From the NCBI GenBank assembly GCA_030446305.1, contig JASUSA010000003.1, positions 1 through 64,000 on the forward strand: a stretch of DNA of 64,000 bases, read 5' to 3'. Made by a program: the position numbers and the translations under genes. Every line of letters begins with the position of its first letter. Within the stretch, counting starts at the first letter, position 1. Below, piece after piece: positions 1 to 64,000 of this stretch. The notes under the pieces were generated by a model. That model had not been told where the DNA came from. It did no database searches and saw nothing but the letters and a program-made list of their open reading frames with translations. This DNA is from Clostridiales bacterium (GTDB taxonomy: Bacteria; Bacillota; Clostridia; Peptostreptococcales; Acidaminobacteraceae).

Positions 1-321
1 GGCATATTGAACAGTTCCCTTATTGATGGCATTGCGCATGCTGTTATTCGTCTGATATGGAAAACGTCTCTTCACAATCCCCGTTTCAGCTAATATGCCG
101 TCGAGCTCAGATCCAACCGATGCCCCTGTTATCAATGTTATTCCAATCTTTTCGCCATTCTTAACACGTTCTGCCAACGCCAATGGCACTGCTTTTGGAT
201 AGCCAGAAGGTGTAAAACCACTGGTGGCTACCGTGTCCCCATCCTTAATAAATAGGGCCGCCTCTTCGGCTGTTGCAATTTTCGCTTCCAGCGCATTGCA
301 TCTTAAGCGCTCTTTTTCCAT
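1..321 (-). CDS. Acetyl-CoA hydrolase / succinyl-CoA:acetate CoA-transferase family protein, N-terminal part (runs off the window)
   Basis: Minus-strand translation MEKERLRCNALEAKIATAEEAALFIKDGDTVATSGFTPSGYPKAVPLALAERV... resembles the N-terminus of Cat1-type CoA transferases; ATG at 321 preceded by GGAGGC. Confidence 0.8.
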   Translation of the reverse strand, partial: MEKERLRCNALEAKIATAEEAALFIKDGDTVATSGFTPSGYPKAVPLALAERVKNGEKIGITLITGASVGSELDGILAETGIVKRRFPYQTNNSMRNAINKGTVQYA

Positions 322-351
322 GTTTATTGCCTCCTATTTGTATCAGTAAAC

Positions 352-400
352 AAAAAAAGCCAAATAACAATCTTTTCGAAAAAAGATTGGCTATTTGGCT
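352..400 (-). terminator. Intrinsic terminator-like hairpin in the leader of the CoA-transferase gene
   Basis: Minus strand AGCCAAATAGCCAATCTTTTTTCGAAAAGATTGTTATTTGGCT followed by a T run. Confidence 0.8.
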
Positions 401-505
401 GTGCGTTTTATCATGGAATGGCACAGAGGACTTCTGTACCCTTAATAAAACAAAGTTAAATACCCTCTAACTTTTTCATTCAGTTGTGCTTGCGTCAACG
501 TTGAA

Positions 506-841
506 TTACTCTTCCATGTACTCATCACCGTTTTCGCAAATCTGTTTATACTTTTCAGCACAAGTCTTTACGGCGGATATAATTGCTTTTCTCGCGCTCC
601 CAAAGTAATATTTCCTAAATTTCTTTTCAATGTAGTCGATATCGCTCAATGAGCAGCCTTTAAGAATTGATCTTACAAAATCTTTGGCAATTTGGGTCGC
701 TAATGAGCAATCGGAATCGATAATGACGCCGGAATTTTTTTCCACGACAACGCCAACGGCAATTACCGAATAGAGCTCTTTCGCCGTAATGCCTTGAGGT
801 AGTTTTGCATAACCGGTGATTAGTATTTCGTTTGATTCCAT
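506..841 (-). CDS. DUF3870 family protein
   Basis: MESNEILITGYAKLPQGITAKELYSVIAVGVVVEKNSGVIIDSDCSLATQIAKDFVRSILKG...; ATG at 841 with GGAGGG upstream. Confidence 0.7.
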   Translation of the reverse strand: MESNEILITGYAKLPQGITAKELYSVIAVGVVVEKNSGVIIDSDCSLATQIAKDFVRSILKGCSLSDIDYIEKKFRKYYFGSARKAIISAVKTCAEKYKQICENGDEYMEE

Positions 842-896
842 TGTTACCCTCCTGTAAATCGTGCCTTCTGTCATATTATACCACAACCGAGGTGAA

Positions 897-2267
897 TTAC
901 ATAGGGAGAGAGTGCAGGATGATCGTAAATATTACCATGCCTAAAAGCGCAAATGGGTACGTTGCACCATAGCCTGCTGCCGGGTCATCAGAACCCACTG
1001 CTTCAACTGCCGCGCCAAGGCCCGGTGTCGATGTCATACCGCCGCAAATGGCGCCGGAAAGCATGATCCAGTTAATTTTAAACACGTATCTTCCGATGAC
1101 ATAACCAACCATCATCGCCACAACGCCAACGACAAGTGCAACAAGGCCTAAGAATGCACCAGGGCCAGCCAACGCGTCAACGACGGCAAAGCCATAGCGA
1201 AGGCCGACGATCGCGAGGAAAAATGCCAACGATACTTCACGGATCACGCCTAATATCTTACTGTTCATTCTGAAATTAATAAAACCAATCTTACCAATGT
1301 AGCCGACAATTAATGAACCTATCAGTGCACCACCTGTGGCACCAAGACTGAAATTGCCAAGTCCGATGAAGCTCAAATCAATGGTAATAAGACCAATGGT
1401 GTACCCAAAGAAGCACGCAAAGACAAAACCTATCATGTCAAAACTGACTTCCGGTATTTCCTTTGCCGTTTTACCTGCTTTTGCGTCTGCCATTTCCCTC
1501 TTGAATTCCAATTTTTCTTTTTCGATATCGATTCTGAATATTTTAGGAAAGAAATTCATTGCTATGATGACGATAAGAACACCGAAAGGATAGCCAATCG
1601 CATGACCTACACCAATGCCCGCTTCAGCATTTTTAATGAATTGCGCTTTTTGATCGTCTGTAAGTGCCGTCGTCGTATTAGGATCCAAATCTTCGCCTAA
1701 AATGGCAAAGAATTTTTCTTTCTCCTCGACGGTCATCGTATCAAATTTTGCGACTTCGTTTGTTGCGTGTTTTCGAGCAGTCTCTATTGCCGCCGCTAGC
1801 CCTGGCGAACTTGTGAGTGCTCCCGTATAGACACCTGAGATTTCATACGGATTTGAACCTTTTGAGAAAAATGTCATGCCATAGGTAGCACCGGCTCCTA
1901 CGAGCGTTACGACAAATCCCATGATGATGAACTTCGCGCCGTATTTTTTCAATACCACATCGATATCTTTCGCTGCGAGCAACCCTACTGCAACGACAAA
2001 CAGCACTAAGAACAACGTAAAAAAGCCTTTGTCTACAACGCCTGCTTTTACAAGACTTGAAGCCGATTTATACGCTTTGTCGTCTTCGCCGATCCCCTTG
2101 GCAAGATTCATCATAAACCAGCCAATAGGCAAACCTGTAAATAGAGCGCCTGAAGTTCCAAAATTAAATTTACCAAATTTAATTTTTCCAAACATTAGAC
2201 CCGATGCTACTGTCACAAACATTAGAATAAACGGATCCATCAACCACTTCATGTAGTCAAAACTCAT
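897..2267 (-). CDS. AspT/YidE-YbjL-type membrane transporter (putative aspartate:alanine-exchanger family)
   Basis: Multi-TM protein with an internal duplication signature (TGALTSSPGLAAAIE ... GAICGGMTSTPGLGAAVE); ATG at 2267 with GAGGGG RBS. Confidence 0.75.
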   Translation of the reverse strand: MSFDYMKWLMDPFILMFVTVASGLMFGKIKFGKFNFGTSGALFTGLPIGWFMMNLAKGIGEDDKAYKSASSLVKAGVVDKGFFTLFLVLFVVAVGLLAAKDIDVVLKKYGAKFIIMGFVVTLVGAGATYGMTFFSKGSNPYEISGVYTGALTSSPGLAAAIETARKHATNEVAKFDTMTVEEKEKFFAILGEDLDPNTTTALTDDQKAQFIKNAEAGIGVGHAIGYPFGVLIVIIAMNFFPKIFRIDIEKEKLEFKREMADAKAGKTAKEIPEVSFDMIGFVFACFFGYTIGLITIDLSFIGLGNFSLGATGGALIGSLIVGYIGKIGFINFRMNSKILGVIREVSLAFFLAIVGLRYGFAVVDALAGPGAFLGLVALVVGVVAMMVGYVIGRYVFKINWIMLSGAICGGMTSTPGLGAAVEAVGSDDPAAGYGATYPFALLGMVIFTIILHSLPM

Positions 2268-2370
2268 AATTTTACCCCTCTCAATTTCTGATATTAAGCT
2301 AACCTTGCCCTTTTCTCGGCACATGGATTCAAGGGGAATGTGCCAAGGGTAGACAAATATTTTAGACAAT

Positions 2371-2400
2371 AAAAAAAGGCATAGCGATTTTGCTATGCCG
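2371..2400 (-). terminator. Intrinsic terminator / possible attenuator upstream of the AspT-like gene
   Basis: Minus strand GGCATAGC-AAAATC-GCTATGCC-TTTTTTT. Confidence 0.75.
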
Positions 2401-2468
2401 TCCTTTCAATACGTGTCGATGATGGAAGTCACCGAATATTGTCATGGCTAGATTGTTAACTTAATAAC

Positions 2469-2474
2469 ATTATA
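2469..2474 (-). promoter_or_regulatory. Putative extended -10 promoter element (TGATATAAT) upstream of the AspT-like gene
   Basis: Minus strand TTTAAA-N16-TATAAT with a TG extension; lies between the methyltransferase stop and the hairpin at 2371-2400. Confidence 0.5.
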
Positions 2475-2505
2475 TCACGATGCCAATAAATTTAAAGCAA
2501 TTTTT

Positions 2506-3087
2506 TTATTTTTTTAAAATGATATTGACCCATTTTTTCCCGAGGTGATCCTTTCGGGCATCCTCCGTCAGCCACATCTTTTCAAGTGTGAAGTCCTTTT
2601 GCGCGTTCAGTAGCGCTAAGAATTTACCCTCCGTAAAATCGTTAAAGAATCGTCCTTTTCGCATACTAGCTGTATCGCCATATTTGAAGGATAAATAAAC
2701 ATAGCCCGCATCCCTCAAAGCGCGATGACAAATTGCCAGCGCCTTTAAAATCTCATCGTCGTTAAAATGCAAGAATACGGCACTTGCCCAGATGGCATCA
2801 AACTCATCTTCATATTGAACTTCTTGAAAATCCACCAGCAGTACTTCATTGTTTAAAAAATTTTCGCCGCGCGCTACAATTTCCTCTGCGTAGTCAATGG
2901 ACACGACTTCGTAGCCCTTTTTATAGAAATGCAGGCTGTCTCTTCCAGAACCAAAACCGACATCGAGAAGCTTAATCCCCGGTTTAAGGTAAGATTCAAA
3001 TACTTCGTAAATGGGTTTGAGATCTACATCCAGCGTCTTTTCAATAAATTCATGCGCGTGCTCGTTATAATATTGTTTGTTCAACAT
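2506..3087 (-). CDS. Class I SAM-dependent methyltransferase
   Basis: Motif LLDVGFGSGRDSLHFYKKGYEVVSIDYA; ATG at 3087 after GGAGGTG. Confidence 0.8.
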   Translation of the reverse strand: MLNKQYYNEHAHEFIEKTLDVDLKPIYEVFESYLKPGIKLLDVGFGSGRDSLHFYKKGYEVVSIDYAEEIVARGENFLNNEVLLVDFQEVQYEDEFDAIWASAVFLHFNDDEILKALAICHRALRDAGYVYLSFKYGDTASMRKGRFFNDFTEGKFLALLNAQKDFTLEKMWLTEDARKDHLGKKWVNIILKK

Positions 3088-3102
3088 CGAAAGCACCTCC
3101 AT

Positions 3103-3657
3103 TTATTTCGTCGCGTATTGCTCTCTTTCTGTTTCATATAAATTATTGCCTTCGCTGTCAATGACAACGATAACTGGAAAATCTACTACTTCGAGCTTTC
3201 GGATCGCCTCTGGACCCAAATCACCATAAGCAACGATTTCACTCGATTGAACTGAATTAGCGATCAATGCACCCGCGCCGCCGATCGCAGCAAAATACAG
3301 TGCGCCATATGTTTTCATGCCATCTACAACTGTTTGATTGCGTTCTCCCTTGCCGATCATGCCCTTTAATCCCTTCGCAAGCAAAGGAACTGTCAAATCA
3401 TCCATTCGATAACTTGTTGTCGGTCCACAAGAACCTATTACTTCACCAGGTTTTGCAGGTGTTGGGCCCACATAGTAGATGACTTGTCCATTGACATCGA
3501 AAGGCAGCTCTTCACCAGCTTCAAGCGCTTTAATCATCCTGAGATGCGCCGCATCTCTTCCTGTGTAAACAGTTCCAGAAATCAGTACCTGATCGCCTGC
3601 TTTTAACGCCTTAACGGAATCTGCTGTCATTGGCGTTGTCACATTAATTTTCTGCAT
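3103..3657 (-). CDS. Fe-S hydro-lyase / class I fumarate hydratase beta subunit
   Basis: VYYVGPTPAKPGEVIGSCGPTTSYRMD, GMIGKGERNQTVVDGMK, typical of the tartrate/fumarate dehydratase beta domain. Confidence 0.88.
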   Translation of the reverse strand: MQKINVTTPMTADSVKALKAGDQVLISGTVYTGRDAAHLRMIKALEAGEELPFDVNGQVIYYVGPTPAKPGEVIGSCGPTTSYRMDDLTVPLLAKGLKGMIGKGERNQTVVDGMKTYGALYFAAIGGAGALIANSVQSSEIVAYGDLGPEAIRKLEVVDFPVIVVIDSEGNNLYETEREQYATK

Positions 3658-3669
3658 GCACCATCCCTC

Positions 3670-4512
3670 CTAAAGGACTATTTCCATATGTCTTGAAGCA
3701 TGACAATTGATGTTTACCGCCACTGGAAGCCCGGCAATGTGAGTTGGAAAAACCTCAACATTGACACCTAGTGCCGTCGTATTGCCTCCAAGACCCTGCG
3801 GTCCGATGCCAAGCTGATTGATTTTTTCTAACAGCGTCGTTTCAAGCGCTTTAATATGCGGCAGCGAGCTTTCGTCATCGACATTTCTCAAGAGCGCCTG
3901 CTTCGCCAGCATCGCAGCCTTTTCAATCGTTCCGCCAATGCCAACGCCTACAACTATGGGCGGACATGGATTCGGACCGGCAAGCGACACCGTTTCGATG
4001 ACAAACGCTTCAACGCCTTTGATACCATCTGATGGTTTAAGCATTTTTGTTCTCGACATATTTTCACTGCCAAATCCTTTAAGCGCTACTTTTAGCTTTA
4101 CTTGATCACCGGGAACAATATCAAAATAGACGATACCTGGCGTATTGTCATTTGTGTTCACCCGGTTCAATGGGTCGGCAACAACAGATTTTCTTAAATA
4201 GCCTTCACCGTAGCCGTCGCGGATCCCTTGGTCAATTGCCGTCTTAATATCGCCTCCAACGAGATGCACATCCTGTCCAATCTCAGCAAAGACGACGACC
4301 ATACCGGTATCCTGGCAGATCGGCACTTGCTTTTCACCAGCAATTCGAGCATTTTCAAGTAAATCGACTAAAATCGATTTTCCGATAGGAGACGTTTCCA
4401 CCTCAAGCCCCTTTTCAAAAGCAGCTTTGATGTCCATCCCTATATTGTAATTTGCATCTATACACATGTGTTTGATGCTTTCTCTTATCATCGACACGTC
4501 TATGGTTCGCAT
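3670..4512 (-). CDS. Fe-S hydro-lyase / class I fumarate hydratase alpha subunit
   Basis: PICQDTGMVVVFAEIGQDVHL, GGNTTALGVNVEVFPTHIAGLPVAVNINCHASRH motifs. Confidence 0.88.
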   Translation of the reverse strand: MRTIDVSMIRESIKHMCIDANYNIGMDIKAAFEKGLEVETSPIGKSILVDLLENARIAGEKQVPICQDTGMVVVFAEIGQDVHLVGGDIKTAIDQGIRDGYGEGYLRKSVVADPLNRVNTNDNTPGIVYFDIVPGDQVKLKVALKGFGSENMSRTKMLKPSDGIKGVEAFVIETVSLAGPNPCPPIVVGVGIGGTIEKAAMLAKQALLRNVDDESSLPHIKALETTLLEKINQLGIGPQGLGGNTTALGVNVEVFPTHIAGLPVAVNINCHASRHMEIVL

Positions 4513-4520
4513 TCCGCCTC

Positions 4521-4919
4521 CTAGGCCTTGCCCTTTTGGTTGATTTTGTTTAAGAATTTCTGAGATTCAATAATGTATCGGCCGTGGGTCCCTTCGCCGA
4601 TCAAGCCTTCTTCATCATAGGCAGACACTTTGAACAGCAGCTTTTTGCCTTCCATTTCAATGAGTTCAGCCTTTGCCACAACTTTCATGCCAAGCGGTGT
4701 TGCAGCCATATGCTTGACGTTAACAAAAGTACCCACTGTCCCAAACGCTGCTTCCAGACCGTTTTGCGCACAATTTAGCGCTGCATTTTCCATAAGACCA
4801 ATCATCATCGGTGTCGAAAAGACTTCAATGGCGCCGCTCCCAAATGCCGCTGCAGAATGTTCGTAGGCAACGATGAGTTCAGATTCATAAGTATCACCAA
4901 TTTTAAGTGTTGTAATCAT
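4521..4919 (-). CDS. Hotdog-fold thioesterase, FlK-like
   Basis: MENAALNCAQ...TVGTFVNVKHMAATPLGMKVVAKAEL...GEGTHGRYII; ATG at 4919 with AAGGAGG. Confidence 0.75.
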   Translation of the reverse strand: MITTLKIGDTYESELIVAYEHSAAAFGSGAIEVFSTPMMIGLMENAALNCAQNGLEAAFGTVGTFVNVKHMAATPLGMKVVAKAELIEMEGKKLLFKVSAYDEEGLIGEGTHGRYIIESQKFLNKINQKGKA

Positions 4920-4989
4920 GCTTATCACCTCCTTATTATTACCATGATACCATTAGAAGCACATAAAGTGAATGTAAAATCTTAAAATG

Positions 4990-5019
4990 CGCAAAAGCAG
5001 GCCTAGGCCTGCTTTTGCG
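4990..5019. terminator. 30-bp perfect palindrome downstream of ftsH, probable terminator
   Basis: cgcaaaagcaggcctaggcctgcttttgcg is identical to its reverse complement; flanked only by short A/T-rich sequence. Confidence 0.6.
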
Positions 5020-5089
5020 TTTATTATGTTTGACTTGTATTTTTCTTATATTCCTTTTATACGATACCTGACGAGCCGCTTTATGGACG

Positions 5090-7204
5090 TTACTTCTCCA
5101 CTTCGTCTGAATTTTCTTCAGCAGCATCACTGTCACTTGACACATCCGCAGCCGCGGCATCTGTCGCTCTTACTTCTGCTTCATCAGTGCCTTTTGTCGC
5201 TGCAACCTCTTCCTCTGAAGGAATCGTTGCGCCAAAGCGATGCGGCTTTTCCGGCGTTTCTTTTATTTCAGCGCCGTCTTCATGCTTCTCATTGTATTTT
5301 TCAAACGCGGCGCGTTCAATTTCTTCGAGCTCTTTCGCACGCTTGCGCTCTTCTTCAATTTTTTGATTTTCAGAAGAAATTTTAGCTTCAAGTGCTTCTA
5401 AGCCATCATTGAACGCCGTTTTAAACTCTTCACCGCTGATCGTCTCATACTTGAGCAATGCCTGTGCAATGATGTGAAGCTTGTCAATATTTTCTTCCAG
5501 CAATGAATAAGCATTATCATACGCCTTATCGACGATGTTTCTTACTTCTCTGTCAATCTCAGCCGCTACATGCTCTGAATGATTCTTCATGGACGTGAAA
5601 TCACGCCCTAAAAAGACTTCATCTTCGGTATCGTAGCTCATCGATCCAAGATTTTCACTCATTGCATACTTGGTAACCATCGCACGCGCAACTTTTGTCA
5701 CTCTGCTGAGGTCGTTCTGAGCGCCCGTACTGATGTCGCCCAAGATGAGGCTTTCTGCCACACGGCCGCCAAGCAGGATAATCAGTTCTCTTTCCATACC
5801 TTTTTTCGTCGCATAGCTTCGATCTTCTTCCGGCAGCTGCATTGTAAATCCGCCTGCACGTCCCCTTGGGATGATCGTCACCTGATGCACTGGATCGGCT
5901 TCTGGCAGCACTTGTGCCAATATTGCATGACCCGCTTCATGATAAGCTGTAAGCTTGCGCTCCTTTTCACTGACGAGCCGACTCTTCTTCTCCACACCCG
6001 CGATTACTTTTGTAATCGCTTCTTTAATCGTCGACATGCGGATAATCTTATCGCTGTTGCGCGCAGACAAAAGTGCCGCTTCATTTAAAACATTTTCAAG
6101 ATCAGCCGGTGTAAACCCTGGTGTACTCTGTGCGAGCACGGCAAAATTCACATCCTCTGCCAGTGGTTTATTGCGCGCATGTACTTTCAATATTTCTTCA
6201 CGTTCACGGATATCCGGAACGCCTACCATAACTTGTCTGTCAAATCGTCCTGGACGAAGCAATGCCGGGTCCAGAATGTCCGGTCTGTTGGTTGCTGCAA
6301 TAATTATAATGCCCTGATTATCACTGAAACCGTCCATTTCAACAAGCAACTGGTTGAGTGTCTGCTCGCGTTCATCGTGACCGCCGCCCAATCCGGCGCC
6401 GCGTTTACGACCAACTGCATCAATCTCATCAATGAAAACAATACATGGCGAATTCTTTTTCGCTTCCTCAAATAGGTCACGCACACGTGATGCACCAACA
6501 CCGACAAACATCTCGACGAAGTCAGAACCTGAAATCGTATAGAACGGTACACCGGCTTCGCCTGCGCACGCCCTTGACAAGTAAGTCTTACCGGTACCCG
6601 GAGGGCCCACCATCAATATGCCCTTTGGAATACGCGCACCCAGCGCCAAATATTTACGAGGGTGCTTCAGAAAATCTACGATCTCCTGCATTTCTTCTTT
6701 TTCTTCTTTTAAACCTGCAACATCTGAAAACGTAATTTTCTTGCTGCTGTCTTTAACCATTTTTGCACGGCTCTTGCCAAAGGACATGACCCGCGATCCG
6801 CCACCCTGCGAATTCTGCATAAAGACAAACCAAAAGACGACAATGAGCAATACCATGATTATGGTCGGCAGAATTTCGATCAGGAACGGCGTATTTGCAG
6901 GTGCAATCCCCACAACGCTGAGCCCCGGATGTGCCTCTTTATAATCAATCAGCATCTCACCGGTCTTGGATGCCAACATGCTCGGAATATAGGTTTCAAA
7001 GACGGTACTATCCGCCAGCGTCCCCGATATTTTATTGCCGTCTATACGAATTTGTTGAACTTCTTCGTTATCGAGCTTTAGCGTGAATTCGTCGTAAGAG
7101 AGTTCAACGACTTTTTGTGTATTAATCCCCGACATCATTACAATGATCAATATACCAACGAAAATTGCAATATATACCGAGGCGCCTTTTAACCCTTTCT
7201 TCAT
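5090..7204 (-). CDS. ftsH: ATP-dependent zinc metalloprotease FtsH
   Basis: AAA+ Walker [17 protein letters not shown] zinc motif; two N-terminal TM segments; ATG at 7204 with GGAGGATGC. Confidence 0.97.
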
Positions 7205-7262
7205 AGCATCCTCCTTATACATCATATTATTTTAGCATAATTAAGGGTTTCAAACAATATAT

Positions 7263-8591
7263 TCAAATTCTAATAATCATAAGTAACTCTGTGTTTTTTG
7301 TAACTTTGACACGGTCACTCATGCGATATCCTGGAATCCAAATAATCTTTTCACCATCACAGACGAGCCACAATTTATCCCGCCTGTACTGTGGGATTTT
7401 TAGATCAATCAGAAAATCCTTTAATTTTTTCGTCCCCTGCATCCCAAGCGGCGAAAAACGATCTCCGGGTTTTCGATGCCTTACTTCTAATTTACCCACA
7501 ATGCAGTTCACATCAACGATAATTTCAGATTCTTTTCGAATATAATGTTCATAATCCGCCATCGACAGCAGCTGTGTTTCAATTTGCGGCGCTACTTCGT
7601 TCGAATTTGTTTCAAACATTGACCGCATTATAATTTCAACATTTTCAGCATTTCTAATCATTAGCCACTGCTCGTCGATATCAATGCGCTTGCCCGCTTC
7701 TTTTAGTTCAATCATGGCATCAATGCGCGCTGCCGGTACATTTCTAATATCACCTCTGACATCTGCAATCATCTTCCTGAACAGATGCCTCTTTTCTGCT
7801 GTTTCCAGTGCTTCAAAATGCGTAAGTGCAATGCCAATACCGCCTGGAAACGTTTCAACATAGCGCTCACTCAGCTTTTGAGTGTGATGTTGCCAAAATC
7901 GTCTTTCTTCTTTAAACAGTTGCGTTGTTCGATAAATCTTTTGTTCGATGTTCGGATCAAACGTCGATTTGATATAGGGAATCAACTTTTGACGTACGCC
8001 GTTGCGGTAATAAAGATCCTGTTGATTGGTTTCATCATGTCGTGGATCAATGCCATTGGCTGCACAGTAAGCCTCAATATTTTGCCTCGAAACATCCAGA
8101 AGCGGCCTTATGATATACGGCTCACGCCGATAAGCAATTGCGGCAAGTCCATCAATACCCGCACCTCTAAACAAATTGATAAAAAAGGTCTCAACGACAT
8201 CATTCATATGATGCGCCACTGCAATGCTGTCAGCACCAACTGCAGATCGCACGGCTTCAAAATGATGATAGCGTACATTGCGCCCCGCTTCTTCAATCGA
8301 TGTATGGGTCTGTGCAGCAATGCCTCTGATGTCCTCTTTAAAAATGTGACAAGGTACATCATATGCTTCACAGAACCGCTTGACATAGGCCATATCGCCA
8401 TCGGCAGCAGCACCCCTCAGACCGTGATGAACATGAATCGCCTCGATGGTCAAATGCCATTTCGCGCGAAGTCGAATCAAAATATGCAGGAGTGCCATTG
8501 AATCCGGCCCGCCGGATACGCCAACGACAATATGATCGCCTTGCTTTATAAGCTGTTGCTTTTCAATTGTGGCCTTAACCTGTTCAATCAA
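7263..8591 (-). CDS. tilS: tRNA(Ile)-lysidine synthase
   Basis: N-terminal VVGVSGGPDSMALLHIL PP-loop; C-terminal RHRKPGDRFSPLGMQGTKKLKDFLIDLKIPQYRRD; apparent TTG start with GGAG upstream. Confidence 0.95.
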   Translation of the reverse strand: MIEQVKATIEKQQLIKQGDHIVVGVSGGPDSMALLHILIRLRAKWHLTIEAIHVHHGLRGAAADGDMAYVKRFCEAYDVPCHIFKEDIRGIAAQTHTSIEEAGRNVRYHHFEAVRSAVGADSIAVAHHMNDVVETFFINLFRGAGIDGLAAIAYRREPYIIRPLLDVSRQNIEAYCAANGIDPRHDETNQQDLYYRNGVRQKLIPYIKSTFDPNIEQKIYRTTQLFKEERRFWQHHTQKLSERYVETFPGGIGIALTHFEALETAEKRHLFRKMIADVRGDIRNVPAARIDAMIELKEAGKRIDIDEQWLMIRNAENVEIIMRSMFETNSNEVAPQIETQLLSMADYEHYIRKESEIIVDVNCIVGKLEVRHRKPGDRFSPLGMQGTKKLKDFLIDLKIPQYRRDKLWLVCDGEKIIWIPGYRMSDRVKVTKNTELLMIIRI

Positions 8592-8605
8592 ACACGTGCT
8601 CCAAT

Positions 8606-9958
8606 CTATATACCAGAAATGGTGAGGCCGCTAATTTTAACAGTAGGCGAACCCGTGTACCCGCTTCCAAGAATGGTGAAAGTCAAGTCATTCCCAATCG
8701 AATCCATGTGGTTAAGCAGTTCAAAAAAATTGCCGGAAACGGTAATTTGGCTGGTAGGCCTGCCAATTTTTCCAGATTCAATCACATAACCGTAGCATTG
8801 CAGTGAAAAATCGCCTGATATTGTATTAATGCCTGCATGAAGCCCTTGGAGGCTAACAATATAGACACCCTTTTCAATCGGCTGCAAGAGATCATCAAAG
8901 GATTTATCACCTGGTTCAATATAAATATTAAACGGTGCAATGCCAATTGTGCCCTTATAAGAACCCTTTGCCGCATTGCCCGTTGTCGCAACGCCATCTT
9001 TGTTTGACGTCTTTAAATTATGCAAAAATGTTTTTAGCGTTCCCTGTTCAATTAATGCCTTTTTATAAGTTGCAACACCTTCTGCATCAAAAGATGTTGT
9101 GCCGAGGCCCTTTGGCAGATGCGGGTCATCATAAACCGTTACCGTTTCAGATGCTATTTTTGTTTCAAGTTTTCCTTTGAGTTTGGAGAGATTCTTTTGT
9201 ACGCGCTCTGCACTGAATAAATCTGTAAAGGCACTAAAAAACTGAGCAAAAACATCGTTTTTAATCACCACAGGACACTGCATTGATTTAATCGGTTTTG
9301 CGCCCAGCATGGTGAGCGCTTCCTCTACTGCCATCTTAACGATCTTTTCTGCTGACAGCGCTTCAAAGTCGTCTGCAATATCATAGCCCATTCCCGTACG
9401 CGTATCACCATCAGCCTCAACGACGACCATTGCGTAAGCGAGGCAATAATTCGACTTTTCATTTAAGTCCAATCCCTTTGAATTAATGATGGCACGTGAA
9501 GCCGTCACATCTGTCAAGTTGTTGCTGGAAAGCCGCTTGACACGCGGATCGTATGCTAAGAGCGCACGCTCTAAATCCAGCATAAACTGGATTTTATCCC
9601 TGACATCACACTTCTCAGCTTCTGGATTATAGGTATTAACCGCCTGATATTGTTCACTGCCGCTAAAGATAAAGACATCATCGTCTGCTTCAATAATTTT
9701 TGCGTTGCCTATCGCTTCTGAAACCAGTGTATCTGCATCAATATCACCTGTGCGTTCAGTGTATGTGTAACCCATTTTTCCATTGACAATCGCCCTGTAT
9801 GAAAGACCGCCGTCTTCAGAGAGGCTGTATTTTTCAATTTCGCCGTTATAAACAGAGATACTGACGCTTTTAGCCGTCTGATAATAGAGCTCTTGATCTG
9901 TTACGCCAAGTCGCTTGCCGGCATCGAATACAGCGTCTATTTTATCACGATTTAACAT
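8606..9958 (-). CDS. pmbA: TldE/PmbA-family metalloprotease-like protein
   Basis: Homology to TldE/PmbA (GDFSLQCYGYVIESGKIGRPTSQITVSGNFFELL); ATG at 9958 overlapping the tldD stop. Confidence 0.88.
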   Translation of the reverse strand: MLNRDKIDAVFDAGKRLGVTDQELYYQTAKSVSISVYNGEIEKYSLSEDGGLSYRAIVNGKMGYTYTERTGDIDADTLVSEAIGNAKIIEADDDVFIFSGSEQYQAVNTYNPEAEKCDVRDKIQFMLDLERALLAYDPRVKRLSSNNLTDVTASRAIINSKGLDLNEKSNYCLAYAMVVVEADGDTRTGMGYDIADDFEALSAEKIVKMAVEEALTMLGAKPIKSMQCPVVIKNDVFAQFFSAFTDLFSAERVQKNLSKLKGKLETKIASETVTVYDDPHLPKGLGTTSFDAEGVATYKKALIEQGTLKTFLHNLKTSNKDGVATTGNAAKGSYKGTIGIAPFNIYIEPGDKSFDDLLQPIEKGVYIVSLQGLHAGINTISGDFSLQCYGYVIESGKIGRPTSQITVSGNFFELLNHMDSIGNDLTFTILGSGYTGSPTVKISGLTISGI

Positions 9959-11346
9959 CACGCGTCCTCCCTTCCACCGATTGTAATATCTGAAACCTTG
10001 ATGGCAGGCTGGCCGAGACCGGCAGGGATAGAACCGCTGACAGAGCCGCACATTCCTTCACTGGCGCCAAAATTTGCGCCTACGCGTTCAATTTTCTGAA
10101 GTATTTCAAGTCCGGTGCCAATAAGTGTTGCCCCTTTAACCGGTTTCGTAATGCGTCCATCTTCAATGAGATAGCCCTCCTGTACCGAAAAATTGAATTC
10201 ACCGGTTGCGGGATTAACAGATCCGCCGCCTAAATTTTTTGCGTACAAGCCATAGGGAACAGAGGCGATCATGTCTTCAAATCGATCTGTCCCATTCAAT
10301 ATATACGTATTGGTCATTCTAGAGGTTGGGGCATACTGGTATGACTGACGTCTGGATGAACCCGTAATTGGCATATTCATCCGGCGCGCATTGAGTTTAT
10401 CAATCATATACCCTTTTAAAATGCCATTTTCGATCAGTACATTGCGTTTTGACGGCGTTCCCTCATCATCAAAACTCGCAGAGCCCCACTCGCCTGCAAT
10501 CGTGCCGTCGTCAACTGCGTTTACGCACGATGCGGCGATTGATTCGCCAAGTTTCCCGGCAAAGACACTGTTTCCCTTAGCCACTGCAGTCGCTTCCAAA
10601 CCATGGCCGCACGCCTCATGAAAAATGACCCCGCCAAATCGATTGTCAATGACAACGGGAAATCGTCCGCTTGGCGCACCGGATGCATCCAGCATGACGA
10701 GTGCCATGCGCGAAGCTTCTTTGCCGAGTGCCTCTACATCGACTTCATGATAGAGCTCAAATCCTTTACCTGCGCCTTTGCCTGCTCTTCCTGATTCAAG
10801 CTTGCCCTCCGTTTCGGCAACGGCACTGACGACATAACGCGTCTTTGTGCGGTCGTCTTCAGCCCATACGCCTTCTGTATTGGCGATCATAACGCGCTGA
10901 CGATAATCCATGTAGTTGACGACAACCTGCTTAATCAGGTCACTCTGTCCCTGAGCCACCAAAGAGCCTTTGCGCATAAGCGCTACTTTTTCATTTTTAG
11001 AAACAGTTTCCGGCCTAATCAGAACCGAATGTACAATTTCAGGTTTCCGCATAACCAGATCAAAACGCATGCCTGTTGGCACATCATTCAGTGCAGCAGC
11101 TGCATCTTTAGCAGCTTTTATAAGCACACTGCGGTCTGCACTGTTCGTATACGTATAAACGCTGTTCAAACCTTTAAAGATTCGAATGCCAATACCAAAA
11201 TCTCTGCCGGAAAGTGCCTTTTCAACTTTATTTTGTATCATTTCAATGGATGTATTCATGCGATCTTCAACAAAAATTTCTGCAAAATCGCCACCGGTTG
11301 TCAAAGCAGCATAAAGTACATCGCTCACAATTTTTTTATCTATCAT
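9958..11346 (-). CDS. tldD: TldD-family metalloprotease
   Basis: HEACGHGLEA metal-binding motif, GEFNFSVQEGYLIEDGRITKPVKGATLIGTGLEIL; ATG at 11346 with GGAGGTAGC. Confidence 0.93.
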   Translation of the reverse strand: MIDKKIVSDVLYAALTTGGDFAEIFVEDRMNTSIEMIQNKVEKALSGRDFGIGIRIFKGLNSVYTYTNSADRSVLIKAAKDAAAALNDVPTGMRFDLVMRKPEIVHSVLIRPETVSKNEKVALMRKGSLVAQGQSDLIKQVVVNYMDYRQRVMIANTEGVWAEDDRTKTRYVVSAVAETEGKLESGRAGKGAGKGFELYHEVDVEALGKEASRMALVMLDASGAPSGRFPVVIDNRFGGVIFHEACGHGLEATAVAKGNSVFAGKLGESIAASCVNAVDDGTIAGEWGSASFDDEGTPSKRNVLIENGILKGYMIDKLNARRMNMPITGSSRRQSYQYAPTSRMTNTYILNGTDRFEDMIASVPYGLYAKNLGGGSVNPATGEFNFSVQEGYLIEDGRITKPVKGATLIGTGLEILQKIERVGANFGASEGMCGSVSGSIPAGLGQPAIKVSDITIGGREDA

Positions 11347-11499
11347 TGCTACCTCCTGCGGGTAGTGACCCCAAGTCGAGTTTAACGAAAATATATCGCT
11401 TAATTAAGACGATTATGTGAACATTTCATTAACGTCGCATTACTTCTATTCTAACGAATCTACAGCAAATGCTCAAGCACCGAAAAATAAAAACTTGGT

Positions 11500-11670
11500 T
11501 GAGAAAGCGACATTGTTCCCATCATCTGATCCTTTACGACAATCGGTTGCATTTTCCTATGATACATATCGTACCGATGGGTGTGAAAGGATTAAAATTT
11601 GAACAATGCAATTTCCTCAATAATACATCCACCCAAATAATAAAGAGCACAGTTCATCAAAAACTGTACT
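11500..11670 (+). repeat. Degenerate copy A of the carboxylesterase upstream region
   Basis: cgacaatcggttgcattttcctatgatacatatcgtaccgatgggtgtgaaag...caatgcaatttcctcaata aligns almost gaplessly with cggcaatcggttgtcttttcgtatgataaaacagtaccggttgtcgtgaaag...gatgcaattttcgcaatta at 12571-12656. Confidence 0.7.
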
Positions 11671-11678
11671 CCCTTTTC
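11645..11678 (+). terminator. Intrinsic terminator-like hairpin directly after repeat copy A
   Basis: gagcacagtt-catcaaa-aactgtactc-cctttt. Confidence 0.55.
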
Positions 11679-11793
11679 ACTTTCATTTTTTACCGTCATA
11701 GGTGTGCCCGTCGACTTTCAATCCAATTGCGCATCGTCACATCGTCACCTCTTAGCAACAATTGCCGTTGAGCACGAGCGTGATTATGCCAAC

Positions 11794-12357
11794 CTATTCA
11801 GGTGAACACTGCTGAAAACTGACAAACTTATCTGCCAAATTAGCGATCTGATCCATCGACAATCCCAAATTCTGCTGATAATTCATGTGATAGAGGCTAT
11901 TGATGCCATTTGAGATACCAATCCCCATCACTTTTAAATCCGATGCGTTCATCTTTGTAATGCGCATGAGCTCCGGCATAAAAGCATCCAGTATGATCGA
12001 TTGCGCTTTCTCAATCGAATGACGATGCTTTGTCGAGCCAAGCACCTTCATTTGAAGTTCATAATTAATGCCAATGGCCTCATTCATCACTTTGCATATC
12101 TCACCCACTTCAAAAGACGTAATCTTTTCAGGCGTCTCCCGCAGTACCAACAGAATGCTTTCTGCCAGTTCACGCTCCAATGTTTCGATCAAATCGTCTA
12201 ATGTGTGATAGTGAAGATAAAATGTTTTACGATTGATTTTAGCAAGTTCACATAATTCTTTGACTGTAATCTTTTCATAGTCTTTCTTCATCATCAATGT
12301 TCGAAATGCATCCTGTATAGCGTTGTGTGTTTTTTGAAATCTCAAATCTTTTTTCAT
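11794..12357 (-). CDS. TetR/AcrR family transcriptional regulator
   Basis: N-terminal HTH: AFRTLMMKKDYEKITVKELCELAKINRKTFYLHYHTLDDLIETL. Confidence 0.85.
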   Translation of the reverse strand: MKKDLRFQKTHNAIQDAFRTLMMKKDYEKITVKELCELAKINRKTFYLHYHTLDDLIETLERELAESILLVLRETPEKITSFEVGEICKVMNEAIGINYELQMKVLGSTKHRHSIEKAQSIILDAFMPELMRITKMNASDLKVMGIGISNGINSLYHMNYQQNLGLSMDQIANLADKFVSFQQCSPE

Positions 12358-12539
12358 ATCGACCTCAATTTCTCGCAAACCCGTTCATCATACAACCAAA
12401 ACAGCATCATGTCTTTTACGCCACAGATCGTCAAATGTGTTCCGTTATGCCTCACCAAAGGCGATCTGGCAATTGAACCATTACCCAAATTATACTATAT
12501 TCAGCTTATTAAACAATACGTGCATTTGATAATTAAAGA

Positions 12540-12690
12540 AATTGCATGATTGCCTTTTGTTGTTTCTTTTCGGCAATCGGTTGTCTTTTCGTATGATAAA
12601 ACAGTACCGGTTGTCGTGAAAGTACAAACATTCAGATGATGCAATTTTCGCAATTAAGATGTCCATACCGCTAAAAGGAGGCAGTTGAAA
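12540..12690 (+). repeat. Copy B: intact upstream/operator region of the carboxylesterase
   Basis: Homologous to 11500-11670; contains two CGGTTGTC motifs 30 bp apart (12578-12585, 12608-12615) and AGGAGG at 12676. Confidence 0.7.
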
Positions 12691-14199
12691 ATGACAAAAG
12701 TAACCACAGCGTACGGCACCGTGGAAGGCTTTCAAGAAAATGGCTTAATCAAATGGCTAGGCATTCCATTTGCTAAACCACCTATCGGTGACCTTCGATT
12801 CCGAAGGGCTCAGCCTTGTGAAAAATGGCAGACAATCAAGCAATGCCACAAATTTGGCAATAAGCCCATTCAATTTTTTCCCTTTGAAATCGGCGAAATT
12901 CCTGAGGCCTATAGAATTATTCCAGAAAGCGAAGACTGTTTAACCGTCAACATCTGGCGCCCGGATCATCCGCAAAAGAAACTTCCCGTCATCGTCTGGA
13001 TCTATGGTGGTGCCTTTACCGTTGGCGAAAGCAGTGATGCTACTTATGACGGCAGCTCCTTTGCAGCCAACGATGTCATGTACATCTCATTTAATTATCG
13101 TCTGGGACCGCTTGGGTTCTATGACTTTACACAATATGACGAAGCACACTTCGATTCTAATTGCGGCTTATCCGATCAGATCATGGCGCTTAAGTGGATT
13201 AAGGAAAACGTCGAAGCCTTTGGCGGCGATCCTGACAATATCACAATTTTCGGCTCCAGTGCAGGCGGCGCCAGTGTTTGTCACCTCGTCGCATCCCCTG
13301 AGACAAAAGGCCTTTTCCAAAAGGCGATCGCACAAAGCGCCGTACCAGATTTTGGTCTTTCAAAGACTTCTCGAAAAAACAATGTGGATTTATTCTTGGA
13401 TCAGGTCCAGCTCACGCCGGATACCGTCATTGCACTACGCGATATGGATATCGCGGCAATCGTCAAGGCTAATACATTCGTCCACCTTCATGGCTTTATA
13501 AAGTACCCCGGCATGTACCAGCCTGGCCCTGTTATTGATGATTTACTGCCAGAAGCGCCGGCGGACATAATCGCAAAAGGCAAGGCGAGCGATATCAAAC
13601 TCATCATTGGCACCAACCGCGATGAAGGCAATTTTTTTGTTTCACAAAAAAGTGTTTTCCCATATACTTGGGAAATGGTAGAAGCAATGTTCAAAGCCAA
13701 TCACCGCGAAGCTGATCTTCCAAGACTTACTGCTCTTTATGCAAAAGCAGAAAGTCCTGCTGAAAAACTAAACCAATTTAACCGAGACCGCGCCTTTTCG
13801 ATTCCTTCTATAAAGATTGCCGATGCGCAAAGTCAATACAACGATGTCTAGATGTATCGATTTGACTACGTTCCGGCTGCTTTGGCAAAATCAGGATTAA
13901 ATGCAACACATGGCTGTGAAGCTACCATCGCACTTAATACCATGCAGTCTGCCGGTACGCTGAGTATGATGTGGCATGGCAATCCAGAGGCTGAAACACA
14001 GCAATTGATTCAAGAAATGCATACTGCATGGATCAACTTCGCGAAATACAGTAATCCAAACGGCAGCCTTCCCGTCAAATGGGAAAAGTATACGCCAAGC
14101 ACTCGCAAAACGATTATTTTTGATGCAGAGACACACCTTGTAGAAAATCCAGAAAAAGAACATTTTGAGGTATGGCAGACTATAAAATTATATGAATAA
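12691..14199 (+). pseudogene. Type-B carboxylesterase with an in-frame TAG at 13849-13851 (pseudogene or readthrough gene)
   Basis: GSSAGGASV nucleophile elbow, NRDEGNFF and catalytic-His region (NATHGCEA) lie in one frame split by TAG: ...SQYNDV-TAG-MYRFDYVPAAL...; the family usually has V-[WY]-MYRFD here. Confidence 0.9.
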
Positions 14200-14272
14200 T
14201 CGTTTGATGACGGGATTTTTTTATTGGTTTCAGCGAAGCATTTCATCACCCAAATCTTCATGCTGTTAATAG

Positions 14273-14313
14273 AACAGGGATGGCTTGTACACTTTCAAGC
14301 CATCCCTGTTTTA
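14273..14313 (+). terminator. Intrinsic terminator of the carboxylesterase
   Basis: aacagggatggcttg-tacacttt-caagccatccctgttttt-type hairpin with T tail. Confidence 0.85.
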
Positions 14314-14329
14314 CCATTCTACTCTATCA

Positions 14330-14408
14330 ATCTATTTTATCATTCTATTTTGTTATTTTGTTTTGTTATTCTGTTTTGTTATTATTTTGTTTCGTCATTC
14401 CATTTTAA
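14330..14408. repeat. T-rich (A-rich on minus) short-period tandem repeat, about 13-bp unit TTGTTTTGTTATT
   Basis: tctattttgttattttgttttgttattctgttttgttattattttgtttcgtcatt. Confidence 0.65.
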
Positions 14409-14437
14409 TACTTTGCCGGTTCCTTATTGAATACCTT

Positions 14438-14923
14438 TTATTTTGCCATGATGTATGGTTCGCCTTTTTTGCCGCTTATATTTTCGTGTTCCTGCACTGT
14501 GATTTTAAGTTTGCATGTTTCTGCACCACGCAGTATCGTCGAACAGAGCACAACATCAAAATGCAGCTCACACCAAAGCGACGACATAACATATAGAACA
14601 CTTTGTTTTGAGCATTCACACAACATCGGTGTTTTTACATAGCCTTCTGTGTGCAGCGGGCAGGTACATTTTTCGAAGCAAAGATCATAAATTTTATTTT
14701 GCTCAATCATTTCACAATTTACACCCGGGACATCTTTCAGACTTTCAAAAAAAGCATTCAGATCACCATCAACCGCATCATACAATTGACGATAGTAAGT
14801 CATACTTCTTTGCTGAATACAGTTTTGAGCGCATGCTTTAAAAAGTTTTTCACGCTGTACCACATCCAGTGCCGCTATACCCGCTTCAAAACCATTAAAC
14901 CAATAATTGATCTTCTGATCCAT
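14438..14923 (-). CDS. Cysteine-rich hypothetical protein, possibly a DUF6144-like family
   Basis: MDQKINYWFNGFEAGIAALDVVQREKLFKACAQNCIQQ... with CTCPLHTEG, CECSKQS, WCE and C-rich tail; ATG at 14923 with GAGGCGG. Confidence 0.6.
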   Translation of the reverse strand: MDQKINYWFNGFEAGIAALDVVQREKLFKACAQNCIQQRSMTYYRQLYDAVDGDLNAFFESLKDVPGVNCEMIEQNKIYDLCFEKCTCPLHTEGYVKTPMLCECSKQSVLYVMSSLWCELHFDVVLCSTILRGAETCKLKITVQEHENISGKKGEPYIMAK

Positions 14924-14971
14924 ATTAACCGCCTCGTCTTTTAAACACCCGTCATTAAACGCAATATGCAT

Positions 14972-15003
14972 AAAAGACATGCCTTCCGAATGGGAAGCAT
15001 GTC
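14972..15003 (-). terminator. Terminator downstream of tRNA-Thr
   Basis: Minus strand GACATGCTTCCCATTCGGAAGGCATGTCTTTT. Confidence 0.8.
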
Positions 15004-15009
15004 TTCTTC

Positions 15010-15085
15010 TGGAGCCGGTAATGGGACTCGAACCCGCGACCTACTGATTACGATTCAGTTGCTCTACCAATTGAGCTATACCGGC
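15010..15085 (-). tRNA. tRNA-Thr (anticodon CGT), CCA encoded
   Basis: GCCGGTATAGCTCAATTGGTAGAGCAACTGAATCGTAATCAGTAGGTCGCGGGTTCGAGTCCCATTACCGGCTCCA; cloverleaf arms and anticodon loop ATCGTAA visible. Confidence 0.93.
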
Positions 15086-15120
15086 ACATACCGTGCATTA
15101 CTACTATAGCAAGCAGACAA

Positions 15121-16032
15121 TTAAATGTCAAGAACCTTATGATAAAGGTATCCCTCTAAATTATCAAAATCACTCGAAGTCATGCTGTCATAACTAAAAT
15201 GGCTGAGAAGCGACTGCAAAATAATCCCGCCTGCAATAATAATATCTGCGCGATTTGGATCAAGCCCCGGAATTTTTCGACGCGTGTCAAGGTCAACCGT
15301 CTGCAGCTTTCGATTAAGCATTTCAATTTGAGCCATGCCGACTTTGAAACCATGGATTCGCTCGCGGTCATAGGTTTTAAGCGCAAGTGCCATTGCTGCA
15401 AAAGTAGAGGCCGTACCGCCAATGCCAACGGCAATTCGGCTTTCCCTGTGTTCAAAAGTGGGTTTAAGCACTGATAATTGTTCTGCCATATATGCTTCAA
15501 GGCCTTTCTTATCGGCTTTGCCATCTGTAAAGAACATATCGGTCAAGCGAACAGCACCAATATTCAGGCTGATTTTTTCGGCAATACCCTTTGCATTGCC
15601 AAGGATAAGCTCTGTAGAACCGCCACCAATATCAATGACAAGCAATTCGTCAATACGGCGTGTAACACCCTTTAAAACGCCAAGGTATCCAATTTCTGCC
15701 TCACTTTCACCTGAGAGCACTTCAATATCAATGCCGGTTGCCGCTTTTACCCGTTCAAGGAATAATGCGCGATTGCTCGCATCCCTTACTGCACTGGTGG
15801 CCATTGCAACTATTCGATCGACACCTTGTGATTCAGCAACGGCTTTAAATGAAGCAATTGCTTCAATTGATGCCACCATACGATCTTCAGCTAAGGCGCC
15901 GGACGCATTGACACCCTTGCCCAGACGCGTCGTCTTCAATTGCTTTTCAGCATGAATGATTTGTCCCGTAAAAACTTCACAGGTTAACATACGTATGGAA
16001 TTTGATCCGATATCCAATACAGCGTATTTCAT
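15121..16032 (-). CDS. Ppx/GppA phosphatase family (exopolyphosphatase / pppGpp phosphatase)
   Basis: MKYAVLDIGSNSIRMLTCEV, DIGGGSTELILG, GIGGTASTFAAM motifs. Confidence 0.9.
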   Translation of the reverse strand: MKYAVLDIGSNSIRMLTCEVFTGQIIHAEKQLKTTRLGKGVNASGALAEDRMVASIEAIASFKAVAESQGVDRIVAMATSAVRDASNRALFLERVKAATGIDIEVLSGESEAEIGYLGVLKGVTRRIDELLVIDIGGGSTELILGNAKGIAEKISLNIGAVRLTDMFFTDGKADKKGLEAYMAEQLSVLKPTFEHRESRIAVGIGGTASTFAAMALALKTYDRERIHGFKVGMAQIEMLNRKLQTVDLDTRRKIPGLDPNRADIIIAGGIILQSLLSHFSYDSMTSSDFDNLEGYLYHKVLDI

Positions 16033-16038
16033 TGTGCC

Positions 16039-16338
16039 TCACTCATCCAAACCATTAATAATATAGATAATCTCATTCGCCTTCACCATTTTTAGCTTTT
16101 CTCGCGCTAATTTTTCAATGGCCTCCGGTGTCTGAGCATATTCAAGCTCTAAATTGAGCTTCTTCATATCTTTCTCAAGCGATTCAATTTCAGCGCGAAG
16201 TTCTGCCTGTGTCGCCTCATATGTTTGAAGCTTAATCTCCGATGTATAAAGATTGTATACAAAGTAACCGGAGAAAATACACATCATGATTAAAATCAAT
16301 ATATTTCGTCGTATGAATGAACCCTTCTTGCGTTTCAT
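16039..16338 (-). CDS. Septum formation initiator family (DivIC/FtsB-like)
   Basis: Short N-terminal basic segment, one TM, coiled coil, LAREKLKMVKANEIIYII ending; located next to rqcP. Confidence 0.8.
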   Translation of the reverse strand: MKRKKGSFIRRNILILIMMCIFSGYFVYNLYTSEIKLQTYEATQAELRAEIESLEKDMKKLNLELEYAQTPEAIEKLAREKLKMVKANEIIYIINGLDE

Positions 16339-16361
16339 ATGCCTTCCGCTCCGCGTCTATC

Positions 16362-16616
16362 TTATTCACGCTCTTCCGAAACAATTCTAAAGAGCATTTT
16401 TGCCATCTCTTTTGTGACATGTTCCTCAAGCGCTAAAATCTCGATTGTCGTCTTGCGATTCCCAAATGTCATTTCTATTATATCACCGATTTTGACTTCT
16501 GTTCCCGGTTTTGCTATTTTTTTATTGACGGTAATACGCCCTTGATCGCATGCTTCTTTGGCGATTGTACGCCTTTTTATAAGGCGCGCATTTTTTAAAT
16601 ATTTATCAATACGCAC
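16362..16616 (-). CDS. rqcP: S4-domain RNA-binding protein RqcP (YabO-like)
   Basis: (GTG)RIDKYLKNARLIKRRTIAKEACDQGRITVNKKIAKPGTEVKIGD; GTG at 16616 with GGAGG; synteny with hup and mazG. Confidence 0.85.
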   Translation of the reverse strand: MRIDKYLKNARLIKRRTIAKEACDQGRITVNKKIAKPGTEVKIGDIIEMTFGNRKTTIEILALEEHVTKEMAKMLFRIVSEERE

Positions 16617-16749
16617 GCTGGAACCTCCATTTAACACTTATCTTCATAATAAAACAGCGATCTGATATCACATCAGCCGCCCTATTTTATCCGAACCATG
16701 TTGCGCGTTATACGTTTTTAAGGCGAATGTTATTCAATCCTCAAAATTA

Positions 16750-16776
16750 AGAAAAAGCAGCGTCGCTGCCTTTTCT
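16750..16776 (-). terminator. Terminator of hup
   Basis: Minus strand GGCAGCGACGCTGCTTTTTCTT. Confidence 0.75.
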
Positions 16777-16782
16777 TTATGA

Positions 16783-17061
16783 TTACTTATTGACCATTTC
16801 CTTTAATGCTTTACCAGCTTTGAAGACTGGCGCTTTTGAAGCCGGAATGTCGATTGTTTCTTTAGGATTTCTAGGGTTTCTACCAGTTCTCGCTTTTCTT
16901 TCTCTAACATCAAAAGTACCGAAACCGACTAATTGAACTTTGCCGCTCTTTGCAAGTTCGTCTTCAACACTTTTCATGAAAGCATTTAAAGCTAATTCCG
17001 CATCTTTTTTGGTTAATCCTGATTTCTCAGCCATGCTTGCCACTAATTCAGCTTTATTCAC
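16783..17061 (-). CDS. hup: HU family DNA-binding protein
   Basis: MNKAELVASMAEKSGLTKKDAELALNAFM...GFGTFDVRERKARTGRNPRNPKETIDIPASKAPVFKAGKALK. Confidence 0.97.
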   Translation of the reverse strand: MNKAELVASMAEKSGLTKKDAELALNAFMKSVEDELAKSGKVQLVGFGTFDVRERKARTGRNPRNPKETIDIPASKAPVFKAGKALKEMVNK

Positions 17062-17153
17062 GATAAAACCTCCTCTGAATATTATATAGTTGTTTTAACT
17101 ATTACTAGTATACGTTGAAATTTCAACTTTTACAAGAGTTTTTCCTAAATAAT

Positions 17154-18614
17154 TCACGAATTTTCCCATTTTTTTGCTTCCTGCCAAAATCGCTCCATCA
17201 ATTCTAAATTTTCATAAGAAAGTGGCTGATTTTCAACCTTCATGGCATCTTCAACAAAATTGAAGCGACGGATGAACTTTTCGTTGGCTTCATTCAGCGC
17301 AAGTTCGGTATCGATCTTCAATAACCTTCCAACATTGGCAATAATCATCATTAAATCGCCAATTTCTTCCATTTGATGACAGTGGTCACCTTCTGAGATT
17401 GCATTTTCAAGTTCATCAACTTCTTCTTTTACTTTTTCAAATGCCTTCATGGCATCCTGCCAGTCAAATCCAACAGCTGATGCCAATTTTTGTATCTTTT
17501 GTGATCGCATCAGCGCAGGCATGCTAAACGAAACATTTGACATCGCGTGTGTTTGGGTCGTTGCTTTCTTTTCTTTATTTTTGATGGCCTGCCAATTGAC
17601 CAAGACTGCATCTGAGGTTTCCGCCGTTTCATTGCCAAACACATGCGGATGGCGCCTAATCATCTTGTCACAAACAGCTTTAATAACATCTTCAAAGCGG
17701 TAAAATCCCTCTTCTTCAGCAATGGTCGTATGAAAGACAACTTGTAGCAGTACATCCCCCAGCTCATCGACAACGGCTTGATCGTCTTCATGCTCAACAG
17801 CGTGCTTCACTTCATAGGCTTCTTCAATAAGGTATTTGGTCAAAGTTTCATGCGTTTGCTCTCGATCCCACGGGCAACCTGTTTCACTTCGCAGTTCACG
17901 CATAATGCGAATCAGTCTTGCCATGTGATTGACTTCGCCGGAGACACCCGGAATGTATAAGCTCGTCAGGTGTGTAAAGAGAGAGGCATCGCGATCCATT
18001 GCATAAAGCGGCAGCCGTTCAATACGCTCTTCACCCGGGACACCCGCCGCACAGACAACGGCTATTTCATGTTCATCATCATAGTAATCTGCTAGTTTAA
18101 TCTTTACTTCTGATGCCACTTTCTGGTCAAATATCTGCAAAACGATCAAATCTTGCCCAATATAGAGTGTTTCCGGTGCAAATGTCAAAGCATCCTGTAT
18201 TTGCAATCCCTTTACAGGATCGAGCTCAAGCGCGGTAATCATTGCATCGAGAAAACTCGTCCCGTGGATGACTTCATATGGTATCGACTGCTGCCGACAA
18301 TATGTGATGAGCATTGAAACTGTTTTTTCAGCAACATGTGCATTGCCCGGCACGGCATAGGTAACCGATTCGGTTTTCAGCTTTTCTGACAACGCTGTTA
18401 CGATTTTCTCATAAGTCTCTTCAAATGTCGCCGCCTGTTCATAACAGTCGTCAAAACTTTCATAAACCATCCCCATCGTTGTCAAATATGATACGGTTGG
18501 ATGCTCTGCCGTCCTTAAATATACTTTCCCGCCTTTTGTCAAAGCCTCGATAGCCGCTACCGTCAAATGGTTTTCACCACCTGGTCCCATGCCGACAATT
18601 GTCAATTTGCCCAT
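17154..18614 (-). CDS. mazG: Nucleoside triphosphate pyrophosphohydrolase MazG with N-terminal tetrapyrrole-methylase-like domain
   Basis: MGKLTIVGMGPGGENHLTVAA methylase-type N-term; LRSETGCPWDREQTHETLTKYLIEEAYEV MazG motif. Confidence 0.93.
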   Translation of the reverse strand: MGKLTIVGMGPGGENHLTVAAIEALTKGGKVYLRTAEHPTVSYLTTMGMVYESFDDCYEQAATFEETYEKIVTALSEKLKTESVTYAVPGNAHVAEKTVSMLITYCRQQSIPYEVIHGTSFLDAMITALELDPVKGLQIQDALTFAPETLYIGQDLIVLQIFDQKVASEVKIKLADYYDDEHEIAVVCAAGVPGEERIERLPLYAMDRDASLFTHLTSLYIPGVSGEVNHMARLIRIMRELRSETGCPWDREQTHETLTKYLIEEAYEVKHAVEHEDDQAVVDELGDVLLQVVFHTTIAEEEGFYRFEDVIKAVCDKMIRRHPHVFGNETAETSDAVLVNWQAIKNKEKKATTQTHAMSNVSFSMPALMRSQKIQKLASAVGFDWQDAMKAFEKVKEEVDELENAISEGDHCHQMEEIGDLMMIIANVGRLLKIDTELALNEANEKFIRRFNFVEDAMKVENQPLSYENLELMERFWQEAKKWENS

Positions 18615-18866
18615 TTTCATCACCTTTCCATTATCTATCGATTGCACGTCACTGCCATGGCAATGACTGTGCGAATTGTTATACGATACTCTATTTACAA
18701 TAGCATATACGCACACTCAATACCAGCCGTTTCAGCGCAATCAGCATTTTATCCGCATACAGCACATCACCGATAAATACCATTAAGTCGCCTTCCCGCC
18801 CCATTCAGTCCACCTATGTAAAAAGAGGTCAACATATGGTTGACCTCCACATTTTTCATTATGCAA

Positions 18867-19943
18867 TTATTTTGAAGTGCCATCCGTTGAAGATGCATCG
18901 TCAGAAGCGCCTTCATCTGTTGCGGCACCGTCTGTCGCACCCTCAGCCGGTGTTTCTGCATCTGTTTTCACTTTATCCATAAACGTCTCAATTGTTGCAG
19001 CCGATTTTAGTTCATCCATTTTATTGGCATAGTATTCATCAAATAAATCAGACTTAATTTGATCTTTATACGTGTTGATAACATCTTCGCTTTCGCCGGC
19101 TGCTATCATGCTGTTAACCGTTTGAATATCATCAACTTTAATGATGTGGTACCCATAATCTGATTGAACCGGATCGCTGACTTCACCAATAGGGAGGTTA
19201 AATGCAACATCTTCAAATTCAGAAACCATCACGCCGCGTGCAAAGTAGCCCAAGCTACCCCCTTCACTCGCAGAACCGGGATCAGTCGAATACTCTTTTG
19301 CCAAATCGCCAAAATCTTCACCTGCTTTAAGTTTTTCTTCAACGAGCTGTGCTGTTAAATCGTCATCGACGAGAATATGGCTGGCAGAAACTTGTACGGC
19401 ATAGTTTTCGTACATTGCATCCAATTTATCTGAATCTGCATCAATACTTTCGTTAATCAGTCGAGAGAATTCCGCTCTGATGAGACCGCCTTCTACTTGA
19501 TCTTTCAAGAACGCGTCATCGACGCCAAGTGTTTCATACAGCGCTTTCGTATCAGGGTCCTCTGCTAGCGACGCATTGAGATCATCTAGGTTTTTCGTTG
19601 CTTCATCTTGATCAACTGTAAAACCGGTTGAAAGCACATAAGCTTTTAACAGCGAATCTTGAACCAGCATTTCAACAATGTCTTCTTTGAGAATATCACC
19701 AAATTTTACACCGTCAAATTCGCGATCGAGTACATCGTCACCATAATTTTGTTTATAGGCATTTTCATACATTTTATAGAAAATGTTATAGGTATCAAGC
19801 GTGATAACAGTGTCGTTTACAACGGCCACTGCATTCTCAGTATCAATTGCCGGACTGCCATTATCCGTGGAATTACTGGAACATCCTGCCAAAAGCATCG
19901 CTGCCACCAGCATTACTACTAATAATCTCTTCATCATTGCCAT
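18867..19943 (-). CDS. Parvulin-type peptidylprolyl isomerase lipoprotein (PrsA/SurA-like)
   Basis: Lipobox MLLAGCSS; ASHILVDDDLTAQLVEEKLKAGEDFGDLAKEYSTDPGSASEGGSLGYFARGVMVSEFEDVAFNLPIGE; low-complexity acidic/Ala C-terminus. Confidence 0.92.
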   Translation of the reverse strand: MAMMKRLLVVMLVAAMLLAGCSSNSTDNGSPAIDTENAVAVVNDTVITLDTYNIFYKMYENAYKQNYGDDVLDREFDGVKFGDILKEDIVEMLVQDSLLKAYVLSTGFTVDQDEATKNLDDLNASLAEDPDTKALYETLGVDDAFLKDQVEGGLIRAEFSRLINESIDADSDKLDAMYENYAVQVSASHILVDDDLTAQLVEEKLKAGEDFGDLAKEYSTDPGSASEGGSLGYFARGVMVSEFEDVAFNLPIGEVSDPVQSDYGYHIIKVDDIQTVNSMIAAGESEDVINTYKDQIKSDLFDEYYANKMDELKSAATIETFMDKVKTDAETPAEGATDGAATDEGASDDASSTDGTSK

Positions 19944-20083
19944 GTTATTATCTCCTTAATTAAATTAATACCCAGAATGCAAATGCGTTTAAAACGGCTT
20001 CTCATAGCCACATCGTTGACGCGTATGCCGCACTGCTGCCTCACAACCGCTTAGCACGGCACTCTTTCTCTATCATACACATA

Positions 20084-23000
20084 CTAACTTAAATAGTCAC
20101 TATAAAAACTATATATGCTTTCAATAAATTTTTCAAGCATTGTTAATTGTTCTTCTTTATTTCTTAATCTGTTTGTAATTTTGATTTTAATGCTCAGTGG
20201 TACCCCAGCAAAGACACTGGCCACATCGCCTTTTTCAGCCATGACTTTTGCGAGGAACAACGGACTCACCACCGCGTCTTTGTGATATTTCAGCACAAAG
20301 TGCCGATCTGCTTCTGAAACTTCATCAATTTGCATTTCCTCACAAAGATATTTGATAAAGGCGATACGCATCAAATTCACAATGGATGTCGGCACCGTAC
20401 CAAATCGATCTTCAATCTCTTCGTATAGGCCATCGCATGCCTGGCGCGAATCAAGAGCGGCAATCTTTTTGTAAATTTCAATTTTGACCTGATGGTTGCT
20501 GATATACGCTTCAGGGATATAGGCATTGGCGGCAATGTCCACTTTTGCTTCACGTCGTTCTAAAACAATCTCACCTTTTTTCCGCAGCATGCTTTCTTCC
20601 AGCAATTTTACATACAGATCATAACCAATTGCCTCCATGTGCCCATGCTGCTGTGTCCCGAGCACATTTCCCGATCCTCTTATTTCCAGATCTCTCATGG
20701 CAATTTTAAACCCGGCACCCAGCTCTGTAAATTCTTTAATGGCCCTTAATCGCTTTTCTGCAATTTCACTGAGCACTTTATTTTCCTGATAAAAAATATA
20801 GCAGTACGCCAGACGGTTGCTTCGTCCGACGCGTCCCCTGAGTTGATAGAGTTGAGAGAGGCCGTATTTGTCACCGTCATTAATGATAATTGTATTGACG
20901 TTGGCAATATCGAGGCCGGTTTCTATAATCGTCGTCGACACGAGTACGTTAAATTCGTTGTTCATAAAGTCCAGCATAATGCGCTCAAGACGATGTTCAT
21001 TCATCTGTCCATGTGCAAATTGAACTTTTGCATCAGGTACGAGTTCGGAAATTTGCGCCGCTACCTGATCAATATCCGCAATGCGGTTGTGAACGAAATA
21101 GACTTGCCCACCGCGCTCAAGCTCCCTAATAATCGCCTCGCGCATCAAATAGGCATCGTACTCGACGACATAGGTCTGAATAGGATAACGATCCTCAGGC
21201 GGATCTTCGATAACACTCATGTCGCGAATGCCGATCATGGACATATGAAGCGTTCGGGGAATTGGTGTCGCCGACAGCGACAGCACGTCTATCTGCTCTT
21301 TGAGCATCTTGATTTTTTCCTTGTGCTTCACGCCAAACCGCTGTTCTTCGTCGATAATTAAAAGGCCTAAATCTTTAAAGATGACATCATTGGAGAGCAG
21401 TCGATGCGTCCCAATGATAACGTCTACCACACCGTTTCGAATATTTTCAATAATTTTATCCTGTTCTTTTTTGGATCGAAAGCGTGAAAGCATCTCTATT
21501 TTAGCCGGATATTTTGAAAAACGCTCAACGGTATTGTTGTAATGCTGCTGCGCCAAAATGGTTGTCGGCACGAGAATAGCAACTTGCTTTGAATTCAGCA
21601 CCGCCTTAAATGCAGCGCGAAGCGCCACTTCTGTCTTGCCGTAGCCAACATCGCCGCAAAGCAAACGTTCCATCGGGTTTCCCTTCTCCATATCACTTTT
21701 AATCTCTTCAATACACTTAAGCTGGTCTCGGGTCTCCTGATAGGGAAACATACTTTCAAACTCTTGCTGCCACTCATTGTCCGGATCGAATGCATACCCT
21801 TTTCGGCTCTTTCTTGCTGCATAGAGCTCAATGAGTTCATCTGTCATGTCTTCAATGGCTTTTTTTGCACGGCTCTTCGTCTTTTTCCACTCATTGCCGC
21901 CCAGTCGATTAAGCTTCAGTTTCTCTCGATCCGTCCCCATGTACTTTTGAACGACTCCGGCACTTTCGACCGGGATATAGAGGAAGTCATCGCCTGCATA
22001 TTTAATCTTTAAAAAATCTTTTTTTGACTGATCAATCTTTAATTGCTCAACGCCTAAATATTGGCCAATCCCATGACTTTCGTGCACGATATAATCACCG
22101 ACAGAGAGCTCGGAAAAAGCTTTTATCACCTTTGCATTTGACAGCTTTTTACGCTTAATGCGCTTGCCTTCACCAAAGATTTCATGCTCTGTCATCAAAA
22201 TAGCTTTAAAGGTATCGATCATAAAGCCCTGACCGGCAGTCCCTACCAAAGCAATGGCCTGACTGCTCATGATATTGGTTTGCGATGTGCCGGTGTCTAC
22301 GATCACGTCAAAATCCCGCATCTGGTCGATAAAACGCCTCATGCGTTCGTCGTCATTAAAGACAATGCCAATATGGTATCCCTTTAGCTTCCAATTTCTG
22401 AGGTCCATTGCGAGCTGGTCAAATTTGCCGAAATACTTTGTCAATTCTCTTGATGACAGTTTGATAATCTGTTCCGGTTCAAAATACTCCAGCTTCTTGA
22501 TAAGATGTTCTGAGATAAGCAACTGTTCACGTTTTAACCGAACCATTGTCTCCGCGTATTCGAAGACGCGGCCATACTGTTCAGCCACAACTTCACCGCG
22601 CTCTAGATAATCGCTGAATTGCCGGCTGTAGGCATCAATATACTGCTTAAGCCTCAGTAAATTCTGATTGTTGCCAACCAATACGACGATTGGCGAATTT
22701 AAATAATCTAAGAGGCTGTCCGACTTTTCATAGAACAGTGAATAATAGCGGTCAATTCCCTCAACGTAGGTGCGCTCTTGGATTTGTTCCAACATCGCTT
22801 CAAGTTTTTCACGGCGATTGCGCTTTTGATTTTTCATCAAAGCGCTCAGTGTATGAATAGCCCGTTCAATGCGCGCATCATCCAAGATGAGTTCCGTACA
22901 AGGGTAGATGCGAATGGCGTTAAATTTTTCAACAGAAGTTTGTGTTTCTATATCAAATGTCCGAATCGAATCAACTTCATCGCCAAAGAGCTCAATGCGA

Positions 23001-23566
23001 TACGGCAATTCAGCTAATGTTGAAAAGATGTCGACAATACCGCCCCTTATGCTGTACTGTCCTCTGCTTTCAACGATTTCTACGCGTTCATATCCGTATG
23101 CAAAGAGTTTTGAGCGAAGTATCTCAAGTGACAGCGGACTGTCCAAATCTAAATCAATATGCTGACGCTTTAGTACTTCTTTCGGTGGATATTTATAAGC
23201 CAAATTGTTAACAGAAGCACAGACAATTTTAGGCTGTTCATCAATCATGCCAAGCAGTGTTTCAATGCGCTCGTGTGCAATGTCATGAGAATGCGCCAGT
23301 GTATCAAACCAAACCATCTCACGCGTTGTCAGCAAGCGCGAATCGGCAATATGTTCCTGAGCGGCTCGTGCTTTTTGCTCATCTTCAAACAGCAGCAGTA
23401 CATCTCTTTCAAGTTTTTGTGAAAGCCGCTGTGCAATCCACTGCATCACAAAAATATCCGTTCCATGTACAAGGATCGGATTAATGCCTTCATCTATACT
23501 CTTTTCAATTTCAATGTACTCTTTGGAATGTTCAAAGAGGTTAATCAGCTGCTGCATAAGTGCCAC
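20084..23566 (-). CDS. mfd: Transcription-repair coupling factor
   Basis: UvrB-like N-term, RNAP interaction domain, helicase motifs GDVGYGKTEVALRAAFKA, DEEQRFGVKHKEKIK, QLRGRVGRS. Confidence 0.97.
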   Translation of the reverse strand: MALMQQLINLFEHSKEYIEIEKSIDEGINPILVHGTDIFVMQWIAQRLSQKLERDVLLLFEDEQKARAAQEHIADSRLLTTREMVWFDTLAHSHDIAHERIETLLGMIDEQPKIVCASVNNLAYKYPPKEVLKRQHIDLDLDSPLSLEILRSKLFAYGYERVEIVESRGQYSIRGGIVDIFSTLAELPYRIELFGDEVDSIRTFDIETQTSVEKFNAIRIYPCTELILDDARIERAIHTLSALMKNQKRNRREKLEAMLEQIQERTYVEGIDRYYSLFYEKSDSLLDYLNSPIVVLVGNNQNLLRLKQYIDAYSRQFSDYLERGEVVAEQYGRVFEYAETMVRLKREQLLISEHLIKKLEYFEPEQIIKLSSRELTKYFGKFDQLAMDLRNWKLKGYHIGIVFNDDERMRRFIDQMRDFDVIVDTGTSQTNIMSSQAIALVGTAGQGFMIDTFKAILMTEHEIFGEGKRIKRKKLSNAKVIKAFSELSVGDYIVHESHGIGQYLGVEQLKIDQSKKDFLKIKYAGDDFLYIPVESAGVVQKYMGTDREKLKLNRLGGNEWKKTKSRAKKAIEDMTDELIELYAARKSRKGYAFDPDNEWQQEFESMFPYQETRDQLKCIEEIKSDMEKGNPMERLLCGDVGYGKTEVALRAAFKAVLNSKQVAILVPTTILAQQHYNNTVERFSKYPAKIEMLSRFRSKKEQDKIIENIRNGVVDVIIGTHRLLSNDVIFKDLGLLIIDEEQRFGVKHKEKIKMLKEQIDVLSLSATPIPRTLHMSMIGIRDMSVIEDPPEDRYPIQTYVVEYDAYLMREAIIRELERGGQVYFVHNRIADIDQVAAQISELVPDAKVQFAHGQMNEHRLERIMLDFMNNEFNVLVSTTIIETGLDIANVNTIIINDGDKYGLSQLYQLRGRVGRSNRLAYCYIFYQENKVLSEIAEKRLRAIKEFTELGAGFKIAMRDLEIRGSGNVLGTQQHGHMEAIGYDLYVKLLEESMLRKKGEIVLERREAKVDIAANAYIPEAYISNHQVKIEIYKKIAALDSRQACDGLYEEIEDRFGTVPTSIVNLMRIAFIKYLCEEMQIDEVSEADRHFVLKYHKDAVVSPLFLAKVMAEKGDVASVFAGVPLSIKIKITNRLRNKEEQLTMLEKFIESIYSFYSDYLS

Positions 23567-23573
23567 CCTTATA

Positions 23574-24131
23574 TTAACCGTTAAACTGATTCATAGCGCC
23601 GTCAATATTGCCGCCGACGATCATTGCAACCGCTTTACCTGCGCGTTCAAGCGTCAGTGCCATTTCGGCCCATTCATCTTTACTGAAGCGGTTGAGCACA
23701 AAATCTCTTAAATCACCTCTGACGGGACTGCCAATGCCAATGCGTATTCTCGGAAACCCATCCGTTTGCAGAAGATAAATGATGTTGCGCATGCCGTTAT
23801 GCGTGCCTGCACTGCCTTTTTTACGAATTCTAAGCTTGCCAAATACCGTATCAATGTCATCGTAGAGCACAATGAGTTTTGTTTCGTCCACTTTATAAAA
23901 GTGCATGACGTCACGTACGGATTCGCCGCTGAGATTCATAAAAGTTTGAGGTTTGACCAAAACGACCTTTTCAGATCCAATATAGCCTTCCCCAATAAGC
24001 GCTTTAAATTTAATTTTATCTACTTTAATGCCGTGTGTTTCCGCTAGCTGATCTAATAGCTCAAACCCGACGTTATGCCTGGTGCCTGCGTACTTTTTCC
24101 CCGGATTTCCTAAACCAACAATAATGTACAT
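23574..24131 (-). CDS. pth: Peptidyl-tRNA hydrolase
   Basis: MYIIVGLGNPGKKYAGTRHNVGFELLD, TFMNLSGESV, GSAGTHNGMRNI. Confidence 0.97.
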   Translation of the reverse strand: MYIIVGLGNPGKKYAGTRHNVGFELLDQLAETHGIKVDKIKFKALIGEGYIGSEKVVLVKPQTFMNLSGESVRDVMHFYKVDETKLIVLYDDIDTVFGKLRIRKKGSAGTHNGMRNIIYLLQTDGFPRIRIGIGSPVRGDLRDFVLNRFSKDEWAEMALTLERAGKAVAMIVGGNIDGAMNQFNG

Positions 24132-24188
24132 GCATTTCTCCTTTTTTAAGCAACATCCATTATATCATAAAAAGCGTTTTTGCACATT

Positions 24189-24225
24189 AAAAAGCAAAAC
24201 AGTACGTTTTCTCGAAACGTACTGT
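24189..24225 (-). terminator. Terminator of prs
   Basis: Minus strand AACAGTACGTTTCGAGAAAACGTACTGTTTTGCTTTTT. Confidence 0.8.
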
Positions 24226-24245
24226 TCATTATTTCCCGCTAAGGC

Positions 24246-25199
24246 TTAATCAAAGAGTTTGCTGACAGAATCATTGTTGAATATTCTGCGAATGGATTCT
24301 GCAAATATCGGTGCAACTGACAGCGTCGTAATATTGTCCAGTGCACGCATCTCATCAGACAGATCGATGGTATCCAGTACGACGAGCTCTTTAATAATGG
24401 ATTCCTTAATGCGCGTCAGTGCCGGGCCTGAAAAGACACCGTGCGTACAGCATGCGTAGACATCTTTCGCCCCGAGATCTCTCAGTGCTTTGGCCGCATT
24501 GACAATGGTTCCCGCCGTATCAATCATATCGTCAATCAGAATGACGTTTTTATCTTTAATATCGCCAATAATATTCATAATTTCAGAAACATTGGCCATT
24601 GGTCTGCGCTTGTCAACAATGGCAATAGGTGCACCCAGCTTGTAAGAAAAATCTCTCGTACGCGTCACACTGCCAAGATCCGGTGAAACGACGACAAGGT
24701 CTTCAATATTGAGGCTTTTAAAATATTCTGCCAAGATTGGCACGCCAATCAAATGATCAAGTGGAATATCAAAATAACCTTGAATTTGTGAGGCATGAAG
24801 ATCCATTGTCAATACGCGGTCAGCACCAGCAGCCGTAATGAGATTCGCCACCAGCTTTGCTGAAATCGGGTCTCTCGCCTTTGCTTTTCTGTCTTGCCGC
24901 GCATAGCCATAATACGGCACAACTGCTGTTATACGTCCGGCCGATGCACGTTTTAGTGCATCAATGGTAATCAAGAGCTCCATTAGATAGTCGTTGACAT
25001 GTGGTATCGAAAAAGATTGAACGACAAAGACGTCGACACCTCTTACGGTTTCATTGATGTTGACGGAAATCTCGCCGTCGCTAAAAGTCTTTACCACGCT
25101 GTCTCCCAAAGGAATGCCCAGCTCACCGCAAATCGCTTTCGCGAGGTCTTGGTTCGCATTGCCTGAAAAGACCTTTATCCTTTTCCCCTTTGTATGCAT
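24246..25199 (-). CDS. prs: Ribose-phosphate pyrophosphokinase
   Basis: KVFSGNANQDLAKAIC, VVPYYGYARQDRKAKARDPISAKLVANLI, VLIDDMIDTAGTIVNAA. Confidence 0.97.
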   Translation of the reverse strand: MHTKGKRIKVFSGNANQDLAKAICGELGIPLGDSVVKTFSDGEISVNINETVRGVDVFVVQSFSIPHVNDYLMELLITIDALKRASAGRITAVVPYYGYARQDRKAKARDPISAKLVANLITAAGADRVLTMDLHASQIQGYFDIPLDHLIGVPILAEYFKSLNIEDLVVVSPDLGSVTRTRDFSYKLGAPIAIVDKRRPMANVSEIMNIIGDIKDKNVILIDDMIDTAGTIVNAAKALRDLGAKDVYACCTHGVFSGPALTRIKESIIKELVVLDTIDLSDEMRALDNITTLSVAPIFAESIRRIFNNDSVSKLFD

Positions 25200-25214
25200 T
25201 ACTGCCTCCTACAA

Positions 25215-26579
25215 TTATTTTTGATATTTTGAAGACCAATTGGTCTTGTTTTCCTGTCTCGCACGTGCAATCGCCAAGCTCTCCGGCGGAACGTCTTTTG
25301 TAATCGTCGATCCGGCTGCAATATAGGCGCCATCGCCAATGGTCACAGGGGAAATCAAGTTGGTATTGCATCCGATAAACGAATCGTCACCAACAGTCGA
25401 GATATGTTTATGACTGCCGTCATAATTGACAAAGACCACACCACATCCAATATTGACGCGTTTGCCCACAACGCCGTCTCCCACATAGGTTAGGTGAGAT
25501 ATTTTCGTATCATCGCCGATCGTGCTATTTTTGACTTCTACAAAATCACCAATTTTAACAGACTTTCCGACTTTGGACTTTGGCCTCAAGTATGCGTAAG
25601 GTCCGATATTAGACGAATCGCCAACTTCGGCTTCAATCAGCGTCGAGTGTTTGACCGAGACACAATTGCCAATTTTCGTATCCGTCATATCTGCATTTGG
25701 GCCAATGATGCAATCTTCTCCGATTACTGTTTGTCCCTTTAAAACGGTTCCCGGATAAATTGTGGTATCCATGCCAATCACAACGGATTTGCCAATCATT
25801 GTCGCCGCGGGATTGACAATCGTTACACCATTCATCTGATGCTTCCTTATAATAGCATCTTGCAAATAGTGCTCTGCCTGTGCGAGCTGAACACGGTCGT
25901 TAACACCCATGAGCGAATCCGGCCGATCGGAAACATAGGCGCCGATACCCATGCCGCGTCCAGAAAGGTATTCAAAAACATCGGTCAGATAGTATTCGCC
26001 TTGTGCATTTTCATTTTTCAGCGCTTCAAGACCTTCACTTAATGCCGATGCTTTAAACAGGCAAATGCCTGAATTAATTTCATTAATCAGCTGTTCTGTA
26101 TCATTCGCCTCTTTTTGCTCAACAATGCGATAAAAAGTGCCTTCGTCATTGCGAACGATCCTTCCATAGCCAGTTGGATCAGGCAGTACAGCTGAAATCA
26201 GTGAAGCGGCAAAATCGTTGCCACTATGGTAAGCGACAAAAGCATTGAGCGTTTCAATGTCAATTAGCGGTGTATCGCCATAAAGCACGAGCACATCGCC
26301 GCTGCCGAAATAGGTGGCAGCCATTTTCACGGCATGACCTGTCCCCAATTGTTCTGCCTGAACAGCCCACTTTACGTTTTTCTGCTCAAGCAGCGGCATT
26401 AGCTGTTCACGTTCATGACCAATGATGCAAATTGTGTCTTTGCTATTGAGCTGCTGTGCCAAGTCAATGACGTGCTCAAGCATTGGCGTCCCACACACTG
26501 CGTGGAGCACTTTATGCTTTTTCGACTTCATGCGTTTGCCATGACCTGCTGCCAAGATTAGCGTTACCAATTCATTCAT
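25215..26579 (-). CDS. glmU: Bifunctional UDP-GlcNAc pyrophosphorylase / GlcN-1-P acetyltransferase
   Basis: LILAAGHGKRMKSKKHKVLH, left-handed beta-helix hexapeptide repeats; ATG at 26579 with AAGGAG. Confidence 0.97.
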   Translation of the reverse strand: MNELVTLILAAGHGKRMKSKKHKVLHAVCGTPMLEHVIDLAQQLNSKDTICIIGHEREQLMPLLEQKNVKWAVQAEQLGTGHAVKMAATYFGSGDVLVLYGDTPLIDIETLNAFVAYHSGNDFAASLISAVLPDPTGYGRIVRNDEGTFYRIVEQKEANDTEQLINEINSGICLFKASALSEGLEALKNENAQGEYYLTDVFEYLSGRGMGIGAYVSDRPDSLMGVNDRVQLAQAEHYLQDAIIRKHQMNGVTIVNPAATMIGKSVVIGMDTTIYPGTVLKGQTVIGEDCIIGPNADMTDTKIGNCVSVKHSTLIEAEVGDSSNIGPYAYLRPKSKVGKSVKIGDFVEVKNSTIGDDTKISHLTYVGDGVVGKRVNIGCGVVFVNYDGSHKHISTVGDDSFIGCNTNLISPVTIGDGAYIAAGSTITKDVPPESLAIARARQENKTNWSSKYQK

Positions 26580-26755
26580 CCGCTTCTCCTTATCATTTGT
26601 TTTACCATCGAAGATTATATCACTTTTCACAAAAAAAACAAACCAAATTCGCTGTTTTTACTTAGTATATTGTATAAAATATTCATAACATGATGATAAT
26701 TGCCGGGCTCTTTTCCATTTGAATCCATTACATCGCTTACAGGTTTTCACCCATT

Positions 26756-26785
26756 GAAAAAGGCTGTTCTCAATTGAGATCAGCC
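26756..26785 (-). terminator. Terminator of spoVG
   Basis: Minus strand GGCTGATCTCAATTGAGAACAGCCTTTTT. Confidence 0.8.
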
Positions 26786-26840
26786 CCAGGATTAATTACC
26801 GTTGTTTCAACCCATTTGAAATGTGTTGAAACCGTTTTGC

Positions 26841-27131
26841 TTACCCTTCATAGTATTCGTCTTCTTCAACGCCGGACGCTTTTGCCTTTTCATACTCGGC
26901 AAAGATAATGTCCTGAATCATCGTCCTCGTCTCTTGATTAATTGGATGTGCGATGTCCCGATAGTCTGATTCCCCAACCTTCCGACTCGGCATGGCGACA
27001 AATAAACCGTTTTGACCTTCAATGACTTTAATGTCGTGAACGACGAAAGCATCATCAAATGTCAAAGAAACAACGGCTTTCATTTTCCCCTCTTCCCTCA
27101 GCTTGCGAATTCTTACATCCGTAATATTCAT
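26841..27131 (-). CDS. spoVG: Septation regulator SpoVG
   Basis: [51 protein letters not shown]. Confidence 0.96.
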
Positions 27132-27231
27132 CATAATTTCCCCCCTACTTATGCTGTGTACTAATTAATATTCGCTGTTTTTATTAAAAATCCTTCTTTT
27201 TTCCCAAATTATTTTAAGAATTTTCAGCTTT

Positions 27232-28053
27232 TTACAAATTTTCATAATTAGGATGAACGATAATCTCCCCTCGGTCATCAATATCTTCGTATTTTATCAG
27301 TGAAAGATACTTGTCCACCAGCTTTTTCGACGGTGTTACTGTCTCAAGCAGTACACAGACGCCGGCAACGCGGCAATCAAGTTCCTTGACGAGCTGCATC
27401 ATGCCCTTGGCTGTACCCCCAGCCTTCATGAAGTCGTCAACGATCAGGACATTTGAATCCTTTTTAATGGCATTCTTTGAAATATACATCGTCGACAAGT
27501 TGCCCGTGGAGCCGGAAATGTAGTTAATACTGATTTTCGATCCCTCTGTGACTTTATTTTCATGTCTGACGATAACGAGCGGCACATTAAGCCCCCTTGC
27601 TGTCATCATCGCAATTGGAATACCTTTCGTTTCAACTGTCAAAACATAGTCGATATGGTTATGATCGTCCGAAAACTTTTCCGCGAAAATATCACCAATG
27701 CCTTTTGTATACGCAGGATTATATAAAAGATCCGCCATGTACAAATAATTTCCCGGCATAATGCGTTCTGGTTTTTTTATGTCATTGCATATCTGCTCAA
27801 TTAAATTGATTTTGTCCTCTTTTCCCATCATCGGGACAAACTTTGCGCCCCCTGCTGCGCCCGCAATCGTAACAACCTTCCCTAAGGAAAGTTCCTCCAT
27901 GATTTTCTTCACAATAACAAGGTCTTCACTAATGGTTGATTTTGCTGAATTGAACATATTCGTGAAATAGTTTAATGTAAAGACTTTGTTCGGTGAATCA
28001 CATAGAATTTTGACAATTGCCCCAATCCGCTCATTACGTTTTAATTTGCTCAC
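27232..28053 (-). CDS. purR: Pur operon repressor-like PurR
   Basis: KLKRNERIGAIVKILCDSPNKVFTLNYFTNMFNSAKSTISEDLVIVKK...VTIAGAAGGAKFVP; PRT motif VLIVDDFMKAGGTAKGM; likely GTG start 28053 (ORF extends to 28119). Confidence 0.9.
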   Translation of the reverse strand: MSKLKRNERIGAIVKILCDSPNKVFTLNYFTNMFNSAKSTISEDLVIVKKIMEELSLGKVVTIAGAAGGAKFVPMMGKEDKINLIEQICNDIKKPERIMPGNYLYMADLLYNPAYTKGIGDIFAEKFSDDHNHIDYVLTVETKGIPIAMMTARGLNVPLVIVRHENKVTEGSKISINYISGSTGNLSTMYISKNAIKKDSNVLIVDDFMKAGGTAKGMMQLVKELDCRVAGVCVLLETVTPSKKLVDKYLSLIKYEDIDDRGEIIVHPNYENL

Positions 28054-28159
28054 GATATCACTCTCCGAATATTTATTGTGTATAAGTATAATTTTATTCG
28101 TTTTTAGCCAATTCTTCAATACCTTTTCATTTTTTTATTTCATGTTTTTTAAAATATGG

Positions 28160-28165
28160 TATAAT
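28160..28165 (+). promoter_or_regulatory. Putative extended -10 (TGGTATAAT) for murC
   Basis: aaaatatggtataatcatt about 30 bp before the murC ATG. Confidence 0.5.
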
Positions 28166-28197
28166 CATTATGACTTTTAGAGAACCGAGGTAATACT

Positions 28198-29580
28198 ATG
28201 ATTGATATAAACGCCATCACAAATGTGCACTTCATTGGCATTGGTGGTGTCAGCAACAGTGCCATTGCTGAAATTTTAAATCACAATGGCTACCACGTCA
28301 GTGGATCGGATATCAATGCTTCAACACTAACAGAACGACTTGCTGACAAGGGGATTGTCATCTATCGTGGTCACGCCGCAGAAAATGTTCAAGGCGCAGA
28401 GCTCGTCGTTTATACAGCTGCTGTAAGCGATGACAATCCGGAACTTCAATATGCGATGGCCAATAACATCCCCTGCCTAAGCCGCGCCGAAATGCTTGGT
28501 CAACTCATGCTGGGTTATGAAAAAACCATTGCCATATCAGGTACCCACGGCAAAACCACAACGACATCGATGCTCACACGCATTTTCAATGATCCTGCAT
28601 TTGATCCGACTTCTCTGATTGGCGGTGACTTTGCAGATATCGGCAGCAACGTACGCATCGGTAAAGGTGATATTTTCATTACCGAAGCCTGCGAATATAA
28701 AGAAAGCTTTTTATCATTCTATCCATCTATCGGCATTATTCTAAACGTCGACGAAGATCATTTAGACTATTACCGAGATCTCGATCATATTGCAAGTGCC
28801 TTTGTGAAGTTCGCCTCCAATATCCACGAAGACGGCCTTTTGGTCATCAATGGCGATGATTTTAATTCACGTAAAGTGCGCACTGCATATAAGGGCAAAT
28901 ATCTCACTTATGGCATCAATATGGCTTGCGATTTCATGGCTAAAAATATCATTTACAATAATTATGGCTACCCCACTTTTGATATCTATGAGAACGATGC
29001 GTTTATTACAAAATTAAGTCTTTCCATTCCGGGTCAACACAACATCTACAATGCATTAGCTGCGTTTGCAGCCGCAATGCAGTTGACGACAGATGTTGAA
29101 GCCGTCATCACCAGACTCGCTTCCTTCCGAAATGCCAACCGCCGTTTTGAACGCATTGGCGAGCACGAAGGGGTTCTGCTGGTTGACGATTACGCACATC
29201 ATCCTATGGAAATTAGAGCTACCCTTGATGCCGCTGCCAGAATGGCCAGCATCAAACGCATTCGCGTTGCATTTCAGCCTCATACGTATTCACGCACCAA
29301 GGAGCTTTTACACGCTTTTTCAGGCGCTTTTACAAATGCAGATGAAGTGATTGTCACAGATATCTACGCCGCAAGGGAAAAAGACCCCGGCGATATTCAT
29401 GCGAGGGATCTCGTAAAAGCATTGCAGGCAGAAGGTGTAAATGCTCAGTACATTGAGACATTTGATGCAATTGAAGCACACTTTGCCGCTACAGCCAAAG
29501 AAGGCGACCTCATTATGTCTGTTGGCGCCGGCGATATCTATAAAATCACACATGCTTTGGCACACCAGTGGCACGTTTAG
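28198..29580 (+). CDS. murC: UDP-N-acetylmuramate--L-alanine ligase
   Basis: VHFIGIGGVSNSAIAEIL, AISGTHGKTTTTSM, VDDYAHHPMEIRATL. Confidence 0.96.
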   Translation: MIDINAITNVHFIGIGGVSNSAIAEILNHNGYHVSGSDINASTLTERLADKGIVIYRGHAAENVQGAELVVYTAAVSDDNPELQYAMANNIPCLSRAEMLGQLMLGYEKTIAISGTHGKTTTTSMLTRIFNDPAFDPTSLIGGDFADIGSNVRIGKGDIFITEACEYKESFLSFYPSIGIILNVDEDHLDYYRDLDHIASAFVKFASNIHEDGLLVINGDDFNSRKVRTAYKGKYLTYGINMACDFMAKNIIYNNYGYPTFDIYENDAFITKLSLSIPGQHNIYNALAAFAAAMQLTTDVEAVITRLASFRNANRRFERIGEHEGVLLVDDYAHHPMEIRATLDAAARMASIKRIRVAFQPHTYSRTKELLHAFSGAFTNADEVIVTDIYAAREKDPGDIHARDLVKALQAEGVNAQYIETFDAIEAHFAATAKEGDLIMSVGAGDIYKITHALAHQWHV

Positions 29581-29620
29581 GAAGCCGCAACAAGCACAGG
29601 GTAAACATCGTATCATAACA

Positions 29621-29676
29621 AAAGCTTATGTTTCGTGGACAAAGCGTCCACTTAACATAAGCTTTCTATTTTTTTG
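29621..29676 (+). terminator. Terminator of murC
   Basis: aaagcttatgtt-tc-gtggac-aaagc-gtccac-tt-aacataagcttt-ctattttttt. Confidence 0.85.
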
Positions 29677-29687
29677 CGATAAATAGT

Positions 29688-29765
29688 ATCGCCGTTTTTA
29701 GTTTTAATGGTTTCTATTTTTATTGGTTTATACTTTTATCGTTTTATCTTTTAGCGATTTTTGTC
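29688..29765. repeat. T-rich (A-rich on minus) degenerate short-period tract downstream of the LCP gene
   Basis: gtttttagttttaatggtttctatttttattggtttatacttttatcgttttatcttttagcgatttttgtcatttt. Confidence 0.45.
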
Positions 29766-29784
29766 ATTTTGCAGGTGTCGCTTA

Positions 29785-30810
29785 CTACTGCGGTGAGCTT
29801 TCGGAACTATTGCCAGCCGTATCCGTACCTTCGCCGTTATTGGCATCAACACCATACAAGCTGTACATCAGCGTTTCAAGCTCAGCCGGATCATGAATCC
29901 AATAACTCAGTCCATTCATCATCTTATCCGTTCCCGCTACCGTATGGAATACAATATCGTCACCTTCCATACTTGCCGCCTGAATCGCATAGCCGAGTGC
30001 CGTCTCCAGCGTCATATCCGTCTTAATATATTTCATCGCTGTATTGATCACCGTTGGCAGCTTTGAAGACAATGCCTTCTTTAACATGGATTTGACAAAT
30101 GTTTGCTGTCTTGACACGCGCTGAATATCACCTTCCGAATGGGAACCGTCATTATTTTTTCGCCATCGCAAATACTTTACGGTATCCGCGCCGCTTAAAT
30201 GATGACTCCCCTTTGCAAAATGAATATGCAACGGCGGATTATCCCATTCATCATCATAGTCCATATCAAAAGGAACGTTGACATCGTAACCGCCAAGCAC
30301 ATCGACAATTGCCGCGACAGCTTTAAAATCAATACGCACATAGTAATCAACCGGTATGCCAAAAAATGCCGACAAATAGTTCTTCATGCCCGTACTGCCG
30401 CCGACTTCTTTCATTCCATAAACGGCATTGATTTTTTTCTGCGTGGGATCATTAAAGCCTTCAATAGGATAATACGTATCTCTCGGAACTGAAATGACAT
30501 CCATTGCCGTCGTATCCGGATCAAAGCTGATGAGCATCATCGTATCCGCCAAACCGTCATTGAGACCAAATGCGATAATATTTATTCTATTTGAAGCATC
30601 TGCAAGTTTTTCAAGTTCCGTTCGGTCATCCACCTCGACAGGTTCCTCCGGTGTTGTTGACACAGGCGTTTCTGACGTTGACGGCTTATCAATTGCTGCC
30701 GTTTGGATAAGATCGTTTTCATAATATTTGTCCAGCGCAAAATACGCCCCTGTAAACATCGCTGTAAACGCGACAAATGCCAAAATAAAAATTCTTAAAT
30801 AAACTCTCAA
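29785..30810 (-). CDS. LytR-CpsA-Psr (LCP) family protein
   Basis: TM near N-term; NIIAFGLNDGLADTMMLISFDPDTTAMDVISVPRDTYYPIEG; VDYYVRIDFKAVAAIVDVLGG; likely TTG start at 30810 after GAGGAG. Confidence 0.92.
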   Translation of the reverse strand: MRVYLRIFILAFVAFTAMFTGAYFALDKYYENDLIQTAAIDKPSTSETPVSTTPEEPVEVDDRTELEKLADASNRINIIAFGLNDGLADTMMLISFDPDTTAMDVISVPRDTYYPIEGFNDPTQKKINAVYGMKEVGGSTGMKNYLSAFFGIPVDYYVRIDFKAVAAIVDVLGGYDVNVPFDMDYDDEWDNPPLHIHFAKGSHHLSGADTVKYLRWRKNNDGSHSEGDIQRVSRQQTFVKSMLKKALSSKLPTVINTAMKYIKTDMTLETALGYAIQAASMEGDDIVFHTVAGTDKMMNGLSYWIHDPAELETLMYSLYGVDANNGEGTDTAGNSSESSPQ

Positions 30811-30929
30811 GGGTATTTCTCCTCTTCGTTTCAATAATTGCCTACATTCTATCACAAATTCGTTACAAGAAACTATCAGTTTTGGTTACAATTCTATTAC
30901 ACGGCCTTCCGCTCGCCATTCATTTGACT

Positions 30930-31253
30930 TTAGTGCAAAAGACTTTCCAAGAAAAAACCAAATACCAATAACCAAACAGCAATGCCAATTGGTGCAATCG
31001 CATCACTGAGAGCATCTTTTGCATCATCTTCACGGTAACGTCTTTGCGTAAAAAAGTCAAACCGCTTGCCGGGTGAACCAACCATGTAGTAAATGGCAAC
31101 CAGCATCATCATAACCGCCGCTGTCAACGTCAGCATGTAGGCGCCCGCTAAGAATCCCCATCCCAAGATAAGGCCAATCACGCCGCCAAGCACCACCGCT
31201 CCCGCTGTCAATGCCGCTGTTATCTTCAGCCATCTCAACATTGGCTCTTTCAT
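30930..31253 (-). CDS. Small membrane protein of unknown function
   Basis: Three hydrophobic segments; positioned between lspA and LCP genes with good RBS (GGAGGCATA). Confidence 0.65.
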   Translation of the reverse strand: MKEPMLRWLKITAALTAGAVVLGGVIGLILGWGFLAGAYMLTLTAAVMMMLVAIYYMVGSPGKRFDFFTQRRYREDDAKDALSDAIAPIGIAVWLLVFGFFLESLLH

Positions 31254-31261
31254 TATGCCTC

Positions 31262-31714
31262 CTACAGATTATAATCCAGGAACAGCGTTGCAATGGCAAG
31301 CAAAATGACACCACAGACAATTGCAACATCTGCCACATTGAAAATCGGAAAGTTTATAAACTTGAATTCAAAGAAATCTACAACGTAATTAAAACGGACA
31401 CGATCGATAAAATTACCAATGGCACCTGCCATAATCAAGCTATAAGAAAGCTGCACGACAAAGTGCTCATGATGCCTAACCGCTCTGATATAAAGACCAA
31501 AAATTGCCCCTAAAATAATAAAGGTAATTAAAATAAGCACCAGCTGCTTGCCGCTTAAAATGCTGAACGCAGCGCCCGTATTCTCCGTGTACCTCAATCC
31601 CAGTATCCCAGGTATCAGCGTCCTAATCGGCTGTCCCATTAAGTTGTCAATTGCCCACGCCTTCATCCATTGATCCAAGAAGATCAAAACGCAGGTCAAA
31701 GCTAAATATAACAA
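31262..31714 (-). CDS. lspA: Lipoprotein signal peptidase (signal peptidase II)
   Basis: RYTENTGAAFSIL, GAIGNFIDRVRFNYVVDFFEF catalytic Asp motifs; TTG start with GGAGG. Confidence 0.94.
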   Translation of the reverse strand: MLYLALTCVLIFLDQWMKAWAIDNLMGQPIRTLIPGILGLRYTENTGAAFSILSGKQLVLILITFIILGAIFGLYIRAVRHHEHFVVQLSYSLIMAGAIGNFIDRVRFNYVVDFFEFKFINFPIFNVADVAIVCGVILLAIATLFLDYNL

Positions 31715-31722
31715 TTTGCCTC

Positions 31723-33276
31723 CTATTGCAACGGCGAAACAAGTCTCCCCAATGCCTCTAAAAATTTTTCTCTAAATGGCCGCTTTTCAAAAGTTTCGAG
31801 TATGAATTCACGGCAGTCATCCAAGTCTCTGATAAAATCTTCTTCTAAACGTATAATGACGTCTTCATCATAGATAAAAGCGTTGATTTCAAAGTTAATC
31901 TCCATTGATCGTATGTCCAGATTAGCCGTCCCAACAGTCGCAGACAGCCGATCAACGATCATAATCTTTGAATGAATAAACCCATTATTGTATCGATAAA
32001 TTTTCACGCCGGCTTTGAGCAACGGCTCAATATTCGCTCGTGAAGCCCAATAGACGAAAAAATGATCCGGCTGAGACGGGATAATGATGCGGACGTCGAC
32101 ACCGCTGAGCGCAGCCGTCTTGAGTCCCATCATCAAGCTATCCTCGGGTACGAGATACGGCGTTGTTATCCAGATTTTATCATTGGCACTGGCAATCATC
32201 TTATAGTAAGCCTGTAATATAGACTGCCATTCAGAGTCGGGACCGGATGCCGCTATTTGCAGCATTGAGATCCGTTGTACATGATGCTGTGGATAATACG
32301 TCGCCCCAGTTAGTACTTGATTGGAAACGAAGTTCCAGTCATTGAGAAAAATAGTCTGAATGGCGTAAACGCCCTCACCTTTGATTTCGAGATGTGTATC
32401 GCGCCAAAACTTAAACTTGTCAGACATACCTAGATATTCGTCACCAATATTCAAACCGCCAATAAAACCGATTTTTCCGTCAATAACGGCAATTTTTCGG
32501 TGATTGCGATAATTAAGATCTCTTGACAAGAGCGGAAACGCTACGGGAAAAAAAGCAAAGACTTCAACGCCCGCTCTTTTGAGACTGTCCAAATAGTATG
32601 GCGTCAGTTTCCATGAACCGACAGCATCATAAATAAGTCTGACTTTAACGCCTTCATTGGCTTTTGCGATAAGCAAGCGCCTAATTTCGTTGCCAATTTG
32701 ATCATTCTTAATGATAAAGTATTCTATGTGAATATGGTGCTGAGCACTTTCAATCGCTTCGATCAGTCTATTAAATTTTGCAATGCCGTTTGTGAGGACT
32801 TTCACCTCATTGCGCACGGCAAACGGCGCATGTGCATTTTGAAGCAGCAAATGTACCAGCCGCTTATTGTCGGGATTCGTCGCATTGGGAAATTCAATTA
32901 TATCCAGTAAACTGCGCTGAATTTCGGCGGCTTTCAGCATTTGTTCCGAATCCCTTAAATGTTTGGCCTCGGAACGGTACTTCTTCCGATAGCTCCTGCC
33001 AAATAGAACATACAGCACAAAACCCAGCAACGGCAGAAGCGTCAGCACCAAGAGCCACGCAACGGTTCTAGATGGATTGCTGTTTTCCAAAAAGATCACA
33101 AGCCCAATCCAAACAATATTGATCCGAAAAAGTGTATCCAATACTTTTGGAACCCACTCGAGCCATGGATAAAATTGGACATAATAAAGCAACGCCTCGT
33201 AGCTCACATATACGAACCCCGCAGCGATTAATACCAACAGTATCAGTGCTATGGCGCGCTTAACCTGTCTTTCCAC
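31723..33276 (-). CDS. cls: Cardiolipin synthase
   Basis: Two N-terminal TMs, two HKD motifs (NYRNHRKIAVIDGKIGFIGG; GFIHSKIMIVDRLSATVGTANLDIRS). Confidence 0.94.
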   Translation of the reverse strand: MERQVKRAIALILLVLIAAGFVYVSYEALLYYVQFYPWLEWVPKVLDTLFRINIVWIGLVIFLENSNPSRTVAWLLVLTLLPLLGFVLYVLFGRSYRKKYRSEAKHLRDSEQMLKAAEIQRSLLDIIEFPNATNPDNKRLVHLLLQNAHAPFAVRNEVKVLTNGIAKFNRLIEAIESAQHHIHIEYFIIKNDQIGNEIRRLLIAKANEGVKVRLIYDAVGSWKLTPYYLDSLKRAGVEVFAFFPVAFPLLSRDLNYRNHRKIAVIDGKIGFIGGLNIGDEYLGMSDKFKFWRDTHLEIKGEGVYAIQTIFLNDWNFVSNQVLTGATYYPQHHVQRISMLQIAASGPDSEWQSILQAYYKMIASANDKIWITTPYLVPEDSLMMGLKTAALSGVDVRIIIPSQPDHFFVYWASRANIEPLLKAGVKIYRYNNGFIHSKIMIVDRLSATVGTANLDIRSMEINFEINAFIYDEDVIIRLEEDFIRDLDDCREFILETFEKRPFREKFLEALGRLVSPLQ

Positions 33277-33291
33277 GGAACACCTCTGTTT

Positions 33292-33933
33292 TTAAAGTCT
33301 AAATTGTGCTTCGACGCGATAGATCGGCATCCCCATTTCTGAAAATTTTCGTTCATACTCCGTCATAACATTCCACGGAACGGGGTTGCTGTGCAAATTC
33401 AGAGAAATCGCACGCATCTTCATATCACAATCTGCAAATTCATTAAGTGAAAACTCAAAAAGCAATTGATTGTCAGTTTTAAAATTAATCCAGCCATCAG
33501 GCTTCAATACTTCGCGGTATTTCATCAAAAAATCGCGATAGGTCAGCCGTCTTTTGTAGTGTCTCTTTTTAGGCCATGGATCACTGAAGTTTAAATAGAT
33601 TTGCGTCAGTTCGTCCGGCGCGAATACTTGATCTAAAAATGCAAGATCCAGTTTTATAAGCCTTAAATTTGGTACATCTGCCTTTGCGGCTTTCTCTGCT
33701 GCCTTCAACATGACCTCAGTAATAACATCCACCATGATGAAATTAATATCCGGATGACGCTTTGCCATCTCAATGATAAAGCCGCCTTTACCGCCGCCAA
33801 ATTCTGCATAAATCGGTGCATCGTTGCCAAACACTTGCTGCCACGCCCCGCGATGCATCATTGGCGTATCCATATAAACTGTATCAAACGCCAGTAAGGC
33901 CTCCATCGCCCCCGGCTTTTTACGTACACGCAA
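33292..33933 (-). CDS. trmB: tRNA (guanine-N7-)-methyltransferase
   Basis: YAEFGGGKGGFIIEMA, YLNFSDPWPKKRHYKRRLTY. Confidence 0.95.
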   Translation of the reverse strand: MRVRKKPGAMEALLAFDTVYMDTPMMHRGAWQQVFGNDAPIYAEFGGGKGGFIIEMAKRHPDINFIMVDVITEVMLKAAEKAAKADVPNLRLIKLDLAFLDQVFAPDELTQIYLNFSDPWPKKRHYKRRLTYRDFLMKYREVLKPDGWINFKTDNQLLFEFSLNEFADCDMKMRAISLNLHSNPVPWNVMTEYERKFSEMGMPIYRVEAQFRL

Positions 33934-34016
33934 TTTTCCACCTCTTGCTTAAAAAACTTCATTTCTCATTATAACAAATCTTGGCCTTTAGAGCACGTTT
34001 TCATTTTTTCAGTGTA

Positions 34017-34646
34017 TCAATCCGTAAATATTCTAGGATTTTCACTCCATTTAAGTAAAACGTCAAGTTGTGCTTTTGGCACAATGGCCCTTTCAACGGC
34101 AATTGGCAGCAACGTCTTATAATCCGAAAGCGTCTCAAATGGTATTGACTTTGCGGCAAATGCTTCTGTCACTGCCGGAAAATTATAGCTAAAAATCGCC
34201 AATACGCCGAGCACATCAGCACCTTCATCTGTCAGCGCCTCACATGCAGTAATTGAACTGCCGCCAGTCGACAGCAAATCTTCAATCAGTACCACTTTTT
34301 GGCCTGCCTTAAAATCACCTTCAATTTGTTTGCCCTTGCCGTGACCTTTTGCTCCACTTCTGACATAAACCATTGGCAGATCCAAAATATCGGCAACCCA
34401 TGCAGCATGTGGAATGCCTGCTGTAGCGGTTCCGGCAATCACTTCTGCATCAGGATAATTCGCTTTGATGCGATCTGCAAATCCCTTTGCAATCATCTTT
34501 CGTACGGCGGGATGGCTAATCGTCATTCGATTATCACAATAAACAGGTGATTTAATGCCCGATACCCATGTGAATAAATTGTTCTCATCTACAATTGATA
34601 CCGCCTTAATATCAAGCAGTGCACCTGCAATCTTTTCTGCCAGCAT
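34017..34646 (-). CDS. pyrE: Orotate phosphoribosyltransferase
   Basis: FTWVSGIKSPVYCDNRMTISHP, VVLIEDLLSTGGSSITACEAL. Confidence 0.95.
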   Translation of the reverse strand: MLAEKIAGALLDIKAVSIVDENNLFTWVSGIKSPVYCDNRMTISHPAVRKMIAKGFADRIKANYPDAEVIAGTATAGIPHAAWVADILDLPMVYVRSGAKGHGKGKQIEGDFKAGQKVVLIEDLLSTGGSSITACEALTDEGADVLGVLAIFSYNFPAVTEAFAAKSIPFETLSDYKTLLPIAVERAIVPKAQLDVLLKWSENPRIFTD

Positions 34647-34680
34647 AATACCTCCTAAAAACATTTTATTTTATCAAAAA

Positions 34681-34741
34681 TTTCATTGCGCTTTCATTAT
34701 TCTTTCATTGTTCCTTTATTGTTCCTTTATTGTTCTTTCAA
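34681..34741. repeat. Tandem about 11-bp repeat (minus: GGAACAATAAA) spanning the 3' end of the DUF4015 gene
   Basis: Minus strand AAAGAACAATAAAGGAACAATAAAGGAACAATGAAAGAATAATGAAAGCGCAATGAAA. Confidence 0.75.
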
Positions 34742-36352
34742 TGCTTCCTCAGAGTAGTTGTTGCCTGCATTCCAAAGCATAAATTCATCAATGCCATTAT
34801 CCGAAAGTGCCTGAATCTGCGCTTCAACTTCCTTGGCACTGTAGCGAATATGCCCTTTTACCCATGTTGCTGTAAAATCTTGTATCCAAGGCCTGATCTG
34901 TGCCGGCGTCTCTAAATTCGCATTCCGTTCCAAGGCATCTTTAATAGAGGCATCAATTGTTGCATATGGTTGAGCATCCGGAACCGGCAGTCCGAAATTA
35001 TTTGAACCGTAATGGCTTGGATACATCATTGGACAGATATAGTCGACAACATTGGCAATCGCCTCCCAGTGTTGGCCGATGCCCACATCGTTAATCGCCG
35101 TTGCCGCCCATCCAAAGACATCTGCAGATACATAGACATGCATTGGGCTCAGTTCGCCATAAGCATATTTTAAATAATCTTGAATGGCTGCAACCTGCGA
35201 TGCGCCCGTTTCATTTCGAAAATCAATGCGATCTTTATTTGAAATAGCCGGAAAGCGCACATAATCAAACTGAATTTCATCAAATCCTTTTGCGGCAGCC
35301 TCTTTTGCGACGCCCACATTATAAGCCCATAAATCTTCATTGTATGCAGACGCCCAGATAAGGCCATCCGCATCACTGTATAAGCCGCCATTTTTATAGA
35401 CGATGGCTTTATCCGTATTTGCTTTGGCGTAGATCGGCGATTTAAAGGTTACAATGCGTGCAATCAGATAAATATCGTGGGCTTTCAGTTTTTGAATAAA
35501 AGCATCAATATCCTTAATATAGACCCTGTCATTGGCTGTCGGATTATATTGAGCAGCGGCATCTGAATAGAAAAGAAGTTTTCCGCTGTCGTCTTTAACA
35601 TCAATGACCATCGTGTTCAACGATGTCTGATCCACCAAATCAATCAGCGCATCAATTTTCGCCGTGGAAGACGATGGTCCGGTTACATAAATACCCCTTA
35701 CCACTTCCGGTGGATTGCCTTCATAGATACCGCCTTTTTCAAATGCACTATAATCTGCATCCTCATAAGGCTTGGCAATAAAGTCTGAAAGTGATTTTAC
35801 GAGATCTGCGTATGCAACATACCCCATTGGCGTTAGCGCATCGTAAGAACTCTTGATTTCAGCCCATGTCGGGTTACCCTCAGCATCCACAATATAGTCT
35901 GATACATAAACGCCGGTTCGTCTTGTCAGCGTTGCTATCGGTGCGTCTGCTTCTGCAGCTGACGGATCACCTTCGGTTGCCGAGCTGCCTTCGACTGCCG
36001 AATCGCCTTCATTTGTGGCTTTGGCTACCGATGCATAGACCGCTACATCATTTTTCGCGATATACCAAGTATTTTCCGCGATGTCTTTTGCCCTTTTTTC
36101 CAGCCGTTCTGCCTCGAGTCTTTCTTTTTCTAGCCGTTCTGCCTCGATCCGTTCCGCTTCAATTCGTTCTGCTTCAAGTCTTGCCTGTTTTTCACTTTCA
36201 GTTTCTTCCTTTAACGGCGAGACACTCGCTTCGTTCGTCGTCGCTTCATTTCCAGAACGCGCAAAAAGATTGTACTGGCGTCCAACGATCATAGCGGCAG
36301 CCAATACAATCACAATGCCAATAATGGCAAGAAGCTTTTTAGATTGCTTCAT
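34727..36352 (-). CDS. Putative glycoside hydrolase (DUF4015-type) with N-terminal TM, Glu/Arg-rich coiled coil
   Basis: VRGIYVTGPSSSTAKIDALIDLVDQTSLNTMVIDVKDDSGKLLFYS; GFDEIQFDYVRFPA; DYICPMMYPSHYG. Confidence 0.88.
   Translation of the reverse strand: MKQSKKLLAIIGIVIVLAAAMIVGRQYNLFARSGNEATTNEASVSPLKEETESEKQARLEAERIEAERIEAERLEKERLEAERLEKRAKDIAENTWYIAKNDVAVYASVAKATNEGDSAVEGSSATEGDPSAAEADAPIATLTRRTGVYVSDYIVDAEGNPTWAEIKSSYDALTPMGYVAYADLVKSLSDFIAKPYEDADYSAFEKGGIYEGNPPEVVRGIYVTGPSSSTAKIDALIDLVDQTSLNTMVIDVKDDSGKLLFYSDAAAQYNPTANDRVYIKDIDAFIQKLKAHDIYLIARIVTFKSPIYAKANTDKAIVYKNGGLYSDADGLIWASAYNEDLWAYNVGVAKEAAAKGFDEIQFDYVRFPAISNKDRIDFRNETGASQVAAIQDYLKYAYGELSPMHVYVSADVFGWAATAINDVGIGQHWEAIANVVDYICPMMYPSHYGSNNFGLPVPDAQPYATIDASIKDALERNANLETPAQIRPWIQDFTATWVKGHIRYSAKEVEAQIQALSDNGIDEFMLWNAGNNYSEEALKEQ
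36102..36182 (-). repeat. 15-bp coding tandem repeat encoding (R-L/I-E-A-E / RLEKE) coiled-coil units
   Basis: agccgttctgcctcg / agtctttctttttct / agccgttctgcctcg / atccgttccgcttca / attcgttctgcttca. Confidence 0.7.
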
Positions 36353-36362
36353 TCAGTTACTC

Positions 36363-37736
36363 CTATTCAGATATAATAATAATGCTTTGATCCAAGACAA
36401 TCCAATTGTACATGAATTCCGCGTGAGAGGTTGGATTTCGAACGCATTTATGAGAGAGTGGAATTGTCCCTAGCGTATAAGAATACTCAATATGCCCCGG
36501 ATCAATCGGCCCGCCAATGCGCACATCTTCATATTCAGCTTCTTTAATTAAAACGTTGTTTTCATCATACTCGGCTTCACTCACTAATTTTTGCTCCGTC
36601 ACCCATTGAAAAGTAACAGGGAAACCGTGTAAATACGCGCCACCGTTAAAACGTATCGCAAACGGCGCATAACCATCCAACTCTTTTGTTACATCGTCAA
36701 GATATAAAAACTGCTCTTTTTTCTGAATGGCAGCATAATATCCCGGTACTGTCTTTTCTTTAAATTCCGCTTCTTTCCCTGACGTCGCATATGACAATGA
36801 GCGCACCACCCATTTGTCTTCAACAAGATCAAGCGTAAAAATATTTTGATTATGCAAATCCATAAAGACGACTTGTTTCATCGCTTTCACAGAATTTGAC
36901 GTGGAAATATACTTTTTCGGCACATAGCCATTCACATCAAGATCCGGAACATACACATGGTACAAATCACTGCTGTCATCCAAAATATCCAGAACCTGAC
37001 CATCCAGCAAATATCTAAAAGAACTGTCGGTGCTGGCTATTTCGTACATTGGTGCAGACTGATCTCGCTTGGTACCGAATGCATCTGTATCACTGCCATT
37101 ATTTAGCGGTGCTCTGCCACTGTAATTCTTATAATTGCTTATTTTACCCATTTTCCTTGCACTGTCAAAAAACGTTTCTAAATGCTCAATTTTATCAAGG
37201 GCAACATCAAATCGAAATTGTCTGAACGATACGATTTTTGAGTAAATATAGCCGGTTTTAATTTCTTCATTTTCATACCAGTAAACACGGTACCATTCAT
37301 CGCCGTCAGACTTTGCAAAATACTGACCTTTGACCTTTTCAAAGACATTCATCTTGCCATAAAGGCCCAGGCTCTTAACGACGGGACTTTCTACCGTCGG
37401 CTGCTGACGAATATTAACGGCATTGTTGATCGCAACAATATAATAGTAGCCAACGTGATATTTATTGTATTCAATTTGGTCTAAATCAATGCGTTCCGGT
37501 GGATTTAATGAATAAGATTCCACCAAAGTAAAGCCTTCGTTGTTCTGTTTGACAACTTCTATCGCATCACTAGTTGTCGTTTCACCTGATTCAGATACTG
37601 TCGGTTTTTCAACACCAATTGCAGCGCCTGTATCTTGAGGCATTTCAGGCACTTCTTTTGATTCTGCAAAATTCATATTGGCAATCCCAAAAATCAAGGC
37701 CATTAGTACAATTGTTTTCTTTGTGAGTTTCAGCAT
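36363..37736 (-). CDS. SH3-domain protein with C-terminal YkuD-type L,D-transpeptidase domain
   Basis: Signal-like N-term; NIRQQPTVESPVVKSLG SH3 repeat; YLHGFPVTFQW ... LGTIPLSHKCVRNPTSHAEFMYNW. Confidence 0.78.
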   Translation of the reverse strand: MLKLTKKTIVLMALIFGIANMNFAESKEVPEMPQDTGAAIGVEKPTVSESGETTTSDAIEVVKQNNEGFTLVESYSLNPPERIDLDQIEYNKYHVGYYYIVAINNAVNIRQQPTVESPVVKSLGLYGKMNVFEKVKGQYFAKSDGDEWYRVYWYENEEIKTGYIYSKIVSFRQFRFDVALDKIEHLETFFDSARKMGKISNYKNYSGRAPLNNGSDTDAFGTKRDQSAPMYEIASTDSSFRYLLDGQVLDILDDSSDLYHVYVPDLDVNGYVPKKYISTSNSVKAMKQVVFMDLHNQNIFTLDLVEDKWVVRSLSYATSGKEAEFKEKTVPGYYAAIQKKEQFLYLDDVTKELDGYAPFAIRFNGGAYLHGFPVTFQWVTEQKLVSEAEYDENNVLIKEAEYEDVRIGGPIDPGHIEYSYTLGTIPLSHKCVRNPTSHAEFMYNWIVLDQSIIIISE

Positions 37737-37829
37737 ATACGCCCCTTTTAGTCTCTCTCTTCTGCTTATTTTAAATATGAGTTCTTTTCTATTGTACCAA
37801 AAACCTATGGCCCCTGCTTTACAGGATTG

Positions 37830-38711
37830 TTAATTTTTAGTTACAACCTTATTCGTCAAATCACCGATCCCTTCAATCCTGCACGTTACGACATCACCAT
37901 CTTTTAGATATCTCGGTGGATCAAAGCCCATTCCTACCCCCGACGGCGTTCCTGTTAAAATAATATCCCCTGGAATTAGCGTCATACCTTGAGAAAGCGT
38001 TGCAATCAATTTGCTGATGCTGAAAATCAAGTCATCGGTATAACTGGATTGTCGCACCTCCCCGTTAACGAGGCATTCAATCTTCAATTTTGGCGGATAT
38101 TCAAACTGATCTTTCGTCACCACGACTGGACCAATCGGTGTAAAGGTATCAAGCGATTTCCCTTTATGCCACTGAATATGCTGTACTTGAAGATTACGTG
38201 CACTGACGTCATTGCTGACGGTATAACCAAATATAGCAGCTTCCGCCTCTGATTCTGAAATATTCTTAATGCGTTTGCCAATAATCACTGCCAATTCGGC
38301 TTCATAATCCACTTCATTGGTAACCGATGTTTCATAAATAATATTGTCTTCAGGTCCAATGGTTTCAAAAGCCATTTTAGAGAAAAAAATGGGCTCTGTT
38401 GGAACGCCTGCCAGTGATGAGGTTTGACCCTGAAGTTCTCTTGCATGTTCCAGGTAATTCTTGCCGACGCAGATAATATTGCGCTTAGGCGTCTTGACCG
38501 GTGTTTCAAACTTCACTTCCGAAAGCGGTATCGGCATAAGCTCGCTGCCTTTTCGCTCAAGCTCCGGCCGCATTTCTTCCCAATTTTCAACCAGTTCATA
38601 TAAGCCATCCACCTGAATCCCCAAAATTTCAGACAGCGGTTTCACACCTTCATCCGTGACCAGACAAAGTCCCAATGCCTTCCCCGATTTTGTGCAAGCT
38701 GCAAATTTCAT
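37830..38711 (-). CDS. Fumarylacetoacetate hydrolase family protein
   Basis: NIICVGKNYLEHARELQ, PIFFSKMAFETIGPEDNI, VDYEAELAVIIGKR, GDIILTGTPSGVG. Confidence 0.93.
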   Translation of the reverse strand: MKFAACTKSGKALGLCLVTDEGVKPLSEILGIQVDGLYELVENWEEMRPELERKGSELMPIPLSEVKFETPVKTPKRNIICVGKNYLEHARELQGQTSSLAGVPTEPIFFSKMAFETIGPEDNIIYETSVTNEVDYEAELAVIIGKRIKNISESEAEAAIFGYTVSNDVSARNLQVQHIQWHKGKSLDTFTPIGPVVVTKDQFEYPPKLKIECLVNGEVRQSSYTDDLIFSISKLIATLSQGMTLIPGDIILTGTPSGVGMGFDPPRYLKDGDVVTCRIEGIGDLTNKVVTKN

Positions 38712-38862
38712 CGTCAACCTCCTCATGTCGTCCTATATTGATACCATTATCTTATTTCGGCGGCTTAATGACAACAGTTTTTTCGCAAGAAACTGAAAAA
38801 ATAGGGTACAATAAAACAAAGAGAAAATAAAGAATGAAATTCATGATTAGGATGTGAGCTTA

Positions 38863-40269
38863 ATGACAATCACTTTTATTGGTGCAACAGGGCGCGTTAC
38901 CGGCTCTATGTACTATCTTGAACACAATAATCTCAAGGGTTTGGTAGACTGCGGTCAATTTCAGGGGAATTTTGAAGAAGAAAATCTCAATTACAGCACG
39001 CTGCCATTCAATCCGGCGCATCTCGATTTTATTATTTTAACACATGCACATGTGGATCACAGTGGCCGGTTACCGCTTCTCGTCAAACACGGCTTCAACG
39101 GCAAAGTCTTTTGTACTTATCCGACGATGGCGCTCACCAATGTTCTTTTACGGGATTCAGGCAAAATCCATGAAGCCGAAAACGCGTTAGACAATAAAAA
39201 ACGCGAACGCGCCGGACTGCCAAAAGTACCGCCGCTCTACACAGAAGATGATGCCGTTATCGCACTGCAGTATCTCTACCCGCTTACGTATGCTCAAGAA
39301 ATGACCATTGGCGATAATTTTTCGTTTCATTTTGTTGATGCAGGCCACTTACTCGGCAGTGCCAGTGCTATTTTAACGTTTAAACATGAAGATCGCTTTA
39401 AAAAAATTGTCTTTTCAGGCGACCTTGGCAATGGCACCAATCCTGTCCAAAATGCACCTGTCACCATATCAGAGGCTGATTATCTCATCGTCGAATCGAC
39501 CTATGGGGATCGTGAACACGTCGGCGTCGATCAGCGCATGCATACGTTTGTGGATATTATCCGAACTGCCGTGCGCGAAAACGGCACTGTTATTGTCCCT
39601 TCCTTTGCAGTTGGGCGTACACAGGAACTCATCTACCAGCTCAATACCTTTATTGACAGCGCAGATGAAGAAACACGGCAATTGCTTGAAAATATACCAT
39701 TCTATGTTGATTCGCCACTGGCGCTTGATGCTTTTAAAGTATACGGCGACAACATCGACTATATGAATGAAGGCGTTCGAAATTACGACCATGACCCATT
39801 TGACATGCCCAATTTACATCTTGTTGAAAGCATTGAAATGTCAATTGCACTTAATCGTGACAAGTCGCCAAAAGTAATTATTGCCGCCAGCGGCATGTGT
39901 GATGCCGGCCGCATCAAACACCATTTAAAACATTATTTATGGCGCCAAAATACACATGTTGTCTTTATTGGTTTTCAAGCTGAAGAAACATTGGGAAGAG
40001 CCATTCAAGACGGCGAAAGCCCTGTCTCCATACTGGATGAAACCATTGCCGTCAAAGCAAAGCTTCATACGATTACCGGTTTCTCCGGTCATGCAGATCA
40101 GCGCCATCTTCTAGCGTGGACAAAATCAATGCAATCGCTGGAAAGGCTCTTTATTATTCATGGCGAACCCGCCGCGATGGACGTCTTTGCAGAAAAATTA
40201 TCAGAGCAAATGCCACCTGAAACTGAAATCGTCATTCCTGGTGCCGGCGAAGCATTTGAACTGACATAG
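38863..40269 (+). CDS. MBL-fold/beta-CASP metallo-hydrolase (RNA-specificity/CPSF-like)
   Basis: LTHAHVDHSGRLPLL, DAGHLLGSASAIL, FSGDLGNGTNP, IIAASGMCDAGRIKHHL, FSGHADQRHLLAW. Confidence 0.93.
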   Translation: MTITFIGATGRVTGSMYYLEHNNLKGLVDCGQFQGNFEEENLNYSTLPFNPAHLDFIILTHAHVDHSGRLPLLVKHGFNGKVFCTYPTMALTNVLLRDSGKIHEAENALDNKKRERAGLPKVPPLYTEDDAVIALQYLYPLTYAQEMTIGDNFSFHFVDAGHLLGSASAILTFKHEDRFKKIVFSGDLGNGTNPVQNAPVTISEADYLIVESTYGDREHVGVDQRMHTFVDIIRTAVRENGTVIVPSFAVGRTQELIYQLNTFIDSADEETRQLLENIPFYVDSPLALDAFKVYGDNIDYMNEGVRNYDHDPFDMPNLHLVESIEMSIALNRDKSPKVIIAASGMCDAGRIKHHLKHYLWRQNTHVVFIGFQAEETLGRAIQDGESPVSILDETIAVKAKLHTITGFSGHADQRHLLAWTKSMQSLERLFIIHGEPAAMDVFAEKLSEQMPPETEIVIPGAGEAFELT

Positions 40270-40314
40270 CTGGCTTCCAAAACGTTGTCATGCTATCGCT
40301 TCTTTCAATATCAA

Positions 40315-40356
40315 AAGCCGATGTTTCTATATCACTGAAACATCGGCTTACCTTTT
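40315..40356 (+). terminator. Terminator of the MBL/beta-CASP gene
   Basis: aagccgatgttt-ctatatcactg-aaacatcggctt-acctttta. Confidence 0.75.
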
Positions 40357-40447
40357 AGTCTATAACCGTATTGCCATTTGGCATTATAACCGTCTACTGA
40401 TGACTGCATTTTATCGCTATAACGCCGCAAAAACATATCTCACTTCA

Positions 40448-40873
40448 TTATAAACTTCCCCTTAGCTGACTTAAACTCAAGTCTGCGTCTAAGATAACCC
40501 AGTCTTTGTTGTAATGTGCTCTTAGCTGTTCGATTAGCTGTGCTGCTTTTGCCTTCCACGCTTTCTCGACATCATCGGATAATGCCGTGCCGTCAAGTGT
40601 TGCAACGATCAAATGCACTTCCGTACAATATTCGGTCTTGGACGTGCACTTCATCATATTAAAAGTCAAACGCAATGCTTCATCCGGCAATACCCACTCA
40701 ACTCGTTCATATGGCACCTCTAAATCAATCAACATTTTAAACTCGATTTCGCCGATGCGTACGATTTCTTCTGATTTACCCGCCCATTCTGTCATTCTAG
40801 AATCTTTTGTAAGGCCTCTAAATGCTTCATAGACATCACAAAACAGTCTCGTACTCACTCGTAAAAAATTCAT
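40448..40873 (-). CDS. Hypothetical protein, possible SRPBCC-like
   Basis: 141-aa ORF with AGGAGGATTAA RBS; C-SRPBCC-like alternating pattern only. Confidence 0.55.
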   Translation of the reverse strand: MNFLRVSTRLFCDVYEAFRGLTKDSRMTEWAGKSEEIVRIGEIEFKMLIDLEVPYERVEWVLPDEALRLTFNMMKCTSKTEYCTEVHLIVATLDGTALSDDVEKAWKAKAAQLIEQLRAHYNKDWVILDADLSLSQLRGSL

Positions 40874-41167
40874 TTAATCCTCCTGTAGACTTTGCCTTGT
40901 TATTTCCATACCCATTCAATGGATAATTTCAACACGTTGCTACAAAATAATACCGTATTCTTATGCGAAAATCTATAGCTATTCTATTACATTTCCGTTT
41001 CATTGTTATATGAACAGTGCTTTTACACACAATTGTCGCTTCTCTTCCCAAATCAAACTTTGCACGCTTTTGAGACATCTCACCAATGACATCATTTTAT
41101 CATGCTCAACGCCTTTACATCTCAAATTAACTGCTGATTTCTTTTAAAGATTGTTCAGAACCTCAAA

Positions 41168-41199
41168 AAAAGGGATTAGGCAATTGCCTAATCCCTTTT
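41168..41199 (-). terminator. Terminator of PFOR, perfect 32-bp palindrome
   Basis: aaaagggattaggcaattgcctaatccctttt; minus strand continues into a T run. Confidence 0.9.
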
Positions 41200-41221
41200 A
41201 ATGCTTAATGTTCTGTAATGC

Positions 41222-44200
41222 TTAATATTCCATTTTTGTCATTCTTACATACCCTTCGTAGCGATCTTTCGCCTGTGCTTCAGCAAGGGTAAATAATTCT
41301 TCTGCCACTTCAGGGAATTGTGTTTTAAGGCTTGTGTATCTTGTTTCACCAAGCAGGAATTCTCTAAAGCTTTCAGAAGGTTCTTTAGAATCTAAGACAA
41401 ATGGGTTTTTACCTTCTGCTTTTAAGCGTGGGTCAAAACGCCATAAATGCCAGTAACCGGATGCAACAGCATCTTTCATTCTTCTTTGCGCTGTTCCCAT
41501 GCCACCTTTGATTCCGTGGTTGATACATGGTGAATAGCAAATGATGAGTGATGGTCCATTATAGCTTTCAGCTTCCTGTAAAACTTTGAGGAAGTGCGCC
41601 TGATTAGAACCCATGGATACTTGAGCAGTATAGATATAGCCATATGTGGTTGCAATCATACCAAGATCTTTTTTCTTCACGCGCATCCCTGCAGCTGCGA
41701 ATTTCGCAACAGCTGAAACCGGTGTTGATTTAGAAGCCTGACCGCCTGTATTTGAGTAAACTTCAGTATCAAATACGAGGATGTTGACATTTTCACCACT
41801 TGCGAGTACGTGGTCAAGACCGCCGTATCCGATATCGTATGCCCATCCGTCACCACCGACGATCCATAATGAACGTTTTCCGAGGTAATCGGCATTGTCA
41901 AGCGTATATTTGAGCACAGCTGCAAGTTCTGCGTTGTCAGACCCTGCTTCTGCAATAGCGAGTACTTTTGCGCCAGCTGCTTTAGAAGCATCTGGATCAT
42001 CCATACCATCTATCCAAGCTGCATATGCTGCTTTAACATCATCTGCAACCGCCATTTCAGCTACTGTTGCAAATTTTTCTTTCATTGCTGCACGAATTGC
42101 TTTAACGGCAACCGCCATACCATAACCATACTCAGCGTTGTCTTCAAACAATGAGTTTGCCCATGCAGGACCTTTGCCGGCTGCATTTTTGGTATAAGGC
42201 GTAGATGGTGCAGAACCGCCCCAGATAGAAGAACAGCCAGTTGCATTGGCAATCATCATTCTGTCGCCAAAGAGTTGTGTCACAGCTTTCATATAAGGTG
42301 TTTCACCACAGCCTGCACATGCACCTGAGAATTCAAAGAGCGGTTGTGCAAATTGTGAACCTTTTACAGTTGAAAGCGGCATTTTGTCATCTTTAACCGG
42401 TAATTCAATGACATAGTTCCAATTCGGCGATTCTTGTTCAACTTGTGTTTCAATCGGTTTCATAATAAGTGCTTTTTCCTTAGCTGGACAAACGTCGGCA
42501 CAGTTGCCGCAGCCAGTACAGTCATAAGGTGAAACTTGGATTTTATATGCCAAGCCTTCAAGCCCTTTGCCGATTGCTTTTTTCGTCGCGAGACCTGCCG
42601 GTGCCGCAGCCACTTCTTCTTCAGTCAACAAGAAAGGTCTGATGGCAGCATGTGGACACACATATGAACATTGGTTACATTGAATACAGTTGTCAATTTG
42701 CCATTCTGGCACATTAACGGCAATACCGCGTTTTTCATAAGCAGAAGAACCTGCTTCAAATGTACCATCTGCTGTTTCTTTGAAAATGCTAACAGGCAGA
42801 TCGTCGCCTTTTTGAGCGGTAATTGGTCTTAAAATATCTTTGATAAATGAAGGTTCGCCAGTCGCTTCAGGTGCAACATCACTGTCTTTTGCATCTGCCC
42901 AAGCAGCTGGAACATCCACTTTTACAAGGCGTTCAATACCGTATTCGACGGCTTTATTATTCTTTTCAACAACAGATTGACCTTTTTTGCCGTATGATTT
43001 TTCAATGGCTTCTTTTAAATATGCAATCGCTTTGTCAAGCTCGATAACGTTTGCGAGTTTAAAGAATGCCGCTTGCATAATCATGTTAATGCGATTGCCA
43101 AGTCCGATTTCTTCGGCAACACTTGTTGCATCAATCGTGTAGAATTTGATATCGTTTTTCGCAATATAGCGTTTCATTGAAGCTGGTAGCAAGGCTTCGA
43201 GTTCTTCTGCATTCCATTTGCAGTTGAGGACAAAGCTACCGCCTTTTTTAAGCCCTTTAAGAAGGTCATACTGATAAACATATGACTGATTATGGCATGC
43301 CACATAGTCTGCTTCAACGATTAAATAAGTTGAACGAATAGGTTTGTCGCCAAATCTTAAGTGGGATACTGTAATACCACCTGATTTCTTAGAGTCATAT
43401 GCAAAATAGCCTTGAGCATATTTATCTGTTTTATCACCGATAATTTTGATGGCGCTTTTGTTGGCACCAACTGTACCGTCTGAGCCAAGACCCCAGAATT
43501 TGCAGCGAATAGTTCCCGGTGTTTCGATGACGACGCTGTCGTTTTCAGTTAATGAAAGGTTGGTAACATCATCATTGATCCCGATCGTAAAGCCGTTTGC
43601 AGGCGCATCTGCTTTTAAGTTGTCATAGACTGCTTTGATCTGCGTAGGTGTCGTATCTTTAGAACCTAAACCGTAACGGCCGCCAACAACAACCGGTGCA
43701 TCTGCTTTGCCAAAGAACATTGCACGAACGTCTTTGTAAAGCGGTTCACCATCTGAACCAGGTTCTTTTGTACGATCGAGTACCGCAATTTTCTTAACGG
43801 TTGAAGGCAGGACATCAAAGAAGTACTTGTCTGTCCAAGGGCGATACAGTCTGACTTTAATCATCCCATATTTTTCGCCTTTTGCATTCAGGTAATCGAT
43901 GGTTTCTTCAATGGCTTCAACAACAGACCCCATCGCAACAATAATGCTCTCTGCATCAGGTGCACCATAGTAATTGAAAGGTTTGTAATCTCTGCCAGTA
44001 ATTTTATTGATTTCATTCATGTAATTGACAACGACTTCTGGAATCGCATCGTAATAGCTGTTAGATGCTTCTCTCGCTTGGAAGAAAATATCAGGATTCT
44101 GAGCTGTTCCTCTGGTAACAGGGTGCTCAGGGCTGAGCGCTTTCTTTCTGAAAGCGACGATGGCATCGTGGTCAACCAATCGATCAAATTCAGCGTAATC

Positions 44201-44761
44201 AATTGTTTCAATTTTTTGGATTTCATGAGACGTTCTAAAACCGTCGAAGAAGTGTACAAATGGCACACTTGTTTTAATTGCCGCTAAGTGCGCGACACCG
44301 CCGAGGTCCATAACTTCTTGTACAGAACCCGATGCAAGCATTGCAAAACCAGTTTGGCGTGTCGCCATAACGTCAGAATGATCCCCAAAGATAGAAAGTG
44401 CATGTGAAGCAACCGCTCTAGCGCTGACGTGGAACACACCCGGCAATAGCTCACCGGCAATCTTGTACATGTTTGGTATCATGAGTAATAACCCTTGAGA
44501 CGCTGTAAAAGTTGTCGTCAATGCACCAGCTTGAAGCGACCCATGAACAGCCCCGGCTGCACCAGCTTCAGATTGCATTTCAGATACGATTACGGGACGA
44601 CCAAAGATGTTCTTTTTGCCATGTGCTGCCCAATCATCTACAGACTCTGCCATGTTTGAAGATGGGGTAATTGGGTAGATTGCAGCAACATCCGTGAATG
44701 CATAGGCAACGTATGCAGCAGCGGTGTTACCATCCATGGTTTTCATTACTTTTTTACCCAT
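41222..44761 (-). CDS. nifJ: Pyruvate:ferredoxin (flavodoxin) oxidoreductase
   Basis: KTMDGNTAAAYVAYAFTDVAAIYPITPSSNMAE; 4Fe-4S motifs CIQCNQCSYVCP and CTGCGNCADVCP; C-terminal TPP domain GDGWAYDIGYGGLDHVLASGENVNILVFDTEVYSNTGGQ. Confidence 0.97.
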   Translation of the reverse strand: MGKKVMKTMDGNTAAAYVAYAFTDVAAIYPITPSSNMAESVDDWAAHGKKNIFGRPVIVSEMQSEAGAAGAVHGSLQAGALTTTFTASQGLLLMIPNMYKIAGELLPGVFHVSARAVASHALSIFGDHSDVMATRQTGFAMLASGSVQEVMDLGGVAHLAAIKTSVPFVHFFDGFRTSHEIQKIETIDYAEFDRLVDHDAIVAFRKKALSPEHPVTRGTAQNPDIFFQAREASNSYYDAIPEVVVNYMNEINKITGRDYKPFNYYGAPDAESIIVAMGSVVEAIEETIDYLNAKGEKYGMIKVRLYRPWTDKYFFDVLPSTVKKIAVLDRTKEPGSDGEPLYKDVRAMFFGKADAPVVVGGRYGLGSKDTTPTQIKAVYDNLKADAPANGFTIGINDDVTNLSLTENDSVVIETPGTIRCKFWGLGSDGTVGANKSAIKIIGDKTDKYAQGYFAYDSKKSGGITVSHLRFGDKPIRSTYLIVEADYVACHNQSYVYQYDLLKGLKKGGSFVLNCKWNAEELEALLPASMKRYIAKNDIKFYTIDATSVAEEIGLGNRINMIMQAAFFKLANVIELDKAIAYLKEAIEKSYGKKGQSVVEKNNKAVEYGIERLVKVDVPAAWADAKDSDVAPEATGEPSFIKDILRPITAQKGDDLPVSIFKETADGTFEAGSSAYEKRGIAVNVPEWQIDNCIQCNQCSYVCPHAAIRPFLLTEEEVAAAPAGLATKKAIGKGLEGLAYKIQVSPYDCTGCGNCADVCPAKEKALIMKPIETQVEQESPNWNYVIELPVKDDKMPLSTVKGSQFAQPLFEFSGACAGCGETPYMKAVTQLFGDRMMIANATGCSSIWGGSAPSTPYTKNAAGKGPAWANSLFEDNAEYGYGMAVAVKAIRAAMKEKFATVAEMAVADDVKAAYAAWIDGMDDPDASKAAGAKVLAIAEAGSDNAELAAVLKYTLDNADYLGKRSLWIVGGDGWAYDIGYGGLDHVLASGENVNILVFDTEVYSNTGGQASKSTPVSAVAKFAAAGMRVKKKDLGMIATTYGYIYTAQVSMGSNQAHFLKVLQEAESYNGPSLIICYSPCINHGIKGGMGTAQRRMKDAVASGYWHLWRFDPRLKAEGKNPFVLDSKEPSESFREFLLGETRYTSLKTQFPEVAEELFTLAEAQAKDRYEGYVRMTKMEY

Positions 44762-44924
44762 TTTTAAATAGCCTCCTTTAATCAATATAGATCTCAAACA
44801 GTACTGTATTATCATACAATCCTGTCACTTGACGAACGAATTCGACGCGATGGTCTACATTCCCTCGCTACATGATAAGCACTTGCATCAAATACTAGGT
44901 TAATAGCGCTTAAATGCGTAAAAA

Positions 44925-44942
44925 AAATTAATTGCTTAACTA
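44925..44942. promoter_or_regulatory. Weak Rex-like operator candidate in the PFOR/flavodiiron intergenic region
   Basis: aaaTTAAttgcTTAACta compared with TTGTTAA-N4-TTAACAA. Confidence 0.25.
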
Positions 44943-45374
44943 TTAGTTTATCAAAATATTACAAAAATTAAAACAAATAATACACGCCCTACCACAAATT
45001 TATTCATGTTTCACGCTTACTATACGACCTTGAGTATATTCAACCTAACATTCTCCGCGTTATTTTCATTATATCACCGTTGTATTTTGTATACAATTAT
45101 TTTTTTCAAGTCTTTTTGTTTGTTTTAATCTTAAATTAAAGTGATCTTAACAACAACTTTAGAAACACCATCCCGCTTTGGTCTCTCATCAATAACGCTT
45201 TCCGTCTTGTTAATCCACTTTTGCCTTTCAGACGATAGAAACTTTGTATACAATTTGTTCGCAGCTTGTGAAAAAATAAATAATTTATGTGTTATAATGA
45301 TGCTTGAAGGGTAATTTAGATCTATAATAATGAAACGAACTAGAAAACAATAACCAATTAAATGAGGTGAAAAG

Positions 45375-46583
45375 ATGAATTGCAGATTATCGATTAAAGA
45401 CAAGATTCACTGGATCGGCGTCAACGATCGCGAAACGACGTTATTTGAAAATTACTGGCCGCTTGAGAAAGGCGTAGCATATAATTCTTATCTCATCAAC
45501 GACGAAAAAGTTGCCATCATCGACACAGTTAAATTTAATAAAACAACAGAGTATCTTGAAAAAATCAAAGAAATCATTGGCGACAAGCCTGTTGACTATT
45601 TGGTTGTCAACCATATGGAACCCGATCATTCCGGTTCAATGCTCGCACTCCTCGGCACCTATCCTGACATGAAAATTGTCGGCAATAAAAAAACATTTCC
45701 TTTTATAGAAGGTTTTTACGGAATCACCAAAAACTATATGGAAGTTGTTGAAGGCGATATCATCGATCTCGGCTTTCACAAGCTGACATTTTACATGACG
45801 CCGATGGTTCACTGGCCGGAAACGATGATGACCTACGAGACAACCTCTAAGGTACTCTTCTCCATGGACGCCTTTGGCGGATTTGGATCTCTTGACGGCG
45901 GCATTTTCGATGACGAAATCAATTATGAATTTTACGAAGATGAAACACGCCGATATTATTCAAATATTGTCGCTAAATACAGCGCAATGGTTCAGCGAAG
46001 TCTTAAGAAACTGGCCGGACTCGAAATCCATATCGTCGCACCGACACATGGACCAATCTGGCGCACAAATCCCGGAGAAATTATTGGTCTTTACGACAAG
46101 TGGAGCCGCTATGAAGCCGATAAAGGCGTCGTTATCGTCTATGGTTCCATGTATGGCAATACCGCTAAAATGGCTGATTTTCTTGCGAGAATCATTGCTG
46201 AAAACGGAATAAAAGAAGTTAAAGTCTTTGACGCTTCTAAAACCCATCCATCCTATATTTTAAGTGAAATCTGGAAGTATAAAGCCGTCGTCATCGGCTC
46301 ATGTGCTTATAATACAAAAGTGTTCAGTTCCGTTGAAACCGTCCTCGCCAAGCTTTCAAATTCCAGTTTGAAAGACCGTTATGTTTCTGTTTTCGGTAAT
46401 AAATCCTGGTCTGGCGGCGGTGTCTCCGGTATCAATGCATTCGTCGAAGAAATTGGCTGGGAACGCATTGGCGAATCCATTGAAGCAACCTACTCCCCTA
46501 AAGATGCAGAGTTTAAGGCACTTACCGAACTCGGCGAAGCCATTGCAGTAAAATTGCACGAGACATTTCCAGAGACAGAATAG
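45375..46583 (+). CDS. Flavodiiron protein (FprA-type, O2/NO reductase)
   Basis: HMEPDHSGS, MVHWPETMMTY, APTHGPIWR diiron ligands; flavodoxin domain IVYGSMYGNTAKMA. Confidence 0.95.
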   Translation: MNCRLSIKDKIHWIGVNDRETTLFENYWPLEKGVAYNSYLINDEKVAIIDTVKFNKTTEYLEKIKEIIGDKPVDYLVVNHMEPDHSGSMLALLGTYPDMKIVGNKKTFPFIEGFYGITKNYMEVVEGDIIDLGFHKLTFYMTPMVHWPETMMTYETTSKVLFSMDAFGGFGSLDGGIFDDEINYEFYEDETRRYYSNIVAKYSAMVQRSLKKLAGLEIHIVAPTHGPIWRTNPGEIIGLYDKWSRYEADKGVVIVYGSMYGNTAKMADFLARIIAENGIKEVKVFDASKTHPSYILSEIWKYKAVVIGSCAYNTKVFSSVETVLAKLSNSSLKDRYVSVFGNKSWSGGGVSGINAFVEEIGWERIGESIEATYSPKDAEFKALTELGEAIAVKLHETFPETE

Positions 46584-46587
46584 CTGT

Positions 46588-46662
46588 TCGAAAGAAAGCG
46601 TGGCGAAAGAAATTACGAAAAGGCATAAGAAAAAGAATGAGAAAAGAACAGCGCACATCATT
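46588..46662 (+). repeat. A/G-rich low-complexity tract after the flavodiiron stop codon
   Basis: cgaaagaaagcgtggcgaaagaaattacgaaaaggcataagaaaaagaatgagaaaagaacag. Confidence 0.4.
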
Positions 46663-46694
46663 AAGGATTGAATAGAGCCATGTATTATGACATG

Positions 46695-46732
46695 ACCCGG
46701 TACTGCATTACGTTTGCATTACCGGGTTTTTA
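46695..46732 (+). terminator. Terminator of the flavodiiron gene
   Basis: acccggta ... taccgggtttttt-type hairpin. Confidence 0.8.
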
Positions 46733-46737
46733 ACGTG

Positions 46738-46778
46738 AAAAACTCATGCATCTAATGGGCGCAGCATGCATGAGTTTT
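46738..46778 (-). terminator. Terminator of the CoA-transferase operon
   Basis: Minus strand AACTCATGCATGCTGCGCCCATTAGATGCATGAGTTTTTC. Confidence 0.75.
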
Positions 46779-46841
46779 CCAAAAAAAGGTTAAGGGAATC
46801 TATTTTATTCATATTAGGAGATAGCGTTTATTATTTTCTGT

Positions 46842-48146
46842 TTACCAGAGCATCAATGCCTCGGCATCTCTTGTAAGTTCATCTCGGAAGTCAGGATGCG
46901 CAATGGCGATTAGCCGTTTGACGCGCTCACGTACCGATGTCCCGCGTAATGCTGCAACACCGTATTCCGTTACGACAAAATCAACGTCATTTCGGGAGAG
47001 CGACACAATGGCACCCGGCGCCAGCGTTGGTACGATCTTTGATTTTTCAATAACTTCGCCGGTTTTAGGATCTTTTACTTTAGCGGTAGCATACAGGGCG
47101 ATAAACGACATGCCGCCTTCTGCATTTTGAGCGCCAATAGCGGTATCCGCCTGACCGCCTGTTCCGCTGATTTGTTTTGTGCCAATGCTTTCTGAACAGC
47201 ATTGACCTGTCAAATCGACTTCAACAGACGTATTAATCGAAATCATGTTTTTATTTTGTCCGATGACATATGGGTCATTGACATAGGCGCCGCGCATTAT
47301 CGCCACTGCCGGATTGTCATCAATGAAGTCATAGAGCTTCTTGCTGCCGAGTGCAAAAGCTGCCACCATTTTCCCTGGCAAAAGTGTCTTCTGTGCATTG
47401 GTGACAGCACCGGCATTATAGAGATCGACCATGCCGTCGGTAAACATTTCTGTATGAATGCCAAGATCTTTCTTAGACATCAGTGCCTGTGCAACGGCAT
47501 TTGGGATGCCGCCGATTCCAAGTTGGAGTGTTGAACCGTCTTCAATGTATTCGGCAATGTATTCACCAATTTTTTTATCTTTCTCATTGGGCGCTGCCGC
47601 AGGGAGTTCCGGCATTGCATAATCCGTTTCAATAAAGTAATCGACCTCAGACACATGCAATAAAGTATCTCCAAAAGTACGCGGCACATTTGGATTGATT
47701 TCGAGAATGACGATATCTGCCATTTCGATCATCTCGCGCTCATAGACTGCACTGAGCCCCAGAGAGATGTAACCGTGTTTATCAATCGGCGAACAGTTGC
47801 CTACATAAACATTGGGTTTATGATAGTCAATACGCTTTTTAGCCGCAAAATGCAAATGATTCGGAATGAACGTAACGGTTTTATCACGATGACGCTTGCG
47901 CATTGGACCGCTGTAAAACCAGCCTTCCATTAGAAAGCTTTCGCGGTATTGAGGATCATCATAGTAAGGGTAAACCCCCATTGGCAAACAAGTCATAACG
48001 CGAACGTCTTTCACACTTGCATGAATGCTATGAAGTGATTCCATCAAAAGCTTTGGTTCTGCACCTGCAAGCCCGGATACGACGTGATCGCCGGACTTGA
48101 TCATGTCAAGTGCTTCTTCAACCGTTATAAACTTGCTTTTAGCCAT
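46842..48146 (-). CDS. Acetyl-CoA hydrolase/transferase family (4-hydroxybutyrate or butyrate CoA-transferase-like)
   Basis: GLAGAEPKLLMESL, LQLGIGGIPNAVAQAL, GTGGQADTAIGAQNAEGG, VTEYGVAALRGTSVRERVKRLIAIAHPDFRDEL. Confidence 0.92.
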   Translation of the reverse strand: MAKSKFITVEEALDMIKSGDHVVSGLAGAEPKLLMESLHSIHASVKDVRVMTCLPMGVYPYYDDPQYRESFLMEGWFYSGPMRKRHRDKTVTFIPNHLHFAAKKRIDYHKPNVYVGNCSPIDKHGYISLGLSAVYEREMIEMADIVILEINPNVPRTFGDTLLHVSEVDYFIETDYAMPELPAAAPNEKDKKIGEYIAEYIEDGSTLQLGIGGIPNAVAQALMSKKDLGIHTEMFTDGMVDLYNAGAVTNAQKTLLPGKMVAAFALGSKKLYDFIDDNPAVAIMRGAYVNDPYVIGQNKNMISINTSVEVDLTGQCCSESIGTKQISGTGGQADTAIGAQNAEGGMSFIALYATAKVKDPKTGEVIEKSKIVPTLAPGAIVSLSRNDVDFVVTEYGVAALRGTSVRERVKRLIAIAHPDFRDELTRDAEALMLW

Positions 48147-49179
48147 TTAAACTGCCTCCTTCGCCCCAAACGACAACATTCGCCGCCCATGCGTAACCGA
48201 TGCCGGCTGCAATCATTGCGATAACAGAACCATCTTTAATCTTGCCGGCTTCAAGTGCCAGATGCAATGATAAAATTTGATCGACTTGTCCAATATGACC
48301 ATAATTACTGAGATAGATCGACTGATCTTCTTCAAGGCCTAAGAGCTCCAGCATTTTTTTGTGCATGGAATATTTAAAGTGCAGGACTGCCAAATAGTCC
48401 AATTCTGATTTTTCAATATTCGATTTTTCAAATGCCTTGTCAATGCACTTCATCCAGTTTGGCATAGACACTTCATTTAGTCTTGCTTTCATGTGATCAG
48501 CTGCCATCAATCTCAGTGACTTCTGCGCCTCTAAGTAGTTCTCTGCCGTAATCGGATTAGCAATACCGCCAATTTCAACGCCTGCATCCCTTGCCATTGA
48601 ACCGTCTGACATAATATGTGATCCCAATAATAGGTTTTTATCATAATTCGCTTTAAGTATAATTGCTGCAGCACCTGCGCCGAGATTAAACATCATGCTC
48701 ATGTCCTTATCTCGATAATCGACAAAGTCACCATTTCTGTAACCGCCGCAAACCATGATCGTATCAATACTCTCATCGGCCATCAGCATGTCTTTTGCCA
48801 TTTTCATCGCTGTCACTGTTGTACAGCATCTGTTTTGTACATCAATGCCCCAAGCATTTTTTGCGCCGATTGCTTCCTGAATATAAATTGCCGAAGTCGT
48901 CAGTGGATATTCTTTCCACTCTTCACCCATGCATAAAACGACGTCAATACTAAGCGGATCTACACCTGTACGTTTTAAACAATCCATCGCAGCTTTAACG
49001 CCCATATCCTGCGTTCCGTCTTCCGGACCTGGAATTGGCTTTTTGGTAAATCCGAGCTTATTTACAATTGCCTCTTCAGACCAGATACCTTCTGTAGCTT
49101 CCGCAATTTCTTTTGCCGTCATATAGGTCTCAGGAATATAGATGCCTGTGCCAACGATGCCAACATTTCGCCTCGCCAT
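48139..49179 (-). CDS. 3-oxoacyl-ACP synthase III-like (thiolase superfamily) protein
   Basis: GIVGTGIYIPETYMTAKEIAE; Cys region DVQNRCCTTVTAMKMA; LHFKYSMHKKM; SNYGHIGQVDQI. Confidence 0.85.
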   Translation of the reverse strand: MARRNVGIVGTGIYIPETYMTAKEIAEATEGIWSEEAIVNKLGFTKKPIPGPEDGTQDMGVKAAMDCLKRTGVDPLSIDVVLCMGEEWKEYPLTTSAIYIQEAIGAKNAWGIDVQNRCCTTVTAMKMAKDMLMADESIDTIMVCGGYRNGDFVDYRDKDMSMMFNLGAGAAAIILKANYDKNLLLGSHIMSDGSMARDAGVEIGGIANPITAENYLEAQKSLRLMAADHMKARLNEVSMPNWMKCIDKAFEKSNIEKSELDYLAVLHFKYSMHKKMLELLGLEEDQSIYLSNYGHIGQVDQILSLHLALEAGKIKDGSVIAMIAAGIGYAWAANVVVWGEGGSLNG

Positions 49180-49217
49180 ATTAACCTCCTCAAACTTTTG
49201 TTGTTGTCATTAATATT

Positions 49218-49234
49218 TGCAAGAGCCATGCCAA
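49218..49234 (-). promoter_or_regulatory. Sigma-54 (RpoN) promoter
   Basis: Minus strand TTGGCATGGCTCTTGCA vs consensus TTGGCACGNNNNTTGCW (one specified-position mismatch, exact GG-GC spacing). Confidence 0.88.
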
Positions 49235-49307
49235 CTTTTTTTCGACATCAGTTTCCTTAGAACAGACAAAAAACGGTCAATTTTGTCTCCAAATATGTAC
49301 AAAAATA

Positions 49308-49360
49308 AAACACTGTCCATATAATGTACAACACTTTGTACATGTATCCGAACAGTGTTT
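49308..49360. promoter_or_regulatory. Nested palindromic upstream activating sequence (enhancer) for the sigma-54 activator
   Basis: aaacactgt-ccatata-ATGTACAA-cact-TTGTACAT-gtatccga-acagtgttt: concentric inverted repeats about 90 bp upstream of the -24 box. Confidence 0.75.
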
Positions 49361-49593
49361 CCACTTTTCATCATTTTCTTTTATCTCAAACAGCATATAC
49401 TTTTGCTGTTCGCATGCAGCATTAAACCATTTCTATTTGAAACCTCATGCATACAATTATGTTTTAGCATCATTTACTTAGGCATTTGCATTATTCAAAT
49501 TTCATGCTTACACTACAATATGTATTGTTTTCCAAAAACGAAAACAATATATATCGCGGCAACTGCGCCCCAAAAGGTTATGATGCAATTTTC

Positions 49594-51006
49594 TTAATTA
49601 GGCGTATCAATGTGATATTTTTCAATTTTCTCATAGAGACTTGTTCTGCTAATACCCAGTATTTTAGCGGCTTTAAGTTTATTATAACCCACAGCTTTCA
49701 GACAATTGTGAATCGTCGACTTTTCCACCTCTTCAACTGCCGTTCGCAAACTAACAAGCGGCGTATCCTTTAGCTCATCACTTGGTTCAGCAATCATAAA
49801 TGCCGGCAGATGCTGCATTTCAATGCTCTCTGTATCCGTCATATTAATGGCGCGCTCAATGACATTTTCCAGCTCTCTAATATTGCCGGGCCAGTTGTAT
49901 TGCTTAAGGCTTTCAAGTGCTTCAACGGTAATATTGCTGACGTACCGCCCCAGATTGTTTGACAGCTTTTCCATGAGTTTCAAGGTGATCAGTTCAACAT
50001 CTTCCTTGCGTTTTCGCAGTGGCGGCACTTCAATATTGATAACATTGAGCCTGTAGTATAAGTCTTCTCTAAATTCGCCCTCTCTAATGCGTTCTTTTAA
50101 ATCTCTGTTTGTCGCAGCGATGATTCGCGTATCAATCGGAATGGTTCGATTGCCGCCAATGCGTTCTATTTCCTTCTCTTGAAGTACTCTTAGTATCTTA
50201 ACCTGCATATCGAGCGGCATATCACCAATTTCGTCCAAGAAAATCGTTCCGCCGTTTGCCAGTTCAAATTTACCGACTTTACCATGTTTCTTTGCCCCTG
50301 TAAACGCCCCTTCTTCATAGCCAAAAAGTTCTGACTCCAGCAGATCTTTTGGAATGGCAGCACAGTTAATTTTGACAAAAGGACCGTCAAATCGTTTGCT
50401 GTCATTATGTATGGCATGTGCAAACAGTTCTTTCCCCGTACCGCTTTCACCAATAATAAGGACGTTGGAATCCGTTTTTGCCGCTTTGGATGACATCATC
50501 TTCACATGTTGCATCACCAGCGAATTACCGATAATCGTATCCCATGAATACTTGGCACCGCGTATGTTTTTGAGTTCTTCCTGATAAATCATCAGCTTGC
50601 CTTCCAGCAGCTTATTGCGTTCAAGCACTTCCTGCAAGCTCCTTAAATCATCAAAGACGACCATGCCAAAACCGTAGGCGACCTCCCCGTTGTCATCAAG
50701 CACAGGAATTCGGTGAACAAGCGCTGTGTGGCCATTTGAAAACTTATGCTTGCAATATATTTCAGGTTTTTTAGATTTGAAAACATATGGAAATCTCGTG
50801 TTTGGATCAACCACATCAACGCGCTTCCCCATTATTTCTTCGCGTGAGTACCCCAAATAGTCTGCAAAGGGCTGGTTAATCATCAGGATTTCAGTATGCT
50901 TGTTTAAGAGAATGATCGGCACCGGCACAGGGTCAAAAATTCGGTTTAAATTCTTAACAAGTGCATCGTCTGCCACTTGGGACTGTAAATGAATCGTATT
51001 TTCCAT
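49594..51006 (-). CDS. Sigma-54-dependent transcriptional activator with PAS domain and Fis-type HTH
   Basis: N-terminal [50 protein letters not shown]-term [22 protein letters not shown]. Confidence 0.95.
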
Positions 51007-51140
51007 CCTATCACACTTTCATCACATATTTGAGAATACAGTATCATGTGGGGTACTACTCATATTATAACTTAATCACATAGTATTGCCCACCTTCTCA
51101 TCTGCTTTTTTATTAATGCAAGTATCATACCAAATTGCAC

Positions 51141-51220
51141 AAAAAATGAACAATAGAGAGATGATCCTCCTCAACCGTGAAGCGATGCGCCAATGTTGAG
51201 CATTATCAAATCTCTCTATT
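51141..51220 (-). terminator. Terminator after arcC (long stem-loop with internal stem)
   Basis: Minus strand AATAGAGAGAT...CTCAAC...GTTGAG...ATCTCTCTATTGTTCATTTTTT. Confidence 0.65.
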
Positions 51221-51274
51221 CATATCATTTGCCAATTATTTTTTACATTAATAGCTTGCTCGTCGATGTTCTGA

Positions 51275-52222
51275 TTACGCTTGTGTGATAATCGTTCCCG
51301 TAAGGCCTGCAATCCCGTCTTTTGCTTTGTCCAGCGATGTAATCAGCGATTTTCTGCCCGCCTTGGATGCTGCAAAGAGAACAGCTGCCTGAACTTTTGG
51401 CAGCATGCTGCCAGGTGTGAACATCCCCTCTTTGATATAAGCTGTCGCTTCATCAACCGTCATTGTATCCAACCATGTTTCATCAGGTGTATTGAAATTA
51501 ATCGCCACTTTTTCCACTGTCGTCAGAATAATGAGATAGTCTGCGTCCATCAGTTCTGCAATTTTCTCTGCAGAATAATCCTTGTCAATAACAGCAGGAA
51601 TACCAATGAGCGCATTGCCATCTCTGTAGACCGGAATACCCCCGCCGCCGACGGTGATGACCATATGTCCGCTGTCCATCAAGATTTTGACGGTGTCTTT
51701 TTCAGCAACATCTACAGGCTTTGGCGATGCGACAACACGGCGCCATCCTCTGCCGGCATCTTCGACCATTTGGTAATCATCGTGCTGTTTCATGAGCGCC
51801 TGCGCTTCCTCTTCAGCATAAAATGCCCCTATTGGCTTAATGGGCTTTAAAAAAGCCGGATCATCCTTGTCGACAATAACCTGCGTAATAACGGTTGCCA
51901 CCGGTACATTCAAATTTCGGTTGAGAATCTCTTCTCGAATGGCATTTTGCAAATGGTAGCCTATATACCCCTGACTCATGGCGCCACACTCCGGAAACGG
52001 CATTTCTGGTGTCCCGGCAGCGGCAGCATTTGCTGCGGACATGGCGAGATTAATCATCCCAACTTGTGGGCCATTGCCGTGTGCCAAAATAACCTGATGG
52101 CCTTCTTCAATGAGATCCACAATGGGTTTAGCCGTGTGTTTTACGAGTCTGATCTGTTCTTCCGGCGCCCTGCCAAGTGCATTGCCGCCGAGAGCAACCA
52201 CGATTTTTTCCTGCTTTTTCAT
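51275..52222 (-). CDS. arcC: Carbamate kinase
   Basis: KIVVALGGNALGR, AHGNGPQVG, VITVGGGGIPV, DKDYSAEKIAELMDADYLIILT. Confidence 0.96.
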   Translation of the reverse strand: MKKQEKIVVALGGNALGRAPEEQIRLVKHTAKPIVDLIEEGHQVILAHGNGPQVGMINLAMSAANAAAAGTPEMPFPECGAMSQGYIGYHLQNAIREEILNRNLNVPVATVITQVIVDKDDPAFLKPIKPIGAFYAEEEAQALMKQHDDYQMVEDAGRGWRRVVASPKPVDVAEKDTVKILMDSGHMVITVGGGGIPVYRDGNALIGIPAVIDKDYSAEKIAELMDADYLIILTTVEKVAINFNTPDETWLDTMTVDEATAYIKEGMFTPGSMLPKVQAAVLFAASKAGRKSLITSLDKAKDGIAGLTGTIITQA

Positions 52223-52311
52223 GTTTTTGCCCCCTTATGGTTTGTGAAAGTATACCGCCTTCAAGCTGCGGTCATGCTGTGCTGAGGCATGCCCTCAACC
52301 ACCATTGTCGA

Positions 52312-53304
52312 TTATAAATTGCCGATTGTCGCCACCATGATGGCTTTTATTGTATGCATGCGATTTTCTGCTTCATCAAATACGACCGAATGTTTGCTCC
52401 TGAAAACTTCATCTGTTACTTCCATCTCAGAAATGCCATGATTTTTAGCAATCTCCTGTCCAACCGTTGTTTCGAGATCATGGAATGCAGGCAGACAGTG
52501 CATGAAAATCACATCCGGATTATCGGTTGCATCCAGCATCGCCTTATTGACTTGATAGGGCATCAACTGCTCAATGCGCTCTGCAAAAAGGTGTTCTTCT
52601 CCCATTGATACCCACACATCTGTGTAGATAACGTCAGCGCCCTTAACGGCGTCAACAGATTCAGAAAGCTCAATTGTGCCGCCTGTTTCTGCAGCAACGT
52701 TCTTCATCTCTGCCACAAGTGCTTCTGAAGGCCATAATGCTTTTGGTGCAAGGGCAACAAAATGCATGCCCATTTTCGCGGCGCCAATCATCAGTGAATT
52801 GCCCATGTTGTTGCGTGCGTCGCCTGCATAAACAAATTTCACTTTATTCAGCGGTTTTGCTACATGTTCTTTAATCGTTAAAAAGTCAGCAAGAATTTGA
52901 GTTGGATGGTACATATCCGTGAGGCCGTTCCACACCGGCACGCCGGCATGTTTTGCCAAAGTATCAACGGTCTCCTGTTTGAAACCTCTAAACTCAATAC
53001 CGTCATAAAATCTGCCAAGCACCTTTGCCGTGTCTTCAACACTCTCTTTTTTACCCATTTGGCTATTGGTAAGAAATGTAACGCTGGCGCCTTCATCAAA
53101 AGCGGCAACTTCAAAAGCACAGCGTGTTCGCGTCGACGTTTTTTCAAAGATCAAACATATATTTTTACGTTCCAGCAGTGTGCCTTTTATACCTGCACGC
53201 TTTTTAGCCTTTAAATCCATGGCCAAATTTAGAAGATAATGCATTTCTTCACTTGTATAATCCTTGAGTGTCAACAAATGTCTGCCTTTCAAACTAACTG
53301 GCAT
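52312..53304 (-). CDS. arcB: Ornithine carbamoyltransferase (catabolic, arc operon)
   Basis: [41 protein letters not shown]. Confidence 0.95.
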
Positions 53305-53374
53305 AAGAATCCTCCTTATATATCATCTATTCAAGGGAATGTTCTCTCATCAATCTGAGATACGGCCCCGCCTA

Positions 53375-54604
53375 TTATAATTGATCACGATAGAGCGGCA
53401 TGGACATGCATCGCGGCCCGCCGCGGCCTCGTGAAAGTTCCGAAGACTGTATGACATGCAGTTTAATCCCCTCCGATTCGAGTAGGCGATTGGTTACATG
53501 ATTGCGTGCGTAAACGATTACTTCACCGGGTGCAATGGCCAGTGTATTTGAACCGTCATTCCATTGCTCCCTACCGGCGTCAATGCCCGGTTTGCCCCCG
53601 CATCGAATGAGTTTAACCTTATCGAGCTGTAAATACTTCATTAAAATTGCTTCAAGCTCCATATGCTCTTTTTCAATAATATATTCGCCCGGATCGCCAC
53701 GCTGTATAGAATAGACAGTTAACGGCCCTTCAATTTCCGGGTGTATGGTAAAGGTATCATAATCTACCATGGTAAATACCGTATCCAAATGCATAAAAGC
53801 TCTCATCTTCGGAATATCAAATGCTAAGATCGTCTCAAACGACTGACCTGCATTAAAGATGCGCTTGGCAATCAAGTCAATCGCAGCAGCATCTGTTCGC
53901 TGTGATACGCCAATGGCGATGACCTTTTCGGATAAAATAAGTTCATCACCGCCTTCAATAGCATAGGGATCTTCTCTATCATACCACAGCGGCACTTGAT
54001 GCTGTTTAACAGCCGGGTGATGTTTAAAAATATATTTTGCAAAGATCGTTTCGCGTCGCCTTGTAAGGGTTCGCATCTTATTTAATGAGACGCCATTCCC
54101 AATGACCGCATAAGGATCTCTGGTAAAATAAAGATTTGGCATTGGGTCAATCACAAAGGGATATTGCGTTTCAATGAGATCTGCCAAAGAATGCGTCAAG
54201 CCAAATTTTATTCCCTCTCGCCGTATCCCCGCCATCAATGCTTTAACCAGAGCATCTGGATCGTCAAATGCTTCATAATACGCCTTCACCATTGCAATTC
54301 TATACGGTGATACAATACCCGCTTCCGCAATAAACTCATCTATAAAGGTCCCTTTAACAGCTTCATCCCTTAATACATCCGCCATTAACGCTTCAAGATA
54401 AACGACTTCAACACCGCATGTTCTAAAGACTTCTGCAAAAGCATCGTGCTCTTCTTGTGCAACCCTTAAATATGGAATATCATCAAAAAGCAACCTATTC
54501 ATCAAATCCGGCGTCAAGTTTTCAATTTCCATGCCCGGCCGATGCAGCATCACTTTTTTTAATGCGCCAATTTCAGAGTACACTTGAAGTTTTCCATCAA
54601 ACAT
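53375..54604 (-). CDS. arcA: Arginine deiminase
   Basis: [64 protein letters not shown]. Confidence 0.97.
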
Positions 54605-54716
54605 GTTTCACCTCGTGTTAGCTTAGCTGAATCATGAGAAGAAACGAAATCCGATGATAGGCACATTGCCTCATCAATTCGTCTCATCATGCAACACAGC
54701 TTTTTAATTGCCAGAT

Positions 54717-54734
54717 TATGTAAAATTATTCATA
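54717..54734 (-). promoter_or_regulatory. Putative ArgR box upstream of arcA
   Basis: Minus strand TATGAATAATTTTACATA vs WNTGAATWWWWATTCANW. Confidence 0.5.
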
Positions 54735-55031
54735 CTGGCAGCCTACAACCTAGTATAACATCATTTCGAAAAACATTACAAGCGCTGAAATTTTAAGCTT
54801 TCTTAAGGGTTTCGCATTAAACCTCGCACACGTTTTATTCACAAGGTGCATAATATTCTATTATTTTCCATTTCTTTTGTCATTCATTGCCGTCTAAGAC
54901 TGGCAATTTAGAATATCATAGCATATTCAAATGAATATTTATATACTTTTTTCTATATTTATGTATTTGTGTTTCCCTCAAAAAATAAAAAAAACACTCC
55001 ATCAACATGAATGTTTTTCTTATGTATTTGG

Positions 55032-55298
55032 TTATGAAACCATTATTCGATCTGTTGTACCAGAGATCGTTACCTCTACAGATTCCGTCAATATGTCGGA
55101 ATAGCTAAAAGAAATCGTCCGCTCAGATTCTCTGCCAGCATCAATTCTTACGATGAAAACACTTGGAAATACGTCTTCAATAATCCCTTCTCGAACTTTT
55201 GCTTTTCGCTTCCCTTTATTCGTTCTCAATACAACTCTTTTCCCCAAACAGTCCTGAACATTTCTCTTTATATCATCTAATGTCTGTTTAGTTGCCAT
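55032..55298 (-). CDS. veg: Veg family protein
   Basis: TLDDIKRNVQDCLGKRVVLRTNKGKRKAKVREGIIEDVFPSVFIVRI...ERTISFSYSDILTESVEV. Confidence 0.93.
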   Translation of the reverse strand: MATKQTLDDIKRNVQDCLGKRVVLRTNKGKRKAKVREGIIEDVFPSVFIVRIDAGRESERTISFSYSDILTESVEVTISGTTDRIMVS

Positions 55299-55486
55299 CT
55301 GACCACCGTCCTTTTATTAGCTTATCCCATTCTATCATCCTAGCCAAAAATTGTCAAACAATTAGCAAAATTGATAAATATTGATATTTCAACGGTTTAC
55401 GTCATTTTAACATCATAATAACCAAAATTTTTCTGAATTTTTAAACGTTTTATTCTATGAACATTCGACCTTTTAGGACTGACGTC

Positions 55487-56353
55487 CTAAAGGCTATGAA
55501 TGAATTTTTGGATGCCTTTAATGCTGTCAATATAATAATCATAACTCAAATAATGAGGCGATGCCTCAATAATCATCGGTTTACCGGCCTTGGCAATAAC
55601 TGACAAAACGTCAATTGTATCAAAAGCCCAGCCATTTGCCTCAGTTTGTTCAATATTCGGAACGATGTGGTGAAATTTTACATAGCCTTCGGCTTCCTGA
55701 TAGACGCCGTCACCATATGTTGTCCATAAATGAAACGCTTCCGCATGTGATGACAGCAGCTGTAGGTTATCTTTAAAATCAAATGCACGCCATTTAGCGG
55801 CAAAATAATAATGGCAAATGTCCAGCAGAATGCCAATGGACTTGTACGGCTTAAAACATGCAATCCAGTCATTGACATCGTAAAAGTTAACATTTGAACC
55901 AAAGTATTCAACCAATACTTTGACATCATATGCTGCTGCCAACGCTTCAAGGCGATCACATGCACGCTTTAATCTCCGATTGAAGGCCTCCGGTGTTTCA
56001 GCCTCTTCATAAACACCTGCAAAATGCAGAACACCATAAGCAATGTGATACTTCTGCAAGCGCTTGAGGTTATCCTCTAATACGGCAAAAGCACGTTCCA
56101 CCTTTTCGGGATCTTTATCAAGATAAAAAGCATCTAAAAAATCCCACGGATAATCATCGGGAATGTATATCGGCAGATGAACGGATACGGGAATGCCTTT
56201 GTCATTGGCTTCTCGAATGTTTGCTTCAATAGAAGGCACATTTTCACGATAAGGCCGATGGCGGCCCTGACAAACTTCAATACGCGTTAATGCCATTTGT
56301 TCAATGGTTTCCAGCTTAAAAAAAGCCATATTGGTTCCTAAATTTGAATGCAT
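55487..56353 (-). CDS. Sugar phosphate isomerase/epimerase-like TIM-barrel protein
   Basis: LVEYFGSNVNFYDVNDWIACFKPYKSIGILLDICHYYFA; AP-endonuclease-2-like fold pattern. Confidence 0.7.
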   Translation of the reverse strand: MHSNLGTNMAFFKLETIEQMALTRIEVCQGRHRPYRENVPSIEANIREANDKGIPVSVHLPIYIPDDYPWDFLDAFYLDKDPEKVERAFAVLEDNLKRLQKYHIAYGVLHFAGVYEEAETPEAFNRRLKRACDRLEALAAAYDVKVLVEYFGSNVNFYDVNDWIACFKPYKSIGILLDICHYYFAAKWRAFDFKDNLQLLSSHAEAFHLWTTYGDGVYQEAEGYVKFHHIVPNIEQTEANGWAFDTIDVLSVIAKAGKPMIIEASPHYLSYDYYIDSIKGIQKFIHSL

Positions 56354-56654
56354 GGTACACTTCCAGTCATTTTAATCGTACATGAGAAAATGACATCATT
56401 TTTATGCGAATACATTCACAACAATACGCACTATTTTCATCATACGAATATTCAGCAGATTGTCGCAAAAGCTCAACTTAAGGGAATGATGCACTTTCCT
56501 TTAGGTGTCTCACTCAACATTATAGCGAATCATTCAGCTTTTGACATGATTTTTAATGCTTTTTTAATAACCTCTTCAGCTTTTTTTTGCTACACTTAAA
56601 TTAAGCAGAAAAGCAGAGATAACGAACCCGGAGCTCTTGAAAGCGAGGCAAGTC

Positions 56655-56873
56655 ATGGTCAAAAAAACAAGCTATGTTTTCGTCGTACTGCTTACGACAA
56701 TCGTCTTATTGGTATTTTCAACAGTGGTTGCACCACAAAGCAGCCTCTTAGTCTCGGCAATTAATTATAATGCCGTCGCATTGCTGCTCTGTGGCATCGT
56801 CCTTATCATCGCACTGATTGTCGATCGGTATAACGATTATAAAAAAGAAAACGATGATTATAAAAAGTATTAA
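56655..56873 (+). CDS. Small two-TM membrane protein
   Basis: MVKKTSYVFVVLLTTIVLLVFSTVVAPQSSLLVSAINYNAVALLLCGIVLIIALIVDRY; GAGG RBS; 12 bp before the ybjQ-like gene. Confidence 0.6.
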   Translation: MVKKTSYVFVVLLTTIVLLVFSTVVAPQSSLLVSAINYNAVALLLCGIVLIIALIVDRYNDYKKENDDYKKY

Positions 56874-56885
56874 CAGGAGGTTCCC

Positions 56886-57200
56886 ATGCTATTGGTTACG
56901 ACGCCGGAAATTACCGGCAAAAAAATCGTCGAGACCCTTGGTATTGCCAAAGGTTGTACCATTCGTGCAAAGCACATTGGGAAGGACATTACATCTATCT
57001 TTAGGCAGCTCGTCGGCGGTGAAATGAAAGAATACAGCGAGATGCTTCAAGAAGCAAGGCAAATTGCAACCAAAAATATGGTTGCTGAGGCAGAAGCACT
57101 CGGCGCCAATGCCATCGTCAATGTTCGATATGCATCGTCCAGCGTCATGCAGGGTGCTGCAGAGGTTCTCGCCTATGGCACAGCTGTCATCATTGAATAA
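56886..57200 (+). CDS. YbjQ family (DUF74) protein
   Basis: LLVTTPEITGKKIVETLGIAKGCTIRAKHIGKDITSIFRQLVGGEMKEYSEMLQEARQIATKNMVAEAEALGANAIVNVRY. Confidence 0.94.
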   Translation: MLLVTTPEITGKKIVETLGIAKGCTIRAKHIGKDITSIFRQLVGGEMKEYSEMLQEARQIATKNMVAEAEALGANAIVNVRYASSSVMQGAAEVLAYGTAVIIE

Positions 57201-57224
57201 GGCTGATCAGTAACACACCAACGG

Positions 57225-57268
57225 AAAGTCAATCCTTTGCCACACGGCAACAGGGGTTGACTTTTTTT
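57225..57268 (+). terminator. Terminator of the ybjQ-like gene
   Basis: aaagtcaatcctttgcc-acac-ggcaacaggggttgactttttttt-type hairpin. Confidence 0.8.
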
Positions 57269-57403
57269 GCGAGAATAATTGTCTTCACAAAAAAACATCT
57301 TTTTTTAAAAAAAGGTTCATCTAGCGGATGCACAATGTGATATACTGACTAGGGATGAAAAACGTCCAGCTTCCTAATTGGACATTTTATTTGGGAGGTA
57401 ATC

Positions 57404-60400
57404 ATGTCCGATCATATTGTTTCAAAAGCACTTGAAGTCAATCTTGAAAATACACGTGACCTGAGTATTCAGATACCGGAAGAACAGGTATGGCTGTTAT
57501 CGCTGTCTGAATCAAAATGGGGTACGCATAAGCGCACACAGGATTTTCTGCTGGAACTCAATCACAAATTTAGAAATAGCCAATACGTCATTGAATCGCT
57601 GCACAGCATCTGCCTGACGGAACTATGGTTCTACAATGGGCTCGAAGATGCCGAACGCGCCTTTGACGTTTTTTTGAGCATTTTTAAAACACTGATGACC
57701 GCACAGCTGGCAGAATCACAGCGCGATCTACTGATTAAAACGTTTATCAAATTTATGGATCGCCTGACGGCATTAAAAACCTATCCGGAGGGCATTATCC
57801 ATCGTTCACTCGACCTCTTAAATGAGGATTCGCAGCGTCACGAAGCGCTTTATGTCAAAAATACCGGTTATTTCAAAACTTATCTCGCCAGAATCGGCGC
57901 ATTGCCCGAACTTGAACCACAGCTCGTAGACATTACAAAACGTCTTTTAACCCGATGCTATACCGATTGGGAAACTGCTACAAACGTGCTGGCATGGTAT
58001 CAGGAAAAACAAACACATTTCCAAAGCCTTAAAGCAAGCGATCTCGATCCGATTGGCCATCAGTTCTACACGCATCTGCATGAAGAACTCACTGTCGCAA
58101 ATGACTGGAAAACCGTTTCAAAACTTATGTTTTATAATGATCTCTCCAATTATTATCGGAGCTTTACGGAACAAATCCGATCACATCTCGACAGTATTTA
58201 CTATTTATATTATTTGCTTCGGATAGAAGGCATGCTGCATTTGAGCGATCATCTTCTTTATGATGTCAATCGCAATCTTCGAAGCGTCTTTAAAGAACTT
58301 GGCGATGAAGACGTCACCGCTTTTATTGATGTCATCATGGCGGAATTTAAAACACTCGCCATTGATCACAGCGGCATTGTGCTGGATTGTATTCTCACGC
58401 TGGGCAAAGAAGTTATTGACGCTGGGCGCGAAGACCATATTACCTATTTTGTCTATCGTCTTATCGCCCTCGGATTCCAATATCCTGGCGAAATGGAACT
58501 CAATGAAGACTGGCAGATAAAAATCAACACCAGCCATGTCAAAAATATTCGCGTTTGGCTCGAATTGATTGAACATGCACCACTGGCAATGCGCAATTTG
58601 CTGGCTGCACTGATTGTCAATCTCAAGCTTGGCGGTATTTTTATCTCGGATACCGATCTCTTTCAACGCGATGTCACAAAAATGCTCAATGCAGACATTG
58701 CGCCAGTATACCGTGAAATCAAACAACTCGCACGGATATTTCCAGTCTACTTTAGAGATATTGGCGCTGAAGGCCGCCTTCGTGAAGTGACGACCGAGGT
58801 AGACGAAGCTTCCATGCGCAAGGATCGGCTGATACACTTTTTAAGGAAACAAGTGCATACCGAAAGTAACAACACGCATATTCAATTAACGCGAAAAATT
58901 TTAAGCTATTGGCATTCCGGTGACAAAACGATCTTAAAACCAGTGGTTCCAGAAGATGTTTATGAACACATTGGCGATGACGCAACATGGTTTGAAGGCG
59001 TTCACAGCATTTTAATTGCACTTTGCGGCGAATCGGCACAATCGCTTCCGGGTTGTCTCGACGCATGGGAACAGACGATTGAGAACGTACTATCCTTAGA
59101 TGCCGGCAACGACCGCGATCGCAGACGCGTTGCAGATCTCTTTGAAATTCACGCGCTTCTGTTAGAAAAGTACTCGCTGGAATCAGATGATATCGTCGCA
59201 TTCATGAAGGGCTATCACTTCTTTATCGGCGAAGAACTCGATACCTTGCAGCACTTGCTGGAATCCGATGCCCATAAAGAAGCCCTCAATAAAATCTATG
59301 ATTTTATGAGCCGGCTCAAGCACATCATCTTAAATCCTGAAGTCTCTGAAGCATTGGAGCAAATTTACTATAAACGCCATGTTGCCGTCGGCATTCCATC
59401 TATGTATGGCCAGTATATCGAAAGTAAATTTGACGCCTTGGGGCTGATGTATCGGCTTGAACGCACCGCTGCAAGGCTCATGATGCAAATCGTTGCAGGT
59501 GTCAATCTGGATTATGTCTCGGCACGGACGATTCGACATATTTATGAAGTTTTAATCGCCTTTCAAAGGGGACTCGAACTGGACGGCATTTCGAATCAAG
59601 GTTTTAACTCGCATCTCGACATGCTGAAATACGCCATGTCCTCACCGTCATTCTCTTTTGAACAGTACTTTAACCTTTTTGAATTTATGGCACGTGATAT
59701 CAATCGCATTATGGATGAGTACTTTATCAGTGTGTTTGACGGACCGCTTGAGGCCATTATTCCTCAGCTGCCATGCAACGAACCCGCATGCCTTGATGGC
59801 TCCATTGAAGCAAAGCAGCAGTTTTTTAAAATATCGGAAGGCTTTTTCAGAGAACATCTCTCTGCCGCGTTTCTCGTTCAGGATCTTGACCAGTTTATTA
59901 TGCGTATCCACGAAGCACTGCTGGCTGTAAAATCTGAATACGCGCCCGAAGCAATTGAGAGCATGATGACCTATGATCCAGATTTAGCTTACAGCGCGCT
60001 GAACTATGCGACACCGCCAATTGACAATCCTGTTTTTCTCGGTGCCAAAGCATACTTTTTAAAGAAACTCACCGATTACGGTTTTAACGTACCGCCAGGT
60101 TTCATTTTAACGACAGAAGTTTTCAGACATAAGGACATCCTTAGAAAGCATCCGCTGATGATGCAGGAACTCAACAACCATATTAAAGATGAAATCACGA
60201 GAATAGAAAATCAAACCGGAACGCGCTATGGCGATCCGGATAACCCGCTGTTCTTTTCTGTCCGTTCGGGATCGAGTCTGTCATTGCCCGGCGCTATGAA
60301 GACGTTCTTAAATGTCGGCATGAACGATGAAATCGCTGAGCATTTCAGCAAACAGCCCGGTATGGGATGGACTGCATGGGATAGTTACCGTCGGTTTTTA

Positions 60401-61537
60401 CAGAGTTGGGGCATGGCCTTTGGCATCAACCGCGATGAATTCGATCACGCTATGTTAACGCATAAAACACGCTATGGCGTTGAAACCAAAATACAATTTT
60501 CACCCAATGAGATGCGAAGCATTGCAATGGCCTATAAAAAAATTCTTTCAGATCACGGACTAGCCTTTGAAGAAGATCCGTTTAAGCAAATGAAACAGGC
60601 TATCGCCTCTGTGGTCGATTCATGGTTCTCCAAAAGTGCCGATGAGTACCGAAAACACATGCAAATCGCTGGCGGTTGGGGCACTGCCGTACTGGTTCAA
60701 AAAATGATTTTGGGCAACCGTTCCAATCGTTCGGGTACTGGGGTCGTCTTTACCAGCAGTCCATTTGTTAAAAATCCGTCTGCCGGTATTACGCTTTATG
60801 GCGATTTTGTCTTGTGCAGTCAAGGTGAAGACGTTGTTTCAGGTCTCGTGCATACACTGCCGATAACGGAAAAGCAGCGAAAGGCACATTATAAAGAAAG
60901 CCCTATGTCACTTGAATCAGGCTTTCCTGAAATATATGAACAAATAAAAAAAGACGCAGAACTGCTCATTGAAACTTACGGTTTTGCCCATCAGGACATT
61001 GAATTCACCTTTGAATCCGATGCTGTTGAAGACTTGTACATTTTGCAGATTAGGAATCAGAATTTAAAAAATCAAAAGACGCAAACGCGCTTTGAAAATC
61101 CGCCGCCGCCATCATCCCTGCTTGGCAAGGGGATTGGAATCAGTCCTGAAATACTGTCAGGTGTTCTCGCATTTGATTTGGAAGACATGACGCGGATCAG
61201 AGCTGAAAATCCGGATCAAAAAATTGTATTGGCACGTCCTGACACCGTACCGGATGATATACCACTGATCTTTCAATGTGACGGTCTCATTACAGCACGC
61301 GGCGGCGCCACATCACATGCTGCGGTTACTGCAGCCAGTCTCGGCAAAGTTTGCATTGTCGGCTGCAACGGCCTTTCAGTGGATGAAATCAAGAAAGCAT
61401 GCCGTTTTGACGGCAACGTGCTTCATGTCGGTGACGCAATCACATTAGATGGTGAAAAAGGGCAAATATTCCTAGGCGCTTATAAAACGGTGGAAAGCCC
61501 ATTTGAAATATTGAGGGAGGTCGAACATGAATCTTAG
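57404..61537 (+). CDS. PEP/pyruvate-binding (PPDK-like) protein: about 870-aa uncharacterised N-term, ATP-grasp domain, phospho-His domain; no recognisable C-terminal PEP-binding barrel
   Basis: LGAKAYFLKKLTDYGFNVPPGFILTTEVFR, PLFFSVRSGSSLSLPGAMKTFLNVGMND, WDSYRRFLQSWG, and C-terminal DGLITARGGATSHAAVTAASLGKVCIVGC. Confidence 0.88.
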   Translation: MSDHIVSKALEVNLENTRDLSIQIPEEQVWLLSLSESKWGTHKRTQDFLLELNHKFRNSQYVIESLHSICLTELWFYNGLEDAERAFDVFLSIFKTLMTAQLAESQRDLLIKTFIKFMDRLTALKTYPEGIIHRSLDLLNEDSQRHEALYVKNTGYFKTYLARIGALPELEPQLVDITKRLLTRCYTDWETATNVLAWYQEKQTHFQSLKASDLDPIGHQFYTHLHEELTVANDWKTVSKLMFYNDLSNYYRSFTEQIRSHLDSIYYLYYLLRIEGMLHLSDHLLYDVNRNLRSVFKELGDEDVTAFIDVIMAEFKTLAIDHSGIVLDCILTLGKEVIDAGREDHITYFVYRLIALGFQYPGEMELNEDWQIKINTSHVKNIRVWLELIEHAPLAMRNLLAALIVNLKLGGIFISDTDLFQRDVTKMLNADIAPVYREIKQLARIFPVYFRDIGAEGRLREVTTEVDEASMRKDRLIHFLRKQVHTESNNTHIQLTRKILSYWHSGDKTILKPVVPEDVYEHIGDDATWFEGVHSILIALCGESAQSLPGCLDAWEQTIENVLSLDAGNDRDRRRVADLFEIHALLLEKYSLESDDIVAFMKGYHFFIGEELDTLQHLLESDAHKEALNKIYDFMSRLKHIILNPEVSEALEQIYYKRHVAVGIPSMYGQYIESKFDALGLMYRLERTAARLMMQIVAGVNLDYVSARTIRHIYEVLIAFQRGLELDGISNQGFNSHLDMLKYAMSSPSFSFEQYFNLFEFMARDINRIMDEYFISVFDGPLEAIIPQLPCNEPACLDGSIEAKQQFFKISEGFFREHLSAAFLVQDLDQFIMRIHEALLAVKSEYAPEAIESMMTYDPDLAYSALNYATPPIDNPVFLGAKAYFLKKLTDYGFNVPPGFILTTEVFRHKDILRKHPLMMQELNNHIKDEITRIENQTGTRYGDPDNPLFFSVRSGSSLSLPGAMKTFLNVGMNDEIAEHFSKQPGMGWTAWDSYRRFLQSWGMAFGINRDEFDHAMLTHKTRYGVETKIQFSPNEMRSIAMAYKKILSDHGLAFEEDPFKQMKQAIASVVDSWFSKSADEYRKHMQIAGGWGTAVLVQKMILGNRSNRSGTGVVFTSSPFVKNPSAGITLYGDFVLCSQGEDVVSGLVHTLPITEKQRKAHYKESPMSLESGFPEIYEQIKKDAELLIETYGFAHQDIEFTFESDAVEDLYILQIRNQNLKNQKTQTRFENPPPPSSLLGKGIGISPEILSGVLAFDLEDMTRIRAENPDQKIVLARPDTVPDDIPLIFQCDGLITARGGATSHAAVTAASLGKVCIVGCNGLSVDEIKKACRFDGNVLHVGDAITLDGEKGQIFLGAYKTVESPFEILREVEHES

Positions 61538-62774
61538 AAACAAACGCATTTTGGGCATAAACGGCATTGGCCGAATTGGGAAACTCACACTATGGAATCA
61601 CTTAAATCAGCGACATTTTGACCGTATCGTCATTAACTCCGGTCGAACCATTGGCAAAAGCCTTGACGATGCCATTCACTATTTGACAACCGATTCCACT
61701 TATGGTACGCTGGAACGCTTCCGCTATGGTTATTCCGGCCAAAGTCTCAATATCAAAATTATTGATGCTGCTGAAAACCTAGTCGAAATCGACGGCATTG
61801 AAGTCAAGCTGCTGATGACTGCCCGGAATCCTCGTGATATTGAATGGGGCAAAGAAGGCGTTCGCCTCGTCGTCGACTGTACAGGCGTCTTTTTAGACCC
61901 GAGCCTCCCTGCAGACCATCCAAAGGGAAGCCTTCGCGGCCACATTGAAGCAGGTGCAGAAAAAGTGATCGTCAGTGCACCTTTTAAATTGGGAGCAGGC
62001 GTTCAAAAAAGACCTGAAGACAGCGGCCTCTTCGTTTACGGCGTCAACCATTTTCTCTACGATCCAATGAAACATCATATTTTATCAGCTGCAAGCTGTA
62101 CCACCACCGGTCTTGCTCATATGATGAAACCGCTGCTTGAAACAGAAGAAACATCGCGAATTGTCACGGCTTCCATGACGACTGTTCATGCGGCCACCAA
62201 TACGCAGAGTATTCTCGATTCTGCACCTTCTGCCAATGCAAAAGACCTTCGGAAAAATCGTTCAGCACTAAGCAATATTATTCCAAGCAGTACAGGCGCT
62301 GCGATTGCGCTGGAAGAAATATTGCCTGAAATCAAAAAAGTCGGTTTTATGGCAGACTCCATCCGCATTCCAACGCAGACCGTCTCCCTGATATCGCTGA
62401 ACCTCACGTTCCGAACAGAACTTAACAAACAGGGCCAGCCCGTGATTGACCGTGAGTTCATCAACGATATCTACATGCGTGCTGCTGAAGGTCCTCAAAA
62501 GGGACTGCTCTATTTCAGCACCAATCAAAACGTCTCGTCAGACCTCAAGGGTGAAATGGCGACAATCGTTATTGAAGGACGTGAAAACCACACGAGAACA
62601 GGCTTCTTATCACTGGATGCCGAAACGCTTAGCCGCTATCATGGTGAAATTCACAGCGATCTCAATTTGCCTGTAACACACGCCAAAATATTCGGCTGGT
62701 ATGACAATGAATTCGGCAGTTATGTCAATGCCCTTGGCAAGCTGACAAAATACGTCGACAAGAACTTGCTCTAA
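61527..62774 (+). CDS. Divergent glyceraldehyde-3-phosphate dehydrogenase-like protein
   Basis: GINGIGRIGKLTLW, LSAASCTTTGLAHMMKPLLE, TVHAATNTQSILDSAPS, NIIPSSTGAAIALEEILPE, WYDNEFGSYVNAL; overlaps the preceding stop by 11 bp. Confidence 0.88.
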   Translation: MNLRNKRILGINGIGRIGKLTLWNHLNQRHFDRIVINSGRTIGKSLDDAIHYLTTDSTYGTLERFRYGYSGQSLNIKIIDAAENLVEIDGIEVKLLMTARNPRDIEWGKEGVRLVVDCTGVFLDPSLPADHPKGSLRGHIEAGAEKVIVSAPFKLGAGVQKRPEDSGLFVYGVNHFLYDPMKHHILSAASCTTTGLAHMMKPLLETEETSRIVTASMTTVHAATNTQSILDSAPSANAKDLRKNRSALSNIIPSSTGAAIALEEILPEIKKVGFMADSIRIPTQTVSLISLNLTFRTELNKQGQPVIDREFINDIYMRAAEGPQKGLLYFSTNQNVSSDLKGEMATIVIEGRENHTRTGFLSLDAETLSRYHGEIHSDLNLPVTHAKIFGWYDNEFGSYVNALGKLTKYVDKNLL

Positions 62775-62819
62775 ACACGTTCATCGCGTATTGATCCCAA
62801 ATCGATACCATATAAAAGT

Positions 62820-62870
62820 GCCCTATGAACCAGATCCTGAAAAGTATCTGCGTTTATAGGGCTTATTTTT
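62820..62870 (+). terminator. Terminator of the PPDK-like/GAPDH-like operon
   Basis: gccctat-gaac-cagat-cctgaaaagt-atctg-cgttt-atagggc-ttattttt. Confidence 0.75.
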
Positions 62871-62875
62871 ATACC

Positions 62876-62909
62876 TTATACGGCCTTGATCATTATACGT
62901 CCTTGATCA
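62876..62909. repeat. 17-bp tandem direct repeat, two copies
   Basis: TTATACGGCCTTGATCA / TTATACGTCCTTGATCA, one mismatch. Confidence 0.85.
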
Positions 62910-62963
62910 TTTATTCGACATTACATCACATCTCTTTTCCGTTTACGATTGTTGCCGCTCTCA

Positions 62964-64000
62964 TTATTTCTCTTTCAAATTCAGTTTTGCCAGTGCCTCT
63001 GCAAAAGGCGATGCCGATTGTGTTTGCTCAGATGCCTGTTCGCGCATGAATTTTTCAACATCACGGCGAGAGCCCTGTTTATCCGCTGCTTTCTTGCGAT
63101 CGTTAAATGACGAGAGCTTCTCACGGTAACCACATTGACACGTAAAGATTTTCTGATCGCCTTCGCCGCGCATCATCATTTTCTTGTGACAATTTGGGCA
63201 ACGTGCATTGGTAACTCTGGCAACACCTTTTCGATAGCCGCATGTACGGTCTTGGCAAACGAGCATTTTCCCTTTTTTCCCATTTACTTCAAGCAAGTAT
63301 TTCCCACAGTCCGGACACTTTTCACGTGTCAAATTCTGATGTTTAAATGTCGCATCACTGTCTTTAATCATCTTCACATTGGTTTTTGAAAACTGTTTTA
63401 TCTCCTCAATAAACTGCTTCTTGCTGAGTTTGCCATTTGCAATCCGCTCCAGTTGCTGTTCCCAGTCTGCTGTGAGTTCAGCCGATTTTAAATCTTCCGG
63501 CACCAGTTCGAGCAACTGCTTGCCCTTGCCAGTCATGTGCAGATGGTTGCCGCGTTTTTCGACGAGAAATGTATTGAGCAGTTTTTCAATGATGTCGGCA
63601 CGTGTTGCAACCGTTCCAATGCCATAGGGCATATTTTTAAGCGGATGCTCCATTGCCGTGAGCAGCGTTCCCTCTGTAAATGGCGGTGGCGGCATGGTGC
63701 GCCCCTTTGTTTTTTCAAGTTTTTTTATTTCAATGGTTTGACCCTTTTGAAGTATCGGCAATTGCTGATCGCGCATATCATCCTCTTCGTCCTCATCGGC
63801 GTCCAGTTCGTATGCGGCTTGATAGACAGCGCGCCAGCCTAAACTGTGCACCGCTTTGCCCTTTGCTGTAAACCGCTGATTCTTTATATGAATTTCCACC
63901 GTCGTCTGGTCATAGCTGTAAGGCGGCATGAGCACGGCGAGGAAGCGTTTCACCACCAGATCATATACTTTGCGTTCATCGCTGTTTAGATCATTCAAAA
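62964..64000 (-). CDS. topB: DNA topoisomerase III, C-terminal part (5' end outside window)
   Basis: PPPPFTEGTLLTAMEHP...GIGTVATRADIIEKLLNTFLVEKRGNHLHMTGKGKQLLELVP; C-terminal zinc ribbons CPDCGKYLLEV. Confidence 0.92.
   Translation of the reverse strand, partial: LNDLNSDERKVYDLVVKRFLAVLMPPYSYDQTTVEIHIKNQRFTAKGKAVHSLGWRAVYQAAYELDADEDEEDDMRDQQLPILQKGQTIEIKKLEKTKGRTMPPPPFTEGTLLTAMEHPLKNMPYGIGTVATRADIIEKLLNTFLVEKRGNHLHMTGKGKQLLELVPEDLKSAELTADWEQQLERIANGKLSKKQFIEEIKQFSKTNVKMIKDSDATFKHQNLTREKCPDCGKYLLEVNGKKGKMLVCQDRTCGYRKGVARVTNARCPNCHKKMMMRGEGDQKIFTCQCGYREKLSSFNDRKKAADKQGSRRDVEKFMREQASEQTQSASPFAEALAKLNLKEK

Follow-up and report, generated by a model that had tools for sequence, protein, structure and literature searches.

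The window, the 64,000-nt stretch of DNA analysed here, carries an overlapping gene pair that is best read, from its sequence and predicted structure, as a new subfamily of phosphohistidine-swivel dikinase with an undescribed candidate acceptor module, accompanied by a dedicated GAPDH paralog. We put at roughly 0.5 the probability that the first gene encodes a phosphohistidine-swivel dikinase with a new acceptor at its helical module, the acceptor being most likely a three-carbon compound linked to the GAPDH-like partner. The known swivel-His dikinases combine a common ATP engine with distinct acceptor domains (for pyruvate, rifampin, hydroxyphenylethanones or starch); the candidate acceptor module described here is very large and all-helical, and has neither a Pfam family nor a close solved structure. 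No description of the dikinase/GAPDH-like pair was found in the searchable literature, which comprised papers free of subscription and a minority of databases.

Organisation of the locus

The window comes from a 3.4-Mb draft genome that is very close to Fusibacter paucivorans (L005), the dikinase of which shares 96 % identity with that of the window over all 1377 residues. An earlier, sequence-only reading of the locus had described the two ORFs, and its lengths, coordinates, motifs and 11-nt overlap are all correct (Table 1). Both ORFs are conserved at 45–99 % identity in dozens of genomes; hence, neither is a chance ORF. Strong Shine-Dalgarno sequences precede both start codons (GGGAGGT for 57404; GAGGGAGGT for 61527), and the single terminator that had been proposed to follow the pair was recovered as a stable hairpin trailed by a run of T. 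A single transcript probably serves both genes.

Table 1. Positions in the window of the genes, domains and expression signals of the dikinase/GAPDH-like locus
Feature	Position	Strand	Basis
Shine-Dalgarno of dikinase gene, GGGAGGT	57393..57399	+	Read directly
Barrel-less PPDK-like dikinase gene, 1377 aa	57404..61537	+	ORF; full-length relatives at 45–96 % identity
N-terminal module, residues 1–360; predicted helical, solenoid-like, less conserved	57404..58483	+	AF2, Foldseek, alignment
Module residues 361–870; predicted helical core with one beta hairpin (651–672), proposed acceptor/second active site	58484..60013	+	AF2, HHalign, conservation
Conserved block 1, residues 361–500	58484..58903	+	48/140 columns invariant, 37 sequences
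Conserved block 2, residues 641–780	59324..59743	+	34/140 columns invariant, 37 sequences
PPDK-type ATP-grasp domain, residues 878–1220	60035..61063	+	Pfam, phmmer, invariant residues
Phospho-histidine swivel domain, residues 1237–1365	61112..61498	+	Pfam, phmmer, alignment
Catalytic His1305 codon	61316–61318	+	Invariant, 37/37 relatives
Shine-Dalgarno of GAPDH-like gene, within 3′ end of dikinase gene	61513..61521	+	Strong ribosome-binding site
GAPDH-like gene, 415 aa	61527..62774	+	ORF; motif VIN(S/T/A)GR; C191/H221/R280; family-specific insertions
Rho-independent terminator hairpin, then T run	62811..62873	+	Strong, stable hairpin; region folds at z = -4.0

A PPDK-type dikinase engine without a PEP/pyruvate barrel

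Pfam placed PF01326 (PPDK_N) at residues 918–1229 and PF00391 (PEP-utilisers) at residues 1272–1353, with no further family above cut-off in the whole 1377-aa protein, while phmmer aligned residues 878–1365 without interruption to residues 17–514 of PPDK 1KBL (~490 residues). In an alignment of 37 relatives, K882, R954, G963, R996, E1142, E1200, Q1215 and H1305 are invariant (equivalent to PPDK K22, R92, G101, R135, E279, E323, Q335 and H455), R1217 (PPDK R337) is kept in 36/37 and T1112 (PPDK T253) is either T or S. In PPDK, these are nucleotide, phosphate and His residues. The catalytic His of the swivel domain, found in all 37 relatives, lies in the motif GG(M)TSHA. Both the ATP-grasp and the phospho-His domain, first recognised by their motifs, are complete by Pfam, phmmer and the 37-sequence alignment. 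The phosphate pocket carries a motif of the PPDK type and not of the PEP-synthase type, so that a Pi-dependent half-reaction, ATP to AMP + PPi, would be the natural expectation.

PPDK is the closest known family for these two domains, and the C-terminal half matched PPDK with 100 % probability in HHalign, which served as the positive control. The protein scores below the equivalog cut-off of the PPDK model TIGR01828 (363 bits, cut-off 843) and of the RPH model NF041857 (24 bits, cut-off 999). Phylogenetic analysis of the ATP-grasp/His region set the family apart from canonical PPDKs found in related genomes, on a very long branch supported at 100/100. The ORF stops 12 residues past the His domain, leaving, as the sequence-only reading had pointed out, no room for the C-terminal PEP/pyruvate barrel, which is absent; phmmer comparison with PPDK 1KBL likewise found no PEP barrel in the dikinase protein.

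A large helical module with two conserved blocks

The first 870 residues had been noted as matching no recognised family, and this was borne out by every search: Pfam returned no family above cut-off for residues 1–870 in any of eight members, a 31-sequence profile of the module gave no convincing match to PDB sequences, and HHalign of residues 1–870 yielded probabilities of ~0.1 % with the PPDK barrel and ~1.3 % with the RPH acceptor domain, the latter indicating no homology to that domain. An AF2 model of residues 1–866 built from 31 sequences (pLDDT 85.6, pTM 0.78), which superseded a poor model from four sequences (pLDDT 51), is helical throughout with the exception of the hairpin at 651–672, and pLDDT is mostly >85 in residues 1–360. 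This all-helical prediction, taken with the HHalign value, rules out a PEP barrel hidden in residues 1–870 as far as prediction reaches, and so answers the question for which structure prediction and an HMM search had been suggested. The best Foldseek matches in the PDB were karyopherin/HEAT-type solenoids, which are generic and have TM <0.2; on these grounds, a known PDB fold for the module was rejected. Foldseek against viral models returned nothing significant for the module.

Conservation within the module is concentrated in two blocks. Across 37 sequences, 34 % of columns are invariant in residues 361–500 and 24 % in residues 641–780, as compared with 26.5 % in the ATP-grasp domain and 26 % in the His domain; outside both blocks, the proportion in the module is 3–14 %, and residues 1–360 contain few invariant residues. 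The invariant module residues include dozens of polar ones, and Asp, Glu, His, Arg, Lys and Asn are abundant in the set. They include D416, D418, R422, E456, R460, H478, R481, K482, H485, E487, N489, N490 and H492 in the first block, and K657, R658, H659, E673, K675, R684, E686, D727 and N731 in the second, which also carries the invariant stretch IPSMYG. Conservation at about the level of the ATP-grasp domain, combined with invariant polar residues, is suggestive of an active site and would be unusual for a mere scaffold. This pattern suggests a second active or ligand site, i.e. an acceptor module. Two roles had been offered for the N-terminal region, a new acceptor site or a regulatory module; active-site-like conservation favours the first, and the second is retained as an alternative that is weighed below.

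Comparison with known dikinases

The swivel-His logic of PPDK is shared by other dikinases. With PPDK (TIGR01828; 1KBL), the window family has in common the homologous ATP-grasp and phospho-His region of ~490 residues, in which the ATP, phosphate and His residues were checked and are conserved; it differs in lacking the PEP/pyruvate barrel, in placing an 870-residue helical module before the ATP-grasp domain and in forming its own clade (100/100). Plant glucan water dikinase (GWD) applies ATP-grasp and phospho-His logic to starch. The window family resembles GWD in having a large N-terminal part before the dikinase machinery and, putatively, a phospho-His intermediate; however, the His and ATP-grasp domains of GWD stand in the opposite order, and no carbohydrate-binding domain was found in the window family.

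In PPDK, RPH (PMC4844700) and HpeHI (PMC12167813), the swivel His is phosphorylated at the ATP-grasp domain and then travels to another site that is specific to the substrate, and HpeHI illustrates that such enzymes may be split over two proteins (PMC12167813). The window family is like RPH (NF041857) and the two-component dikinases in that a non-barrel acceptor domain, putative in the present case, would serve a different substrate. It is distinguished from them by the order of its domains (ATP-grasp, acceptor, His in RPH; ATP-grasp and His contiguous here), by a candidate acceptor module predicted to be all-helical where that of RPH is partly alpha/beta, and by an ATP-grasp domain that is PPDK-like instead of PEPS-like. 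Of the features of the phosphohistidine-swivel superfamily, the protein possesses the ATP-grasp domain and the swivel His, and an acceptor domain is proposed on the strength of conservation and predicted fold.

The GAPDH-like companion

The second protein had been described as a divergent GAPDH, and Pfam confirmed both GAPDH domains, while the score against TIGR01534 (type I GAPDH) was 301 bits, below the equivalog cut-off of 367. As in type I GAPDH and the NADP-type GapB, the residues for catalysis (Cys191, His221) and for the substrate phosphate (Arg280) are retained; all three occur in 38/38 alignment rows. The NAD-selecting Asp that follows the second beta strand is replaced by A, S or T, followed by an invariant Gly-Arg. 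From this, we infer NADP as the cofactor, a loop of this type being expected of gluconeogenic GapB forms. In addition to its low TIGR01534 score, the protein differs from type I GAPDH in its length of 415 aa and in carrying family-specific insertions with invariant residues.

Identity is 59–99 % within the GAPDH-like clade, as against 37–45 % when its members are compared with the canonical GAPDH that each genome also encodes. Almost all genomes tested have a canonical GAPDH in addition to the pair (the 68 %-complete draft G020 gave only a single match), and PGK of the canonical kind was detected in 23/23 genomes tested; the GAPDH-like protein is therefore not the housekeeping enzyme, and we rejected the pair as a substitute for missing glycolytic enzymes. 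A canonical PPDK is also encoded elsewhere in the host genome, as it is in other hosts where checked.

Distribution and linkage of the pair

Using a profile of the N-terminal module, we searched samples within the phylum of the window. The dikinase family was present in 6/399 genomes spread over the phylum (~1.5 %), 16/391 genomes of the class (4 %), 8/198 genomes of the order (one of the eight being a remnant) and 18/98 genomes of another class of the same phylum. Intact relatives clear of contig ends have an open frame of ~1360–1430 aa, indicating a fixed architecture. Among named public genomes, two full-length relatives were found (Fusibacter paucivorans and a Clostridiales MAG), a number probably limited by the use of peptide patterns from one sequence. 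Viral sequences contained no copy of the dikinase family and, with no significant structural match either, a viral origin was rejected. Plasmids contained no relative of the dikinase module, and the plasmid GAPDH matches were all <60 % identical to the GAPDH-like protein.

The GAPDH-like gene lies directly 3′ of the dikinase gene on the same strand in 36/39 informative genomes, at a spacing that ranges from an 11-nt overlap to 474 nt and is mostly <150 nt. Flanking genes change between genera, and the order and spacing of the pair stay. One genus, with the three genomes G758, G842 and G948 (two of them complete chromosomes), has a dikinase without a GAPDH-like gene, and G014, also a complete genome, encodes a GAPDH-like protein at 59 % identity but no dikinase; as each gene thus occurs alone somewhere, neither strictly requires the other. 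In G706 and G895, the GAPDH-like partner is on a separate contig, and G595 and G597 are cut by contig ends. In the class sample (n=391), 13 genomes have both genes, three the dikinase only and two the GAPDH-like gene only (Fisher p ~ 9e-20, a value that overstates the case because related genomes are counted as independent). The co-occurrence that the sequence-only reading had singled out for checking is therefore conserved. Pairwise divergence of the two proteins in a mirror-tree comparison gave r = 0.87 (maximum 0.23 in 2000 permutations), showing that the genes have travelled together, with much of this correlation expected from shared descent.

Adjacency could also reflect shared regulation of central metabolism, the two genes having no place in one reaction sequence. 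The genomes in which either gene occurs alone fit such an arrangement, but it would leave the pair keeping its order and spacing while all other neighbours change, and clear exceptions are confined to G014 and one genus; we regard this explanation as unlikely. A functional partnership, in which the acceptor is a product or substrate of the GAPDH-like protein as originally suggested, gains from the linkage and from the congruent divergence, and is weakened by the same exceptions (G758, G842, G948 and G014).

Among the neighbours of the pair, phosphoglycerate dehydrogenase (SerA), present in four genera of two families, is the only further family with an obvious link that recurs in more than one taxonomic family. 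In one further genome, genes for a GntP-type permease and for glycerate kinase precede the pair. These neighbours point to three-carbon acids, with limited weight given their small number and the fact that every neighbour was inspected to find them. Three genera belonging to one family (f32) have nagB-like genes close to the pair. No recurring glycogen or glycan gene was found beside the pair in the neighbourhoods surveyed, and no barrel gene was seen next to it.

Proposed mechanism and alternatives

In the first step of the mechanism we propose, which is based on the conserved catalytic residues, the ATP-grasp domain would split ATP into AMP and PPi, using an orthophosphate site of the PPDK kind, and transfer the beta-phosphate to His1305, or would catalyse the reverse. 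The His domain would then swing to the helical core (residues 361–870), which would take the place of the PEP/pyruvate barrel, and hand the phosphoryl group to the bound acceptor; we assume here that the conserved blocks lie within range of the His domain, the AF2 model covering residues 1–866. More tentatively, the acceptor may be a lower-glycolysis three-carbon metabolite that is made or consumed by the NADP-type GAPDH paralog. We favour 3-phosphoglycerate, phosphorylated on its carboxylate, as the candidate; this would yield 1,3-bisphosphoglycerate for reduction by the GAPDH-like protein with NADPH; in the opposite direction, ATP would be recovered from AMP + PPi. Glycerate or a triose are alternative acceptors.

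In its most specific form, the pair would comprise an ATP,phosphate:3-phosphoglycerate dikinase acting via phosphohistidine and an NADPH-GAPDH, making it a PPi-linked, NADP-dependent counterpart of PGK/GAPDH, an assignment that we hold to be decidedly unlikely as it stands. It draws on the linked NADP-type GAPDH, on the SerA and glycerate kinase neighbours and on the precedent of succinyl-CoA synthetase, in which ATP-grasp/phospho-His chemistry yields acyl phosphates. Because the hosts possess canonical GAPDH, PGK and, where checked, PPDK, a second route from 3-phosphoglycerate to glyceraldehyde 3-phosphate would need to bring some gain in the balance of PPi or NADPH. Furthermore, the dikinase persists with all of its conserved blocks in the genus that lacks the GAPDH-like gene, which argues that the acceptor chemistry is independent of the GAPDH-like protein.

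The helical module might instead be regulatory or a scaffold, with the enzyme phosphorylating a protein, such as its GAPDH-like partner or some other carrier, much as PTS enzyme I does with HPr. Residues 1–360 resemble a HEAT-type protein-binding solenoid, the insertions of the GAPDH-like protein with their invariant residues could form a docking surface, and stable adjacency with congruent divergence would fit a physical complex. A docking scaffold, however, has no need of blocks that are conserved like catalytic domains, and the module is kept in G758, G842 and G948 despite the absence of the GAPDH-like partner. We consider this reading unlikely, about as much so as an adjacency due to shared regulation.

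Very unlikely, in our judgement, is a polymer or larger carbohydrate gripped by the long helical module as in GWD, to which the GAPDH would be linked indirectly. The great size of the module, the way in which the plant enzyme works on starch and the nagB-like genes of family f32 are all in keeping with such an acceptor, but Pfam detected no carbohydrate-binding domain in the window protein or in eight members, no recurring glycogen or glycan gene adjoins the pair, and the domain order is unlike that of GWD. That the protein is still a PEP/pyruvate enzyme, with pyruvate bound by the helical module or by a separately encoded barrel, is scarcely credible: its ATP-grasp and His domains are nearest to PPDK among known families, but profile comparison and predicted fold reveal no barrel, no barrel gene was seen beside the pair, the hosts checked already have a canonical PPDK, and a very long branch with 100/100 support separates the family from it.

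Significance

The hosts already own the standard enzymes, yet the dikinase is tied to a second GAPDH, and this linkage to an unusual GAPDH suggests a new phosphate-transfer reaction in three-carbon metabolism. Identification of the acceptor would name two genes carried by several percent of the genomes sampled in the class and would add an activity, possibly a PPi-using one, to anaerobic central metabolism. Should the 3-phosphoglycerate dikinase assignment hold true, these anaerobes could use AMP/PPi in place of ADP for this step, in parallel with their canonical PGK.

Genes flanking the pair

The gene immediately upstream of the dikinase/GAPDH-like pair in the window encodes a YbjQ-type putative metal-binding protein, which is also found in the close relative Fusibacter paucivorans. 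The arginine deiminase pathway cluster of the window, comprising carbamate kinase-like, ornithine carbamoyltransferase and arginine deiminase genes, is ordinary.

The neighbours of the pair were also recorded in other genomes. Genome G043 encodes, near its pair, a separate protein of ~600 aa whose sole domain is PPDK_N (ATP-grasp), and an aldehyde dehydrogenase directly 3′ of the GAPDH-like gene. Locus L084 and its relatives (genera g370 and g371) carry a glucosamine-6-phosphate deaminase-like gene upstream of the pair and two further genes after it (see table).

Separation of the pair and decay of the dikinase gene

A single genus (G758, G842 and G948; loci L130, L131 and L133) keeps the dikinase and lacks the GAPDH-like gene. 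A complete genome without the dikinase encodes a relative of the GAPDH-like protein on its own (L134; 403 aa).

Genome G019 retains a decayed dikinase gene, a 148-aa frame joining pieces that match dikinase residues 26–76 and 283–296. This remnant shows that the dikinase was lost here, in a genus in which the close relatives G566 and G575 retain the pair.

Coordinates of the features described
Feature	Location	Position	Strand
Arginine deiminase pathway cluster	Window	51275-54604	minus
YbjQ-type protein	Window	56886-57200	
PPDK_N protein	G043, L051	1-1809	
Aldehyde dehydrogenase	G043, L051	3744-5258	
Pair, then DUF362 ferredoxin-like protein and phosphoglycerate dehydrogenase	L084	2332-5210	
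GAPDH-like relative	L134	8871-10082	
Dikinase gene remnant	G019:C70 (L038)	2031-2465	minus
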